Shown here in pieces: positions 1 through 64,000 of a DNA stretch of 64,000 nt; the first letter of the stretch is position 1; each line of letters opens with the position of its first letter. The translations under genes and the position numbers were made by a program. The notes under the pieces are model-generated. The model made no database searches, had not been told where the DNA came from, and was given only the letters and a program-made list of their open reading frames with translations. The stretch comes from an uncultured Clostridia bacterium (GTDB lineage: Bacteria; Bacillota; Clostridia; Oscillospirales; Oscillospiraceae), in the NCBI GenBank assembly GCA_945915065.1, contig CAMEER010000001.1, positions 62,001 to 126,000 of the forward strand. Reading direction: 5' to 3'.

Positions 1-3000
1 CGATGCGCCGTCCCGTATGGAGCTGGTCGTCCACCAGGATCACCGGCCGGCGGAAGGAGTGGACCACCCGCATCTGATCGGCCAGCGGCGCGTAGCCGGG
101 GAAAGCCTCGATCCACTGTGTTCGCCGGTCGGCGGCGAACACCTTGTCGGTGTGGATGGTCTTGGTGACGGTGTTGGGAATGGCTGCCCGCCGCAGCAGC
201 TTGCCAAAGGGCACGCACATATACGGCCCCAGCACCCTTGGCTTGGTGGGCGTCATGGGCACGCCGTTGAGGGCGGTGATCTTCTCCACCAGCCGGTGCA
301 GCACCAGCTGGGAGGAGATCGTGAAGATCAGACGGCCCGGATACAGGGCCACCAGCCCCAGCTTGAACCGCCGGCGGGCCATATGGATGGCGGAGAGCAC
401 TGTCTGGTCACCGCTGAAGGGCGGCTTGATGGCGGTCTCCACATTTTGCAGGAATACCACCGGCGCGCTCATGTCCGCCAGCAGCAGCGAGGAATCGCCG
501 GCACGTACCGGGTGCAGGCCCTGCTGGCGCAGCAGGTCGTCCGCCGCCGGGCTGGCCGGAGCGTCCAGCGCCGCGAACAGCACCCACAGGCAGTCCTGCT
601 CCATGGCTTGGGCGAACAGCTGCGTCAGCAGCAACTGCATGGATTCCGCATCCTCTCCGTACAGACCTGTGATGCACAACAGCTTTCCCGAGGCGGCGTT
701 GCGCACCTCATTGACCCGGGCCGGGTCGCCCAGCAGGCCCAGCAGCTCCGTGACCCGCCGCTGGCAGAAGCATACGGCGGAGAGCAGTGTTTCGCCGCTG
801 CGCAGCGTCATGACGCGATCATTCCTCCGGCGGACGCCCTCCGCAACGGCGGCCGGCATCCCCAGTGCCTGCAATTGGGACAGCAACGGTTTGCTCGCAT
901 CTGTCTCCTCAAAACGCAGCGTACCGGGGGACAGCAGCGGTTTATACTGCGGCTCCCGCAGATAAAGGCCCTGCTGATAGATATACTCCTGCACCACAGG
1001 GTCGATCAGATGGGAGATGTCCCGGTTCATGTCGATGTTTTCCCGGATGCGGGTGGAACTGATGTCCTCCAGCTGGGAGGGCAATTGCAGCTGCACCACC
1101 TTGCCGGTGATCATCCTCACATCGGTCTCCACGTCCTTATCCTCACCGTGGAGGGCGGATACCCGGCGGAACACGATATGGTTCATGCTGTGGACCGATC
1201 CCTTGCTGGGAGGCGCCTGATAGGAGGACGCCCCGTGGATCACGTCGGAGCCCACAATGAGGTACAGCTCCCGGTCGGCGAACAGCTGCCGCAGCCGCTG
1301 CAGGTCATCGGGATTGGCGATATTGATGGGAATGTTGTAGGGGAACAGATGTACATGGAACTCGTCCGCCACCGACATGGACACGATCCGGCGGCGGATC
1401 AGACTGGGCTGGGTCTTTTTCGACCAGGAGAATTCATCCACCGCCAGATACACCTCATAGCCCATGTCCCGGATGGTGTTGGCCAGTGCCTTGTGGGACA
1501 GGGTGAAGGGGTCAAAGGTGCCGGGGAAGAAGGCCACCTTCTGCCGGCTGTGGAACTGGAAGGGGCCGTTGTCGGTCTCATATCGGACGATAAACTGATA
1601 GATGCGGTACAGTGCCGCCGAGCAGTAGAGGTCGTTGAGGCCGCCGCCCTGATTTTCGCGGATCAAAAACAGCAGCTTGTGGGCGCACAGGGTAAACAGC
1701 CACGCCTTCCGCTCGTCGGGGAAACGGGGCGAGGAAAACAGCGTGTCGCCTATGACGTACATGGCCTCCTGCTGTACCGCCTCCCGATAGGAGGCCATAC
1801 CCTTCAGCAGCAGCCCTGCCAGACGGCGCCGGCGACGGTCCCACACGGCTTCCTCCTCCGGGAAGCGCTGCGGGTACAACCGGTAGTTTTCCAGCACATA
1901 TCCCGCCGTATCCAGCGCCGAGGACACCACGCTGTCGGCGGAGTGGCTCAGCAGCTCCGCCAGATAGTCGATCACTTCGTCCAGCTCCGCAGGAGGCAGC
2001 CACAGCATAAACGCCCCCAGATACTGGGGAATGTATTTGGAGAATTCGTAGTGTCCGGCCTCCAGCGCCTTGGACAGCTCCACGGCGATCTCGTTGCGCT
2101 CCCCACTGGTCAGACGGGGCGCAATGCCCAACAGGGCCCGGCCCGCCCGCTCACGAACCACCACCGCCTCACTGACGCGGATCAGATTGGCGAAATGGGC
2201 CGCGATCTGCAGGGCGCTGCCGCCGCCGCAGGCGGCATATCGGGACAGCAGCTCCACGTTGACCACCTTGATCACCCACGGCGTGGCGGTTTTCAGGTTG
2301 TCCAGCAGGATACCGGACAGCTCCTCCGGCTTCAGGGCGCCCACCGCATCCTCCACCGGCGTGCCGCATACAAGGGCGTATTGATACCGCAGGGAGGGCA
2401 GGGAAAGGAGCGGCATTTCCTGCCGCAGCAGCTTTGACCGGATGCAGATCGGATGCTCCTCCGGCAGGATTTGCCGGGCACGGAAGAAGAATTGCAGTGC
2501 CGCCGCCTGCAAAGAGGGGTTCGCGCTGCGGCACTGCGTCAGGGCGAACCCAGCTACATGCTCCGCCTGTTCCGGCGTCAGCAGCTTCAGGGGCAGATAG
2601 CACAGCGTGTCCGTCAGAGCCAGCGCGGCGCCGTCGTCCTCCACCTGAGGCGACTGGTAGTGCGACAGCAGCGCGGAGAGGAATTGCGCCGTCTCCTGGG
2701 GGTCGCAGTTCTCCAGCGTGGCGGATACCACCAGCTTGGCGGTGAAGCGAATGTGACGGATCTGCTGGGGCGTCAGCTTGTGGTCGGGATAGAACAGCAG
2801 GTTCAGATACTGGGCCCACAGGGCGAACTGGGTCTGCTCCACCGCCGCCTGTCCCGCCGAGGAGGGCAGCTCCTTCTTATAGCGCAGGCTGAATTTGGCC
2901 ATCACCTGCCCCATCAGCGCCGCCGCCTGACGGCGGATATCCCCGTCAGGGTGCAGCAGCAATTCATAGAGAAAATACACCGTCTGGATCTTCTGATTGG

Positions 3001-4222
3001 GGGACAGATAGGTGGAATACGCCTCCAGCACACACAGATATGTCCGCACACGGGCCCAGTCCTTCTCGCTGCGGGCCTTTTCCAGCAGATCGGAAAACAG
3101 CCCCTCATGGCTGAGCCGGCGCATCATGTTCAGGTTATGCTCCACCGCCATCAGGCAGAAGGCGCGGTAATAGGCGTCAGGCGTCATCAGGGCGATGTCC
3201 GGCTGTTCCTCCGGCGCCGTGTCGTGGCCCTCCAGCGTCACGTCCACGCCCCGGGAACGCAGATATTCCTCGAAATCCCGCAGCTTGCGGTAGACGTACT
3301 CATAGCGGCGCGTTTTGGCGGCGTCCACGTGATCCAGCTTGTTGAGGATCACGTCAAAGGCGTCCTCCAGGGAGTACAGCGTCGCCGTTTCACGACCGTC
3401 TGCCTCCCGCCGCTGCTTGGCGCGGAAGTCGGCGTAGATCAGCAGCATGGATTCCACCGACAGGTTGGCCAGCTCCAGATCCCATGTGGAGTGGTTGCCG
3501 GCCACCTGCCCCACCTGGGGCAATCCGGCGCGGGTCAGCCACTCGTCGGTGTAGTAGTAGTGCAGATACGGCACCCGCTCCCCGGGCATACAGCCGAATT
3601 TTCCGATGTCGTGTCCGGCGGCCGCCGCGGAGGTGAGACCCAGATCCACCGCCACGCCGCTGCGGTGCAGGGCGCGTCCGGCGGTCATGGCCACATGGTG
3701 CACCATGGCGATATGCTGCAACGTGCTGAAGGGCGTCAGCTCGCTGCTCAGCCGCAGCAGCTCATAGACGAAGTCCTGCTGCCACACCTGCAAAAAACGG
3801 GCATAGAAGGGACTGCCCGCTGCTTCCGTTTCGGTGCAGAAGGCAAAATCCAGCTGCCAGTCGAAGGGCAGCGCCCGCCGCTCCTCCTCCAGCAGCAGCT
3901 GCAGCGCCAGCAGGGCACACAGGGCGAAGTCCTTCTGCTGCGCTGTGGCGTCCTGCCGCCGCCGGGGATACAGACGGGCTGTGGCGTTGCTGAACACATA
4001 CGCGCTCCACCCGCCTTCGGGAACGGGAATATCATCAAAAATTCCGGCGGCGGTCTCAATCACGCTGCGGCAGTCCAGACGCTGTGATCTGGGCAAAAAG
4101 CCTTCGGCGAACCGTTCCCGCGCCCATCGTTCCGCCATGGTGCCGTCATGCAGGCGGGCGGTAAAAGCTGCGTCGCGGAATGCGTCCGTCCAGTGCTGCC
4201 GGAATATGGCTCTATATGTCAT
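1..4222 (-). CDS. Very large multidomain protein (N-terminal HD hydrolase, helical/HEAT-like middle, NadD-like nucleotidyltransferase, possible GNAT-like region, PRTase-like C-terminus); 3' end beyond window
   Basis: ATG at 4222 (MTYRAIFRQHW...) preceded by AGGAGG on the minus strand. Codon phase checked at three points: AGHDIGKFG (~3610), VAFFPGTFDPFTLSHKALA (~1537), VILVDDQLHTGRR (~43). NadD-like GSDVIHG and DISSTRIRENID...HLIDPVVQEYIYQQGLY also read. No complete minus-strand ORF in the supplied track lies in this phase, consistent with one frame open to the window edge. Confidence 0.85.
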   Translation of the reverse strand, partial: MTYRAIFRQHWTDAFRDAAFTARLHDGTMAERWARERFAEGFLPRSQRLDCRSVIETAAGIFDDIPVPEGGWSAYVFSNATARLYPRRRQDATAQQKDFALCALLALQLLLEEERRALPFDWQLDFAFCTETEAAGSPFYARFLQVWQQDFVYELLRLSSELTPFSTLQHIAMVHHVAMTAGRALHRSGVAVDLGLTSAAAAGHDIGKFGCMPGERVPYLHYYYTDEWLTRAGLPQVGQVAGNHSTWDLELANLSVESMLLIYADFRAKQRREADGRETATLYSLEDAFDVILNKLDHVDAAKTRRYEYVYRKLRDFEEYLRSRGVDVTLEGHDTAPEEQPDIALMTPDAYYRAFCLMAVEHNLNMMRRLSHEGLFSDLLEKARSEKDWARVRTYLCVLEAYSTYLSPNQKIQTVYFLYELLLHPDGDIRRQAAALMGQVMAKFSLRYKKELPSSAGQAAVEQTQFALWAQYLNLLFYPDHKLTPQQIRHIRFTAKLVVSATLENCDPQETAQFLSALLSHYQSPQVEDDGAALALTDTLCYLPLKLLTPEQAEHVAGFALTQCRSANPSLQAAALQFFFRARQILPEEHPICIRSKLLRQEMPLLSLPSLRYQYALVCGTPVEDAVGALKPEELSGILLDNLKTATPWVIKVVNVELLSRYAACGGGSALQIAAHFANLIRVSEAVVVRERAGRALLGIAPRLTSGERNEIAVELSKALEAGHYEFSKYIPQYLGAFMLWLPPAELDEVIDYLAELLSHSADSVVSSALDTAGYVLENYRLYPQRFPEEEAVWDRRRRRLAGLLLKGMASYREAVQQEAMYVIGDTLFSSPRFPDERKAWLFTLCAHKLLFLIRENQGGGLNDLYCSAALYRIYQFIVRYETDNGPFQFHSRQKVAFFPGTFDPFTLSHKALANTIRDMGYEVYLAVDEFSWSKKTQPSLIRRRIVSMSVADEFHVHLFPYNIPINIANPDDLQRLRQLFADRELYLIVGSDVIHGASSYQAPPSKGSVHSMNHIVFRRVSALHGEDKDVETDVRMITGKVVQLQLPSQLEDISSTRIRENIDMNRDISHLIDPVVQEYIYQQGLYLREPQYKPLLSPGTLRFEETDASKPLLSQLQALGMPAAVAEGVRRRNDRVMTLRSGETLLSAVCFCQRRVTELLGLLGDPARVNEVRNAASGKLLCITGLYGEDAESMQLLLTQLFAQAMEQDCLWVLFAALDAPASPAADDLLRQQGLHPVRAGDSSLLLADMSAPVVFLQNVETAIKPPFSGDQTVLSAIHMARRRFKLGLVALYPGRLIFTISSQLVLHRLVEKITALNGVPMTPTKPRVLGPYMCVPFGKLLRRAAIPNTVTKTIHTDKVFAADRRTQWIEAFPGYAPLADQMRVVHSFRRPVILVDDQLHTGRRI

Positions 4223-4425
4223 ATAGATTCCTCCTCTTCCGCCCCATCGGGGCGTGTCAGATGGTATCGTAAATAAGCAGTTTTGCGAAAAGCATCGCAG
4301 GGTTTCGCGCCCACAGGCGCGAAAACGATCAAATTGCTTTACCGGTTGAGTGAAGTATAGCAAGCCTTTCCGACTCTGTCAAATGGGATTCCCGCAAAGG
4401 GATCTTATCCCTGCAAATCAGGCAA

Positions 4426-4452
4426 GGCCGCCGGCATTTGCCGGCGGTCTTA
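4426..4452 (-). terminator. Probable intrinsic terminator of the aminotransferase gene
   Basis: GC-rich inverted repeat gccgccggca...tgccggcggt just after the stop codon. Confidence 0.5.
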
Positions 4453-4458
4453 TCACGT

Positions 4459-5550
4459 TCAGCCTTTGTTGACATGCGCCACAGCAGCTAACAGCTTTTC
4501 CATCTCTTCGGCGCGGGGGACACGCAGGCGGACGCTGCTGCGGTCCAGCGGCTCAAACTCCCCGCCGGAGCAGGTCAGCACACCCTGTGCCATCAGCAGT
4601 TCCTGCAGATCGGCACGGGGATCCCGATGCTGCAGCAGGCAGATCGGCACCCGGTCATCGGTGACCGCCATGGTGAGATTCCTGCCGCAGACGTCTCGCA
4701 AAGCCTGCTTCATGGCGGCAAAATCCGCCCCGTGGCTGTCGGCATAGCTGCGGTCGCTGAGTGCGGCGGCAGCCAGCTCCCGGGACAGCTCGCTCATCAT
4801 GTAGGGGTTGGACACCTTGCTGATGTAACGGATCAGCTCCTGACCGGTGATGATGTATCCGGCCCGCAGTCCCGCCAGACCGAAGCCCTTGGAGAAGGTC
4901 CGCACAATGATGATATTCTTATACTTCGGCCCCAGTGTCACCGCCGATTCCTCCCGGGGCAGGAAGTCACCGTAGGCCTCGTCCACAATGGTGTACACAC
5001 CCAGCTCCTCGCACTTGTCCAGCACCCGGCTGATGTCTGCCAGCGACAGGGCCTGCCCGGTGGGATTGTTGGGCCGGTCGATATACACCAGACTGGTGTC
5101 GGCGCTGATGGCGTCCACCAGATCCGACACCTCCATGCGCCAGCCCTCCTCACGGCGGGCAGGGATGCCGACGTATCGCATGGCCATCATGCGGGAATAC
5201 TCCACCATATCGGTGAAGGAAGGCAGGAAGCCCACCACCTCCGCGCCCTTCTTGGCCAGAATGTTGCACAGCAGATACAGCGCCGACACGCTGCCGTCGG
5301 TCAGCACGATGTTTTCCGGTTCAATGAAGGCGTAGTCCGCCCAGTAGGCCACGATGGCGTTCCGGGGCGCATCGGAGTGGGGGTAATGGTAAAACCGTTC
5401 CGGATCAAAAGCGGAAAAGGCCTCCCGTACCACCGGCGGAAAACCGTAGGGATTCACACCCAGCGAGCAGTCCAGCGTGTCCGCCGCCGCGTGGGGCGTG
5501 TGTCCGGCATAGCTGCGCACCTGCGAGAGCAATTCATTTCTGATCTTCAT
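4459..5550 (-). CDS. PLP-dependent class I/II aminotransferase, HisC/CobD-like
   Basis: SLGVNPYGFP, YIDRPNNPTGQAL, DEAYGDF and TFSKGFGLAGLRAGY (PLP lysine) motifs. Confidence 0.85.
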   Translation of the reverse strand: MKIRNELLSQVRSYAGHTPHAAADTLDCSLGVNPYGFPPVVREAFSAFDPERFYHYPHSDAPRNAIVAYWADYAFIEPENIVLTDGSVSALYLLCNILAKKGAEVVGFLPSFTDMVEYSRMMAMRYVGIPARREEGWRMEVSDLVDAISADTSLVYIDRPNNPTGQALSLADISRVLDKCEELGVYTIVDEAYGDFLPREESAVTLGPKYKNIIIVRTFSKGFGLAGLRAGYIITGQELIRYISKVSNPYMMSELSRELAAAALSDRSYADSHGADFAAMKQALRDVCGRNLTMAVTDDRVPICLLQHRDPRADLQELLMAQGVLTCSGGEFEPLDRSSVRLRVPRAEEMEKLLAAVAHVNKG

Positions 5551-5698
5551 GGAGACCGCTCCTTTCGCTTTTTTACCTACAATCTACCGCAAACGGCCGG
5601 ATGTGTCAATCAAAATCGGGCAAGTTGCAAACCCAATACCATACAGGACACATTTTGGCATTGTTAAGGAATAAACAACCTATTTTTTGCTTTTTTCC

Positions 5699-5727
5699 TT
5701 GCATTTCTTGCCCTATCGGTATAAAAT
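5699..5727 (+). promoter_or_regulatory. Putative sigma-A promoter for the radical SAM gene
   Basis: TTGCAT - 17 nt - TAAAAT upstream of ATG 5766. Confidence 0.5.
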
Positions 5728-5765
5728 ACTTAGCGAATATTCACACGGAAAGGTTTTGCACATAC

Positions 5766-6653
5766 ATGACTCATCCTTACAAGACCCGCGAAGGCGGCGC
5801 CACAGTCACCGTATTTGTTCCCTACGACTGTCAGAACAACTGCCCCTTCTGTATCAATAAACAGGAATATGCCGACTGCACCGGCTTTTCACTGGAGAAG
5901 ATCCTTCAGTCTATCCACACGCTGGACGCCATCACACCCCGCTGCGATTTCGTGTTTACCGGCGGAGAGCCGCTGGCGGATCTGAAGGCCCTGCAGCAGA
6001 TGCTGGATGCCATTCCCGCTACTCATAAGGTGTATATCAACACCACCTTTCCGGTGCAGGAGCATACCACGCTGGAGGAGATGCTGGACTTTACCCGGCG
6101 CAACAAGGATAAAATCACCTGCATGAATATCTCCCGCCATTTGCAGAAGTATGTGGAGGAGAGCCCGGACGAGATACTGGGCCGCATCGCCTGTCCCACC
6201 CGGATCAACTGCGTACTGTACAAGCACTATCCGGCGGACAAGCTGCCCGCCTATGTGGAGCGGTTCCTGCCCTACGGCATCCCGGTTCAGTTCCGGTATG
6301 ACTATACCGAGACCACGCCGGAGAACCTGTACGACGAGGAGCATGACCAGATCCTGCATGACCTGCGCCGCCTGTTTACCTATAAGGGACTGGACGGCTG
6401 CCGCATGCGCAACGGCTTCCATTTTGTGTACAAGGGCCTGCACCTGACGTACCACAAAACGCTGCCCTATTCCACCATTGTGGAAAAGGGCGACGACGGT
6501 GTGACCTACGACATTCTGTATGATGTGCTCATCAAGCAGAACGGCGAGATCCACAGCGACTGGACCGGCGTGAAGATGGACGTGGATGCGTACCGCAAGG
6601 TGGTCTACGAGCCCTATGACCTTCATGTCATCAACGGCACCATTGATTTTTGA
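5766..6653 (+). CDS. Radical SAM domain protein
   Basis: VPYDCQNNCPFCINKQ (CxxxCxxC) and FTGGEPLAD; start moved from 5601 to the ATG at 5766. Confidence 0.85.
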   Translation: MTHPYKTREGGATVTVFVPYDCQNNCPFCINKQEYADCTGFSLEKILQSIHTLDAITPRCDFVFTGGEPLADLKALQQMLDAIPATHKVYINTTFPVQEHTTLEEMLDFTRRNKDKITCMNISRHLQKYVEESPDEILGRIACPTRINCVLYKHYPADKLPAYVERFLPYGIPVQFRYDYTETTPENLYDEEHDQILHDLRRLFTYKGLDGCRMRNGFHFVYKGLHLTYHKTLPYSTIVEKGDDGVTYDILYDVLIKQNGEIHSDWTGVKMDVDAYRKVVYEPYDLHVINGTIDF

Positions 6654-6670
6654 CCGCAGGGAAAAGCGAA

Positions 6671-6713
6671 GGGGCTGTCTCACGAAAACAAGTGAGACAG
6701 CCCCTTCTTTTTT
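6671..6713 (+). terminator. Intrinsic terminator
   Basis: ggggctgtctcac-gaaaacaa-gtgagacagcccc followed by ttctttttt. Confidence 0.85.
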
Positions 6714-6786
6714 GGAGCAGGATACGGGAGTCGAACCCGCCTCCTCGGCTTGGGAAGCCGATGTACTACCGATGTACGAATCCTGC
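6713..6786 (-). tRNA. tRNA-Gly(CCC)
   Basis: Minus strand GCAGGATTCGTACATCGGTAGTACATCGGCTTCCCAAGCCGAGGAGGCGGGTTCGACTCCCGTATCCTGC-T-CCA: 7-bp acceptor, anticodon loop TTCCCAA, T-loop GTTCGACTC, encoded CCA. Confidence 0.93.
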
Positions 6787-6929
6787 AAGCGGGACTATCA
6801 TACCACACTTTTCCGCACATTGCAAGGCGAAAATCGGCGGCTGCCCGGAAAACCGCGCCATGTCCGCCGTGCAACGCATAGACCGCACCGCTGGGGCATA
6901 TCATGACAGCAGAAAAAGGAGGGCTGTAT

Positions 6930-8069
6930 ATGAAACGAGCGGTGGGATTTTTGGCGGCGCTGGTGCTGGTGTGGAGTACGGTGGTGTCCTGTTGGGGCGT
7001 GGAGCTGTCGCTGACCTCCCATGCGGCGCTGCTGATGGAAAAGACGACGGGCCAGATCCTCTACGCCCAAAATGAGCATGACGCCATGCCGCCTGCCAGC
7101 GTCACCAAGATCATGACGGTGTTGCTGACCATGGAGGCCATCGCCGACGGCCGCATCGCGGTAGACGACGTGGTAACAGTCAGCGCCTACGCCGCGGGGA
7201 TGGGCGGCAGTCAGGTGTATCTTTCGGAGGGCGAGCAGATCACGGTGGACGATCTGCTGAAGGCGGTGTGCGTTTCCTCCGGCAACGACGCGGCGGTAGC
7301 GCTGGCGGAGCATGTGGCGGGGGTCACGGAGCTGTTCGTGGAGCAGATGAACAACCGCGCCCGGGAGCTGGGCATGAAGGATACGCACTTCGTCAACTGT
7401 ACCGGCCTGACGGCGGAGGGCCATGTGACCTCCGCCTATGACATCGCCCTGATGAGCCGGGAGCTTCTGCTGCACCATCCGGAGATCCGCCAGTACACCA
7501 CTATCTGGATGGACACCCTGCGCAACGGCACCTTCGGCCTGAGCAACACCAATAAGCTGATCCGGTTTTATGAGGGGGCCACGGGACTGAAAACCGGCTT
7601 TACCCAGGAGGCCGGGTACTGTATGAGCGCCACGGCGGAGCGGGACGGCATGGAGCTGATCGCCACGATCATGAAGGGCGCCACTTCCGACAGCCGCAAC
7701 GCCGACGCCAAAACGCTGCTGAACTACGGCTTTTCCACCTATACGCTGCTGGAGATCCAGCCGGAGGAACCGCTGCCGGCGCTGCCGGTGGTGCTGGGCG
7801 CGTCGGAGACTGTCAGCACCACGCTGCCGGAAGAGGGACGGACGCTGCTACTGGAGAAAAGTCAGGCGTCGGGTCTGACCCAGACGGTGGAGCTTCCGGC
7901 GGAGGTAACGGCTCCCGTCTGTGCCGGCGACAGGGTAGGCACCCTGACCGTCAGCCGGGACGGCGCCGAGGCGCTGGCCATTCCCATCGTGGCGGGAGAA
8001 ACGGTGGAGCGGCTCACATGGGGGCAAACGGTGGCGCAAATGCTGCGCATGGCGATTTTCTGCCGGTGA
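6930..8069 (+). CDS. dacF: D-alanyl-D-alanine carboxypeptidase (DacF/PBP5-like)
   Basis: PASVTKIMT (SxxK), SSGNDAA (SxN), KTGFT (KTG); signal-like N-terminus. Confidence 0.9.
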   Translation: MKRAVGFLAALVLVWSTVVSCWGVELSLTSHAALLMEKTTGQILYAQNEHDAMPPASVTKIMTVLLTMEAIADGRIAVDDVVTVSAYAAGMGGSQVYLSEGEQITVDDLLKAVCVSSGNDAAVALAEHVAGVTELFVEQMNNRARELGMKDTHFVNCTGLTAEGHVTSAYDIALMSRELLLHHPEIRQYTTIWMDTLRNGTFGLSNTNKLIRFYEGATGLKTGFTQEAGYCMSATAERDGMELIATIMKGATSDSRNADAKTLLNYGFSTYTLLEIQPEEPLPALPVVLGASETVSTTLPEEGRTLLLEKSQASGLTQTVELPAEVTAPVCAGDRVGTLTVSRDGAEALAIPIVAGETVERLTWGQTVAQMLRMAIFCR

Positions 8070-8162
8070 ACGCAAAGTTCCCCTTGTATTTTCTCTTTCT
8101 TCGATGTAATATAGGACTTTAAGAAAAGATGATTACACACAGGAATTTAGGAGGCATATACG

Positions 8163-9500
8163 ATGATTAAGGTGGATCTTACCAATATTCAGAGCTTTCT
8201 GCGGCTGCCCTATGAGGCGGCGCTGTCTCCCCGCCTGCGCATTGCCCACAGCCATCTGCAGCAGGGCGACGGTCTCGGCGGCGAGTTCACCGGCTGGGTG
8301 CATCTGCCCCGGGACTATGACCGGCAGGAGTATGACCGCATCAAAGCGGCGGCTCAGCGGATCCAAAAGGATTCTCAGGCGCTGGTGGTCATCGGCATCG
8401 GCGGCTCCTATCTGGGCGCCCGGGGCGTCATTGAGTGCCTGTGCTCCCCCAATTACAACCTGAAAAAGAAGGATACCCCCAACATCTACTTCATCGGCAA
8501 CGGTCTCAGCAGCGAGGCGCTGACGGAGGTCATGGAACTGGTGCAGGATGTGGACTTCTCCGTCAATGTCATCTCCAAGTCCGGCACCACCACCGAGCCT
8601 GCCGTAGCGTTCCGCTTTTTCCGGGAAATACTGGAGCAGCGCTATGGCAAAGAGGGGGCGGCCCGCCGCATCTATGCCACCACCGACGCCCATAAGGGCG
8701 CGCTGAAAGCCCTGGCGGACGCCAACGGCTACGAGACCTTCGTGGTGCCCGACAACATCGGCGGACGTTACAGTGTGCTGACGGCCGTGGGCCTGCTGCC
8801 CATTGCCGCCGCCGGCGTGGATATCGACGCGCTGATGGGCGGCGCGGAGGAAATGATGGAGACCTGCGCCGCCGCTGATATGGAGCATAATCCTGCGTGG
8901 CGTTATGCCGGCGCCCGCTATGAGCTGTACCGCATGGGCCGCAAGATCGAGATCCTGGCCGCCTATGAGCCGTCCTTCCGGTTTATGACCGAGTGGTGGA
9001 AGCAGCTCTACGGCGAGAGCGAGGGCAAGGAGAACAAGGGCCTGTTTCCCGCCAGCGTGGAGTTTACGGCGGACCTCCACTCCATGGGCCAGTATATCCA
9101 GCAGGGCGAGCGCCATCTCTTTGAAACGGTGGTGCGCTTTGGCCCCTCTGCCCACCAGCAGGAGGTGCCCTTTGACGAAGAAAACGGCGACGGCCTGAAC
9201 TTCCTTGCCGGGAAATCCATGGATTTCATTGCCCGGCAGGCCATGGACGGCACGCTGCTGGCCCACGTGGAGGGCGGCGTTCCCAATATTATCGTGTCCG
9301 CTGACGCCAACAATGCCCATACACTGGGTGAGCTGATCTATTTCTTCGAGTATGCCTGCGGTCTGAGCGGCTATCTGCTGGATGTGAACCCCTTTGACCA
9401 GCCCGGCGTGGAGGCGTACAAGAAGAACATGTTCGCGCTGCTGGGGAAGCCCGGCTATGAGGAGCTGCGGGAAACGCTGCAGAAAAAGCTGCACGGCTGA
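8163..9500 (+). CDS. pgi: Glucose-6-phosphate isomerase
   Basis: GIGGSYLGARG, VISKSGTTTEPAVAFR, PDNIGGRYSVLTAVGLLP. Confidence 0.93.
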   Translation: MIKVDLTNIQSFLRLPYEAALSPRLRIAHSHLQQGDGLGGEFTGWVHLPRDYDRQEYDRIKAAAQRIQKDSQALVVIGIGGSYLGARGVIECLCSPNYNLKKKDTPNIYFIGNGLSSEALTEVMELVQDVDFSVNVISKSGTTTEPAVAFRFFREILEQRYGKEGAARRIYATTDAHKGALKALADANGYETFVVPDNIGGRYSVLTAVGLLPIAAAGVDIDALMGGAEEMMETCAAADMEHNPAWRYAGARYELYRMGRKIEILAAYEPSFRFMTEWWKQLYGESEGKENKGLFPASVEFTADLHSMGQYIQQGERHLFETVVRFGPSAHQQEVPFDEENGDGLNFLAGKSMDFIARQAMDGTLLAHVEGGVPNIIVSADANNAHTLGELIYFFEYACGLSGYLLDVNPFDQPGVEAYKKNMFALLGKPGYEELRETLQKKLHG

Positions 9501-9614
9501 GGCAGATTCACCAAAAACAAGACTGGTTTTTTTCATTGCTTTTTTTCGAAGGGTATGGTATCCTGTACACGGGAGTATAGCCATCTCCTATCTTAGAAAA
9601 AGGAGTGATTTCTT

Positions 9615-10025
9615 ATGGTTAGATTGATTATGGGCGCTAACGGCGCGGGCAAAACGAAGCAGCTGATCGAACTGATCCATTCCGCGGTCGAGAACGAGAA
9701 CGGCAGCGTCGTGTGCATCGAACCCAACGCCGATATGACCTACGACGTCAGCTATAACGTCCGTTTGGTCAATGCCAGCGAGTATCATGTAAATAATTAT
9801 GAATGTCTGCGGGGCTTTATCAGCGGCCTGTATGCGGGCAATTACGATATTTCCCACGTATTCGTGGACAACCTCTGCAAGATCGCGGGCGACAAGGATC
9901 TGCAGGCGGTGGAGAATTTCCTGGGTTGGCTGGATCGGTTCAGCAACGAAAACAACGTGAAGTTCACAGTCACCATCAGCGCCGATGAGGATCTGGCCAC
10001 TGAGGGCCTGCGCCAGTACACCTGA
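9615..10025 (+). CDS. Small P-loop ATP-binding protein of unknown function
   Basis: GANGAGKTKQ Walker A, SHVFVDN Walker B-like; RBS at 9600. Confidence 0.65.
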   Translation: MVRLIMGANGAGKTKQLIELIHSAVENENGSVVCIEPNADMTYDVSYNVRLVNASEYHVNNYECLRGFISGLYAGNYDISHVFVDNLCKIAGDKDLQAVENFLGWLDRFSNENNVKFTVTISADEDLATEGLRQYT

Positions 10026-10035
10026 TTCTGTACAC

Positions 10036-10076
10036 AAAAAAGGACGGCTTGACAAACGTCAAGCCGTCCTTTTTTA
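10036..10076. terminator. Bidirectional intrinsic terminator
   Basis: aaaaaaggacggcttgac-aaac-gtcaagccgtcctttttt between convergent genes. Confidence 0.9.
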
Positions 10077-10099
10077 ATAGTTTCGCAAGCGGCGCTGTT

Positions 10100-10462
10100 T
10101 TACAACAGGCCGGGGATATTCAATCCGCCGGTCAGGCTGTTCATGGAATTGCTCATGGCCTCGTCAGCCTGACGCAGCGCCTCGTTGACAGCGGAGATCA
10201 CCAGATCCTGCAGCATTTCCACATCCTGCGGATCCACCGCCTCCGGCTGAATGGTCAGCGCCTTCAGCTCCTTCTTGCCGCTGACTACGGCCTGCACCAC
10301 GCCGCCGCCCACGCTGGCGGTGAAATCGGTGTTCTCCACATCCTCCTGGGCCTTGGCCATCTGCTGCTGCATCTGCATGATCTTCTGCTGCATCTGCTGC
10401 TGGCGCATCATCTGGCCCTGACTGCCGCCAAAGCCGCCTCTTGCACTGTATCCCTTTGCCAT
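10100..10462 (-). CDS. YbaB/EbfC family nucleoid-associated protein
   Basis: MAKGYSARGGFGG...MQQQMAKAQEDVEN...VQAVVSGKKELKALTI; immediately downstream of dnaX. Confidence 0.9.
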   Translation of the reverse strand: MAKGYSARGGFGGSQGQMMRQQQMQQKIMQMQQQMAKAQEDVENTDFTASVGGGVVQAVVSGKKELKALTIQPEAVDPQDVEMLQDLVISAVNEALRQADEAMSNSMNSLTGGLNIPGLL

Positions 10463-10476
10463 ATCGTTTCGTCTCC

Positions 10477-12264
10477 TTATTTGATCTTGAAGTGTTCCAA
10501 TTGTTGTCCTTTTGCCGCCAATTCGTCCAGAGCGTCCGCTTTTGCGCTCTCCCACGGCGGCGTCTCCGCCGATGGGGCAGGTGCGGGCGGAATGGGCGTC
10601 TCCTGCGGCGCGGACGCGGACTGCTTCCCTGCCGCCGCCGGCTTTGCCCCGGATTTGGGCACGCTGCCCACCTCCAGCCGCACCCGGACGGGATGGCCCA
10701 GCTCACCGGCAGTCACCTCACGCAGCACCGACAGCACCGCGGGGTGATCCAGAGAAGTCTTTACAAAGTCGTTCTGGCACAGCACGGTCAGGCAGTCGCC
10801 CTCCAACACGCCGGAGGCCATGTTGAGAAATACCCGGTCCTTTACGCTCAGCCGCCCTTTGTAGTGCTCAATGAGCCGGTCCCACACTGCCGTGTCGCCG
10901 CCGGCCGCTACCGCCGCAGGCGGGGTATCCGCCGCACTTTGCACCGGCGGGGCCTGTTTCGGTCTTGGCGGCGGGGCAGGGGGCGCCTCGTCGGGAATGT
11001 CAAACACCCGCTCGCCGTACTCCTCCGGGAGAGGCGGCGCTTCATACCGGGTCTCGATGGGGGGGTGTTCCACTGGCGGCGCAGGACTGACCACCGCCTG
11101 TTTCGGTGCGGCAGGCGCGGCGCGCACGCCGCTCTCTTCCAGCGCCGCCACCCGTTCCGCCAGCGCCGTCAGGTCGCCGCTGAGGGTCTCGTCGCACAGC
11201 TTCAGCAGACACAGCTCCGCGTCGGTGCGGGGCCGGATGCTGTCGGGCAATGCGGCGCAGCATTGCTGCAGGGTATCGGTCAGATACAAAAACCGGCGCA
11301 TGGGCAGCTGACCGCTCAGCTCCGCCAGTGTCTTTCGGTCGTACAGTCCTGTCAGCAAGGAGCTGCCGCCCTCCGGGGCGGCTTTCATAACGGTCATGTC
11401 CCGGGCGAGGTCGCTCAGCTCGCTCAACAGTGCCGCCACGTCCTTGCCGCCGCGATACAGCTGGTCGAACAGCGCCAGCGCGTCGCCGGTGCGCTGCTCC
11501 AGCACGCACCGCATCAGCTGCACCGTCTGCGCCGCTCCGGCAAGGCCCAGCACCTCCAGCACGGCCCGGCTGTCGATAACGCCCTCCACGGCCCGGCACT
11601 GATCCAGCAGCGACAGCGCGTCCCGCATGGCGCCGTTGGCCATCCGGGCCAGCAGCTCAGCCCCGTCGGAGGACAGGTCGATCTGTTCTTCACCGGCGAT
11701 ATACAGCAGCTGCTGCTGAATATCCCGGGGCAGCAGGCGCTTGAAGGAAAAGCGCTGGCAGCGGGAGAGAATGGTGGCCGGCACCTTGTGCAGCTCGGTG
11801 GTGGCCAGAATGAACAGCAGATGCTCCGGCGGCTCCTCCAGGATCTTCAGCAGCGCGTTGAACGCCGCGATGGACAGCATGTGTACCTCATCGATGATAT
11901 ACACCCGCTTTTTCAGCACGGAGGGGGTGTATACCGCCTCCTCCCGCAGCGCGCGGACCTGATCGACGCCGTTGTTGGAAGCGGCGTCCAGTTCCGTCAC
12001 ATCCAGCAGTGTTCCGCTGTCGATGCCCCGGCAGGCGCCGCAAACGCCGCAGGGCGCGCCGTCTATAGGGTGTTCGCAGTTGACAGCCTTGGCCAGAATG
12101 CGGGCGCAGGTGGTCTTTCCCGTGCCCCGTGTGCCGGTAAAGAGATAGGCATGGCCTACCCGGCCCTCCGCCACCTGATGCTGCAATGTGGAGGTGATGT
12201 GGGCCTGTCCCACTACCTCGGAAAACGTCTTGGGCCGCCATTTGCGGTACAGGGCCTGATACAT
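10477..12264 (-). CDS. dnaX: DNA polymerase III subunit gamma/tau
   Basis: MYQALYRKWRPKTFSEVVGQ, GTRGTGKTTCARILAKA, IIDEVHMLS; start moved from 12438 to the ATG at 12264. Confidence 0.95.
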   Translation of the reverse strand: MYQALYRKWRPKTFSEVVGQAHITSTLQHQVAEGRVGHAYLFTGTRGTGKTTCARILAKAVNCEHPIDGAPCGVCGACRGIDSGTLLDVTELDAASNNGVDQVRALREEAVYTPSVLKKRVYIIDEVHMLSIAAFNALLKILEEPPEHLLFILATTELHKVPATILSRCQRFSFKRLLPRDIQQQLLYIAGEEQIDLSSDGAELLARMANGAMRDALSLLDQCRAVEGVIDSRAVLEVLGLAGAAQTVQLMRCVLEQRTGDALALFDQLYRGGKDVAALLSELSDLARDMTVMKAAPEGGSSLLTGLYDRKTLAELSGQLPMRRFLYLTDTLQQCCAALPDSIRPRTDAELCLLKLCDETLSGDLTALAERVAALEESGVRAAPAAPKQAVVSPAPPVEHPPIETRYEAPPLPEEYGERVFDIPDEAPPAPPPRPKQAPPVQSAADTPPAAVAAGGDTAVWDRLIEHYKGRLSVKDRVFLNMASGVLEGDCLTVLCQNDFVKTSLDHPAVLSVLREVTAGELGHPVRVRLEVGSVPKSGAKPAAAGKQSASAPQETPIPPAPAPSAETPPWESAKADALDELAAKGQQLEHFKIK

Positions 12265-12298
12265 CCGGCCGCCTCCTTTCTCGAAAAACGGAAAAAGA

Positions 12299-12434
12299 GT
12301 CCTCCCCACGCAGCTGCGGAACCGGCTCCCTCGCGGCACATGGCTATCCCTCTTAATGCTGCTCGGTTCCCCGCCTGACATGATTCGTGGGCATCCATTG
12401 CGCGAGACCGGCTCCACAGCTGCCTGCGGAGGAC
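12299..12434 (-). ncRNA. ffs: Signal recognition particle RNA, apparently without a large Alu domain
   Basis: Minus strand carries the conserved core ...AUGUCAGGCGGGGAACCGAGCAGCAUUAAGAGGG... and GUGCCGCGAGGG, with complementary ends (GUCCUCC.../...GGGGAGGAC); located upstream of dnaX, a common genomic context. Confidence 0.85.
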
Positions 12435-12580
12435 TCATACCAGCGTATTATACACCAAAGTTTACTGTTTGGCAACAATGAGTTTTCCGCAGGGACTTGC
12501 ATTTTTCCCAAAATGGGCTACAATAGCTTTCAGAAAGAATCACTTGCTGCAACCACAGCAGAAGAAAAGAAGGGTATGAT

Positions 12581-13714
12581 ATGACAAAAATTGACATTAT
12601 TTCCGGTTTTTTGGGTGCGGGTAAGACCACGCTGATCAAAAAGCTGCTGGCCGAGGCCTATCAGGGGGAAAAGCTGGTGCTGATCGAAAACGAGTTCGGC
12701 GAGATCTCCATTGACGGCGGCTTTTTGAAGGACAGCGGCGTGCAGGTCAGTGAGATGTCCTCCGGCTGCATCTGCTGCTCGCTGGTGGGCGATTTCAACA
12801 AGGCACTGAAGGAAGTGCACGAGAAGTACCAACCCGACCGCATCCTCATCGAGCCCTCCGGCGTGGGCAAGCTCAGCGATGTGATCGTGGCGGTGGAGAA
12901 CACCGTCAAGGATGTGCCGGACATGAAGCTCAACAGCTTCGTCACCGTGGCCGATGCCGGCAAGGTGAAGGTCTATATGAAGAACTTCGGCGAGTTCTAT
13001 AACAACCAGATCGAGTCCGCCGGTACCGTTATCCTCAGCCGTACCCAGAAGCTGTCTCAGGAGAAGCTGGAGGCGGCTGCCGCCCTGCTGCGCCAGAAGA
13101 ACCCCACCGCCGCCATCATCACCACCCCCTGGGATCAGATTGACGGCAAAACCATTCTGGCCGCCGTGGAAAAGGTGTCGCTGGCCGACGAGATGCTGGA
13201 GAAGATGCGCGCCGAGCATGAGGCCGACGAGCACGAACACGAGCATCATCACCACCACGACCATGATGACCACGATCACGACCATTGCTGCCATCATCAC
13301 GATGACCATGATGACGATGACGACCATGAAGAACATCATCACCATGACCACCACGACCATGATCACGAGTGCTGCCACCACGACCATGACCACGACCACG
13401 ACCATTGCTGCGACCATGACCATCACCACCATCACCATGCCGACGAGGTGTTCACCTCCTGGGGCGAGGAGACGGTGAAACCCTTTACCGAGCCGCAGCT
13501 CCACCAGATCCTCACGGCGCTGGATGGCGGCGACTATGGCCAGATCGTCCGTGCCAAGGGCATTGTGCCCGCTGGCGACGGCAAGTGGCTTCACTTCGAC
13601 TATGTGCCGGAGGAGCATGAGGTGCGCTTCGGCCCTGCCGACTACACCGGCCGCCTGTGCGTGATCGGCGCCCATCTGGACGAGCATAAGCTCCATGAGC
13701 TGTTCGGCCTGTAA
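12581..13714 (+). CDS. CobW/COG0523 GTPase with His/Asp/Cys-rich metal-binding segment
   Basis: GFLGAGKTTLIKKLL Walker A; SSGCICCSLVG (CxCC); segment EHEHEHHHHHDHDDHDHDHCCHHHDD...HCCDHDHHHHHH. Confidence 0.92.
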   Translation: MTKIDIISGFLGAGKTTLIKKLLAEAYQGEKLVLIENEFGEISIDGGFLKDSGVQVSEMSSGCICCSLVGDFNKALKEVHEKYQPDRILIEPSGVGKLSDVIVAVENTVKDVPDMKLNSFVTVADAGKVKVYMKNFGEFYNNQIESAGTVILSRTQKLSQEKLEAAAALLRQKNPTAAIITTPWDQIDGKTILAAVEKVSLADEMLEKMRAEHEADEHEHEHHHHHDHDDHDHDHCCHHHDDHDDDDDHEEHHHHDHHDHDHECCHHDHDHDHDHCCDHDHHHHHHADEVFTSWGEETVKPFTEPQLHQILTALDGGDYGQIVRAKGIVPAGDGKWLHFDYVPEEHEVRFGPADYTGRLCVIGAHLDEHKLHELFGL

Positions 13715-13729
13715 GGAGAACACAGTTTT

Positions 13730-14659
13730 ATGGATATTCCTGTTTACCTCATTGCCGGCTTTCTGGACGCCGGTAAGACCGACTTCATCAACGGTATCCT
13801 GCGGGACGGCTTTGCCAGGGAGGACCGCACGCTGCTGATCTGCTGCGAGGAAGGCGAGAACGAATACGATCCCAAGGCGCTGGACAACGTGTTCACCTAT
13901 ACCATCGACGACCCGGAGCAGATGACCCCGGCCCTGTTCAAGAAGCTGGAAAAGCAGTACAAGCCCCAGCAGGTCATCATGGAGTACAACGGCATGTGGC
14001 AGCTGGAGCCGCTGTACCGCACGGGTCTGCCGGCCAACTGGATCCTGTACCAGATCATGGTGCTGGTGGACGCCAACACCTTTGAGATGTACGTCCGCAA
14101 CATGGGCCAGCTGATGATGGAGAAGATCGCCAACGCCGACCTGCTGATCTTCAACCGCTGCAACGCGGAGCTGCGGCAGCAGCTGCGCAGCCGCAACCTG
14201 AAGATGGTCAACCGCCGCGCCGACATCTATCTGGAGAACGCCGACGGCACCAGCGAGGAGTATATGACCCCCGACATGTCCCCTTTCGACCTGAGCAGCG
14301 GCCATCTGGACCTGCCCGACGAGGAGTACGGCGTGTGGTATGTGGACCTGATGGACAACACGGATCGCTACGAGGGCATCACCGTTACCTTCAAGGCGCT
14401 GATGTGCCACTCCAGGAAGTTCAAGGGCGTCCATTGTCCCGGCCGCTTCGCCATGGTCTGCTGCGAAAACGACATGCAGTTCCTGGCGCTGGTGTGCAAG
14501 GGCGAGGGACTGGAGAAGTTCAAAAACCGTGACTGGGTGGAGCTGACCGCCACCGTTCACAAGGAGAACTGCGCCGCCTATCAGGGGGACGGACCGGTGC
14601 TGTATGTCTCCGACATCCACGCCACGGAGAAGCCCCAAAACGAAGTGGTCAGCTTCTGA
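13730..14659 (+). CDS. CobW-like GTPase paralog lacking the CxCC motif, with a distinct C-terminal domain
   Basis: GFLDAGKTDFINGIL P-loop; 15-nt gap after the preceding GTPase gene. Confidence 0.85.
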   Translation: MDIPVYLIAGFLDAGKTDFINGILRDGFAREDRTLLICCEEGENEYDPKALDNVFTYTIDDPEQMTPALFKKLEKQYKPQQVIMEYNGMWQLEPLYRTGLPANWILYQIMVLVDANTFEMYVRNMGQLMMEKIANADLLIFNRCNAELRQQLRSRNLKMVNRRADIYLENADGTSEEYMTPDMSPFDLSSGHLDLPDEEYGVWYVDLMDNTDRYEGITVTFKALMCHSRKFKGVHCPGRFAMVCCENDMQFLALVCKGEGLEKFKNRDWVELTATVHKENCAAYQGDGPVLYVSDIHATEKPQNEVVSF

Positions 14660-14666
14660 ATCGCAT

Positions 14667-14700
14667 AAAAATTCCGTTTCCGAAAGGAAACGGAATTTTT
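14667..14700 (+). terminator. Intrinsic terminator of the GTPase pair
   Basis: aaaattccgtttcc-gaaa-ggaaacggaattttt. Confidence 0.85.
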
Positions 14701-14750
14701 GCTGTATCAACGCTTCGACCCGAACCGGGGCCGGGATATGGTTCGCTGCG

Positions 14751-14921
14751 TTATTGTTTCCGGGCGGTGCGGTATTCATCGCCGGGCCGCCAATAGGGGC
14801 ACGCTTCGCTGTGACCGGATAAAAACCGCGCCATCTCGTCCTCGTCCAGATCCATCTCGCACACATAGTCGTCGTATGCCTCGTCATAGTTGTAAAACGC
14901 GCAGCTTTCGCATTTGTCCAC
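14751..14921 (-). CDS. Small Cys-containing protein (DUF6472-like)
   Basis: GTG start; (M)DKCESCAFYNYDEAYDDYVCEMDLDEDEMARFLSG...CPYWRPGDEY. Confidence 0.65.
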   Translation of the reverse strand: MDKCESCAFYNYDEAYDDYVCEMDLDEDEMARFLSGHSEACPYWRPGDEYRTARKQ

Positions 14922-14979
14922 GGTGTGCGCCCCCTTTCCGATGCCGCCATTATACGGCGTGGGAGGGCGGCGCGTCAAG

Positions 14980-15594
14980 TCAGAACAAAAACTCCTCCAG
15001 CAGCGCCGGACGCATGATGGACACCTCATAGGCGGTGCGCTCCGTGGACACGCCGTTTTCCACCTTGGTGTATGTACGGCTCTGGATCCGCCCCTCCACC
15101 GTCAGACGGTCGCCGGTGGTCATGGAGGCGGTCTGCTGGGCCACGGCGCCCCACGCGATGCAGGGCAGATAGTCGGCCCGCCCGTAGCGGCGGTTCACCG
15201 CCAGCAGCAGATCACAGATCTCCCGGCCCAGAGGCGTGCGCCGCAGTACCGGCGGCTTGCACAGCGTGCCGGACAACTGGATCAGATTGAAGGGCGTCTC
15301 GCCGCCGGTCTCCAGCGTGTGGGCGAACACGGAGATCACCAGCCGGCTGCCCAGTCCGCTCTTGTTGTTGAAGGAGCGCAACTGTCCCCGCACGGTGACG
15401 GTGTCGCCCACCGACAGCGGCACGATCCCCAGCTGCGGCGCCGAGATGATAACGGCCAGCTTGTCCGCAAGACCGCTGAGCCGCTCCACCGACAGCGTGA
15501 ATTTATAGAAGGAAAGCCCGTGATTGGTATGGCTCAGCACCGGCGCGCTGTCCACCGTGCCGCACAGCTGTACGCGGTTGAAGTTATTGTCCAT
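14980..15594 (-). CDS. Single-stranded DNA-binding-protein-like protein with two OB-fold-like halves
   Basis: NRVQLCGTVDSAPVLSHTNHGLSFYKFTLSVERLSG...VTVRGQLRS and NLIQLSGTLCKPPVLRRTPLGREICDLLLAVNR...LTVEGRIQSR. Confidence 0.75.
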   Translation of the reverse strand: MDNNFNRVQLCGTVDSAPVLSHTNHGLSFYKFTLSVERLSGLADKLAVIISAPQLGIVPLSVGDTVTVRGQLRSFNNKSGLGSRLVISVFAHTLETGGETPFNLIQLSGTLCKPPVLRRTPLGREICDLLLAVNRRYGRADYLPCIAWGAVAQQTASMTTGDRLTVEGRIQSRTYTKVENGVSTERTAYEVSIMRPALLEEFLF

Positions 15595-15710
15595 GTGATG
15601 TCCACCTCGTTTGTTGATATGCCACAGCCTATGCGCCGGTGCGAAAGAATATGCTTTTCAAACCCATCGCTTTCTGGTATACTGGAGAAAACAGTGGGGA
15701 GGAACTTACC

Positions 15711-16577
15711 ATGCGTTACAAAGGAAAGGTCTACCGTCCGCCCAGTGAAGCCTACAGCCTCATCGTTCAGGTGACCTACGGCTGCAGCCATAACGGCTGC
15801 GCGTTCTGTGATATGTACGACGACAAGCACTTCGCCATGCGGCCCATGGAGGAGATCCGGGAGGATTTTGAAATGGCCCGGCAGGTGTACCGCCATGTGG
15901 AGCGTGTCTTTCTGGCGGACGGCGACGCGCTGATGCGGAAAACCGACGATCTGGTGCAGATCCTGGGGCTGATCTACGGCCTGTTTCCGGAGTGCCAGAG
16001 GGTGACCTGCTATGCCTCGCCCACCAGCCTGCAGATCAAATCGGAGGATGACCTGCGGCTTTTGCGGCAGAAGGGCCTGCAAATGGTCTACATGGGGCTG
16101 GAGTCCGGCTGCGACGCGGTGCTGGAGCGGATGAACAAAGGCCACAACGCCGCCGCTATTGTGGCGGCGGGGCAAAAGGCCCGGCGCTGCGGCATGGCGC
16201 TGTCGGTAACGGCCATCTCCGGCCTTGGCAGCGTGGAGCTGTGGCGGGAGCACGCCATCGGCACGGCGGAGGCCCTCAGCGCCATGAAGCCGGAGTATAT
16301 CGGCCTGCTGACGCTGATGGTGGAGCACGGCACGCCACTGGAGCAGTGGGTGCGCTCAGGGGAGTTTACCCTGCTCAGCCCGGTGGAGGTGCTCAAAGAG
16401 ACGGAGCTGTTCCTGCAGCACATCGACGCTGAGGGCAGCGTGTTCCGCATGAACCATGCCAGCAATTACCTGACGCTGAAGGGCACCCTGAACCGTGACC
16501 GTCAGGCGCTGCTGGACAAGGTGCAGACGGGCCTCACCGGCGCCGGACTGAAGCCGGAGTTTATGCGGGCGCTGTAA
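15711..16577 (+). CDS. Radical SAM protein
   Basis: TYGCSHNGCAFCDMY cluster motif; MGLESGCDAVLERMNKG; start moved to the ATG at 15711. Confidence 0.85.
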   Translation: MRYKGKVYRPPSEAYSLIVQVTYGCSHNGCAFCDMYDDKHFAMRPMEEIREDFEMARQVYRHVERVFLADGDALMRKTDDLVQILGLIYGLFPECQRVTCYASPTSLQIKSEDDLRLLRQKGLQMVYMGLESGCDAVLERMNKGHNAAAIVAAGQKARRCGMALSVTAISGLGSVELWREHAIGTAEALSAMKPEYIGLLTLMVEHGTPLEQWVRSGEFTLLSPVEVLKETELFLQHIDAEGSVFRMNHASNYLTLKGTLNRDRQALLDKVQTGLTGAGLKPEFMRAL

Positions 16578-16659
16578 GAACGGGCTGTTTTCCATAAAAA
16601 GACCGCCTTTTTACACAAAAAGACTTGACATTCTTTGTCACGAGTGCTAAAGTACGTTC

Positions 16660-16948
16660 ATACCAAAAACCGTTGAGTAAGAGGAGTATCCGTACAGGAA
16701 CCTTTCAGAGAGCCGCGTATTTGGTGGGAGCGGGGCAGTGGAATGTACGGTGAATGGACTTACGAGGGCGGGGAGAAAGCTCAGACTACGGAGCGAGTAA
16801 TACCCGACGGCAGCCGCGGCCGTTATCCCGGCGGAGCGCATGATGGTGCGTGCAGAGCGGGCGATTTTACGCCAATGTGGGTGGTACCGCAGGATTTGTT
16901 GTTTCACATCCTGTCCCATGGGATTTCCATGGGACAGGATGTTTTTTT
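16660..16948 (+). promoter_or_regulatory. T-box leader, Trp-specific
   Basis: T-box sequence tgtgggtggtaccgc (16877-16890), terminator catcctgtcccatgg...ccatgggacaggatgttttttt (16907-16948), candidate specifier TGG at 16755-16757 (gaaTGGac); precedes trpS. Confidence 0.9.
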
Positions 16949-16965
16949 GTTTTTAAAATCGTTGA

Positions 16966-18030
<1,065 letters not shown>

Positions 18031-18071
18031 GAAAGCAACGATATCAATAATAAATAAAGGAGAAAAGTACC

Positions 18072-19463
18072 ATGAAAGAGCTGAAAGACAGAAACATCCC
18101 CTACAAGATTTACCTCACCGAGGATGAGATGCCCAAATATTGGTATAACGTCCGGGCGGACATGACCAACAAGCCCGCGCCGCTGCTGAACCCCGCCACA
18201 CTCCAGCCCATGACCGCCGAGGAGCTGGGCGGTGTGTTCTGCGCCGAACTGGTGAAGCAGGAGCTGGACGATACCACCGCCTATTTTGAGATCCCCGAGG
18301 ACATCCGCAACTTCTACAAAATGTACCGTCCCTCTCCGTTGGTACGGGCTTACTGCCTGGAGGAGCAGCTTCAGACCCCGGCGAAGATCTACTATAAGTT
18401 CGAGGGCAACAACACCTCCGGCAGCCACAAGCTGAACTCCGCCATTGCCCAGGCCTACTATGCCAAGCAGCAGGGACTCAAGGGCGTCACCACCGAGACC
18501 GGTGCCGGCCAGTGGGGCACGGCCCTCAGCATGGCCTGCGCCTATCTGGGACTGGACTGTAAGGTGTTCATGGTGAAGTGCTCCTATGAGCAGAAGCCCT
18601 TCCGCCGTGAGGTCATGCGCACCTACGGCGCCGACGTGACACCGTCCCCCTCCATGACCACTGAGGTGGGCCGCAAGATTCTGGCGGAGTTCCCCGAAAC
18701 CACCGGCTCTCTGGGCTGCGCCATCAGCGAAGCGGTGGAGGCCGCCACCACCCGGGATGGCTATCGCTATGTGCTGGGCAGCGTTCTCAATCAAGTGCTG
18801 CTGCACCAGTCCGTCATCGGCCTTGAGACCCAGACGGCGCTGGAGAAGTACGGCATCAAGCCCGACATCATCATCGGCTGCGCCGGCGGCGGCTCCAATC
18901 TGGGCGGTCTGATCTCCCCCTTCGTGGGCCAGATGCTCCGGGGCGAAGCAAACTACCGCGTCATCGCCGTGGAGCCCGCCTCCTGCCCCAGTCTGACCCG
19001 GGGCAAGTTCCGCTACGACTTCTGCGACACCGGCATGATCTGCCCCATGGCCAAGATGTACACCCTGGGCAGCGGCTTCATTCCCTCGGCCAACCACGCC
19101 GGCGGCCTGCGCTACCACGGCATGAGCGGCATTGTCAGCCAGCTGTACCACGACGGCTATCTGGAGGCCCGCAGTGTGGAGCAGACCAGCGTCTTTGCGG
19201 CGGCGGAGCAGTTTGCCCGCTGCGAGGGCATCCTGCCTGCGCCGGAGAGCAGCCATGCGATCCGTGTGGCCATTGACGAGGCCGTCAAGTGCCGCGAGAC
19301 CGGCGAGGCCAAGACCATCGTCTTTGGCCTGACAGGCACCGGCTACTTCGACATGGTGGCCTACGGCAAGTATAACGACGGCGACATGGGTGACCAGATC
19401 CCCACCGACGCCGATCTGGAAAAGGGCTTCGCCACCATTCCCAGCTTCCCCGGCAACGAATGA
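18072..19463 (+). CDS. trpB: Tryptophan synthase beta chain, TrpB2-like
   Basis: EGNNTSGSHKLNSA (PLP Lys), ETGAGQWGTAL, GCAGGGSNLGG. Confidence 0.92.
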   Translation: MKELKDRNIPYKIYLTEDEMPKYWYNVRADMTNKPAPLLNPATLQPMTAEELGGVFCAELVKQELDDTTAYFEIPEDIRNFYKMYRPSPLVRAYCLEEQLQTPAKIYYKFEGNNTSGSHKLNSAIAQAYYAKQQGLKGVTTETGAGQWGTALSMACAYLGLDCKVFMVKCSYEQKPFRREVMRTYGADVTPSPSMTTEVGRKILAEFPETTGSLGCAISEAVEAATTRDGYRYVLGSVLNQVLLHQSVIGLETQTALEKYGIKPDIIIGCAGGGSNLGGLISPFVGQMLRGEANYRVIAVEPASCPSLTRGKFRYDFCDTGMICPMAKMYTLGSGFIPSANHAGGLRYHGMSGIVSQLYHDGYLEARSVEQTSVFAAAEQFARCEGILPAPESSHAIRVAIDEAVKCRETGEAKTIVFGLTGTGYFDMVAYGKYNDGDMGDQIPTDADLEKGFATIPSFPGNE

Positions 19464-19481
19464 TCACCCTTGACTGCGGCG

Positions 19482-19518
19482 AAAAACAGCAGGAGCTTTA
19501 CATGGCTCCTGCTGTTTT
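19482..19518 (+). terminator. Intrinsic terminator after trpB
   Basis: aaaacagcaggagc...gctcctgctgttttctt. Confidence 0.85.
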
Positions 19519-19646
19519 CTTCTCAAGAAAAAATGTCTTGTCGGGACGATTGACAACATATCACGGATACGGAGAAATTTGTCTGAAATGGCGCGGGAAT
19601 AGAGTAAATTTTTTCTAAGATGACGCATAAAATTCCATATCTGTTG

Positions 19647-19675
19647 TTGACAACCACCCCATACTTTGTTAAAGT
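19647..19675 (+). promoter_or_regulatory. Putative sigma-A promoter for cooS
   Basis: TTGACA - 17 nt - TAAAGT, about 115 nt upstream of the cooS start. Confidence 0.65.
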
Positions 19676-19792
19676 AATGTCAATGATGAAGGTGAGAGGA
19701 ACCAACATCGGAAAAAGCAATATGGGCATATAAGCAGGCTGCACACCATATGGACGGTGGCGCGGCGAAAAAACCATTAGGAGGATTACACA

Positions 19793-21694
19793 TTGAAAGA
19801 TTGGGATCGTTTAATCACGGTGGAACAGATGGAAGCCGCCACGGCCGCTCTGCTGGAAAACGGCATCAAGGTCGGCGCGGATTCGTGGCAGCAGCGCGCA
19901 AAGAATCAGACCCCACACTGCGGTTTCGGTGAAGCCGGAACCTGCTGCCGTATTTGCTCCATGGGTCCGTGCCGCATCACCCCCAAAGCGCCCCGGGGCA
20001 TCTGCGGCTGCGACGTCCACGGCATTGTGGGCAGAAACTATCTGCGTTTCACCGCCGGCGGCTCCGCCACGCACTCCGACCACGGCCGTGAGATCATGCA
20101 TACCCTGTACCAGACCCGCGAGGGAGGCAACTATCAGGTCAAGGACCCCGAGAAGCTCAAGCGCATTGCCAGAGAGTGGGGCGTGGAGACCGAGGGCAAG
20201 GACATCTATGATCTGGCCCACGAAATCGCCGAGATCGGCCTGCTGGAATACGGCAAGCCCTTCGGCACCCAGCGCTTCCTCAAGCGCGCGCCCGAGCATA
20301 CCCAGAAGCTGTGGAGTGAGGCCGGCATTGAGCCCCGGGCCATTGACCGCGAGGTCTCCCAGTCTCTGCATATGACCCATATGGGCTGCTCTTCCAAGCC
20401 TGAGGCCCTGATCCGCCAGTCCCTGCGGGCCGGCCTGTCCGACGGCTGGGGCGGCTCCATGATGGGCACTGAGTTCTCCGACGTCATGTTCGGCACTCCC
20501 AAGCCCATTGATACCACCGCCAACATCGGCGTGATGGAAAAGGATAACGTCAATATTATCGTCCACGGCCACGATCCCTCCCTGTCCGAGATGATCGTGT
20601 TCTATGCCAACGACCCGGAGATGATCGCCTACGCCAAGGAAAACGGCGCCAAGGGCATCACCGTGGCCGGCGTCTGCTGCACCAGCAACGAGGTGACCAT
20701 GCGTCACGGCATCCCCATGGCCGGCAACTTCCTGAGTCAGGAGAACGTGGTGCTGACCGGCGCCTGCGAGGCCATCGTGGTGGACGTACAGTGCATTTTC
20801 CCGGCACTGGGCCCTCTGTCCAAGTGCTTCCATACCAAGTTCATCACCACCTCTCCCATTGCCCAGATCCCGGACTCTGATTTCATCGAGTTCCATGCCG
20901 AGAGCGCCGGTGAGAACGCCAAGGCCATCGTCAGAACGGCCATCGAGAACTTCAAGAACCGCCGCCCCGAGCTGGTGAACATTCCCGACCTGAAGACCAA
21001 GGCCCGCGTGGGCTACTCTGTGGAGGCCATCAAGAAGGAGCTGGACGGCGTGTGCAACTCCCATGTGGATACATACGGCACCACCAAGCCGCTCATTGAC
21101 TGCGTCAAGGCCGGCGTGCTGCGGGGCGCGGTGGCCATGGTGGGCTGCAACAACCCCAAGGTCCGTCCCGACACCGCCCATATCGAGCTGATGAAGAAGC
21201 TGCTGAAGAACGACATCATCGTCATTCTCTCCGGCTGCTCCGCCCAGGCTGCCGCCAAGGCCGGCCTGATGGATCCCGACGCCAAGGAGTACTGCGGCGA
21301 GGGTCTCAAGCGTGTGTGCGAGCTGGTGGGCATTCCCCCTGTGCTGCACATGGGCTCCTGCGTGGATATCTCCCGCATGATGATCCTGGCCTCTGATATC
21401 GCCAAGGATTGGGGCATCAACATCTCCCAGATCCCCCTGTGCGGCTGCGCCCCCGAGTGGATGAGCGAGAAGGCCGTGTCCATCGGCAACTACGTTGTCG
21501 CCACCGGTATCGACACCTATCTGGGCGTGGATCCCTACACCAAGGGCTCCAGCGAGGTGGTGGAGCTGCTGCAGGGCGAGCACGGCGTCAAGGATTGGGT
21601 GGAAGCCCACTTCATCGTGGATACCGATATCGAGAGTCTGGGCGACAAGATGATCGCCGGCATCGAGGCCAAGCGCGCGGCGCTGGGCATCTGA
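19793..21694 (+). CDS. cooS: Ni-dependent carbon monoxide dehydrogenase, catalytic subunit
   Basis: TTG start with AGGAGG RBS; CGFGEAGTCCRICSMGPCRI Cys cluster; GVCCTSNEVTMRHG; VGCNNPKVRPD; GSCVDISR. Confidence 0.95.
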   Translation: MKDWDRLITVEQMEAATAALLENGIKVGADSWQQRAKNQTPHCGFGEAGTCCRICSMGPCRITPKAPRGICGCDVHGIVGRNYLRFTAGGSATHSDHGREIMHTLYQTREGGNYQVKDPEKLKRIAREWGVETEGKDIYDLAHEIAEIGLLEYGKPFGTQRFLKRAPEHTQKLWSEAGIEPRAIDREVSQSLHMTHMGCSSKPEALIRQSLRAGLSDGWGGSMMGTEFSDVMFGTPKPIDTTANIGVMEKDNVNIIVHGHDPSLSEMIVFYANDPEMIAYAKENGAKGITVAGVCCTSNEVTMRHGIPMAGNFLSQENVVLTGACEAIVVDVQCIFPALGPLSKCFHTKFITTSPIAQIPDSDFIEFHAESAGENAKAIVRTAIENFKNRRPELVNIPDLKTKARVGYSVEAIKKELDGVCNSHVDTYGTTKPLIDCVKAGVLRGAVAMVGCNNPKVRPDTAHIELMKKLLKNDIIVILSGCSAQAAAKAGLMDPDAKEYCGEGLKRVCELVGIPPVLHMGSCVDISRMMILASDIAKDWGINISQIPLCGCAPEWMSEKAVSIGNYVVATGIDTYLGVDPYTKGSSEVVELLQGEHGVKDWVEAHFIVDTDIESLGDKMIAGIEAKRAALGI

Positions 21695-21726
21695 TAAACG
21701 CTGTATCTAAAGGAAAGGTCAAACCA

Positions 21727-22491
21727 ATGAAAGTAGCGATCACCGGAAAGGGCGGCGTGGGCAAAACCACCCTCTCCTCCACACTGGCCCGGCTGTACGC
21801 CGACGAAGGGCGCACCGTGCTGGCCGCCGACGTGGATCCGGACGCCAATCTGGGACTGGCGCTGGGTCTGACGGAGGAGGAGGTCAATGCCATCGTCCCC
21901 ATTTCCAAAATGCGCCAGCTGGTGGAGGAACGCACCGGCGCCACGTATACCAACAAATTCTTCAAGCTCAACCCGCAGGTAAGCGATATCCCTGATAAGT
22001 TCGCCCGTGACATCAACGGCGTCAAGCTGCTGGTGATGGGCACGGTGGAAACCGGCGGCGGCGGCTGCGTCTGCCCCGAGCATGTGATGCTCAAGTCCAT
22101 TCTGTCGGCGCTGGTGTTCCGCAAGGACGACGTGGTCATTATGGACATGGAGGCGGGGCTGGAGCATCTGGGCCGGGGCACCGCCGGGTGCATGGACCGG
22201 TTCATCGTGGTCATCGAGCCGGGCGCCAGAAGTGTGCAGACCTATGAAAAGGTGAAGCAGCTGGCGGCGGATCTGGGCGTCACCAGGGTAGACGTGGTGG
22301 CCAACAAGATCCGGGACGACAGTGACCGGGAATTTGTCCGCGCCCGCATTCCGGAGGAAAACCTGCTGGGCTTTATCAGTTACGATCCGGAGGTTATCGA
22401 CGCCGACCGGCGGGGCCTTTCCCCCTACGATGTCAGTCCTAAGGCCGTGGAGGAGATCCGGGCCATCAAGGCGCGCATCGACGAGACTTGA
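21727..22491 (+). CDS. cooC: CooC-type Ni-insertion/CODH maturation ATPase
   Basis: GKGGVGKTTLSSTLA deviant Walker A; GGGGCVCPEHV (CxC); DMEAGLEHLGRGTA. Confidence 0.92.
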   Translation: MKVAITGKGGVGKTTLSSTLARLYADEGRTVLAADVDPDANLGLALGLTEEEVNAIVPISKMRQLVEERTGATYTNKFFKLNPQVSDIPDKFARDINGVKLLVMGTVETGGGGCVCPEHVMLKSILSALVFRKDDVVIMDMEAGLEHLGRGTAGCMDRFIVVIEPGARSVQTYEKVKQLAADLGVTRVDVVANKIRDDSDREFVRARIPEENLLGFISYDPEVIDADRRGLSPYDVSPKAVEEIRAIKARIDET

Positions 22492-22516
22492 ATGATTGAA
22501 AGGATGAAACAGATCA

Positions 22517-24646
22517 ATGGGATTATTTGATAGAGTATTCAGAGGCTCCGACGAGATGTTTGCCAAAGCGGAGGCAGAGATCAACGCCGTCGTCGCCGAA
22601 CTGGGCGAGTCCGCTCCCATGAAGATGCCGGACACGGCCTACTACCTGTCCTGCATTTACGCCTATCTGGGCAAGAAGGTCACCACGCTGGGCGAGCTGC
22701 GGGACGCGCTCTGCGACGTGAAGGCCATGATGACCCGCGAGCATAAGACCAAGGACATCTTCACCTCCGGCGTAGGCACCGCCATCGCCGCCGAGATGAT
22801 CGAAGCCTGCAAGTATGCCCGCAACCCCGCCCCCTACGAGGGCACCAACTATCACGGCCACTTTACCGACGCCGAAGTGCGTACCCTGGGCGTGCCGCTG
22901 GTCACCCGGGATATCCCCGGCTTCGTGGTCATGATCGGCCCGGCCCCCACCAAGGAAGAAGCGCTGGAGACCGTCAAGGGCTATCAGTCCCGCGGTATCT
23001 TCGTGTTCCTCATCGGCGGCATCATCGAGCAGCTGCTGGAGTGCGGCATGACCATGAACTTTGACGTCCGTGTGGTCCCCGTGGGCGCGGATATCTGGTC
23101 CGTTGGCCATATCATCTCCCTGGTGGTCCGCGCCGCCTTCATCTTCGGCGCGGTGCAGCCCGGTGACTATGACGGCCACATCGACTACTCCTTCCACCGC
23201 ATCTTCGCGTTCGTCAACGCCTACAAGCCCGTCAACGATATCACCGTGGCCTGCGGCGCCGGCGCCATTCAGATGGGCTTCCCCGTCATCACCAACGATA
23301 CCGACGATATGTGGGCCGTGCCCAAGTCCCTGATTATCAACGAGAATACTCAGGACTGGATCGAGACCTCTCTGGAGGCCCGGGACATCAAGATCAAGGT
23401 CACCAACATCGATATCCCCGTGGCCTTCTCCAACGCCTTTGAGGGTGAGATCATCCGCAAGAGCGATACCCAGATCGAGATCGACGGCTCCCGGGTGGAC
23501 TGCTGCGAATTCTGCCGCACCGAGGAAGCTCAGAAAATCGAGGATCACGCCATTATTCTGGACGGCCCCGATTTCGATGAGTTTGAACCCGGCGCCAAAA
23601 TCTGCCTGACCATCACGCTGGAGGTGGCCGGCAAGTCCTGGCAGACCGACTTTGAGCCTGTTGTCGAGCGCAAGTTCCACAACTTCCTCAACTGCATCGA
23701 GGGCGTCATGCACACCGGCCAGCGCGATATGATCCGCATCCGTGTGTCCAAGGCGGCTTTCGACGCCGGTTTCCGCGCCCGTCATCTGGGCGAGGTGCTG
23801 TACGCCAAGGTCAAGGGCGAGTATGAGACCGTGGTGGACAAGTGCCAGGTCCGCATCTGCACCCGTCCCGAGGGCTGCAAGGAGATCCGTGCCAAGGCCA
23901 ACGAGGCCTTCATCGCCCGTGATGCCCGCCTGAAGTCCATGACGGACGAGTCCGTGGACCAGTTCTATACCTGCATTCTGTGCCAGGCCTTCTCCCCCAG
24001 CCACGTCTGCATCGTCACTCCCGAGCGTCTGGGACTGTGCGGCGCCGTGTCCTGGCTGGATGCCAAGGCCACCAATGAGCTGGATCCCAACGGCCCCTGC
24101 CAGATCGTTCCCAAGACCCGCTGCACCGACGAGCGCCTGGGCGCCTATGAGGATGTCAACGAGGCGGTGTGCAAGTACTCCCACGGCGCGCTGGAGCGCG
24201 TGACGCTGTACTCTATCCTGGAGGACCCCATGACCTCCTGCGGCTGCTTCGAGTGCATCTGCGGCATCGAGCCCATGTCCAACGGCGTGGTCATCACCAA
24301 CCGCGAGCATGTGGGCATGACGCCTCTGGGCATGACCTTCTCCGAGATGGCCTCCATGACCGGCGGCGGCGTGCAGACCCCCGGCTTCATGGGCCACGGC
24401 AAGCAGTTCATCGCCTCTAAGAAGTTCCTGGCCGCCGAGGGCGGCATGGGCCGCATCGTGTGGCTGCCCAAGGAGCTGAAGGATCAGATGGCCGACCGCA
24501 TCAACGCCACGGCCAAGGAGCTGTACGGCATCGATAACTTCACCGCCATGATCGCGGATGAGACCGTCACCACCGATATGGAGGAGCTGTACACCTTCCT
24601 GACCGAGGTGGGCCATCCCGTTCTGGAGATGGAGCCCCTCATGTAA
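22517..24646 (+). CDS. acsB: Acetyl-CoA synthase (CODH/ACS beta), copy 1
   Basis: FYTCILCQAFSPSHVCIVTPERLGLCGAVSW and SCGCFECICGIEPMSNG A-cluster motifs. Confidence 0.95.
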   Translation: MGLFDRVFRGSDEMFAKAEAEINAVVAELGESAPMKMPDTAYYLSCIYAYLGKKVTTLGELRDALCDVKAMMTREHKTKDIFTSGVGTAIAAEMIEACKYARNPAPYEGTNYHGHFTDAEVRTLGVPLVTRDIPGFVVMIGPAPTKEEALETVKGYQSRGIFVFLIGGIIEQLLECGMTMNFDVRVVPVGADIWSVGHIISLVVRAAFIFGAVQPGDYDGHIDYSFHRIFAFVNAYKPVNDITVACGAGAIQMGFPVITNDTDDMWAVPKSLIINENTQDWIETSLEARDIKIKVTNIDIPVAFSNAFEGEIIRKSDTQIEIDGSRVDCCEFCRTEEAQKIEDHAIILDGPDFDEFEPGAKICLTITLEVAGKSWQTDFEPVVERKFHNFLNCIEGVMHTGQRDMIRIRVSKAAFDAGFRARHLGEVLYAKVKGEYETVVDKCQVRICTRPEGCKEIRAKANEAFIARDARLKSMTDESVDQFYTCILCQAFSPSHVCIVTPERLGLCGAVSWLDAKATNELDPNGPCQIVPKTRCTDERLGAYEDVNEAVCKYSHGALERVTLYSILEDPMTSCGCFECICGIEPMSNGVVITNREHVGMTPLGMTFSEMASMTGGGVQTPGFMGHGKQFIASKKFLAAEGGMGRIVWLPKELKDQMADRINATAKELYGIDNFTAMIADETVTTDMEELYTFLTEVGHPVLEMEPLM

Positions 24647-24681
24647 AATTGGAATTTATTTCCAAAAAGTACATAGGTAAA

Positions 24682-24722
24682 AGCGGTATTCGGGGTCGAA
24701 GCCCCGAATACCGCTCTTTATT
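24682..24722 (+). terminator. Intrinsic terminator after acsB copy 1
   Basis: agcggtattcgggg-tcgaag-ccccgaataccgct-ctttatt. Confidence 0.85.
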
Positions 24723-24728
24723 GTCCTT

Positions 24729-24763
24729 AAAAGGCCGGTTTATTGCCCCCAAAACCGGCCTTT
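24729..24763 (-). terminator. Terminator for the minus-strand amidohydrolase gene
   Basis: aaaggccggttt...aaaccggccttt inverted repeat. Confidence 0.7.
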
Positions 24764-25637
24764 ATGTACCTCTTTTTGCAGGCTGAAAGCGGGACTTGAC
24801 CTGCGTTTCGGCAGCGGTGAGGATGGCATCTGTCTCCTCGCCCAGCGTTTGCCGCAGCCATTTTTCCTCCGACAGCGTCCCGGCCACATGGGGAACACGG
24901 AAAGCCCCGGCGTCGCTGCCAAGGCCGATAAAACCGCCCAGCGCCGCCACTTTCCGGACATTTTCCTGCGCCGACCGCAGGATCTGCGTCAGCACCGCGT
25001 CGTCATACCGTCCGCTGCCCGGCAGGTTGCCGATGGTGGACAGGGTGGGTACCCAAACCACACGGTTTTCCACCAGGGCATGGCAGGCCGCGTCGTCCAG
25101 ATACGCGCCGTGCTCAATGCTGTCAACCCCTGAAATTGCAAGGCTTTGCACCGCTTTCGCCCCGTTGCAGTGGGCCATCACGGCGAAGCCCTGATCGTGG
25201 GCGGCGGCAACGAGACTGCGCATTTCTTCCCCTGTCAGCGGTTCCTCTGTCAGTGCGCCGAAGGCGGAAAAATCCATCAGGCCGGATACCATCAGCTTGA
25301 TGAAATCCGCCCCCGCCGCCCTGGCCTGTGCCAACAGCGCCTGATAGTCCGCAAAGGTCTCCCAGCTCCGGCCAATAAAGCCGCCGTAGCGGCCCTTTTT
25401 GCAGATGGGGAAGGCCGGGGTGCAGTAGGCGATGCCATACTCCGCCGCCAGTTCTCTGGCCCGCAGGCAAACGCCGAAACGGTCGCCGCCGTCCCGGAGG
25501 TAAGTGATCCCGGCGGAGCGGTAGGCGGCCAGACGCCGGCGGATCAGCGCGTCGTCAGGCTGGGGCTTGTGGACGGCAATGGCGTCCCGCCAGTATACGC
25601 CGTCCAGCAGCATATGGATATGAAGATCGGCAAACAA
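24762..25637 (-). CDS. Amidohydrolase-family metal-dependent hydrolase
   Basis: FADLHIHMLLDG, VMAHCNGAKAV, DSIEHGAYLDD, GLGSDAGAF. Confidence 0.85.
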   Translation of the reverse strand: MFADLHIHMLLDGVYWRDAIAVHKPQPDDALIRRRLAAYRSAGITYLRDGGDRFGVCLRARELAAEYGIAYCTPAFPICKKGRYGGFIGRSWETFADYQALLAQARAAGADFIKLMVSGLMDFSAFGALTEEPLTGEEMRSLVAAAHDQGFAVMAHCNGAKAVQSLAISGVDSIEHGAYLDDAACHALVENRVVWVPTLSTIGNLPGSGRYDDAVLTQILRSAQENVRKVAALGGFIGLGSDAGAFRVPHVAGTLSEEKWLRQTLGEETDAILTAAETQVKSRFQPAKRGT

Positions 25638-25725
25638 AGGGCAATCAGCTCCTTTCGCAAACAGACGGCGAACACCTGTGCTCGCCGTCTGTGATGATAT
25701 GATGCGGAGAAAAGGGAGGAACAGA

Positions 25726-26994
25726 TCAGCTTTCTTCCGCCGCGTGGATCACGTCTCCCAGCAGGTACAGCGAGCCGTAGCACAGGACAGTGCCTTCCTT
25801 TCCCGCGTGGGCCAGCGCCAGCCGGACGCCGTCCGCCACCGTGTCACAGACCGTAACAGGCTTGCCGAAGCTGGCCAGATATCCCGCCAGCTCCCGGGCC
25901 GTCAGCGCCCGGGGATTGTCCGGCGTAACGGTGATGAATTCCGCCGCGTGATCCGCCACGCTGCGGTACATGCAGTGGTAGTCCTTGTCGCCCAGCACGC
26001 CGGTCAAAACGGTCAGGGGACGGTTCGGCAAATAATCCGTGATATTCTGTGCCAGTGCCTGAATACACTGGGGATTGTGGCCGCCGTCAATGAGGAACAG
26101 CGGATCGCGCCTGATGATCTGGAACCGGCCCGGCCATGTGACCCGGGACAGCCCCTGCCGAATGTCCTCCTCAGAGATGCGCCAGCCCCGTTTTTGCAGG
26201 ACGGCCAGCGTGGTCAGCGCCACGGCGGCGTTGTGAAGCTGGTGCTCGCCCAGCAGGGGCAGACGCAGCTCCGTCAGGCCGCCGAAGTCGAATACCTGCC
26301 CTTCCAGAGAGTGCTCCCGCAGGTGCAGGGAGGAGAAATCCACCTTGTGGAGCGGCGCACCCACCTCACGGCAGCGCTGCTCCACCACGGCTTCCACGCC
26401 GGGGGTGGAGCGGTACAGCACCGCGTCGCAGCCGGACTTGATGATGCCGCTTTTGGTGGCGGCGATCTTTTCCAGTGTGTCGCCCAGCACCTCAGTGTGG
26501 TCAAGGCCGATGTTGCACAGCACCGCGGCCTCCGGCGCGGGGATCACGTTGGTGGCGTCAAACTCGCCGCCCATGCCCACCTCGCACACCACCACGTCAC
26601 ACCGGCGGCGGGCAAACCACGCAAAGGCGATGGCGGTGACCATTTCAAACTCGGTGGGCTGCTCGAATACGCTGTCGGCCAGGGGCTTGATCTCCTCGGT
26701 GATGGCGCACAGCTCGTCATCGGGGATCATCTCACCGTCGATCTGCATCCGCTCATTGAAGCGGAGAATATAGGGCGAGGTATACAGTCCCGTCCGATAC
26801 CCGGCCTGCCGCAGCACGGAGGCCACCATGGCGCAGGTGGAGCCTTTGCCGTTGGTGCCGGTGACATGGACAAACTTCAGCGTCCGCTCCGGATGGTCCA
26901 TCTTGTCCAGCAGGGCGCTGATGCGCGCAAGGCCGGGGATGCTGCCTTTCCAGCAGACGGCGTGGATATAGTGCAGCGCTTCCTCCAGTGTCAT
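25726..26994 (-). CDS. folC: Bifunctional folylpolyglutamate synthase/dihydrofolate synthase
   Basis: HVTGTNGKGSTCAMVASVL, LYTSPYILRFNERMQIDG; overlaps folT by ATGA. Confidence 0.93.
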   Translation of the reverse strand: MTLEEALHYIHAVCWKGSIPGLARISALLDKMDHPERTLKFVHVTGTNGKGSTCAMVASVLRQAGYRTGLYTSPYILRFNERMQIDGEMIPDDELCAITEEIKPLADSVFEQPTEFEMVTAIAFAWFARRRCDVVVCEVGMGGEFDATNVIPAPEAAVLCNIGLDHTEVLGDTLEKIAATKSGIIKSGCDAVLYRSTPGVEAVVEQRCREVGAPLHKVDFSSLHLREHSLEGQVFDFGGLTELRLPLLGEHQLHNAAVALTTLAVLQKRGWRISEEDIRQGLSRVTWPGRFQIIRRDPLFLIDGGHNPQCIQALAQNITDYLPNRPLTVLTGVLGDKDYHCMYRSVADHAAEFITVTPDNPRALTARELAGYLASFGKPVTVCDTVADGVRLALAHAGKEGTVLCYGSLYLLGDVIHAAEES

Positions 26995-27578
26995 TGTCCG
27001 GACACCCCTTTCTCGGCCGGCTTCGCCGCGGAGGGCCAGACGCCGGCGGCAGTGAATACGCGGGAACGGCACAGCGCCCACACCAGCAGCACATCCAGCA
27101 CGCCGGTGACGGCAAACTGCACGCTGCGGGAGGCCAGCTTGGCCAGGAAGAAAGCGGTCTTGCTCTCACCGCCGTAGATCAGGGCCAGAGAGCCGCTTTG
27201 ATAGAGAATGGAACCCAGCACGATGGCCGGCAGAAACGCCGCGGCGATACGCAGCGGGGAGACCTTTTTGGTCAGCCACGGGCGGAACAGCCCGGCGCAC
27301 AGACCATACAGAATGGGCGGGACGCAGAAGATGGGATTATAGCCGTAGGGCGTGAACAGGCAGCCGATGAAATCGGCGGCAAAGCCGGTCAGCGCACCCG
27401 GCAGAGGGCCGAACAGCATACCGGCGATGAAGATGGGCACGGCTTCAATGGAAAACCGGGTGGTTTCGTTGGGCATGGGGATCAGCAAACGGGCGAGAAC
27501 CACGCTCAGCGCCGTCAACAGGGCGCAGATGGCGATGGAGCGCACGCTCCATCCGGACTTCCGGGGAGTTTTGGACAT
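26991..27578 (-). CDS. folT: ECF transporter S component, folate family (FolT)
   Basis: IAICALLTALSVVLARLLIPMPNETTRFSIEAVPIFIAGMLFGPLPGALTGFAADFIGCLF; membrane topology; upstream THF riboswitch. Confidence 0.88.
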   Translation of the reverse strand: MSKTPRKSGWSVRSIAICALLTALSVVLARLLIPMPNETTRFSIEAVPIFIAGMLFGPLPGALTGFAADFIGCLFTPYGYNPIFCVPPILYGLCAGLFRPWLTKKVSPLRIAAAFLPAIVLGSILYQSGSLALIYGGESKTAFFLAKLASRSVQFAVTGVLDVLLVWALCRSRVFTAAGVWPSAAKPAEKGVSGQ

Positions 27579-27658
27579 AAAAAAGGCCTCCTAACTGAAA
27601 AGTGGGAGGAGGTTGGGGAAACGGTATGCGATTGTTCCGCGCACGGCATGGCTGTGCT

Positions 27659-27760
27659 CTGCAACAGCGGATGCGAAGACGGCATCGCGGAGCAAGCTCC
27701 TTCGTCCGGCGGCAACCTCCCATCCAACCGGCACTTAACGCGCCACTTCTACTCTTGCAG
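27659..27760 (-). promoter_or_regulatory. Tetrahydrofolate (THF) riboswitch
   Basis: Minus strand GCAAGAGUAGAAGUGGCGCGUUAAGUGCCGGUUGGAUGGGAGGUUGCCGCCGGACGAAGG...CGCGAUGCCGUCUUCGCAUCCGCUGUUGCAG: core strings AGAGUAGA, GCGUUAAGUG, GAUGGGA, GCAUCCGCU in the folT-type THF aptamer order; directly upstream of folT. Confidence 0.88.
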
Positions 27761-27985
27761 CAAGGGAGTACACACAGACGGGAGAAGCGATCCTGCCTGC
27801 ACACACTGCCTGTATCATACAGGGAATGGCCATAAAAAACAAGCGGAAAAGGACAAAAAATTATTTTTCGTCATATTGTCAAAAAATTCACATTTCCGTA
27901 GGTCTATTTTACCAAGAAGCGTCATCAACCGGAAAAGAACCGGAAAATGAAATGGCCGTTTTGTGAGAATTGCACGAAATAAAGG

Positions 27986-28015
27986 TTGACAAAAACGCAT
28001 GGTTTCAAGTATAAT
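27986..28015 (+). promoter_or_regulatory. Putative sigma-A promoter of the metF-acs operon
   Basis: TTGACA - 18 nt - TATAAT. Confidence 0.75.
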
Positions 28016-28174
28016 TTCTAATTGTAGAAAAAATAACAATCGAGGGAGGCAGACAGGGCGGACAGCGCCGCTGCCGCTTCGGAAAAGGCGCGGAGCGCGC
28101 GGCCCTGCAGTGCAACGGTGAACATGATTTTCCTGAGCAGAGGGGGCCGTTTTTTCTTTGAACGGGAGGCCGAA

Positions 28175-28402
28175 ATGAAACGGTATGAGGTAGTGCGGGA
28201 GATCGAAAACAACTGCAAGCGCAATCAGATGCGCGATGTGCTGTTTTTTGAGGTGGAGACCGATGACCCGGTGGAATGGGTCCGGCAGGAGGTAAAGGGC
28301 AAAGAGGTGGAGATCTCCACGGAGACCAACAGCCAGGGAGAATTGACGGTCTTTGCGGAGAGCGCCGGCCTGCCCCAGAAGTTCTTCTTCACGGAGATCT
28401 GA
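28175..28402 (+). CDS. Small conserved-looking hypothetical protein (75 aa)
   Basis: RBS gggagg; MKRYEVVREIENNCKRNQMRDVLFFEVETDDPVEWVRQEVKGKEVEISTETNSQGELTVFAESAGLPQKFFFTEI; first gene after the promoter. Confidence 0.7.
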   Translation: MKRYEVVREIENNCKRNQMRDVLFFEVETDDPVEWVRQEVKGKEVEISTETNSQGELTVFAESAGLPQKFFFTEI

Positions 28403-28508
28403 AGGTCTGTGATCCCTGGCGCAAAATGCGCCAGCGGTAAGCCTGTATCTTAATCCCGGCGGAGGGATCATGATAAATTATGTATGACGGATATTAAGGA
28501 GGTAATTT

Positions 28509-29438
28509 ATGAGCGTGAAGGACATTTTCAGCAAGAGAGCTGCATTTTCCTTTGAGGTCTTCCCGCCCAAGACGGATGTGGGCATGGAGAAGCTGTGCGG
28601 GGAAAACGGTGTTCTGGAGAAGCTGTACACCATGAACCCGGATTACATCTCCTGCACCTACGGCGCAGGCGGCTCCAACGTGGGCAAGAACCTGGAGGTG
28701 CTGGACAAGATCGTGGCCGACGGCAAGACCACGCCCGTCACCCACTTTACCTGCATCGGCAACACCAAGGATGATATCCGCCAGAAGCTGCAGACCTATC
28801 TGGATCACGGCATCAACCATGTTCTGGCCCTGCGGGGCGACCTGCCCTTCGGCTGGGAAGGCACCAACGGCGACCTGCATTACGCCACTGAACTGGTGAA
28901 GTTTATCCGTCAGGAGTTCGGCGACAAGTTCACCATCGCCGTGGCCGGTTCTCCCGAGGGCCATATCCAGTGCCGCTCTCTGGAGGCGGATATCTCCTTC
29001 CTGAAGCAGAAGCAGGACAACGGCGCCGATTACGTGATCTCTCAGCTTTGCTGGGACATGGACCAGTTCCGCTATTGGCTGGACGCCATCCGCGCGGCCG
29101 GCGTTACCATGCCCATCGATGTGGGTATCATGCCCATCACCACTATCTCCGGCACCATCACCAACGCCCTGAGCCGCAACGCCTGCGTGATGGACCGCAA
29201 GCTGTGCGAGATCATCTCCAAGTACTGGATCTTCCCCAACCCCTATGATCCCGCCCCCTTTGACGCGGATGCCGAGCAGAAGAAGGCCGACTTCCGCAAG
29301 GCCGGTCTGGACTACACCATCGAGCTGATCGACCAGTATCGCGCCTGCGGTGTGGACGGCATCCACCTGTACGCGCTGAACAAGTACGACGACGTGGCCT
29401 ACATCGCCAAGAACGCCGGCCTTATTGACCTGATTTGA
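28509..29438 (+). CDS. metF: 5,10-methylenetetrahydrofolate reductase
   Basis: FSFEVFPPKT, YISCTYGAGGSN, LALRGDLP, QLCWDMDQF. Confidence 0.93.
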   Translation: MSVKDIFSKRAAFSFEVFPPKTDVGMEKLCGENGVLEKLYTMNPDYISCTYGAGGSNVGKNLEVLDKIVADGKTTPVTHFTCIGNTKDDIRQKLQTYLDHGINHVLALRGDLPFGWEGTNGDLHYATELVKFIRQEFGDKFTIAVAGSPEGHIQCRSLEADISFLKQKQDNGADYVISQLCWDMDQFRYWLDAIRAAGVTMPIDVGIMPITTISGTITNALSRNACVMDRKLCEIISKYWIFPNPYDPAPFDADAEQKKADFRKAGLDYTIELIDQYRACGVDGIHLYALNKYDDVAYIAKNAGLIDLI

Positions 29439-29501
29439 CATAAGACCCTGTGCCCTGCGGGGAGTGATCCTCCCCGCAGGCGACGCAAAAGGAAAGATAC
29501 T

Positions 29502-30272
29502 ATGGGAAAGACACATATTATTGCAGTGGCAGGCAAGGGTGGCGTCGGCAAAACGACCACCTGCGGCATGCTGATCGACTATCTGTGCAAGGCGGGCAAG
29601 GGCCCGCTGCTGGTAGTGGATGCCGACGCCAATTCCAACCTGAACGAGGTGCTGGGCGTGGAAGTGGAGACCACGCTGGGCGACATCCGTGAGGAGATGG
29701 CACAGGCGGAGAAAAACGGCACTGTGCCGCCCAGCATGACCAAGGCGGATTACGCTGAGATGAAGTTCAGCTCCGCCCTGGTGGAGGAGGACGACTATGA
29801 CATGCTGGTCATGGGCCGGACCCAGGGCAAGGGCTGCTACTGCTTTGTCAACGGCGTGCTGAAAACGCAGATCGACAAGTACGTCGGCAACTACAAATAT
29901 ATGATCATCGACAACGAGGCCGGGCTGGAGCATATCAGCCGCGGCACCCTGCCCCATGTGGACACCATGCTGCTGATCTCGGATTGCTCGCGGCGGGGTA
30001 TCCAGGCGGCCGGCAGGATCGCCGAGATGATCCGGGAGCTGGAGCTGAAGCCCGGCACCATGAAGCTGATCGTCAACCGTGCGCCGGGCGGAGAGCTGAA
30101 TCCCGGCGTGGCGGAGGAGATCGAAAAATACCACCTGGAGCTGGCAGGCGTACTGCCCCAGGACGATACGGTTTACGCCTATGACTGCGAAGGAAAGCCC
30201 AGTTCGCAGGTCCCCGACAGCGCGCCGGTGAAGAAGGCCCTGGCCGGGATCATCAAGGAACTGAATCTCTAA
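29502..30272 (+). CDS. CooC/AcsF-type P-loop maturation ATPase
   Basis: AGKGGVGKTTTCGMLIDYL; GRTQGKGCYCFVN (CxC); IDNEAGLEHISRGT. Confidence 0.92.
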   Translation: MGKTHIIAVAGKGGVGKTTTCGMLIDYLCKAGKGPLLVVDADANSNLNEVLGVEVETTLGDIREEMAQAEKNGTVPPSMTKADYAEMKFSSALVEEDDYDMLVMGRTQGKGCYCFVNGVLKTQIDKYVGNYKYMIIDNEAGLEHISRGTLPHVDTMLLISDCSRRGIQAAGRIAEMIRELELKPGTMKLIVNRAPGGELNPGVAEEIEKYHLELAGVLPQDDTVYAYDCEGKPSSQVPDSAPVKKALAGIIKELNL

Positions 30273-30303
30273 AAATAACATCAACTAAGGGGGATCTGTC
30301 AAG

Positions 30304-31248
30304 ATGTCTTTCGTTCCCAAGAAACAGACGTACAATGCCCGCATCAATGAGGTGGTTCTGGGCGTTGGTGAAAAAGCGGTGACCATCGGCGGCCAGAATG
30401 TGCTGGCGTTCCACACCTTCGACGCGGAGATCGCCAACGCGCCCAAGATCGGCGTGGAGCTGACCGACGCCGGTATGGCTATGTGCACCATGCCCGGCGA
30501 GCAGAAGTTCTATGAGGGCTGCGCCACGGTGGCCGATATGGCGAAGCGCGCGGAGACCATGGAGGGCGCGTCCTTTATCTGCCTGCATCTGGAGGGCGCC
30601 GATCCCAACGGTGAGAACAAGTCCGTGGACGAGTGTGTGGCGCTGGCCAAGTCCGTGGCCGACGCCACCGACATGCCGCTGGTGATCATGGGCTGCAAGA
30701 ATATCGAGAAGGACACCGAGCTGTTCAACAAGATCGCCGAGGCGCTGTCCGGCAAGAACATTCTGGTGCTGTCCGCCCGTGACGAGAATTACAAGGCCAT
30801 CGGCGCCGGCGCCGGCCTGGCCTACGGCCAGAAGGTGGGCGCGGAGTCCGCCGTGGATATCAACCTGGCCAAGCAGTTGAACACCGTTATGACCCAGCTG
30901 GGCGTCAACGCCCAGTCCATCGTGATGAACATCGGCTCCGCCGCCGCCGGTTACGGCTTTGAGTATGTGGCCTCCACGCTGGATCGCGTGAAGGACGCCG
31001 CTCTGAGCCAGTCCGACGCCATGCTGCAGATGCCCATTATCACCCCCGTGTCCGCCGATACCTGGGGCGTGAAGGAGTCCATCATGCCTGAGGCCGACAT
31101 GCCCGAGTGGGGCTCCCAGGAAGAACGCGGCATCGAGATGGAGATCGTTACCGCCGCCGCCGTGCTGGCCAGCGGCAGCGACGCCGTCATCATGCGCCAC
31201 CCCGAAGCCATCCGCACCATCGCCGCCATGATCGGCGAGTTGGTCTGA
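30304..31248 (+). CDS. acsD: Corrinoid iron-sulfur protein small subunit (CODH/ACS delta)
   Basis: TIGGQNVLAFHTFDAEIANAPKIGVELTDAG; KNIEKDTELFNKIAEALSGKNILVLSARDENYKAIGAGA; AcsD/CdhD family and gene order. Confidence 0.92.
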   Translation: MSFVPKKQTYNARINEVVLGVGEKAVTIGGQNVLAFHTFDAEIANAPKIGVELTDAGMAMCTMPGEQKFYEGCATVADMAKRAETMEGASFICLHLEGADPNGENKSVDECVALAKSVADATDMPLVIMGCKNIEKDTELFNKIAEALSGKNILVLSARDENYKAIGAGAGLAYGQKVGAESAVDINLAKQLNTVMTQLGVNAQSIVMNIGSAAAGYGFEYVASTLDRVKDAALSQSDAMLQMPIITPVSADTWGVKESIMPEADMPEWGSQEERGIEMEIVTAAAVLASGSDAVIMRHPEAIRTIAAMIGELV

Positions 31249-31270
31249 CGCGGAAAGGAGGAAGCAAACA

Positions 31271-33547
31271 ATGGCTGTAAAAGGTTTAGATATTTTCAAG
31301 CTGTCCCCGAAGAAGAACTGCAAGGAGTGCGGCGTGCCCACCTGTATGGCATTCTGCATGAAGGTGGCCCAGGGCGCGCTGCCCATCGAGAAGTGCCCCT
31401 ATATGTCCGACGAGGCCATCGCCCTGCTGAGCGAGGCGACCGCGCCTCCCATGAAGGCCATCGAAGTCGGCGGCATGAAGCTGGGCGGCGAGACCGTGAT
31501 GATGCGTCATGAAAAGACCTTCGTCAACCGCAACCGCTTTGCCGTGTCCCTGTGCACCTGCATGGACGACGCCGCTGTGGACGCCAAGATCGCCGAGATG
31601 AAGGCCGTGGATTACGAGCGTATCGGCGAGCGTGAGTATGTGGAGTTCCTGCTGATCCATGACGCCGGCGACGGCGCACGGCTGGCGGAGCTGTGCAAGA
31701 AGGCTGCCGCAACTGAGCGTGCCGTCATTATCGACACCGAGAGCGTGGACAACGCCAAGCTGGCGCTGGCCGCCATCGGCGACACCAAGCCCCTGCTGAA
31801 CGGCGCCAACAAGGACAACTACGAGGCCATGAACGCGCTGGCCGTGGAAGCCGGCGTGGTGCTGGGCGTCAAGGGTGCTGATCTGGCGGAGCTCCACGAC
31901 ACCGTGGCCGCGCTGGAGAAGCTGGACAACAAGAACCTGGTCATCGACGTGACCGGCGCCACCGTGAAGGAGACCTTCGCCAATGCCGTGCTGGTGCGCC
32001 GCACCGCCCTGAAGGACGGCGACCGCACCTTTGGCTATCCCTCTATCGTGAATCTGGCCAAGCTGTGCCGCGGCGATGTACATATGGAGGCCGCTCTGGC
32101 GGCTGTGTTCACCATGAAGTACGGCTCCATCGTGGCCATGGAGACCATGCGCTATGCCGAGGCGCTGCCGCTGTACGGTCTGCGCCAGAACGTGTTCACC
32201 GATCCTCAGAAGCCCATGAAGGTGGAACCGGGCATCTATCCCATCAACGGCGCGACCCCCGATGATCCCTGCGCCCTGACCGTGGACTTCGCTCTGACCT
32301 ACTTCCTGGTCTCCGGTGAGCTGGAGCGCTCCAAGGTGCCGGTGAACCTGCTGATCACCGATGCGTCCGGTATGTCCGTGCTGACCGCATGGGCCGCCGG
32401 TAAGTTCTCCTCCGGCTCCATCAAGAAGTTCTTTGATGAGTACGATATCGCCGGCAAGATCAACAACCGCACCCTGATCATCCCCGGCAAGGCCGCTGTG
32501 ATGAAGGGCGACATTCAGGATAAGCTGCCCGACTGGAACGTGGTGGTGGGCACCCGCGAGGCCGTGGAGCTGGTGAAGTACCTGCGCGACGGCGAACACG
32601 TCAAGGCCGCCGAGGCCGTGGCCGCCTCCAAGAAGCCGGCCGACGAGAAAAAGGCCGTTGTGGACGCCGACGCTCCGCTGGACTTCGAGAAGATCGCCAT
32701 GTCTATCCCCGAGATCAAGGTGGTGGATATGGGCGTCAGCTACAAGCAGCGCGATCCCAACTCCCCCAAGTTCGTCACCATCGGCGAGCGCATCCACTGC
32801 ATCAGCCCCGTGATCCGCGAGGCCATGAACAACATGGATCCCGAGCCGATCCTGAAGCGTGCCGCCGAGCAGATCAAGGCCGGCGCCACCTATCTGGACG
32901 TGAACATCGGCCCCGCCGAGTCCAACGGCCCCGAGCTGATGACCTGGGCGGTGAAGCTGCTGCAGGAGAACTTCAACAACGTGCCTCTGGCACTGGATAC
33001 CGCCAACAAGAAGGCCATCGAGGCCGGCATCCGGGTGTACAACCGCACCAACGGCAAGCCCATCGTCAACTCCGCCGACGCCGGTTCCCGTATTTCCAAC
33101 ATCGATCTGGCGGCCGCCAACGACGCCATCGTTATCGCCCTGTGCTCCGCCGACGGTATCGCCAAGGACAACGAGGAGCGCATGATGCACTGCCACCACA
33201 TGCTGGAGCGCGGCCTGAGTCTGGGCATGGACGCTTCCGACCTGTGGTTCGACCCCCTGTTCCTGGTGGTCAAGGGTATGCAGGATAAGCAGATGGACGT
33301 GCTGAACGCCATCAAGATGTTCGCCGACGAGGGCCTGAAGTCCACCGGCGGCCTCAGCAACAACTCCAACGGCGCTCCCAAGGCCGTCCGTCCCATTCTG
33401 GACTCCACGCTGGTGGCCATGGCTATGATGCAGGGTCTGACCTCCGCCATCGTCAACCCCAACGACCTGCGCCTGATGGAGACCATCAAGTCCTGCGACA
33501 TCTTCAAGAACCACGTTCTGTACTCCGACTCCTATCTGGACGAGTAA
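31271..33547 (+). CDS. acsC-acsE: Fusion: corrinoid iron-sulfur protein large subunit (AcsC/gamma) + methyl-THF:corrinoid methyltransferase (AcsE)
   Basis: 758 aa single frame. N-part: LSPKKNCKECGVPTCMAFCMKVAQGALPIEKCPYMS (AcsC 4Fe-4S motif). C-part: KFVTIGERIHCISPVIREAM...YLDVNIGPAESNG...LGLSN-like TGGLSNNSNGAPKAVRPILDSTLVAMAM (AcsE/pterin-binding). Linker rich in Ala/Lys (VKAAEAVAASKKPADEKKAVVDADAPLDFEKI). Confidence 0.93.
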   Translation: MAVKGLDIFKLSPKKNCKECGVPTCMAFCMKVAQGALPIEKCPYMSDEAIALLSEATAPPMKAIEVGGMKLGGETVMMRHEKTFVNRNRFAVSLCTCMDDAAVDAKIAEMKAVDYERIGEREYVEFLLIHDAGDGARLAELCKKAAATERAVIIDTESVDNAKLALAAIGDTKPLLNGANKDNYEAMNALAVEAGVVLGVKGADLAELHDTVAALEKLDNKNLVIDVTGATVKETFANAVLVRRTALKDGDRTFGYPSIVNLAKLCRGDVHMEAALAAVFTMKYGSIVAMETMRYAEALPLYGLRQNVFTDPQKPMKVEPGIYPINGATPDDPCALTVDFALTYFLVSGELERSKVPVNLLITDASGMSVLTAWAAGKFSSGSIKKFFDEYDIAGKINNRTLIIPGKAAVMKGDIQDKLPDWNVVVGTREAVELVKYLRDGEHVKAAEAVAASKKPADEKKAVVDADAPLDFEKIAMSIPEIKVVDMGVSYKQRDPNSPKFVTIGERIHCISPVIREAMNNMDPEPILKRAAEQIKAGATYLDVNIGPAESNGPELMTWAVKLLQENFNNVPLALDTANKKAIEAGIRVYNRTNGKPIVNSADAGSRISNIDLAAANDAIVIALCSADGIAKDNEERMMHCHHMLERGLSLGMDASDLWFDPLFLVVKGMQDKQMDVLNAIKMFADEGLKSTGGLSNNSNGAPKAVRPILDSTLVAMAMMQGLTSAIVNPNDLRLMETIKSCDIFKNHVLYSDSYLDE

Positions 33548-33693
33548 AGCGGCGAAAGGGCTTCGCTTTTCTGACGGAAAGAGGAATATATTGACTGCGC
33601 GCGCCCTGCGGGCACACTTGCAGCCTGAGGGAAAGAGGATGAAACGGACCTGCGCCGCACATGGCGCAGACGCTGCGAGATTTTGAGCTTCTG

Positions 33694-33725
33694 CCTCCCG
33701 CCGTCACACGGCGGCGGGAGGTTTT
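33694..33725 (+). terminator. Strong hairpin with short T-run in the acsCE-acsB2 intergenic leader (terminator/attenuator candidate)
   Basis: cctcccgccg-tcacacg-gcggcgggagg-tttt, about 40 nt before the acsB-2 start. Confidence 0.6.
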
Positions 33726-33762
33726 GGCACATCCACGAATTTTTTTATAGGAGGATCTACCT

Positions 33763-35898
33763 ATGAGCGTATTAACCGACCTGATCTATGGCGGTTCCAA
33801 CGCCGTGGCCGGCCTGACGGAAGGCGCAGTCAACGACGCGATCGCCAAATACGGCGCAGACAAAGAAATCGCATTTCCCGATACCGCGTACTTTTTCCCG
33901 ACGATCTATGCCGCCACCGGCGTGAAAGTCAAAACATTGGGTGATCTGCCTGCCTGCGTGGGCGTGCTGAAAAGCCTGATCACCAATCAGGAGGATCTGG
34001 GCCAGGCGCTGAACGCCGGTCTTGCCACCGCCGTGGGCGCTGAGATCCTGGAGGGCCTGAAGTTTGTGGAGCCCAAGGACGCCTATGAGCAGGCCGCCGT
34101 GCCCGGTATCGGCTTCGTACCCGACCCCATCATCCGTTCTCTGGGCGTGCCGCTGGTCACCGGCGACATCCCCGGCGTGGCGGTGGTGCTGGGCAAGGCG
34201 GAAAACCCGGAGGATGCCGTGAAGGTGGTCAAGGACTATCAGTCCAAGGGCATTATGACCTTCATGGTGGGCGACGTCATTGAGCAGTGCGCCGAGGGCG
34301 GCGTGAAAATGGGCCTTGAGTTCCGTGTGATCCCGCTGGGTCACGACGTGACCTCCGTTATCCATGTGGTGACCGTGGCCATCCGCGCCGCGCTGATCTT
34401 CGGCAACGTGCAGCCCGGCGATCTGGCCGGCCTGCTGGCCTACACCAAGGAGCGCGTACCCGCCTTCGTCAACACCTTCGGCGCTATCGACAGCGTGGTG
34501 GTCTCTGCCGGCGCCGGCGCCATCGCGCTGGGCTTCCCCGTTGTGGTGGACATTGATCTGGGCGAGAATCAGGTGCCCGGCGCGCTGGAGTCCGTGCTGG
34601 ATCACAGCGAGACCGTGAAGCGCTCTCTGGAGCTGCGAAACATCAAGATCAAGTCCAAGGATCTGCCTATCCCTGTGGCCTTCTCCGCCGCCTTTGAGGG
34701 CGAGATCATCCGTAAGGCTGACGTGAAGGCGGAGTTCTGGTCCTCCAAGAATCCCACCTGCGAGCTGGTGCTGATGAAGGACGCCGACCAGGTGGAGGAT
34801 CATAAGATCACGCTGATCGGCCCGGACATCGACTCCGGCGATCTGGAATACGCCATGGGCACCTTTATCGAGGTCTATGGCAAGAAGATGCAGGCCGACT
34901 TTGAGTCTGTCATCGAGCGCAAGATCCATGCATGGTTCAACTACATGGAGGGCGTGATGCACACCGGCCAGCGGAACCTGCTGCGTGTCCGCGTGTCCAA
35001 CGACGCCTTTGAAAAGGGCCTGCGCATGAAGGACTTCGGCGAAGTGCTGTACCATATGATCATGGATGAGTTCGACGCCGTTGTGGATAAGTGCCAGATC
35101 ACCCTGATCACCGATCCCGCTGAAACCAAGAAGCTGCTGGAGGAGCAGGCGATGCCCCGCTACAATATGCGTGACGACCGGCTGGCCTCCATGTCCGATG
35201 AGTCTGTGGATCAGTTCTATACCTGCATCCTGTGCCAGTCCTTCGCCCCCGCCCACTGCTGTGTGGTAACGCCGGAGCGTCTGGGCCTGTGCGGCGCTGT
35301 GTCCTGGCTGGACGCCAAGGCCACCTATGAGCTGAACCCCAACGGCCCGTCTCAGCCTATCCCCAAGGAGGGCTGTCTTGACGAGCGCACCGGCAGCTAT
35401 GAGACCGTCAACGAGACGGTAAAGAACGCCACCCACGGCGCCGTGGAGTCTGTGACGCTGTACTCCATTCTGGAGGATCCCATGACCTCCTGCGGCTGCT
35501 TCGAGTGCATCTGCGGCATTGAGCCCATGTCCAACGGCTTTATCGTGGTCAACCGCGAGTACAGCGGCACCACTCCCGTGGGTATGACCTTCGGCGAGCT
35601 GGCCTCCTGCACCGGCGGCGGCGTTCAGACCCCCGGCTATATGGGCCATGGCCGTCACTTCATCTCCTCCAAGAAGTTCATCCACGCCGAGGGCGGCATC
35701 GAGCGTATCGTGTGGATGCCCAAGGAGCTGAAGGACGATGTGGCCGCCCGCCTCAACAAGACCGCCATGGAGCTGTACGGCATCGAGAACTTCAGCGATA
35801 TGATCGCCGACGAGACCATCTGCACCGACTGCGACGCGCTGATGGAGTTCCTGACGGAGAAGAACCATCCCGTGCTGGGCATGGATCCCCTGATGTAA
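33763..35898 (+). CDS. acsB: Acetyl-CoA synthase (CODH/ACS beta), copy 2
   Basis: FYTCILCQSFAPAHCCVVTPERLGLCGAVSW and SCGCFECICGIEPMSNG A-cluster motifs. Confidence 0.95.
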   Translation: MSVLTDLIYGGSNAVAGLTEGAVNDAIAKYGADKEIAFPDTAYFFPTIYAATGVKVKTLGDLPACVGVLKSLITNQEDLGQALNAGLATAVGAEILEGLKFVEPKDAYEQAAVPGIGFVPDPIIRSLGVPLVTGDIPGVAVVLGKAENPEDAVKVVKDYQSKGIMTFMVGDVIEQCAEGGVKMGLEFRVIPLGHDVTSVIHVVTVAIRAALIFGNVQPGDLAGLLAYTKERVPAFVNTFGAIDSVVVSAGAGAIALGFPVVVDIDLGENQVPGALESVLDHSETVKRSLELRNIKIKSKDLPIPVAFSAAFEGEIIRKADVKAEFWSSKNPTCELVLMKDADQVEDHKITLIGPDIDSGDLEYAMGTFIEVYGKKMQADFESVIERKIHAWFNYMEGVMHTGQRNLLRVRVSNDAFEKGLRMKDFGEVLYHMIMDEFDAVVDKCQITLITDPAETKKLLEEQAMPRYNMRDDRLASMSDESVDQFYTCILCQSFAPAHCCVVTPERLGLCGAVSWLDAKATYELNPNGPSQPIPKEGCLDERTGSYETVNETVKNATHGAVESVTLYSILEDPMTSCGCFECICGIEPMSNGFIVVNREYSGTTPVGMTFGELASCTGGGVQTPGYMGHGRHFISSKKFIHAEGGIERIVWMPKELKDDVAARLNKTAMELYGIENFSDMIADETICTDCDALMEFLTEKNHPVLGMDPLM

Positions 35899-35902
35899 CC
35901 AA

Positions 35903-35940
35903 TTTCTCTGTGGGGCGGCGAACGCCGCCCCACAGAGAAA
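35903..35940. other. Perfect 18-bp inverted repeat between acsB-2 and the RACo gene
   Basis: tttctctgtggggcggcg-aa-cgccgccccacagagaaa. Confidence 0.9.
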
Positions 35941-35961
35941 AGCGACCCCAAGGAGAACGAT

Positions 35962-37893
35962 ATGTATCAGGTCATCTTTACCTTTGAAAACGGCGCCGCG
36001 CCAGTGACGGCTACCGCCGCGCCCGGCGAGACTTTGCTGGAGACTGCCCGTGCCGCCAACGTGGCCATCGACGCCCCCTGCTCCGGCAACGGCTCCTGCG
36101 GCAAGTGCCGCGTGAAGCTGCTGGAGGGGGCGGTGGAGGGCTTGCAGACCGGCCACATCACCGACGAGGACTATGCCGCCGGCTGGCGTTTGAGCTGCGC
36201 CAGCAAGGTGACGTCCGATGTGACGGTGCTGGTGCCGGACATTGCTTCCGCCTACCAGAGCCGCATGAAAACCGCCGATCTGTCCACCGGAGAGGAGATC
36301 GCCATCTTTACCCGGCTGGAGGAGGATCTAAAAGCGGCGGGTGTGGCGTTCAGCAACGACTTCGTGGAGGCGGAGGTCGCCATGGAGGCGCCGACGCTGG
36401 AGGATACCATGCCCGACACGGAGCGGCTGACGCTGGCGCTGCAGGACGCTCTCGGCTGCGAGGAGGTGCGCCTGGGGTATCCTGTGGTACATAAACTGGC
36501 GGCGGTGCTGCGGCACAGCGGCTTTCATGTGACGGCGGCCGGTACGCTGCGCAGCGGCGTTATGCAGGTGATGGATTTGCGGCCTTTTGACGCGCCGCAG
36601 CCCATGTGCGGCCTTGCCATTGATATCGGCACCACCACGGTGTCGGCGGTGCTGATGGACCTGAAAACCGGTAAGCTGCTGGCCAAGGGATCCGGCGGCA
36701 ACGGCCAGATCCGGTACGGCGCGGACGTGATCAACCGCATTGTGGAGCAGGGACGGCCCGGCGGCGTGGAGCGCCTGCAGAAGGCTATCGTGGAGGAAAC
36801 TTTGCAGCCGCTGACCAGGGCGCTGTGCCGCAGCGCCGGCGTGGAGGCGGAGCGTATCCTGCGCTGCTGCGTGGCCTCCAACACCACCATGAACCATCTG
36901 CTGCTGGGCGTGGACGCCGATCCCGTGCGGATGGAGCCGTATATCCCCACCTTTTTCCGCTGGGATGGCCTGAAGGCCGGTGACATCCGCCTGATCGCCA
37001 ATCCCGACGCCAGGGTAGTGCTGGCCCCCAACATCGGCTCCTATGTGGGCGGCGATATCACCGCCGGTACGCTGACCAGCCGGATCTGGGATAAGGACGA
37101 ATTTTCCCTGTTCATCGATCTGGGCACCAACGGCGAAATTGTGTTCGGCAACCGGGACTTTATGATGTCCTGCGCCTGCTCCGCAGGTCCCGCCTTTGAG
37201 GGCGGCGACATCTCCTGCGGCATGCGGGCCACCGACGGCGCGGTGGAGGCCGTGACCATCGACCGGGAGACGCTGGAGCCGGTGCTGTCCATTGTGGGTA
37301 AGCCGGGCCAGAAACCGGTGGGCATCTGCGGCAGCGGTATCATCGACGTGATCGCCGAGCTGTACCGCACCTCCGCCATCTCCGCCAAGGGGCATTTTGT
37401 GCGGGAGAACCGCCGTATCCTCCGGGATGAGCACGGCATGGGCCGCTATGTGCTGGCCTTCGGCAGCGAGAGCGACACGGGCCGGGAGATCGCCATCACC
37501 GAGGTGGATATCGAGTGCTTCATCCGGGCCAAGGGCGCCATCTTCTCCGCCATCCACATCATGCTCTCCTCGCTGGATATGGACGTCAGCGTGCTGGAGC
37601 ATATCTATGTGGCGGGCGGCATCGGCAGCGGTATCAATATGGACAATGCCGTGCGCATCGGCATGTTCCCCGATGTGGACCGGGAGCTGTTCACCTATAT
37701 CGGCAATTCCTCACTGACGGGCGCTTACGCGCTGACGCTGTCCACAGCGGCGGAGGAGAAGGTCCACCAGCTGGCCAGCAACATGACCTATCTGGAGCTG
37801 TCCACCGAGCCGCGCTACATGGAGGAATTTGTGGCGGCCTGCTTCCTGCCCCATACCGACCGGGAGCTGTTCCCGTCCAGCGTACAGGAGTGA
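35962..37893 (+). CDS. Reductive activator of corrinoid protein (RACo-like; 2Fe-2S ferredoxin + ASKHA ATPase)
   Basis: CSGNGSCGKCRVKLLEG...LSCAS plant-type 2Fe-2S motif; GLAIDIGTTTVSAVL; FIDLGTNGEIVFGN; next to acsB. Confidence 0.92.
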   Translation: MYQVIFTFENGAAPVTATAAPGETLLETARAANVAIDAPCSGNGSCGKCRVKLLEGAVEGLQTGHITDEDYAAGWRLSCASKVTSDVTVLVPDIASAYQSRMKTADLSTGEEIAIFTRLEEDLKAAGVAFSNDFVEAEVAMEAPTLEDTMPDTERLTLALQDALGCEEVRLGYPVVHKLAAVLRHSGFHVTAAGTLRSGVMQVMDLRPFDAPQPMCGLAIDIGTTTVSAVLMDLKTGKLLAKGSGGNGQIRYGADVINRIVEQGRPGGVERLQKAIVEETLQPLTRALCRSAGVEAERILRCCVASNTTMNHLLLGVDADPVRMEPYIPTFFRWDGLKAGDIRLIANPDARVVLAPNIGSYVGGDITAGTLTSRIWDKDEFSLFIDLGTNGEIVFGNRDFMMSCACSAGPAFEGGDISCGMRATDGAVEAVTIDRETLEPVLSIVGKPGQKPVGICGSGIIDVIAELYRTSAISAKGHFVRENRRILRDEHGMGRYVLAFGSESDTGREIAITEVDIECFIRAKGAIFSAIHIMLSSLDMDVSVLEHIYVAGGIGSGINMDNAVRIGMFPDVDRELFTYIGNSSLTGAYALTLSTAAEEKVHQLASNMTYLELSTEPRYMEEFVAACFLPHTDRELFPSSVQE

Positions 37894-37895
37894 CC

Positions 37896-38519
37896 ATGGA
37901 GATGCAAAACAACAAGGAAGAAGTGCCGTTTTCCCACTATCTGGCACTTTTTGAGAAGCTTGATTCCCACGAGGCGGCACAGCGCTGCGGCGTTCCCTTT
38001 GCCGACGGCTGCTTTACGGTGCGCCTGCTGGACACGGAGTACCGCATCGCATGGCCAGACTACGCCATTACGGCAGACCGGGAGGATGGGTTGGTCATGA
38101 CCAACCTGCTGTGGCAGACCTTTTTGCTGCGGTATCTGCTGGAGGGAAAACAAGCGGCGCTGTCGCTGGGCTACAAGACCTTCCGGGAGATGCCCTGGGG
38201 CGAGCTGTATATCATGCCCTATACGGGGCGATGCCTGAAACGGGCCGCCTTCACCTTCGGCTCCCAGGTGGCCGCCTTCGCCGCCGCCTGTGAGCGGATG
38301 GGCGGTGAAAAGCTGCCCCACGGAGACGCGGGCTATGGCTTTGCGTTTCTGGGGGGCTATCGGATGCAGATCATGATCTATGCCGGGGACGAGGAGTTTC
38401 CGCCCTCCAGCCAGATCCTGTACTCCGACAATTTTGCCTCCGGCTTTTCCGCGGAGGATCGCGTGGTGGCGAGTGATATCCTGATCACCGCCATCCGACA
38501 AGAGATGAAAAGGAACTAA
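37896..38519 (+). CDS. DUF3786-like protein
   Basis: HYLALFEKLDSHEAAQRCGVPF...LLWQTFLLRYLLEG...PWGELYIMPYTGRCLKRAAFTFG; ATG immediately after the RACo stop. Confidence 0.7.
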   Translation: MEMQNNKEEVPFSHYLALFEKLDSHEAAQRCGVPFADGCFTVRLLDTEYRIAWPDYAITADREDGLVMTNLLWQTFLLRYLLEGKQAALSLGYKTFREMPWGELYIMPYTGRCLKRAAFTFGSQVAAFAAACERMGGEKLPHGDAGYGFAFLGGYRMQIMIYAGDEEFPPSSQILYSDNFASGFSAEDRVVASDILITAIRQEMKRN

Positions 38520-38525
38520 GAAAGC

Positions 38526-39467
38526 ATGAGTTTTACCTATCTGAACCTGCAGGGCACGCTGGAGCACATTACGGTGACGTCCGAGGAGATCGACCGTCAG
38601 CTGCAGCGGCTGCTGCAGGCCAACCCCCGTATCGTACCCGTCACAGACCGGGCTGCCGCGCTGGGCGATGAACTGGTGCTGGACTACGCCGGATTTTCCG
38701 AGGGTGTCCAGTTCCCCGGCGGCACCGCCGAAAAGCAGACGCTGACGCTGGGCAGCGGTATGTTCATCCCCGGCTTTGAGGAGCAGCTGGTGGGCGCCAA
38801 CATCGGCGACGACGTGACGGTGACCGTCACCTTCCCCACCGAGTACCATGCCCCGGAGCTGGCGGGCAAGGCGGCGGAGTTCCGCTGTCATGTCCATGAG
38901 ATCCGCAGCCACACTTCCTATGAACTGGACGATACCTTCGCCAGAGAGGTGGGGCAGTGCGACACCGTGGAGCAGATGCGTGTCATGGTGGGCAAGGCAC
39001 TACAGGAGTACTATGATGAGCGGGCCGAGCAGGAGCTGCGCTGGCAGCTGATGCATCAGGCGGCGGCCACCGTGGAGGAGCAGCCCTCGGAGGAGGAGCT
39101 GGACCGCATGGTGGAGGCCCAGATGGAGACGCTGACGGCACAATTGGCCCAGAAGGGCCTGACGCTGGAGGCCTACTGCCAGTTTACCGGCAGCGACGAG
39201 GCCCAACTGCGGCAGGATATGCGGCCCGACGCGCTGGAGGCGTTCCGCACCCAGAAGGCGGTGGAAAAGATCGCGGCGCTGGAGAATCTCTCCGTCAGCG
39301 ACGAGGAGATGAACGCCGCGTTTGAGAAGATCTGCGCCGACAACAACATGCGCGCCGAGGATCTCCAGCCCTATTTTGACAACGGCTTTATCACCGTGGT
39401 CCAACAGCAGCTGCTGCGGGAAAAGGCCACGGATCTGGTGCGCCGCGCGGCGCGCATCACACAGTGA
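38526..39467 (+). CDS. Trigger-factor-like FKBP peptidyl-prolyl isomerase lacking an obvious ribosome-binding domain
   Basis: GDELVLDYAGF...FIPGFEEQLVGANIGDDVTVTVTFPTEYHAPELAGKAAEFRCHVHEI (FKBP/TF core) plus TF-like C-terminal helices. Confidence 0.8.
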   Translation: MSFTYLNLQGTLEHITVTSEEIDRQLQRLLQANPRIVPVTDRAAALGDELVLDYAGFSEGVQFPGGTAEKQTLTLGSGMFIPGFEEQLVGANIGDDVTVTVTFPTEYHAPELAGKAAEFRCHVHEIRSHTSYELDDTFAREVGQCDTVEQMRVMVGKALQEYYDERAEQELRWQLMHQAAATVEEQPSEEELDRMVEAQMETLTAQLAQKGLTLEAYCQFTGSDEAQLRQDMRPDALEAFRTQKAVEKIAALENLSVSDEEMNAAFEKICADNNMRAEDLQPYFDNGFITVVQQQLLREKATDLVRRAARITQ

Positions 39468-39542
39468 CCACTGGCGCACCGGGCGCCGCAGGATATATCA
39501 TTATTTCAGGGACGACCTGAGGATAACAAGGAGGATAACCCC

Positions 39543-41351
39543 ATGGCAATCGAATTCAAAGACGGCAAGTATGTAGACGAGACCGGTCACGTTACGCTGG
39601 ATCCCACCGTTTACAAAGACTGGCAGATCGCCGCGGAAGCCGAAAAGACCCTTCCGTCCGTGGAGTATTTCCGCGAGAAGCTGGGCCTGCTTCCCGATGA
39701 GATCATCCCCTATGGCAAGACCCCGAAGATGGACTTCATCAAGATCATGAACCGCCTGAAGGATAAGCCCGACGGCAAGTTTATCGAGGTTACCGCCATT
39801 ACCCCCACGCCCTTCGGCGAGGGTAAATCCACGGTTTCTCTGGGCTTGATCGAAGGTCTCGGCAAGCTGGGCCTCAACGTTGGCGGCGCGCTGCGTCAGC
39901 CCTCCGGCGGCCCCACCATGAACGTGAAGGGTACCGCTGCCGGCGGCGGCAACGCACTGCTCATGCCCATGACCGAGTTCTCCCTGGGTCTGACCGGCGA
40001 CATCAACGACATTATGAACGCCCACAACCTGGCCATGGTGGCCCTGAACGCCCGTATGCAGCACGAGCGCAATAACAGCGACGAATGGCTGGCCAAGAAG
40101 GGCCTGAAGCGTCTGGACATCGACCCCAAGCGCGTGGAGATGGGCTGGGTCATGGACTTCTGCGCACAGGGCCTGCGCAACATCATCATCGGCATCGGCG
40201 GCCGTCTGGACGGCTTCATGATGGAGTCCAAGTTCGGCATCGCTGTGGGCTCCGAGCTGATGGCGATTCTGGCGGTGGCCCGCGACCTGAAGGATCTGCG
40301 GGAGCGTATCGGCAAGATCGTGGTGGCCTATGACCGCAAGGGCAACCCCGTCACCACCGAGGATCTGGAAGTTGCCGGCGCCATGACCGCATGGATGCGC
40401 AACACCATCAACCCCACCATGTGCTACACCGTGGAGCATCAGCCTGTGCTGGTCCACGCCGGCCCCTTTGCCAACATCGCCATCGGCCAGTCCTCCGTCA
40501 TCGCCGACCGTCTGGCCCTGAAGCTGTTTGACTATCATGTGACCGAGTCCGGCTTCGCCGCCGACATCGGCTTTGAGAAGTTCTGGAACGTCAAGACCCG
40601 TCTGTCCGGCCTGACCCCGAACGTCTCCGTTCTGGTCGCGACCGTCCGCGCGCTCAAGATGCACGGCGGCGGCCCGAAGGTCACCCCGGGCGCTCCCCTG
40701 CCCAAGGAATACACCGAGGAGAACCTCGAGCTTCTGGAAAAGGGCACCTGCAACCTGTTCCACCATGTCAACACCATCAAGAAGTCCGGCATCAACCCGG
40801 TCGTCTGCATCAACCGCTTCTACACCGATACCGACGCGGAGATCGCCCTGCTCAAGAAGCTGTGCCAGGAGCGCGGCATCCGCTGCGCCGAGTCCAACCA
40901 CTGGCGGTTTGGCGGCGAAGGCGCCATCGAGTTGGCCAAGGCCGTTGTGGAAGCCTGCGAAGAGCCGGTCAAGGTCAAGTTCCTGTATGATCTCGACATG
41001 CCGCTGCGGCAGCGCGTTGAGCTGATCGCCAAGGAAGTCTACGGCGCCGACGGCGTGGATTGGGCGCCTCTGGCGGTGGAAAAGGCCCAGCGCTTCGAGA
41101 GCGATCCCAAGTACGCCGACTACTGCACCATGATGGTCAAGACCCATCTGTCCCTGTCTGACGATCCCACCAAGAAGGGCGTGCCCACCGGCTGGCGTCT
41201 TGCCATCCGTGATATCCTGGAGTACGGCGGCGCCAAGTTCCTGTGCCCCATGGCCGGCACCATCTCCATGATGCCCGGCACAGCCGCCGATCCGGCGTAT
41301 CGCCGTATCGACGTTGACACCGAGACCGGTGAGGTTTCCGGCCTGTTCTGA
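39543..41351 (+). CDS. fhs: Formate-tetrahydrofolate ligase
   Basis: [47 protein letters not shown]. Confidence 0.95.
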
Positions 41352-41374
41352 GAACCGGTACGAAGTCATTTCCC

Positions 41375-41406
41375 AAAACTCCGGCGGCTGCGCCGCCGGA
41401 GTTTTT
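41375..41406 (+). terminator. Intrinsic terminator after fhs
   Basis: aaaactccggcgg-ctg(c)-gccgccggagttttt. Confidence 0.8.
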
Positions 41407-41427
41407 CAACAGAAGGGTTATTTTGCC

Positions 41428-41757
41428 ATGAAACGAGAGGTTACCATCGACTATTTCGATCCCACCCGCACCCAAGTGGGGCGGCGCGACAGCCTGAATA
41501 TCCTGTTGATCGCCACCAACCGCACCGATGCGCCCCGTGAGACGGAGATCACCTTTTTCGGCGACGACGGCAGACGGCTGCTGCGGCTTTACCGTGAGAC
41601 GCGGCTGCTGCCGCCCCATGAGCACAGCCATCTGTATTTCCGTCTGCCGGAGGGGTGCTTTCAAATGGCGGGGGATGCGGAGGAGCTGCGGCTGTTTGCT
41701 GCCGCGGGCGATGTGACCGGACGGGAGAAGAGCAAGCTGATCTTTCTGACAGACTGA
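41428..41757 (+). CDS. Hypothetical protein (109 aa) between fhs and fchA
   Basis: ATG 41428; MKREVTIDYFDPTRTQVGRRDSLNILLIATNRTD...; in WL gene order. Confidence 0.65.
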   Translation: MKREVTIDYFDPTRTQVGRRDSLNILLIATNRTDAPRETEITFFGDDGRRLLRLYRETRLLPPHEHSHLYFRLPEGCFQMAGDAEELRLFAAAGDVTGREKSKLIFLTD

Positions 41758-41777
41758 TAGATAAAGAGGAGAGAACT

Positions 41778-42398
41778 ATGGATTATACTACCAAGTCCTG
41801 CCGTGAATTTGTCACGGTGCTGGCTTCCAACGAGCCGGCTCCCGGCGGCGGCGGCGCGTCCGCGCTGGTGGCTGCCGTCGGTACGGCGCTGGGCAATATG
41901 GTCGGTTCCCTGACCGTGGGCAAGAAGAAGTACGCCGATGTGGAGGCGGAGATCGTCGCCCTGCAGAAGAAGTGCGACGCATTGCAGACGGAGCTGCTGG
42001 ATCAGGTGCCTGCTGATGCCGAGGGGTTTGTGCCGCTGGCCAGAGCCTACGGTATCCCCAAGGACGATCCCGACCGGCCCCGCATCATGGAGGAGGCCAC
42101 CATCACCGCATGTCAGGTGCCCATGCACATTATGGAGCTGTGCTGCGAGGCCATCGACGCCATCGCCGTGTTCGCGGAGAAGGGCTCCCGCCTGGCGGTG
42201 TCCGATGCCGGCTGCGGCGCGGTGATCGTGAAAGCGGCCCTGCAGGCGGCGTCTTTGAACGTGTTCATCAACACCAAGACGCTGCAGAACCGGGCGCTGG
42301 CCGAGGAGATGAACGCCAAGTGCCTGGCGATGCTGGACACCTACGGCAAGAAGGCCGACGGTATTTTTGAGACCGTCAAGGCCGGCTTCTTCAAATAA
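41778..42398 (+). CDS. fchA: Methenyltetrahydrofolate cyclohydrolase (FchA/FTCD family)
   Basis: SNEPAPGGGGASALVAAVGTALGNMVGSLTVGKKKY. Confidence 0.92.
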   Translation: MDYTTKSCREFVTVLASNEPAPGGGGASALVAAVGTALGNMVGSLTVGKKKYADVEAEIVALQKKCDALQTELLDQVPADAEGFVPLARAYGIPKDDPDRPRIMEEATITACQVPMHIMELCCEAIDAIAVFAEKGSRLAVSDAGCGAVIVKAALQAASLNVFINTKTLQNRALAEEMNAKCLAMLDTYGKKADGIFETVKAGFFK

Positions 42399-42412
42399 GG
42401 GAGGATCATACT

Positions 42413-43291
42413 ATGGCAAAGCAATTACTGGGCAAAGAAGTGACCGCCGCCATGAACGAGAAGCTGCAGCAGCGTGTGGCGGCGCTGAAGGAAAAGGGCG
42501 TGACGCCGAAGCTGGCCATCGTCCGCTGCGGTGAGAATCCCTCCGATCTGTCCTATGAAAAGGGCGCCACCTCCCGTGCCGAGCTGATCGGCGTGGACGT
42601 GGTGAAGTTCGTGCTGCCGGAGGATGTGACCAAGGAGGCCCTCATCGACCAGATCGAAGCCATCAACGTCGACGATACCATCCACGGCTGCCTGCTGTTC
42701 CGTCCGCTGCCCAAGCATCTGAAGGCGGATCAGGACGAGATCTGCAACCATCTGGCCGCCTGCAAGGATGTGGATTCTATGACCGATCTGTCCAATGCCG
42801 GTGTGTTCATGGGCAAGAAGCTGGGCTTCGCCCCCTGCACGCCTCAGGCCTGCATGGAGATTCTGGATTACTACGGCATTGACTGCACCGGCAAGAAGGC
42901 CGTTGTCATCGGCCGCTCTCTGGTGGTGGGCAAGCCCGCCGCCATGATGCTGCTGGGCAAGAACGCCACCGTGACCGTATGCCACACCAAGACCCGTGAC
43001 GTGCAGGCTGTGGCCCGGGAGGCGGACATTCTGGTGTCTGCCGCCGGTGTGCTGAAGAGCCTGACCAAGGACTATGTGCGGCCCGGTCAGATCGTCATCG
43101 ACGTGTCCATGAACTGGGCTCCTGATAAGGTTACCTCCAAGGGCAAGGGCGGCATGGCGGGCGACGCCGTGTTCAGCGAAGTGGAGCCTGTCGTTGAGGC
43201 CATTACCCCGGTGCCCGGCGGCGTGGGCGCCGTCACCACCTCCGTGCTGATCGGTCATGTGGTGGAGGCCGCCGAGCGCACGCTGGCGTAA
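42413..43291 (+). CDS. folD: Bifunctional methylene-THF dehydrogenase/methenyl-THF cyclohydrolase
   Basis: YEKGATSRAELIGVDVV; VIGRSLVVGKPAAMMLLGKNATVTVCHTKT; TPVPGGVGAVT. Confidence 0.95.
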   Translation: MAKQLLGKEVTAAMNEKLQQRVAALKEKGVTPKLAIVRCGENPSDLSYEKGATSRAELIGVDVVKFVLPEDVTKEALIDQIEAINVDDTIHGCLLFRPLPKHLKADQDEICNHLAACKDVDSMTDLSNAGVFMGKKLGFAPCTPQACMEILDYYGIDCTGKKAVVIGRSLVVGKPAAMMLLGKNATVTVCHTKTRDVQAVAREADILVSAAGVLKSLTKDYVRPGQIVIDVSMNWAPDKVTSKGKGGMAGDAVFSEVEPVVEAITPVPGGVGAVTTSVLIGHVVEAAERTLA

Positions 43292-43303
43292 GGAGGGCGG
43301 AAC

Positions 43304-44122
43304 ATGAATCTGTTTGCACCTGCTGAGATCGCGGCCAACTACGCCGAAGCCGGCGTGAAAAAGAGCAGTATGCCGGTCAGCAAGATGCTGCTGTTGGGGA
43401 TTCTGGCCGGTATGCTGATCGCGTTTCCCTCCTGCGTGACCAATATGGCCAGCTATGGGCTGGACAACAACAGTGTGATCCGGGCTGTCTCCGGCCTGCT
43501 GTTTGCCTTCGGCCTGGGTATGGTGATCCTTATCGGCGCGGAGCTGTTCACCGGCAATACGCTGATCTTCATCAGCGTGCTGGAAAAGAAGGTCCAGGTG
43601 ACCGCCATGCTGAAGGACTGGCTGTTTGTGTACATCGGCAACTTCATCGGCTCTCTGCTGGTGGCGGTGCTGTGCGCCAAATTCGGCTGGCTGTCCGCCA
43701 GCGGTAATCTGCTGGCTACCTACGCTATGAAAGTGGCGCTGGGCAAGATGACCATGCCCTTCCAGAATGCGTTCTTCATGGGCTTCCTGTGCAACGTACT
43801 GGTGACCATCGGCGTGCTGCTGAGTCTGGGCGCCAAGGATACCATGGGCCGGTTTATCGGCGCGTGGGCGCCGGTGATGTTCTTCGTCACCTGCGGCTTC
43901 AACCACTCCATCGCCGACATGACCTACTGCACCATGGGTCTGTTTGCCAAGACGGTGCCTGCCTATGTGGAGACGGCACAGGCGCTGGGCGCGGATCTGA
44001 GCGCCCTGACCTGGGGCAACTACTTTGTGGGGAATATGCTGCCGGTAACGCTGGGCAACATATTGGGCGGCCTGTTTGTGGGCTTCACCATGTGGTTCGG
44101 CTTTTTGCGGAAAGCAAAGTAA
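43304..44122 (+). CDS. Formate/nitrite transporter family channel (FocA-like)
   Basis: FNT repeats; GAELFTGNTLIFI; GFNHSIADMTYC; multiple TM segments. Confidence 0.9.
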   Translation: MNLFAPAEIAANYAEAGVKKSSMPVSKMLLLGILAGMLIAFPSCVTNMASYGLDNNSVIRAVSGLLFAFGLGMVILIGAELFTGNTLIFISVLEKKVQVTAMLKDWLFVYIGNFIGSLLVAVLCAKFGWLSASGNLLATYAMKVALGKMTMPFQNAFFMGFLCNVLVTIGVLLSLGAKDTMGRFIGAWAPVMFFVTCGFNHSIADMTYCTMGLFAKTVPAYVETAQALGADLSALTWGNYFVGNMLPVTLGNILGGLFVGFTMWFGFLRKAK

Positions 44123-44132
44123 AAAATAACCG

Positions 44133-44169
44133 CCATAACCTCCGGCAAAGCCGGAGGTTATGGGTTTTG
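44133..44169 (+). terminator. Hairpin with T-rich tail after the FNT channel gene
   Basis: ccataacctccggc-aaa-gccggaggttatgg-gttttgt. Confidence 0.7.
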
Positions 44170-44185
44170 TAAGGAGGCGTTTGCC

Positions 44186-44884
44186 TTGGACAAAAACGAT
44201 ACGCTGATCCTGTGCTGCGCCTCGGTGCGCCGCCATCTGGACGCGGCGCAGAAGAAAATGGGGACGGATTTCCCCGTGCGGGAACTGGACTGGGAGAATC
44301 ACAAGGAGCCCGCGGTGATGCATGAGACGCTGCGGCGCACCATGGCGGCGCTGCCGCCGTCTGTGACCACAGTGCTGTCCTGCGTGGGCAGCTGCGGCGG
44401 CGTGTGGGAGGGCGTGACCCTGCCCTGCCGCACGGTGATGCCCCGGGTGGACGACTGCGTGACCATGCTGCTGCAGACCGGCGATACGCTGCGCCCGGAC
44501 GCCAAGCAGGAGGGGCACATCTATTTCCGGGACTGTGACCGGGGCGAGCACTCGGTGGCGGCCTTCAAGGATGAGATCTGCCGCCGCTACGGCATGGAGA
44601 TCGGAACGTCCATCTTCGGCGGCTTCATGGAGGGGTACCACCATGCCGACATGATCGACACCGGCGTATACGACTGCTATGCCGAGGATTTTGTGGCGGA
44701 GATGCAGCGGTGTGCCGATCTGATCCGCTGCGATCTGGACTATGTGACCGGCAGCAACCGGGTGCTGGAAAATCTGGTGGCCGGGCGTTGGGAAACGCAG
44801 TTTCTGGTGCTGGAAACGGGACATACTGTGAAAGAAGCGGACTTCTTCCCGGAGGGTGAGCCGGGCCGGAGACTGCTGTACTGA
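44186..44884 (+). CDS. DUF1638 protein
   Basis: TTG start with aaggagg RBS; LILCCASVRRHLDAAQKKMGTDFPVRELDW...PRVDDCVTMLL; DUF1638-like layout. Confidence 0.75.
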   Translation: MDKNDTLILCCASVRRHLDAAQKKMGTDFPVRELDWENHKEPAVMHETLRRTMAALPPSVTTVLSCVGSCGGVWEGVTLPCRTVMPRVDDCVTMLLQTGDTLRPDAKQEGHIYFRDCDRGEHSVAAFKDEICRRYGMEIGTSIFGGFMEGYHHADMIDTGVYDCYAEDFVAEMQRCADLIRCDLDYVTGSNRVLENLVAGRWETQFLVLETGHTVKEADFFPEGEPGRRLLY

Positions 44885-44905
44885 TGGAAACAGGAGGTAT
44901 TTGCC

Positions 44906-45730
44906 ATGATTATGGACGGTTGTCAGGGAAAACCCCGCACGCCTACCATCCGGGAGAAGATTTGCCCTGTGTGCGGCAGCACCATCGAGATCTTCTCCAC
45001 CGATACGGCGGTGGCCTGTGAGCATTGCGGCTTTGTGGCCTACAACGACGCCCTCAGCTGCGTACAATGGTGCCAGTATGCCCGGAAATGCGTGGGCGAC
45101 GACATGTATGAGAAGATGATGGAGATCGCCCGGCGCCAGAAGGCGGAAAAAGAGAAACGGGAAATGACCGTGACCGAGAAAAAGCGTGCTCTGCGGCAGA
45201 AACTGCGCACCATGGAACGGATGCTGCCCCAGGCCTACCGGGACGAAAGCGCCGCGGCCATCTGCCGTCAGGTCATGGGTCTGCCGGAGTTTGAGGCGGC
45301 GCAGGTGGTATTCGCCTTCGTGGGCACGGAGCGGGAGATCGACACCACGGCGCTGCTGCGCCATGTGCTGCAAAGCGGAAAAACGTTGTGCCTGCCCCGG
45401 TGCGGTGCGGGATATACCATGGATCTGTGCCGGGTGGACACGCTGGAGCAGCTGGCGCCGGGGACTTACGGGATCCTGGAGCCGGTGGAGAATTGCCCCC
45501 CGCTGGAGGCGGAGGACATCGATTTTGTGGCGGCGCCGTGCCTCTCCTGCGACCGGCAGGGCAACCGGCTGGGACAGGGAGGCGGTTACTACGACCGGTT
45601 CTTTGCCCGCTATCACGGAAACGCGGCATTGCTGTGCCGGGAAAAGCTGCTGTCGGAGGAGATCCCTGTGGAGCCCCACGACAAGCGGTTTGAGCTGATC
45701 GTGACGGAAAACGCTGTGTACCGCATATAA
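44906..45730 (+). CDS. Fusion: N-terminal zinc-ribbon + 5-formyltetrahydrofolate cyclo-ligase
   Basis: N-part CPVCGSTIEIFSTDTAVACEHCGFVAYNDALSCVQWCQYARKCVGDDMYEKM; C-part LPRCGAGYTMDLCRVD...GNRLGQGGGYYDRF (5-FCL signature). Confidence 0.9.
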   Translation: MIMDGCQGKPRTPTIREKICPVCGSTIEIFSTDTAVACEHCGFVAYNDALSCVQWCQYARKCVGDDMYEKMMEIARRQKAEKEKREMTVTEKKRALRQKLRTMERMLPQAYRDESAAAICRQVMGLPEFEAAQVVFAFVGTEREIDTTALLRHVLQSGKTLCLPRCGAGYTMDLCRVDTLEQLAPGTYGILEPVENCPPLEAEDIDFVAAPCLSCDRQGNRLGQGGGYYDRFFARYHGNAALLCREKLLSEEIPVEPHDKRFELIVTENAVYRI

Positions 45731-45772
45731 AAAACACCGCTGTGCAGCTCAGCAGGCACAGCGGTGTTTTTT
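45729..45772. terminator. Bidirectional terminator between convergent genes
   Basis: aaaaaacaccgctgtgc...gcacagcggtgttttttat. Confidence 0.88.
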
Positions 45773-45780
45773 ATGGAAAA

Positions 45781-46902
45781 TTACTTCAATTCGCCGTTGG
45801 CGGCGGCAGTCAGGTAGGCGTTGATGAAACCGTCGATATCGCCATCCATCACCGCCTGGATGTTGCCCATCTCATAGCCGGTTCGGGTGTCCTTGGCCAG
45901 CGTGTAGGGCATGAACACATAGGAGCGGATCTGGCTGCCCCACTCGATCTTCATCTGCACGCCCTTGATGTCGCTGATCTTCTCGGCGTGCTGCTGCAGC
46001 TTCAGCTCCGCCAGCTTGGCCTTCAGCATCTTCATGGCGTTGTCCCGGTTCTGGAACTGGCTGCGCTCCGTCTGGCAGAATACCACGATGCCGGTGGGCA
46101 GGTGGGTCAGGCGGACGGCGGAGGAGGTCTTGTTGATGTGCTGGCCGCCGGCACCGGAGGAGCGGCAGGCCTGCATCTCGATCTCCTCGGGACGGATCTC
46201 GATCTCGCTGTCGTCGGCCAGCTCCGGCATGACCTCCAGTGCGGCAAAGCTGGTCTGGCGGCGGGCGTTGGCGTCAAAGGGGCTGACGCGGACCAGACGG
46301 TGGACGCCGTTCTCACTCTTCAGATAGCCGTAGGCGTTCTCTCCCTCAATAAGGATGGTGGCGGACTTGATGCCCGCTTCTTCGCCGGCCTCGTAGTCCA
46401 TCAGCTGATAGGTGTAGCCGTGGCGCTCGGCCCAGCGGGTGTACATACGGTAGAGCATCTCCGTCCAGTCCTGGGCCTCGGTGCCGCCGGCACCGGCGTG
46501 GAAGGTGAGAATGGCGTTGTTGGCGTCGTATTCGCCGGACAGCAGCGCCGCCAGACGCCGCTCGCTGATCTCTTTTTCCAGCGTGTTGTAGCCCTCGATC
46601 ACGTCGGGCAGCTGAGAGGCATCGTCCTCCTCCTGAGCCATCTCGCACAGAGTCAGGGTATCCTCCCATTCGCTGACCAGACGGTCATGCTTCTTGATCT
46701 TGTTCTCCAGCCGCTTGATCTGCTGGCTGACCTTCTGGCTGCGCTCCAGGTTGTTCCAGAAGCCGTCCTGCTCCGTTTCCTTCTGAAGAGCGGAAAGCTC
46801 CTCCCGGGCCTTGGGGATGCCCAGCGCCTTTTCCAGCTCGCCCAGAGTGGGCTCCAGCGCCAGCAGCTTCTGCTTATATTCGTCGTATTCGATCACTGCC
46901 AT
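45781..46902 (-). CDS. prfB: Peptide chain release factor 2
   Basis: GAGGTEAQDWTEML, SSGAGGQHINKTSSAVRLTHLPTGIVV (GGQ), 373 aa in one frame. Confidence 0.95.
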   Translation of the reverse strand: MAVIEYDEYKQKLLALEPTLGELEKALGIPKAREELSALQKETEQDGFWNNLERSQKVSQQIKRLENKIKKHDRLVSEWEDTLTLCEMAQEEDDASQLPDVIEGYNTLEKEISERRLAALLSGEYDANNAILTFHAGAGGTEAQDWTEMLYRMYTRWAERHGYTYQLMDYEAGEEAGIKSATILIEGENAYGYLKSENGVHRLVRVSPFDANARRQTSFAALEVMPELADDSEIEIRPEEIEMQACRSSGAGGQHINKTSSAVRLTHLPTGIVVFCQTERSQFQNRDNAMKMLKAKLAELKLQQHAEKISDIKGVQMKIEWGSQIRSYVFMPYTLAKDTRTGYEMGNIQAVMDGDIDGFINAYLTAAANGELK

Positions 46903-46980
46903 ATGTGGTAATCTCCTTGCTTGTAGATTTCAGTAACTAAATTATTATATCCGGAAAACCGGTATCTGTAAAGGGGAAAA

Positions 46981-48465
46981 TCAGAGGGTTTCCGGCATAT
47001 CCGGGGCATTTTCCGCGGAATATTCCTCCGAGGACTGGCGGTGATGCCGCAGCAGCATGGCGGCGTGCTCCTCCTCCCGCAAATTGCGGAACACCCGGCG
47101 CATCATCACCAGCGTCAGAGCGAAGGAGCATACATCCGCCACACTCTGGGCCAGCTGTATCCCCAACTGATCCAGCCACAGGGGCAGCAGCATTACGGCG
47201 GGGATGAAAAACAGTCCCTGACGGGCTGCCGCAAGGATGGTGGCGGGCAGGGTCTTGCCCATGGTCTGGGTCATCATATTGCTGACCAAGGCGTAGGCGG
47301 CCAGAGGGAAGGTAATACACTGGCACCGCATGGCCCGCGCGCCAAAGGCAACCACCTCTGGATCGTTCCGGAAAACGGCGATCAGCTGGGGAGCAAAGAG
47401 CAGTCCCACCGCGGCGACTACGATCAGAAAGACCGTGCCCCATTTGACACAGAACCGGAAGCCCTGACGGACCCGGTCATAGAGCTTGGCGCCATAGTTG
47501 AAGCCGCATACAGGCTGGAAGCCCTGCCCGAAGCCGATCAGCGCCGAGTTGGCGGTGGTCATCACACGGTTTACCACGCTCATGGCGGCAATGGCGGCAT
47601 CGCCGTAATGTCCGGCCGCCACATTCAGACAGATGGTGGACACGGACATCAGACCCTGGCGGCATAAGCTGGGGAATCCGCCCCGCAGGATCTCTTTGAA
47701 AATGTGGCGGGTAAAGCGGATTTTTTGGGGATGCAGCCGCAGATTGCCGCCCTGCGTGCAGCCGAACAGCAGCAGGGCAAAGGAGCACAGCTGGCCGATG
47801 ATGGTGGCCAGCGCCGCACCGGTGATACCCATGTTAAAGGTGAAGATCAGCAGCGGGTCCAGCCCTACGTTGATGACCGCGCCGGCCACAATGCCGATCA
47901 TGCTGTAAATGGCGCTGCCCTGAAAGCGCAGCTGGTTATTCAGCACAAAGGAGGCGGTCATGTAGGGCGCGCCCAGCAGGATGATCCGCAGGTAGTCGCA
48001 GGCGTAGGGCAAAATGGTGTCCGTGGAGCCCAGCAGCAGCGCCAGCGGCCGCAGAAAGATCTGGCCCAGTATCAGCAGGAGAAAGCCGGCCAGAAAAGCC
48101 AGCGCCACGGCGGAGATGGCCATGGTTTCGGCGTCCTCCGTCTGGTGGCGGCCCAGCTGGCGGGAGATGTAGTTGCCGCTGCCCTGACCGAAGAAAAAGC
48201 CGGTGGCCTGGATGATGGCCATCAGCGAAAAGACTACGCCCACTGCGCCGGTGGCCGCGTTGGAATGGAGCAGACCCACAAAAAAGGTGTCCGCCAAATT
48301 GTAGGCGGCAGTCACCAGCATGGAGATGATGGTGGGAACTGCCATTTCACATACCAGCCGTCCCACCGGTTCGGTGGTCAGGCGATGGTATTTTTCCTCC
48401 TGCAAAAGATTGGCTTCTTTCAGATGCTTTGTCTCATGGAGATGATGATTGTGATACATATCCAC
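46981..48465 (-). CDS. MATE family efflux transporter
   Basis: 12-TM-like; AVPTIISMLVTAAYNLADTFFVG; LIGFGQGFQPVCGFNYGAK. Confidence 0.9.
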   Translation of the reverse strand: MDMYHNHHLHETKHLKEANLLQEEKYHRLTTEPVGRLVCEMAVPTIISMLVTAAYNLADTFFVGLLHSNAATGAVGVVFSLMAIIQATGFFFGQGSGNYISRQLGRHQTEDAETMAISAVALAFLAGFLLLILGQIFLRPLALLLGSTDTILPYACDYLRIILLGAPYMTASFVLNNQLRFQGSAIYSMIGIVAGAVINVGLDPLLIFTFNMGITGAALATIIGQLCSFALLLFGCTQGGNLRLHPQKIRFTRHIFKEILRGGFPSLCRQGLMSVSTICLNVAAGHYGDAAIAAMSVVNRVMTTANSALIGFGQGFQPVCGFNYGAKLYDRVRQGFRFCVKWGTVFLIVVAAVGLLFAPQLIAVFRNDPEVVAFGARAMRCQCITFPLAAYALVSNMMTQTMGKTLPATILAAARQGLFFIPAVMLLPLWLDQLGIQLAQSVADVCSFALTLVMMRRVFRNLREEEHAAMLLRHHRQSSEEYSAENAPDMPETL

Positions 48466-48531
48466 CTCGGTTTCAGTGGTTTTTCTACTTATTTTTTATC
48501 ATAACATGGATGATTCTGTAAATCAAGCCCA

Positions 48532-48560
48532 TTGACCGGCGGCGCCGACTGCACTATAAT
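48532..48560 (+). promoter_or_regulatory. Putative sigma-A promoter
   Basis: TTGACC - 17 nt - TATAAT. Confidence 0.75.
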
Positions 48561-48602
48561 AGCAACCAGGAGAACACTTTTTCGTAAAGGAGCTTAACTG
48601 GT

Positions 48603-50216
48603 ATGAACGAGATCTATGTGACCGGCCATCGCAATCCGGATACCGACTCCATTGTGGCCGCCATGTCCTATGCGGCGCTGAAGAACGCGCTGGGCGAGAA
48701 GGAGTATGTGGCGGTGCATCTGGGCACCATCAGCGACGAGACCAACCGGATGCTGAAGCACTTCGGCTTCAAGCCGCCCCGCTTTATCCAGAACGTGCGC
48801 ACGCAGGTGCGGGATCTGGACTTTGACCGTCCCCCCTGTCTGGACGCCTCTGTCACCATGGACCGGGCGTGGCAGCTGATGCGCAGCCAGAAGATCTCTG
48901 CCATTCCCGTGACCAACGAGGACGGCACCTTGTACGGAATGCTGTCCGCCGGCGACATTGCCACCTTCAGCCTGAACACCATCGCCAATCCGGTGGTGGA
49001 GGAGGTGCCCATGTTCAACCTGCTGAGCGTCATCGAGGGCCGCGTGGTGGGCGAGGGCGGTGATCTGGTGGACAGTCTGTCCGGCAGCGTGTCCATCGCC
49101 CTGCCCCAGAGCTGTGAAAACCTGCTGTTTGACAGCTCTGACAGCATCGTGCTGTGCGGCAGCCAGCCGGATATGATCCGCCGGGCGCTGGACATGCAGG
49201 TATCCTGCCTGATCCTGTGCCAGACCGACGTGGATCCGGAATGGGTAAAAGACGCCGGCAAGACCTGCATTATCTCCACGCCCTTTGACGCCAGCCGTGT
49301 TCACCGGCTGATCTATCAGGCCATCCCCATCTCCCGGCCCTGTGCCACCGGAGATCTGATCTGCTTCCATCTGGATGACTACATAGACGACGTGCGGGAG
49401 GTGGTGCTGAAAAGCCGCTATCGCTGCTACCCCGTGCTGGACGAGGAGGAAAAAGTGGTGGGCACCCTGTCCCGTTACCATCTGCTCCGTCCCCGCCGTA
49501 AGCAGGTGGTGCTGGTGGACCACAACGAGCTGGCCCAGACAGTGCCCGGCATTGAGCAGGCGGAGATCCTGGCCATCGTTGACCATCACCGTCTGGCGGA
49601 TATCCAGACCCGACAGCCCATCAACGTCCGCAACGAGCCGGTGGGCAGCACCAACACCATCATCACTTCCATGTATCAGGAGCACGGCGTTATGCCCTCC
49701 CCCCACATGGCAGGCCTGATGGCGGCGGCGATTCTGTCGGATACGGTGATGTTCAAGTCTCCCACCTGCACCAAACGGGACATTGCCATGGCCGAGCGGC
49801 TGGCCCGCATCGCCCATGTGTCACTGGAGGAACTGGGCCGGGAGCTGTTTGCCTCCGGCGCGGTGGACAGCAAGTCGGCGGAGGATCTGCTGCGCAGCGA
49901 CTTCAAGGAATTCCATATCGCCGAGCAGAACCTCGGCGTGGGTCAGGTGACATGTATTGACTCCGAGCATCTGATGCAGCGCAAGGAGGATCTGCTGAAG
50001 GCCATGGAGGAAATGCAGAAGAGCCATGAGTACGATATGGTAATCCTGATGCTGACCGATGTGCTGCAGGAGGGTACGCAGCTGCTGTTTATCGGCAGCG
50101 ATGACGCCATCCGCAATGCCTTTGCCGTGGAGCCAAAGGACAACACGGTATTTTTGCCGGGCGTCATGTCCCGCAAAAAACAGGTGATCCCCATGCTGAC
50201 GACCCTGTGGGGCTGA
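48603..50216 (+). CDS. Manganese-dependent inorganic pyrophosphatase with CBS/DRTGG regulatory insert
   Basis: YVTGHRNPDTDSIVAAMSYA, VDHNELAQTVPG, IVDHHRLAD (DHH family II PPase); CBS-like repeats at ~70-290 aa. Confidence 0.9.
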   Translation: MNEIYVTGHRNPDTDSIVAAMSYAALKNALGEKEYVAVHLGTISDETNRMLKHFGFKPPRFIQNVRTQVRDLDFDRPPCLDASVTMDRAWQLMRSQKISAIPVTNEDGTLYGMLSAGDIATFSLNTIANPVVEEVPMFNLLSVIEGRVVGEGGDLVDSLSGSVSIALPQSCENLLFDSSDSIVLCGSQPDMIRRALDMQVSCLILCQTDVDPEWVKDAGKTCIISTPFDASRVHRLIYQAIPISRPCATGDLICFHLDDYIDDVREVVLKSRYRCYPVLDEEEKVVGTLSRYHLLRPRRKQVVLVDHNELAQTVPGIEQAEILAIVDHHRLADIQTRQPINVRNEPVGSTNTIITSMYQEHGVMPSPHMAGLMAAAILSDTVMFKSPTCTKRDIAMAERLARIAHVSLEELGRELFASGAVDSKSAEDLLRSDFKEFHIAEQNLGVGQVTCIDSEHLMQRKEDLLKAMEEMQKSHEYDMVILMLTDVLQEGTQLLFIGSDDAIRNAFAVEPKDNTVFLPGVMSRKKQVIPMLTTLWG

Positions 50217-50383
50217 GAAAAAGAAAAGAAACGTTCACCGCGGAAATCCTTTGCAGCGGACATTTTGCGCTGTTGGGGAGAAATCCACGTTAAAATACCA
50301 CAGAACCGCGCCGTAATGTCCCACCTGTTTTCGGGAAACCCTATACAATAGAAAAAGCTTACGGAGAAAACGGGGAGGAGCCT

Positions 50384-50509
50384 ATGCCGGTTTGTGTCAG
50401 AAGTGAAACGGAAACGCTGGAGCAGGTACTGCTGCACCGCCCGGGGGCGGTGCTGGAGCAGCCGGTACCCGGCGAATTGGAACGGCTGCTGTTTGACGAT
50501 TGCTTGTGA
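50384..50509 (+). pseudogene. N-terminal remnant of arginine deiminase (41 codons)
   Basis: RBS ggggaggag; MPVCVRSETETLEQVLLHRPGAVLEQPVPGELERLLFDDCL* matches the ADI N-terminal pattern SEIGxLKxVLLHRPGxELExLxPxxLxRLLFDD, then stops. Confidence 0.7.
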
Positions 50510-50537
50510 CGCTGCGTTATGTAGTACAGTGGCGTCA
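50507..50537 (+). promoter_or_regulatory. Inverted-repeat operator/promoter candidate of the MerR gene
   Basis: TGACGC - 19 nt - GCGTCA; the candidate promoter TTGACG/TATGTA with 19-nt spacing overlaps the left arm. Confidence 0.5.
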
Positions 50538-50554
50538 TGAGGAGGTGGAGCGCC

Positions 50555-51280
50555 ATGTCGAAATACACCACAGGTGAACTGGCAAAGCTGTGCGGCGTTA
50601 CCGTGCGGACGGTACAGTACTACGATACCCGGGGCATCCTGATCCCCAGCGAACTGTCCGAGGGGGGACGGCGGCTGTATACCGACGGCGATCTGCGGCG
50701 GCTGAAGATCATCTGCTTTCTGCGGGACATGGGCCTGCCCATCGACGCCATTGCCCAGCTGCTGGCGGAGGAGGAGCCGGGCCGGATTATCACGCTGCTG
50801 CTGGAGCAGCAGGCCCAGTCCCTGCGCCGTGAAATTGCGCGGCAGCAGGACAAACTGGAGAAGGTGGAGGCGCTGCAGCGTCAGGCGAAGCAGCAGGAGC
50901 AGTTCTCTGTGGAATCCATTGGCGACATGGCGTGTCTGATGGAGAAACGAACGCAGTTGAGGCGGCTGCATATGATCCTGCTGCTGACAGGGATTCCCAT
51001 GGCACTGCTGGAGGTAACGGGTATCGTTCTGTGGATCGCCGCGGGGGTCTGGTGGCCCTTTGTGCTGTATCTGCTGCTGGCCGTACCCTATGGCGTGTGG
51101 GGCAGCCGGTACTATTTCAGGCGGGTGGCCTACATCTGCCCCCGGTGCCATGCCGTGTTCCGGCCAAAATTCAAAGAGGCGTTTTTCGCCCGCCATACGC
51201 CCTCTGCCCGGAAGCTGACCTGCACCTGCTGCGGGTATCACGGCTTTTGCGTGGAGACCTTCGGCGGCGACGGAGAATGA
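50555..51280 (+). CDS. MerR-family regulator with C-terminal TM helices and zinc ribbon
   Basis: YTTGELAKLCGVTVRTVQYYDTRGIL HTH; TM pair MILLLTGIPMALLEVTGIVLWIAAGVWWPFVLYLLLAVPYG; CPRC...CTCC. Confidence 0.88.
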   Translation: MSKYTTGELAKLCGVTVRTVQYYDTRGILIPSELSEGGRRLYTDGDLRRLKIICFLRDMGLPIDAIAQLLAEEEPGRIITLLLEQQAQSLRREIARQQDKLEKVEALQRQAKQQEQFSVESIGDMACLMEKRTQLRRLHMILLLTGIPMALLEVTGIVLWIAAGVWWPFVLYLLLAVPYGVWGSRYYFRRVAYICPRCHAVFRPKFKEAFFARHTPSARKLTCTCCGYHGFCVETFGGDGE

Positions 51281-51372
51281 AACGGCTTTTGACGGAAAAC
51301 CGCGCGCCTCTGCGCCTCACGCCGGCGCTGCCGCCCATCGTCAAAACGGTGTGGACTATCTTCGCGTAATGC

Positions 51373-51408
51373 AAAAAGACGACTGACCATTGGTCAGCCG
51401 TCTTTTTC
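51373..51408. terminator. Bidirectional intrinsic terminator
   Basis: aaaaagacgactgacca-ttggtcagccgtcttttt. Confidence 0.85.
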
Positions 51409-51418
51409 TCTTGTGGTG

Positions 51419-52093
51419 TCATTCCTCGTCCAGACGGCGCAGACCCGCTACGTCTGACACCGGCAGGGAAAAGCTGATGGCGCCCGCCCTGGTGGCGGGA
51501 CCGGCTTCTTTATTGATGGCGTTCATAATGGCGGCTTTCTCTTTGCCGCCGGCTACGATGTAGATGACGTCCTTTTCGTCGGCCAGCGACACGCCGAAAA
51601 ACTTCTCGGTGCCGATGCCGCCGGTACCCTTGGCGTGCAGCACCGTGCCGCCGCCGGCCCCCGCGCCGCGGGCCGCGTCCATCACCATATCGGAGTGGCC
51701 TTCGTTCAGGATCACCACAATCAGTTCATGCTCAAAATGCATCGTCGGTACACCTCCGCTGGCGGCTTTGCCGCCGTCTGTCAGATAGGCAAGCGTCCGC
51801 CCGCTGCTGACGCTCTTCAGGGGCACGGCCAGCATCAGGCCGTTGCCGGGAATGTCAATAAACAGCTTGCGCTTGGCGGCGCGGAACAACTGCTTCATTA
51901 CGTCCGTTCCCACCACCGCGCCGGTCACGGCTTTCTCTGTCCGGGACAGGCCGTACAGCGCCAGATGCTCAGGCGTGGCGGTGCCCCGGCCCAGCATGGT
52001 GGTGACCAGATTCAGCCCGGCGTCCCGGTACAGCGCCGCCATATCCTCCGCCCGTTCACGGTCGGTAATGCTCATCAGGTAGTACAGTTCCAT
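51419..52093 (-). CDS. PII-like (P-II family nitrogen regulator-like) protein, apparently two-domain
   Basis: MELYYLMSITDRERAEDMAALYRDAGLNLVTTMLGRGTA... and FEHELIVVILNEGHSDMVMDAARGAGAGGGTVLHAKGTG. Confidence 0.8.
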   Translation of the reverse strand: MELYYLMSITDRERAEDMAALYRDAGLNLVTTMLGRGTATPEHLALYGLSRTEKAVTGAVVGTDVMKQLFRAAKRKLFIDIPGNGLMLAVPLKSVSSGRTLAYLTDGGKAASGGVPTMHFEHELIVVILNEGHSDMVMDAARGAGAGGGTVLHAKGTGGIGTEKFFGVSLADEKDVIYIVAGGKEKAAIMNAINKEAGPATRAGAISFSLPVSDVAGLRRLDEE

Positions 52094-52094
52094 A

Positions 52095-53621
52095 TCAGGC
52101 CACCTCCCACAGCTCGATGACGCCCTCGTCGCTGAGATCCAGCACGGCCTCCTGCTCCTTGACACGGCGGGTCTTGATGACGTAGATGGCGCCCATCACC
52201 TGCACGGTGATGAGAGGCATCATGGCCACCAGCGCTACCAGACCGAAAGCGTCGGTCATGACATTGCCGCCCAGCGCGGTGGTGGCGCCCATGGCGAAGG
52301 GCAGCATGAAGGTGGCGGTCAGGGGACCGGAGGCCACACCGCCGGAGTCAAAGGCGATGGCGGTGAAGGTGCTGGGGACGAAGAAGGACAGCCCCAGCGC
52401 AATGATATAACCCGGCAGGATGAACCACAGAATGGAGATCCCCGTCAGCACACGCACCATGGCAAGGCCCATGGCCGCAGCCACGGCGATGGAAAGGCTC
52501 ATGCCCATGGCCCGGGAGGAAATGGCGCCGGCGCTGAGCTCCTCCACCTGCTTGTTCAGCACATGGACAGCAGGCTCGGCATTGATGATGAACCAGCCCA
52601 TCAGCGTGGCCAGCGGGATCAGCAGCAGGCCCAGCCCCTGCTCTGCCATGACGCCGCCCAGCACATAGCCCAGCGAGGAGAAGCCCACGTTGACGCCGGT
52701 GAGAAACAGCACAAGACCCACATATGTATAGGCTACGCCGATCAGAATCCGCAGCAGCGGCAGCTTCCGCAGGCGCAGGGAGAACACCTGAAACAGCAGG
52801 AAAAATACACAGATGGGCAGCAGTGCCACGGCTACCTCTCCCATCATAAGGGGAAGCTCCTCCAGATAGCCATAGCCTACGGTCAGAGTGGTCTCAAAGC
52901 CGTTGACCACGGTTTCTGAGGAGACCGTGGTGGTTTCCGGATAGAGGAAGCCCAGCAGAAGAACCGACAGAATGGGACCGATGGAGCACAGTGCTACCAG
53001 ACCGAAGCTGTCGGCCTTGGCTTTTTCATCGCTTCGGATGGAGGCGACGCCCACGCCCAGCGCCATAATGAACGGCACCGTCATGGGGCCTGTGGTGACG
53101 CCGCCGGAGTCAAAGGCCACCGAAAGGAAGTCAGGGTCGGACAGGGCGGCCAGCAGAAACACGATACCGTAAAAGATCAGCAGCAGCGTCCGCAGGGAGA
53201 TGCCCAGCAGGATGCGCAGCATACAGATGGTCAGGAAAATGCCCACACCTGCCGACACCGCCAGAACCAGCATGGTTTTGTCAATGCCCGGCACATTTTG
53301 CGCCAGTACCTGCAGATCCGGCTCGGCGATGGTGATGACAAGACCCAGAAAAAAGGCCAGAACCAAAATCAGCCACAGGCGGCGGGATTTTGTCATTTTG
53401 GCGCCCACCAGATTGCCCATCTGGGTCATGGCCAGCTCCGCGCCCAGCGTGAACAGGCCCATGCCCACGATCAGCATCAGCGCGCCCACCAGAAAGGCCA
53501 GCATCAATCCGCTGCCCACGGGGATGAAGAAGAAACACAGGACCGCCACGATGATGGTGATGGGCAGTACGGAATCCACCGCTTCCTTCAGTTTACCGTT
53601 GATAATTTTACGACTGGTCAA
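52095..53621 (-). CDS. DUF1538-family membrane protein (two repeats); start codon uncertain
   Basis: Duplicated motif AFDSGGVTTGPMTVPFIMALGVG...DSFGLVAL and AFDSGGVASGPLTATFMLPFAMG...DAFGLVAL; TM-rich; adjacent to the PII-like gene. Confidence 0.85.
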   Translation of the reverse strand: MTSRKIINGKLKEAVDSVLPITIIVAVLCFFFIPVGSGLMLAFLVGALMLIVGMGLFTLGAELAMTQMGNLVGAKMTKSRRLWLILVLAFFLGLVITIAEPDLQVLAQNVPGIDKTMLVLAVSAGVGIFLTICMLRILLGISLRTLLLIFYGIVFLLAALSDPDFLSVAFDSGGVTTGPMTVPFIMALGVGVASIRSDEKAKADSFGLVALCSIGPILSVLLLGFLYPETTTVSSETVVNGFETTLTVGYGYLEELPLMMGEVAVALLPICVFFLLFQVFSLRLRKLPLLRILIGVAYTYVGLVLFLTGVNVGFSSLGYVLGGVMAEQGLGLLLIPLATLMGWFIINAEPAVHVLNKQVEELSAGAISSRAMGMSLSIAVAAAMGLAMVRVLTGISILWFILPGYIIALGLSFFVPSTFTAIAFDSGGVASGPLTATFMLPFAMGATTALGGNVMTDAFGLVALVAMMPLITVQVMGAIYVIKTRRVKEQEAVLDLSDEGVIELWEVA

Positions 53622-53772
53622 AATAACGCTCCTTTTCTGTCGGGCAACAAAGGGGCGCGCCGATTCCGGTGCGCCGCAAGAAAGGTAATGATTATAAAAT
53701 AGTATACTATAAGCTGTCGGAAAAGGCAAGTTAAAACCCTGACAAGATGTGTGATGCGCCAAGGGCTGTGGG

Positions 53773-54288
53773 TCAAAAGAACCAGCGGACGCACCATGCC
53801 GCCGCCAGAAAGCCTGCCAGATCTGCCATAAGAGCGGCGGGAATGGTATAGCGGATTTTTTTGATGCCCGCCGCGCCGAAATAGACAGCGATGGTATAGA
53901 AGGTGGTTTCCGTGCAGCCCAGCATGACCGCTGCGGTGCGGCCGATGGTGCTGTCGGGGCCGTAGGTCTCCATCAGTTCACTGCCGGCGGCCAGCGCTCC
54001 GCTGCCGCTGAGGGGACGGATCAGCAGCAGCGGCGTGGTTTCCGGCGGAATGCCGATGGCCGTCAGCACCGGCGCGAGGGCCGAAGTGAGGAAGTCCAGC
54101 GCGCCGGAGGCGCGGAACATATACACCGCCGTCAGCAGCGCCACCAGATTGGGAAAGATCCGCAGCAGCACCCGCAGGCCTTCGGCGGCGCCGTCCGTCA
54201 GGGCGGTGTATACGTCCACGCGCTTTCCCAGTCCCCGTGCCGTTACCGCCGCCAGCAGCAGAGGGATCAACACAGAGGTCAGGTCCAT
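53773..54288 (-). CDS. spmB: Spore maturation protein B
   Basis: IFPNLVALLTAVYMFRASGAL; PLSGSGALAAGSELMETYGPDS; GCTETTFYTIAVYFG. Confidence 0.92.
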   Translation of the reverse strand: MDLTSVLIPLLLAAVTARGLGKRVDVYTALTDGAAEGLRVLLRIFPNLVALLTAVYMFRASGALDFLTSALAPVLTAIGIPPETTPLLLIRPLSGSGALAAGSELMETYGPDSTIGRTAAVMLGCTETTFYTIAVYFGAAGIKKIRYTIPAALMADLAGFLAAAWCVRWFF

Positions 54289-54289
54289 A

Positions 54290-54868
54290 TCAGCGCCGCC
54301 AGATGGCCTGAAGGACACGGGCCGCCAGCAGGCCCGCCGATACTGACAGCACGGAGGAGAGCCATACGGCAGGCAGAATGTCGAAGGGGGCCGCGCAGCC
54401 GTGGGCACTGCGGACGGCAGCCACGGTGGTGGGCAGCAGCTGAATGGAGGCGGTGTTCAGCACCACCAGACGGCACAGCTCATCGCTGGCCACGCCGCCG
54501 CAGCCCTGCGCCATTCTGGTGGCGGCACGGATGCCCAATGGCGTGGCGGCATTGCCCAGCCCCAGAAGATTGGCGGAGACGTTGGCGCTGAGAGCGGCCA
54601 ATGTTTCACTGTCGCGGCTGGCGTTGGGCAGGATGCGGCGCAGCAGTGGTCGCAGCAGACCGGCTAGCTTTCCGCTGAGACCGCAGCGGTCCATCAGCGT
54701 CATAACGCCGCTCCACAGGCAGATGGCACCCGCCATGGAAAGGCACAGCTCTACCGCGGACTGCGCGCCGGTCAGGGCGGCGGCAGAGACGGCGGACAGC
54801 TGTCCTGTGGCACAGCCGAACAGCAGCGAAAGGAAAAAAAGACCTGTCAAAAAGTAAGGCATCGCCAT
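54290..54868 (-). CDS. spmA: Spore maturation protein A
   Basis: AVELCLSMAGAICLWSGVMTLMDRCGL; NVSANLLGLGNAATPLGIRA. Confidence 0.92.
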   Translation of the reverse strand: MAMPYFLTGLFFLSLLFGCATGQLSAVSAAALTGAQSAVELCLSMAGAICLWSGVMTLMDRCGLSGKLAGLLRPLLRRILPNASRDSETLAALSANVSANLLGLGNAATPLGIRAATRMAQGCGGVASDELCRLVVLNTASIQLLPTTVAAVRSAHGCAAPFDILPAVWLSSVLSVSAGLLAARVLQAIWRR

Positions 54869-55033
54869 ATTATCTCACCTCGGATAAACTATATGCACAG
54901 AAGGAATGGCGATATTTGTAAAAAAATTGGATATTATGTCGACGGACAGTTGACAAACTGGTAAAAATATGGCATGATGGATGCGCAGAGGAACTCACCC
55001 TGTGGTGAGAAGCAGAACAGAGGAGAGGTTTGC

Positions 55034-55276
55034 GTGAAGTCGACCGGTATTGTGAGAAAGGTAGACGAGCTGGGGCGGATCGTACTTCCCATTGAACTGC
55101 GCCGCACATTGGACATTGCTGAGAAGGATGCTTTGGAGATTTATGTGGATGGTTCTACCATTGTATTGAAGAAGTTTCGGCCCAGCTGTGTCTTTTGTGA
55201 CAGCAGCAGAGATCTGGTGACGTACAAGGACAAGAACATCTGCCCCAGATGTCTCAGGGACCTGAAAAACAGCTGA
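55034..55276 (+). CDS. AbrB/SpoVT-family transcription regulator with C-terminal zinc ribbon
   Basis: GTG start; KSTGIVRKVDELGRIVLPIELRRTLDI (SpoVT-AbrB) + CVFC...CPRC. Confidence 0.9.
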   Translation: MKSTGIVRKVDELGRIVLPIELRRTLDIAEKDALEIYVDGSTIVLKKFRPSCVFCDSSRDLVTYKDKNICPRCLRDLKNS

Positions 55277-55282
55277 CACGCG

Positions 55283-55319
55283 AAAACATCCCCACCGCCG
55301 CGGCGGTGGGGATGTTTTT
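55283..55319. terminator. Bidirectional intrinsic terminator
   Basis: aaaacatccccaccgccg-cggcggtggggatgttttt. Confidence 0.9.
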
Positions 55320-56148
55320 ATTGCTTCAATGCCGCGTCGTACAGGGCGTTGCGGCTCAGACCGGTGTCGTCGGCCACGGCCCGGACAGCGTCCTTCAGGC
55401 GCTGGCCTTCGGCACGGCGGCGCAGTACCAGCGCCACACCCTCCTCCAGCGTCAGGGCAGAGGCGGCGGCTTTTTCCCGGCCGGCCACCACCAGCACATA
55501 TTCGCCCCTGGGCTCGTTGGCGGCGTAGTAGTCCGCTGCGGCGGACAGCGTGGTGCGCACAGTCTCCTCGTGGAGCTTGGTCAATTCCCGACACAGGGCG
55601 ATGCGTCTGTCGCCGCCCAGCAGCTCCGCCATGTCGCAGAGGGTGGCGCGGAGACGGTGGGGCGCCTCGTGAAAGATCATGGTGCGCGTCTCGCCGGACA
55701 GCTCCTGCAGCTGCTCCCGGCGCTCCTTTTTGCCGGAGGGAAGAAAGCCCTCAAAGGTGAAGCGTCCTGTGGGCAGGCCGGAGACAGCCAGTGCGTAGAC
55801 GGCGGCGCAGCAGCCGGGGATAGCCTGCACGGTGATGCCGTTTTCGGCGCACAGACGCACCAGCTCCTCGCCGGGATCGCTGATGGCGGGCATCCCCGCG
55901 TCGGTGACCAGCGCGCAGGTCTCACCGGACAGCAGGCGGGTGAGGATCGCCTGTCCCGCTGCGGCACGGTTGTGCTCGTGATAGCTGACCAGCGGTTTTT
56001 TGACGTCGAAATGATTCAACAGCTTCACCGAGACACGGGTATCCTCGGCGGCAATGAAATCGGCGTTTTGCAGCGTTTCCACGGCGCGGGGAGAGAAGTC
56101 TCCCAGATTGCCGATGGGGGTGGCCACCAGATATAAGATTCCGGGCAT
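55318..56148 (-). CDS. rsmI: 16S rRNA (cytidine(1402)-2'-O)-methyltransferase
   Basis: LYLVATPIGNLGDFSPRA; AEDTRVSVKLLNHF; LVTDAGMPAISDPG. Confidence 0.93.
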   Translation of the reverse strand: MPGILYLVATPIGNLGDFSPRAVETLQNADFIAAEDTRVSVKLLNHFDVKKPLVSYHEHNRAAAGQAILTRLLSGETCALVTDAGMPAISDPGEELVRLCAENGITVQAIPGCCAAVYALAVSGLPTGRFTFEGFLPSGKKERREQLQELSGETRTMIFHEAPHRLRATLCDMAELLGGDRRIALCRELTKLHEETVRTTLSAAADYYAANEPRGEYVLVVAGREKAAASALTLEEGVALVLRRRAEGQRLKDAVRAVADDTGLSRNALYDAALKQ

Positions 56149-56154
56149 AATGGG

Positions 56155-56868
56155 TCACTCCTTGTCTCTGAAGTAGGCGCGGCGGATATCGGGGGATTCG
56201 CTGCCGTCCGGCAGGCGCAGCAGCAACGGCGGCTCTATGGTGAGGCCGGGCTTGCCGCCCCGGCGGCACTCCAACAGCAGCAGCGAGGGGGCGCTCCCGG
56301 CGGTGTGCTGGACGAAACGCAACCGTTTCGGTTCCAGACCGTGGGCCACGGCGGCAGTCATCAGCGCCGCCAGCCGCTCCGGGCGATACACCAGACACAG
56401 GCGGCCGCCCCATTGCAGCATCCGTGCCGCGGCGGCACATATGTCGTCAAGAGAAGCGGTCAGCTCGGCGCGGGCCTGACCGCGGCGGCCCTCCGACACC
56501 GCGCCGGTGTGGGACGCGAAGTAGGGCGGGTTGGACACCACCAGCCGGAACTGTCCCGACGGGAGACCGGCCCGATTGCGCAGGTCGGCCTGCATGACCG
56601 ACAGGGGCAGGCCGTTGACGGCGGCGTTGCGGGCCATCATGCCACAGGCGTGATCGTCCAATTCGATACCAGTAAGCTGCAAGGTCGGCTCTCTTGCCAG
56701 CAGCAGCAGGCTCAGCAGGCCGGCTCCGGCGCCCAGATCGCAGACCCGCTCACCCCGACGCAGGGAGGGAAAGCTTCCCAACAAAAACGAGTCGGTGGAG
56801 GGCGGGAAGCACTGTTCATCATACCAATACTGCGGCCCGTTGGGCCACAGCTGCTCCATGCGTTCCAT
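56155..56868 (-). CDS. tRNA1(Val) (adenine(37)-N6)-methyltransferase-like protein
   Basis: DSFLLGSF, VCDLGAGAGLLSLLLL, SNPPYF. Confidence 0.88.
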   Translation of the reverse strand: MERMEQLWPNGPQYWYDEQCFPPSTDSFLLGSFPSLRRGERVCDLGAGAGLLSLLLLAREPTLQLTGIELDDHACGMMARNAAVNGLPLSVMQADLRNRAGLPSGQFRLVVSNPPYFASHTGAVSEGRRGQARAELTASLDDICAAAARMLQWGGRLCLVYRPERLAALMTAAVAHGLEPKRLRFVQHTAGSAPSLLLLECRRGGKPGLTIEPPLLLRLPDGSESPDIRRAYFRDKE

Positions 56869-56926
56869 AGACAGCCCTCCTTTGTACGATCCGGTATAGC
56901 ACAGTTTAGGATTTTTACAATCCGAT

Positions 56927-56962
56927 AAAAAACAGCCGATGCATACGCACCGGCTGTTTTTC
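56927..56962 (-). terminator. Terminator after the ferredoxin gene
   Basis: Minus strand aaaaacagccggtgcg-tatg-catcggctgttttttat. Confidence 0.7.
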
Positions 56963-56973
56963 ATGTACGCATT

Positions 56974-57147
56974 TTACTCAGCGGGGCTGATGGCGCCATT
57001 GGGGCAGGTGTCGCTGCAAGAACCGCAGTCCAGGCAGGCACCGGCGTCGATCACATACTGAGAATCGCCCTGGGAGATAGCGCCCACGGGGCAAGCATCT
57101 GCGCAAGCGCCGCAGCTGACGCAAGCGGAACCGATCTGATAAGCCAT
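56974..57147 (-). CDS. 2[4Fe-4S] ferredoxin
   Basis: CVSCGACADACPVGAI and CLDCGSCSDTCPNGAI. Confidence 0.95.
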   Translation of the reverse strand: MAYQIGSACVSCGACADACPVGAISQGDSQYVIDAGACLDCGSCSDTCPNGAISPAE

Positions 57148-57313
57148 TTTGAGTACCTCCATTAAGATTTGTCACCGTTATTGTATCATGAAAATAAAAA
57201 AAAGCAAGACCTTTCTGATGGGATTTCCGGCGAAAATTGTGGAAGAGCGTGAAATTGACACCATAGGGCCGATGTGATAGAATCGACACAGAATGAAATG
57301 AGGAGGCGTATCC

Positions 57314-58135
57314 ATGGAATACACCTATGCTTACTTTGAAAAAAGCGCCCAATATGTCCGGGAAAGACTGCATTTTCAGCCGGAGATCGGCATTATTTTG
57401 GGCTCTTCCCTGGGGCCTTTTGCCGCACAGGTGGAAAACCCTGTAACGATCCCCTATGAGGAGATCCCCCACTTTCTGCGCTCCACTGTGGCCACCCACG
57501 CGGGAAAGCTGATTGGCGGCACCATCGGCGGCAAGGGCGTGGTGTGTATGTCCGGACGGTTTCACTCCTATGAGGGGTATGATTTTCCCCAGTTAACGGC
57601 GCCTATCCGCCTGTTCAAGCTGCTGGGCTGCCGGGCGGTGATCCTGACCAATGCCGCAGGCGGCGTCAATCTGGACTATAAGCCCGGTGATATCATGATC
57701 ATCAACGATCAGATCATGTTCTCCGGCTGCTCGCCTATGCGGGGTCCCAATATTCCGGAGTTCGGGCCGCGGTTTTTCGACGTGCAGAAGATGTACAGTC
57801 CCCGGCTGCGGGCCATTGCCCGCGAGTGCGCCGAGGGCAGCGGCCTTACCTTCCATGAGGGATGCTATTTCTTTATGCAGGGACCGCAGTTCGAGACACC
57901 GGCGGAGATCCGGGCCATCCGGACACTGGGCGGCGACGCGGTGGGGATGTCTACCGTTACCGAGGCGCTGACGGCGGCCCACTGCGGATTGCCGTGTCTG
58001 GGCTTCTCCGTCATCACCAATATGGCGGCGGGGATCCTGGATCAGCCCCTGACCGATGAGGAGGTCAATGAGGTAGGCCATCTGGTGGCCGACAATTTCA
58101 GCGCGTATCTGAAAAAAGTACTTGCGAGGATATGA
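57314..58135 (+). CDS. punA: Purine nucleoside phosphorylase (trimeric, 6-oxopurine type)
   Basis: ILGSSLGPFA; MSGRFHSYEGY; LTNAAGGVNLDYKPGDIMIINDQIMFSGCSPMRGPN; GFSVITNMA (Asn at the purine-specificity position). Confidence 0.92.
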   Translation: MEYTYAYFEKSAQYVRERLHFQPEIGIILGSSLGPFAAQVENPVTIPYEEIPHFLRSTVATHAGKLIGGTIGGKGVVCMSGRFHSYEGYDFPQLTAPIRLFKLLGCRAVILTNAAGGVNLDYKPGDIMIINDQIMFSGCSPMRGPNIPEFGPRFFDVQKMYSPRLRAIARECAEGSGLTFHEGCYFFMQGPQFETPAEIRAIRTLGGDAVGMSTVTEALTAAHCGLPCLGFSVITNMAAGILDQPLTDEEVNEVGHLVADNFSAYLKKVLARI

Positions 58136-58139
58136 AAAT

Positions 58140-59429
58140 ATGAGGACACTGCTGAAAAACGCCTGCATCTATACGCCGCAGGGCGTGATCCGCGATGGCT
58201 TTGTGGCCGTCGACGGCACGAGGATCGCCGCGGTGGGCGCCGCCCGGCCGGAGGGAGACTTTGACCGGGAGAAGGATATGTCCGGAAAACTGCTGCTGCC
58301 GGGATTGGTAAACGCCCACACCCACGCCGCCATGACGCTGCTGCGGGGCGTCGGCACCGATCTGCCGCTGCAAAAGTGGCTGTTTGACAGCGTTTTTCCC
58401 GTGGAGGCGCGGCTGACAGGGGAGGATATCCGGATCGGCACGGCGCTGGCGCTGCTGGAGATGCTCTCCTGCGGCACCACCAGCTTTACCGATATGTATT
58501 TCTTTCCGTGGGAGACGGCGAAGCTGGTGGCAGATTCCGGCATAAAGGCCAACCTTTGCTATCCGGTGCAGGCCTTCGACCCGGCAGACTCCTATGACAA
58601 AAACGAGAGCGCCCGCAAGCTGGAGCAGTTTTACGCCGACTGGCACAACGCCGCCGGCGGGCGCGTCCGGGTGGACGGCTGCCTGCACGCGGAGTATACC
58701 TGCAACGCCGATGTGGCGGCAGGGACGGCGGCGTGGAGCCGTCAGGCGGGCGTGCGGATGCACATCCATCTCAGCGAGACAAAAAGCGAGCATGAGAACT
58801 GCGTGGCCAAATACGGCAAGACGCCGGCGCGGTGGATGAACGATCTGGGCGTGTTTGACGTGCCCTGCACCGCCGCCCACTGCGTATGGGTGACGGCGGA
58901 GGATCGGGCGCTGCTGCGGCGCAGGGGCGTGTCCGTGGCCCACAATCCCACCAGCAACATGAAGCTGGGCAGCGGGTTCGCGCCCATTCCGGAGCTGCTG
59001 GCGGAAGGCGTCAACGTGACGCTGGGTACCGACGGCGCCGCCAGCAACAACAATCTCAATATGCCGGAGGAGATGCATCTGGCGGCCATCATCCACGACG
59101 GCTACCGGCAGGACACCTCCCTGCTGCCTGCCGCGCAGGTATTGGATATGGCCACCGTCAACGGCGCGCGGGCCCAGGGGAGAGAGGACACCGGCACCAT
59201 CGAGGCCGGAAAGCGGGCGGATATGATAGCCATTGATCTGAACCGGCCCCATCTGCTTCCCCATCTGGACACGGCGGGTCTGGCGGTGTACAGCGTGCAG
59301 GCGGCTGATGTGTGTATGACCATGGTGGACGGCCGGGTACTGTATGAAAACGGAGAATTTCTGACGCTGGACCGGGAGCGGATCCTTTGGGACGCCCGCA
59401 CCGCGGCAAAGCGGCTGTACGGAGAATGA
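58140..59429 (+). CDS. MtaD/SsnA-family amidohydrolase (MTA/SAH/5'-deoxyadenosine deaminase candidate)
   Basis: LVNAHTHAAMTLLRG; HIHLSETKSEHENC; LGTDGAASNNNLNM. Confidence 0.88.
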   Translation: MRTLLKNACIYTPQGVIRDGFVAVDGTRIAAVGAARPEGDFDREKDMSGKLLLPGLVNAHTHAAMTLLRGVGTDLPLQKWLFDSVFPVEARLTGEDIRIGTALALLEMLSCGTTSFTDMYFFPWETAKLVADSGIKANLCYPVQAFDPADSYDKNESARKLEQFYADWHNAAGGRVRVDGCLHAEYTCNADVAAGTAAWSRQAGVRMHIHLSETKSEHENCVAKYGKTPARWMNDLGVFDVPCTAAHCVWVTAEDRALLRRRGVSVAHNPTSNMKLGSGFAPIPELLAEGVNVTLGTDGAASNNNLNMPEEMHLAAIIHDGYRQDTSLLPAAQVLDMATVNGARAQGREDTGTIEAGKRADMIAIDLNRPHLLPHLDTAGLAVYSVQAADVCMTMVDGRVLYENGEFLTLDRERILWDARTAAKRLYGE

Positions 59430-59450
59430 GAGAGACAGGAGAAGAGAGCC

Positions 59451-60518
59451 ATGGAGAGAGCGGACAAAGGCCTTGCCTTTATGATGCAGTATGAAAATGT
59501 GGCGTGGTACGATGCCGGTGAGGTGCGGATCCTTGACAGGCGGGTATACCCCCGGCGGGTGGAGTTCGTCACCTGCCGTACCCACCGGGAGGTGACGCAG
59601 GCGCTGACGGATATGGTGACCCAGTCCACAGGGCCGTTTACCGCCGCCGCCATGGGTATGGCGTTGGCGGCCTATGAGTGCCGGGAGCTGCCGGCGGCAC
59701 AGCAGGTGGCCTATCTGGAACGGGCCGCGGAGACCATTTCCCACGCCCGGCCCACCACCGTGGGGCGGATGCAGCTGATCTGCGGCGGCTGCCTTGCGGC
59801 GGCCAAGGCCGCCATTTCCCAAGGTGTGAGCGACGTGGCGCTGGCCATCCGGGACTATACGGTGGAGACCAACAACCGCCGCTATTCCCGGGTGGGACAG
59901 ATGGCCAAGCATCTGGTGGACAGGTTCCCCGACAACGGCACCGTCATGACCCAGTGCTTCGGCGAGACCATTGTGGCCATGATGCTGAAGGAATGCCGGG
60001 AGCGGGGCAAGAACATCCGTCTGTTCTGCCCGGAGACACGGCCCTATTTTCAGGGGGCGCGGCTGACGGCCACCGTGTGCCGTGATATGGGCTTCGATGT
60101 GACGGTGATCACCGACAACATGCCGGCCTATGTGATGCAGCAGGAGCATGTGGATGTGTTCACCTGCGCCGCCGACGCCATCTGCTGCGACGGCTATGTG
60201 GCCAACAAGGTGGGGACTTTCCAGATCGCCATCGCCGCCAACTATCTGGGAGTGCCGGTGTATATCAGCGGTATCCCCGACAAGGGGCATCCCACTGTGG
60301 ACAGCGTTCACATCGAGATGCGCGATCCCGGGGATACGCTGGAGGCCATGGGCGTCAGGACCGCTGCCGATGGGGTGAAGGGGTATTATCCCGCCTTCGA
60401 TATTACGCCGCCTCAGCTGATCACCGGTGTGGCGACAGATCTGGGCATCTATTCTCCCTATGAGTTGAAAAAGTACCTGGAAGTCAGCCGGCTGGGTCCC
60501 TATGAAATGGTCATTTGA
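59451..60518 (+). CDS. eIF-2B alpha/MtnA-family protein (methylthioribose-1-phosphate isomerase-like)
   Basis: FCPETRPYFQGARLTA; AADAICCDGYVANKVGTFQIAIAANYLGVPVYI. Confidence 0.82.
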   Translation: MERADKGLAFMMQYENVAWYDAGEVRILDRRVYPRRVEFVTCRTHREVTQALTDMVTQSTGPFTAAAMGMALAAYECRELPAAQQVAYLERAAETISHARPTTVGRMQLICGGCLAAAKAAISQGVSDVALAIRDYTVETNNRRYSRVGQMAKHLVDRFPDNGTVMTQCFGETIVAMMLKECRERGKNIRLFCPETRPYFQGARLTATVCRDMGFDVTVITDNMPAYVMQQEHVDVFTCAADAICCDGYVANKVGTFQIAIAANYLGVPVYISGIPDKGHPTVDSVHIEMRDPGDTLEAMGVRTAADGVKGYYPAFDITPPQLITGVATDLGIYSPYELKKYLEVSRLGPYEMVI

Positions 60519-60557
60519 ATTACAAAATGATTATTCTGTATTACGGGAGGGCGGAAA

Positions 60558-61163
60558 ATGGAGGATTCCTACAAGGAATTGCGGCAGGAAATGATAGATG
60601 TGTGTCTGGAGTCTCTCCGTGAGGGACTGTTTACCGGCACCAGCGGCAACCTCAGCGTGGCGCTGGGGGACGGCACTATGCTGATCACCCCTACATCGGT
60701 ACGCTATACGGTCATGCGGCCCATGGATATCGTGCGGTGCGATCTGGACGGCAAAGTTTTTGAGGGGGAATTGCGGCCGTCCAGTGAGTGGCGGATGCAC
60801 GCGGCGGTGTATCGGGCGTATCCGGAGGTCAAGGCGATCTTCCACACCCATTCTCCGTATGCCACGTCCTTTGCGGTGGTACACAAGCCCATTCCGGCGG
60901 TGCTGATCGAAACGATGATGTTTTTGGGCGGCGATGTGACCTGCGCCGAATATGCGACGCCCGGCACCTTTGCGGTGGGAGAGAACGCCGTGCCCTGCCT
61001 GAAGGATGGCCGCGGCGGCTGTTTGCTGAACAACCACGGTGTACTGGCGGTAGGCAGGGATCTCAATGAGGCCCGTACCCGCGCCCAGTATATCGAGGAC
61101 AGCGCCCGGATCTATCACTATGCTTTGCAGGTGGGGGAACCGGTGGTGCTGAAAAAGCTGTGA
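60558..61163 (+). CDS. Class II aldolase/adducin-family protein
   Basis: GTSGNLSVAL; IFHTHSPYATSFAV; LLNNHGVLAVG. Confidence 0.9.
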   Translation: MEDSYKELRQEMIDVCLESLREGLFTGTSGNLSVALGDGTMLITPTSVRYTVMRPMDIVRCDLDGKVFEGELRPSSEWRMHAAVYRAYPEVKAIFHTHSPYATSFAVVHKPIPAVLIETMMFLGGDVTCAEYATPGTFAVGENAVPCLKDGRGGCLLNNHGVLAVGRDLNEARTRAQYIEDSARIYHYALQVGEPVVLKKL

Positions 61164-61202
61164 TAGCGGCCGGGCTTCATCGCTTTTGGAGATGCGTCAT
61201 GG

Positions 61203-61236
61203 AAAAATCCGACAGCAAAAAAGCTGTCGGATTTTC
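61203..61236. terminator. Bidirectional intrinsic terminator
   Basis: aaaatccgacagc-aaaaaa-gctgtcggatttt. Confidence 0.88.
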
Positions 61237-61251
61237 TGAATGAATATTTAT

Positions 61252-62001
61252 TTAAGAAATGCCGGCCAGAGCCGCCAAAACTCCCACGACTTCCCGACAG
61301 GCATAGCCTGCGCCAAGGAACCAGGGGCTGAAGCATCCGGCAGATTTGGGATCAAGACCGGCCTGCCTGGCAAACAGCTGCCCCCGCAGCTGGTGAAAAT
61401 TATCGCTGGCGATGGCCACATGGGTGTCCAGCCCGTGTTCCCGAATGATGGCGGCGGCGAATTGAAGGTTCTCCCGGGTGTCGAAGGATTTTTCCTCGGC
61501 ATAGATGCGTTCCGGGGCGATGCCCATGGCGATCAGCTCCCGGGCGGCGCAGCCGGCCTCGGTAAAGGGTTCGCTGTGTCTGTCCAGCCCGCCGGTGGTG
61601 ATGCACACGGCGTCGGGATGAGCGGTCAGATAGTCGTAGGCAGCTTCGATGCGGCCTTGCAGCATCAGGCTGGGTTTGCCGTGATAGACCTGACAGCCCA
61701 GCAGCACCACGGTGTTGGGCGCGTTGTCCGCCTGCGGACGATTAGCAGCGGCAAGGCCCATGGCGGTCAGCACTATCGCCGCCACGACCAATACGATGCT
61801 GACGCCGGTGATCAGTATGGCCTTCAGCCATTTGGGGAAGCGGCGGAACAGCTTTGGAAAAAAACAGTACAGCGCCGCCAACAGCAGCAGTGCCGCCGGC
61901 CAGAACATGCCGATGTGGCACACACCGATCGCCAGCGGCATGAGAAAGTAAACGACTCCCAACAGGGCAAGGGTGCCGAGAATGGGTAAAAGCATGGTCA
62001 A
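61252..62001 (-). CDS. YdcF/SanA (DUF218) family membrane protein
   Basis: TVVLLGCQVYHGKPSLMLQGRIEAAYDYLTAHPDAVCITTGG; FDTRENLQFAAAII; SDNFHQLRG. Confidence 0.88.
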   Translation of the reverse strand: MTMLLPILGTLALLGVVYFLMPLAIGVCHIGMFWPAALLLLAALYCFFPKLFRRFPKWLKAILITGVSIVLVVAAIVLTAMGLAAANRPQADNAPNTVVLLGCQVYHGKPSLMLQGRIEAAYDYLTAHPDAVCITTGGLDRHSEPFTEAGCAARELIAMGIAPERIYAEEKSFDTRENLQFAAAIIREHGLDTHVAIASDNFHQLRGQLFARQAGLDPKSAGCFSPWFLGAGYACREVVGVLAALAGIS

Positions 62002-62612
62002 TTCTCCGCGATATGGCTGGCGATGCGCTGCATGATCATATCCAGCGCCACCAGATTATGGCCGCCCTCCAGCACGATGATATCGGCATACTTACGGGTG
62101 GGTTCCACGAACTGCTCGTGCATAGGCTTGACGGTGGTCAGGTATTGGGTCACCACGGATTCCAGCGAGCGGCCCCGCTCCTCCACGTCCCGCAGGGCGC
62201 GGCGCAGGATGCGCACGTCGGCGTCGGTCTCCACAAAGATCTTAATGTCCAGCAGATCCCGCAGGGCCTTGTTCTGAAAGATCAGGATCCCCTCCACGAT
62301 CACCACCTTGGTGGGCTGGATCTCCACGGTTTCATCAGTACGGTTGTGGATGGCGTAATCGTAGACGGGGCAGTGGATGGGCTCGCCCCGCTTCAGCGCC
62401 TGCAGATCGGCGATCATCAGCTCGGTATCAAAGGCGTCAGGGTGGTCGTAATTCTGCCGGCAGCGCTCCGCGAAGGAGCAGTTCTGCCGCTTATAGTAAT
62501 TGTCGTGATGGACCACGCTGATATCGCTGCCGAAGCGCCGGGCCAGGTGCTCCGTCAGTGTGGTTTTGCCGGAACCGGTGCCGCCGGCGATGCCGATGAA
62601 AATGGTGCTCAT
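61998..62612 (-). CDS. udk: Uridine kinase
   Basis: GIAGGTGSGKTTLTEHLARRF; NYDHPDAFDTELM; EGILIFQNKALRDLLDIKIFVETDADVR; ATG 62612. Confidence 0.93.
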   Translation of the reverse strand: MSTIFIGIAGGTGSGKTTLTEHLARRFGSDISVVHHDNYYKRQNCSFAERCRQNYDHPDAFDTELMIADLQALKRGEPIHCPVYDYAIHNRTDETVEIQPTKVVIVEGILIFQNKALRDLLDIKIFVETDADVRILRRALRDVEERGRSLESVVTQYLTTVKPMHEQFVEPTRKYADIIVLEGGHNLVALDMIMQRIASHIAEN

Positions 62613-62785
62613 GGGGACCCCTCCCTTATATTGTTCCCCTTTATTATAGAAAGCCATTCGGTGAAAAGCAAGAAAAGATGTAAAAAAACGGTGAATTTCC
62701 AGCAATTTCAGTTGACGTGACGATTGCTTTTGGGGTATCATGTAAAAGTATTATCAAGAGTATGTCCTTTGGAGGAAGCAGAAAC

Positions 62786-63736
62786 ATGAGTCTGATTAAG
62801 TGTAAAAAATGCGGAGAAATGTTCTCTGACAGCTATAAAACGTGCCCGTTTTGCGCCGAAGATGAGGAGTACTACAACGGTAAAGTGAAAAAGCGGGGCC
62901 ACCGGCAGGTGGAGAAAAAGAAAAAGACCCCCAGTGTGATCGGCCCCGTGCTGGTGCTGGTGCTGGTGCTGCTGGCGGCTGTTTTGGTGTGGACCTTTGC
63001 CGGCGATACCATCAAGGGGTGGTTCGGCGGGAAGGAGCCGGATAGCACGCCGGACAATCAGCAGCAGGTAGTCACACCGCCGGACAATGATAAGGACGAT
63101 CAGCCGGAGACTACGGAGCTGAAGCTGGATCACCTGACACTGATCATGGCGCCCGGTGCAACGGAGAAGCTGACTGCTACCGGCGGCAGCGGCGAGACCT
63201 ATCAGTGGATCACCAGCGATTCCGGCGTGCTGAAGGTCTCTGATGACGGTACTGTGACCGCCATGACCGAGGGCAGCGCCGTGGTGACCGTTACCTGCGG
63301 TGAGGAGAGCGCAGCCTGCGCCGTCACTGTCAAGGAGAATGCCGACAGCAACACAAATACCAATACCAACACCAATACGAACACGAACACCAACACCAAC
63401 ACTAACACTAACACAAATACGAATACCAATACCAATACGAACACAAATACGAATACGGGCACGGGGACGACGCTGAAGGATGCGACGGTTAAGACGATAT
63501 ATGGCTCCTTGAGCAAGAATCCCAGTGGCCAGTTCGACCTGACGGTAGGCAGCGGAGAGTCCATCGACCTGACGGTTGAAGGCGTCAGCGGTACGGTAAC
63601 CTGGAGCAGCAAGGACAGCAGCATTGCAACGGTCTCTAACAGCGGTACAGTAAAGGGTGTCTCCGGTGGGAAGAGCACCGTAATTACGGCTAAGGTGGGA
63701 AGCGGAACCGTGGAGATCCTTATCCGCGTCAACTGA
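62786..63736 (+). CDS. Zinc-ribbon, single-TM, surface-exposed protein with two bacterial Ig-like (Big_2-like) domains
   Basis: CKKCGEMFSDSYKTCPFC; TM VIGPVLVLVLVLLAAVLVWTF; LIMAPGATEKLTATGGSGETYQWITSDSGVLKVSDDGTVTAM and VTWSSKDSSIATVSNSGTVKGV. Confidence 0.88.
   Translation: MSLIKCKKCGEMFSDSYKTCPFCAEDEEYYNGKVKKRGHRQVEKKKKTPSVIGPVLVLVLVLLAAVLVWTFAGDTIKGWFGGKEPDSTPDNQQQVVTPPDNDKDDQPETTELKLDHLTLIMAPGATEKLTATGGSGETYQWITSDSGVLKVSDDGTVTAMTEGSAVVTVTCGEESAACAVTVKENADSNTNTNTNTNTNTNTNTNTNTNTNTNTNTNTNTNTNTGTGTTLKDATVKTIYGSLSKNPSGQFDLTVGSGESIDLTVEGVSGTVTWSSKDSSIATVSNSGTVKGVSGGKSTVITAKVGSGTVEILIRVN
63350..63457 (+). repeat. In-frame 6-nt tandem repeat encoding (Asn-Thr)18
   Basis: (AAY ACN) x18 with synonymous third-position variation. 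Confidence 0.95.
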
Positions 63737-63752
63737 TGTGAATAGCGACCAT

Positions 63753-63782
63753 GAAAAGCAGCGGCATTGCCGCTGCTTTTCT
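63753..63782 (+). terminator. Intrinsic terminator
   Basis: gaaaagcagcgg-cattg-ccgctgcttttc. Confidence 0.8.
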
Positions 63783-63863
63783 CATTCCGACCGCCTTGTC
63801 AACGCTGTGGGAGTGTGGTATAATCAGAAACTGGAAAATTATCATCAGAAAAGGAAAAGAAGC

Positions 63864-64000
63864 ATGACGACGCAGGACTATCGTACCCGCAGTCCGCTGC
63901 GGATCTTTTTGAGCTATTTTAAGCCCCATTGGAAGCTGTTTTCGCTGGACATGGGCTGCGCGATCCTCATTGCGCTGGTGGATCTGGCGTTCCCGCTGGT
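63864..64000 (+). CDS. N-terminus of an integral membrane protein, probably an ABC transporter permease/ATPase; truncated by window end
   Basis: MTTQDYRTRSPLRIFLSYFKPHWKLFSLDMGCAILIALVDLAFPLV, typical of ABC exporter N-termini. Confidence 0.65.
   Translation, partial: MTTQDYRTRSPLRIFLSYFKPHWKLFSLDMGCAILIALVDLAFPL

Follow-up and report, generated by a model that had tools for sequence, protein, structure and literature searches.

A single-chain AcsC-AcsE fusion of corrinoid protein and methyltransferase in a clade of gut Oscillospirales

In the Wood-Ljungdahl pathway the methyltransferase AcsE transfers the methyl group of CH3-tetrahydrofolate (CH3-THF) to the Co(I) of the corrinoid protein, from which it passes to AcsB. 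This carbon-fixing pathway is ancient, and two of its enzymes, AcsE and the corrinoid iron-sulfur protein (CFeSP) large subunit AcsC, are normally separate proteins; in the mostly uncultured gut bacteria described here a single polypeptide comprises both. The C-terminal corrinoid domain is regarded as mobile and as managing the contacts with acetyl-CoA synthase and methyltransferase (PMC12289521), and with the fusion nature provides a single chain in which the shuttling of this domain between methyl donor and acetyl-CoA synthase could be studied. A 2024 survey of human-gut genomes with CODH/ACS, in which gene functions were assigned with eggNOG-mapper and output as KEGG orthologs, did not detect acsE in 78% of those from Oscillospirales, in 7 of 9 genera, and called this interesting (PMC11338639). 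A survey of ruminants counts acsE among the criteria by which a genome is called an acetogen; of 449 acsB-bearing MAGs it retained 69 (PMC12449052).

The fusion was found in the window, i.e. the whole stretch of 64,000 nucleotides analysed here, taken from contig CAMEER010000001.1 of an uncultured Clostridia bacterium. The gene and its parts are as follows.

31271..33547, plus strand: acsCE fusion gene encoding 758 aa, free of internal stops; the AcsC model and the AcsE model each exceed the curated cut-off
31271..32590, plus strand: AcsC part, residues 1-440, with Fe-S domain, TIM barrel and C-terminal corrinoid domain (NF003195; Foldseek 9fzy_F, 4djd_C)
31307..31402, plus strand: N-terminal [4Fe-4S] domain, residues 13-44 (Pfam PF04060), with C17, C20, C25 and C42 invariant
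32591..32767, plus strand: linker, residues 441-499, absent from split AcsC and split AcsE
32678..32764, plus strand: conserved strap, residues 470-498, defined by conservation and by pLDDT without AcsC, and predicted to fold with the AcsE barrel
32768..33544, plus strand: AcsE methyltransferase part, residues 500-758, folate-site residues kept (NF040758; Foldseek 2yck, 2e7f)

The initial annotation had described an uninterrupted 758-aa AcsC-AcsE ORF with its junction at about 32580-32760, and both points hold, the linker lying close to that estimate and each half passing its curated profile: NF003195 (AcsC) matches residues 1-440 with 500 bits (cut-off 306), and NF040758 (CODH/ACS methyltransferase) matches residues 500-757 with 464 bits (cut-off 370). 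Pfam places the FeS domain at 13-44, CdhD at 70-437 and Pterin_bind at 518-729. The window's protein has the four cluster cysteines, as do all aligned relatives covering those sites; D576, N600, D661 and N697, invariant in 76 sequences, align with D75, N96, D160 and N199 of the Moorella methyltransferase MeTr, which we take to be its folate-site residues. Judged from sequence, both modules look intact. The MetH model TIGR02082, which spans homocysteine, folate, cobalamin and reactivation domains, reaches only 89 bits against a cut-off of 1011 and covers the folate domain alone, so the protein does not belong to MetH. It is not a separate AcsE protein either: the AcsE part shares one frame with AcsC and the genome shows no separate acsE, hence it is filed as an AcsC-AcsE fusion and not as plain AcsE.

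The fusion sits within a Wood-Ljungdahl cluster, directly downstream of acsD, and the set cooS, acsB, acsC, acsD, acsE, fhs, folD and metF is entirely present in the window. The other genes of the cluster are listed below.

19793..21694, plus strand: cooS/acsA, Ni-CO dehydrogenase (TIGR01702, 615 bits)
22517..24646, plus strand: acsB copy 1, 52% identical to copy 2 (NF040764, 981 bits)
28509..29438, plus strand: metF, methylenetetrahydrofolate reductase (PF02219)
29502..30272, plus strand: cooC-like P-loop ATPase (Pfam AAA_31/CbiA), found between metF and acsD in relatives
30304..31248, plus strand: acsD, corrinoid iron-sulfur protein small subunit (NF040759, 485 bits)
33763..35898, plus strand: acsB copy 2, acetyl-CoA synthase (NF040764, 1010 bits)
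35962..37893, plus strand: AcsV/RACo corrinoid reactivation protein (NF040756, 915 bits)
39543..41351, plus strand: fhs, formate-tetrahydrofolate ligase (NF010032, 1060 bits)
41778..42398, plus strand: fchA-like methenyl-THF cyclohydrolase (NF045657, 169 bits, below its cut-off)
42413..43291, plus strand: folD (best FolD model 254 bits; each model stays under its own cut-off)
43304..44122, plus strand: FocA-like formate/nitrite-family transporter, closing the cluster (TIGR00790, 180 bits, below its cut-off)

Gut CODH/ACS genomes are often without formate dehydrogenase (PMC11338639); no TIGR01591 match for this enzyme was obtained in the window's genome (81% complete), which, together with the FocA-like transporter, is in line with the pathways of that survey. 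Two further features of the cluster should be noted, namely that acsB occurs twice within it (22517-24646 and 33763-35898), and that it includes a trigger-factor-like chaperone gene (38526-39467) whose family model is matched only from position 112 onward, its N-terminal part seeming to be missing. The cluster (19793-44122) is patchily distributed, since about 30 genomes of the same genus, one of them 100% complete, show no AcsC match, and their AcsE-type matches are located in MetH-sized frames. The genes from 44186 on are common to the window and its nearest relative. Gain of the cluster, e.g. as an insertion, or its loss may underlie this pattern; the G021 contig ends about 400 bases past the boundary gene. 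A contaminating contig was considered and rejected, because the contig's gene for release factor 2 shares 84-100% identity with full-length copies in genomes of the same genus and because synteny with G021, at 89-99.6%, holds for the genes from 44186 onward.

One genome per species was scanned, which gave 176 relatives. In all of the best 80 of these, at 66-87% identity, AcsC and AcsE are joined in one frame. They derive mostly from gut Oscillospirales MAGs, by record titles Faecousia, Avoscillospira, Limimonas and other Oscillospiraceae, and include one named strain, Pseudoflavonifractor sp. MSJ-30, which is likewise fused. At 76 of these same 80 loci acsD is next upstream (the remaining four gave no upstream match), at 56 acsB is next downstream, and at none was an extra AcsE ORF seen near the fusion. 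Genomes were also sampled at wider ranks: in the window's order 16 of 396 genomes carry AcsC above cut-off, six of them fused; in the phylum AcsC occurs in 118 of 398 genomes, where the window's alone is fused and the 117 others are unfused, as judged by open-frame length; and in the class sample the 18 other genomes with AcsE above cut-off all have it in frames of 262-295 residues. The fusion is hence no peculiarity of this genome, being a trait of single origin with at least 80 other loci. The initial annotation had also considered that such fusions might be widespread and already characterised; they are widespread, within one clade, and neither a characterisation nor any description of an AcsC-AcsE fusion, with its structured linker, was found in the searched literature, most subscription papers lying outside that search.

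Trees were built from the AcsC part, the AcsE part and their concatenation with 74 fused sequences, and rooted on a distant split sequence rather than an independent outgroup. In each of them all 74 fused sequences form one clade without split members (support 0.94 for AcsC, 0.91 for AcsE and 0.99 concatenated), which is consistent with a single fusion event. The AcsC-AcsE fusion is real, of single origin and restricted to a clade. Split acsD-acsC-acsE-acsB operons (e.g. G033, G493) share the gene order and close sequences of the fused loci, but encode separate AcsC and AcsE, neither of which carries linker sequence.

The boundaries of the linker can be read from the split relatives, whose AcsC ends at about residue 440 and whose AcsE starts, near residue 499 in fusion numbering, with M(A/S)KF. 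The linker thus spans about 58 residues, with a range of 45-64 and mostly 57-60 in the best 80 of the 176 relatives. It had been described as Ala/Lys/Asp-rich, but is more than such a spacer or plain tether: its first half is variable and rich in Ala, Lys and Glu, and its second half is a conserved strap for which folding together with AcsE is predicted. Across 81 aligned fusions the strap positions P480, I482, D486, G488, V489 and Y491 are conserved at 91-100%, and the strap is kept even in the shortest, divergent fusion (G660). In the AlphaFold model of the full chain, residues 442-453 form a helix, confidence is low in the hinge at 457-463, and 470-500 are for the most part confidently modelled; when residues 441-758 are modelled alone, with AcsC removed, the strap has a pLDDT of 86-94 and the hinge one below 50. 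In the predicted anatomy AcsC is prolonged by an Ala-rich helix, after which come a short disordered hinge (about 454-464) and the conserved strap (470-498), which the models would place against the AcsE barrel, and on this basis only about 10-18 residues look flexible. With a full-chain pTM of only 0.53, the model leaves undefined how the AcsC and AcsE halves are placed relative to each other. Among solved structures no relative of the linker was found at E up to 10. An origin of the linker by plain read-through of the acsC-acsE gap is unsupported, the gap being too short in split relatives.

Several other explanations of the ORF have to be weighed. One might suspect, from the fragmented, incomplete state of the window's genome, that assembly or annotation overlooked a frameshift or a stop codon within the linker, but the same open join at the 80 loci from other genomes, that of the Pseudoflavonifractor strain among them, excludes such an error, and its probability is negligible. 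A different proposal is that the gene is fused and yet free AcsE is also made, either because translation starts a second time within the linker, e.g. at M487, or because proteases cut the chain at the disordered hinge. No second gene that would supply it was found, a check that the initial annotation had proposed: the assembled part of the window's genome contains no separate acsE, its only other Pterin_bind gene encoding a MetH-type protein, and five other fused genomes (97-99% complete) have one AcsE above cut-off each, inside the fused frame. Proteolysis could find its site in the hinge of low AlphaFold confidence, and internal initiation draws on the ATG at residue 487, which in the window and in L025 has a Shine-Dalgarno-like match of about -10.9 kcal/mol, comparable to the mean of -10.6 at split acsE starts. 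However, this start falls inside the conserved strap, the same ATG is weaker in L054, L078 and L164 (-5.0 to -8.0 kcal/mol), and the best start within the linker reaches only -6.8 kcal/mol as the median over 47 fusions, compared with a mean of -14.4 for the true start; production of free AcsE is hence quite improbable.

The fusion could also be neutral, a chance event that became fixed a single time and was then inherited; it would give the two operon partners equal expression without catalytic benefit, the halves acting as if separate. In split relatives acsC adjoins acsE with a short gap or none, making the fusion an easy step, and a single origin implies one event instead of repeated selection. 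Against this, about 58 residues were gained and their length held nearly constant, which a read-through of a short intergenic gap does not give, the strap is more conserved than the remaining linker, and no break-up of the fusion was seen among the sampled fused lineages. We therefore regard neutrality as unlikely, albeit a good deal less so than the production of free AcsE.

The ORF is, in our view, probably a functional single-chain AcsCE, that is, CFeSP large subunit plus methyltransferase, which together with AcsD would methylate its own corrinoid, or that of a dimer partner, and then serve AcsB. Under this scheme CH3-THF would bind at the AcsE site of AcsCE with AcsD as partner, the methyl group would move to the cobalt of the C-terminal corrinoid domain of the same chain or of its dimer partner, and the methylated domain would then deliver it to AcsB. 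The linker joins AcsC precisely at this corrinoid domain, and the fusion may keep the mobile domain beside the methyl donor site. The one-chain architecture fixes the AcsC:AcsE stoichiometry at 1:1, as had been proposed from the start, and a raised local concentration with faster methyl transfer through the fusion is plausible; methyl transfer may also take place within the molecule. A more elaborate version, in which AcsCE is a channelled, MetH-like unit whose strap anchors the linker on the AcsE barrel, leaving a hinge of only about 10-18 residues that holds the corrinoid domain near its own methyl donor site for intramolecular methylation, and in which the whole unit instead of AcsC alone docks on CODH/ACS, is tentative and rather doubtful.

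The fusion also bears on the genomes in which acsE was not detected. The AcsC half outscores the AcsE half, so an annotation that gives one label per gene could name the fusion acsC only, and this probably explains the missing acsE of PMC11338639 in Faecousia-type genomes, i.e. for part of the cases. If acsE is hidden in acsC, annotation by one function per gene yields too low a count of complete Wood-Ljungdahl pathways for an order that is common in the gut. A second lineage of the same order displays a different join, an AcsB-AcsD fusion in open frames of 1161-1197 aa (L167:3249-6743, L168:1727-5320, L172:7889-11374, L173:8296-11856) that adjoins a divergent AcsC, 37-38% identical. Genomes with this fusion (G464, G448, G467, G041 and G588) contain no AcsE above cut-off anywhere and the lineage seems truly to be without acsE; the AcsC-AcsE fusion is hence not the whole story.

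Compared with known systems, the AcsC half corresponds to AcsC of PDB 9fzy_F, 2ycl and 4djd, sharing over residues 1-440 the domains and cluster cysteines (9fzy_F is 53% identical in the fold alignment), but known AcsC ends at about residue 440-446 whereas that of the fusion continues into linker and AcsE. The AcsE half has the TIM-barrel fold and folate-site residues of AcsE/MeTr (PDB 2yck, 2e7f, 1f6y), and differs in lacking a free N-terminus, its barrel being preceded by the conserved strap. Cobalamin-dependent methionine synthase (MetH) resembles AcsCE in principle, since both carry methyl-THF and corrinoid domains on one chain; in AcsCE, however, the corrinoid domain comes first and the folate domain second, and a homocysteine domain is lacking.
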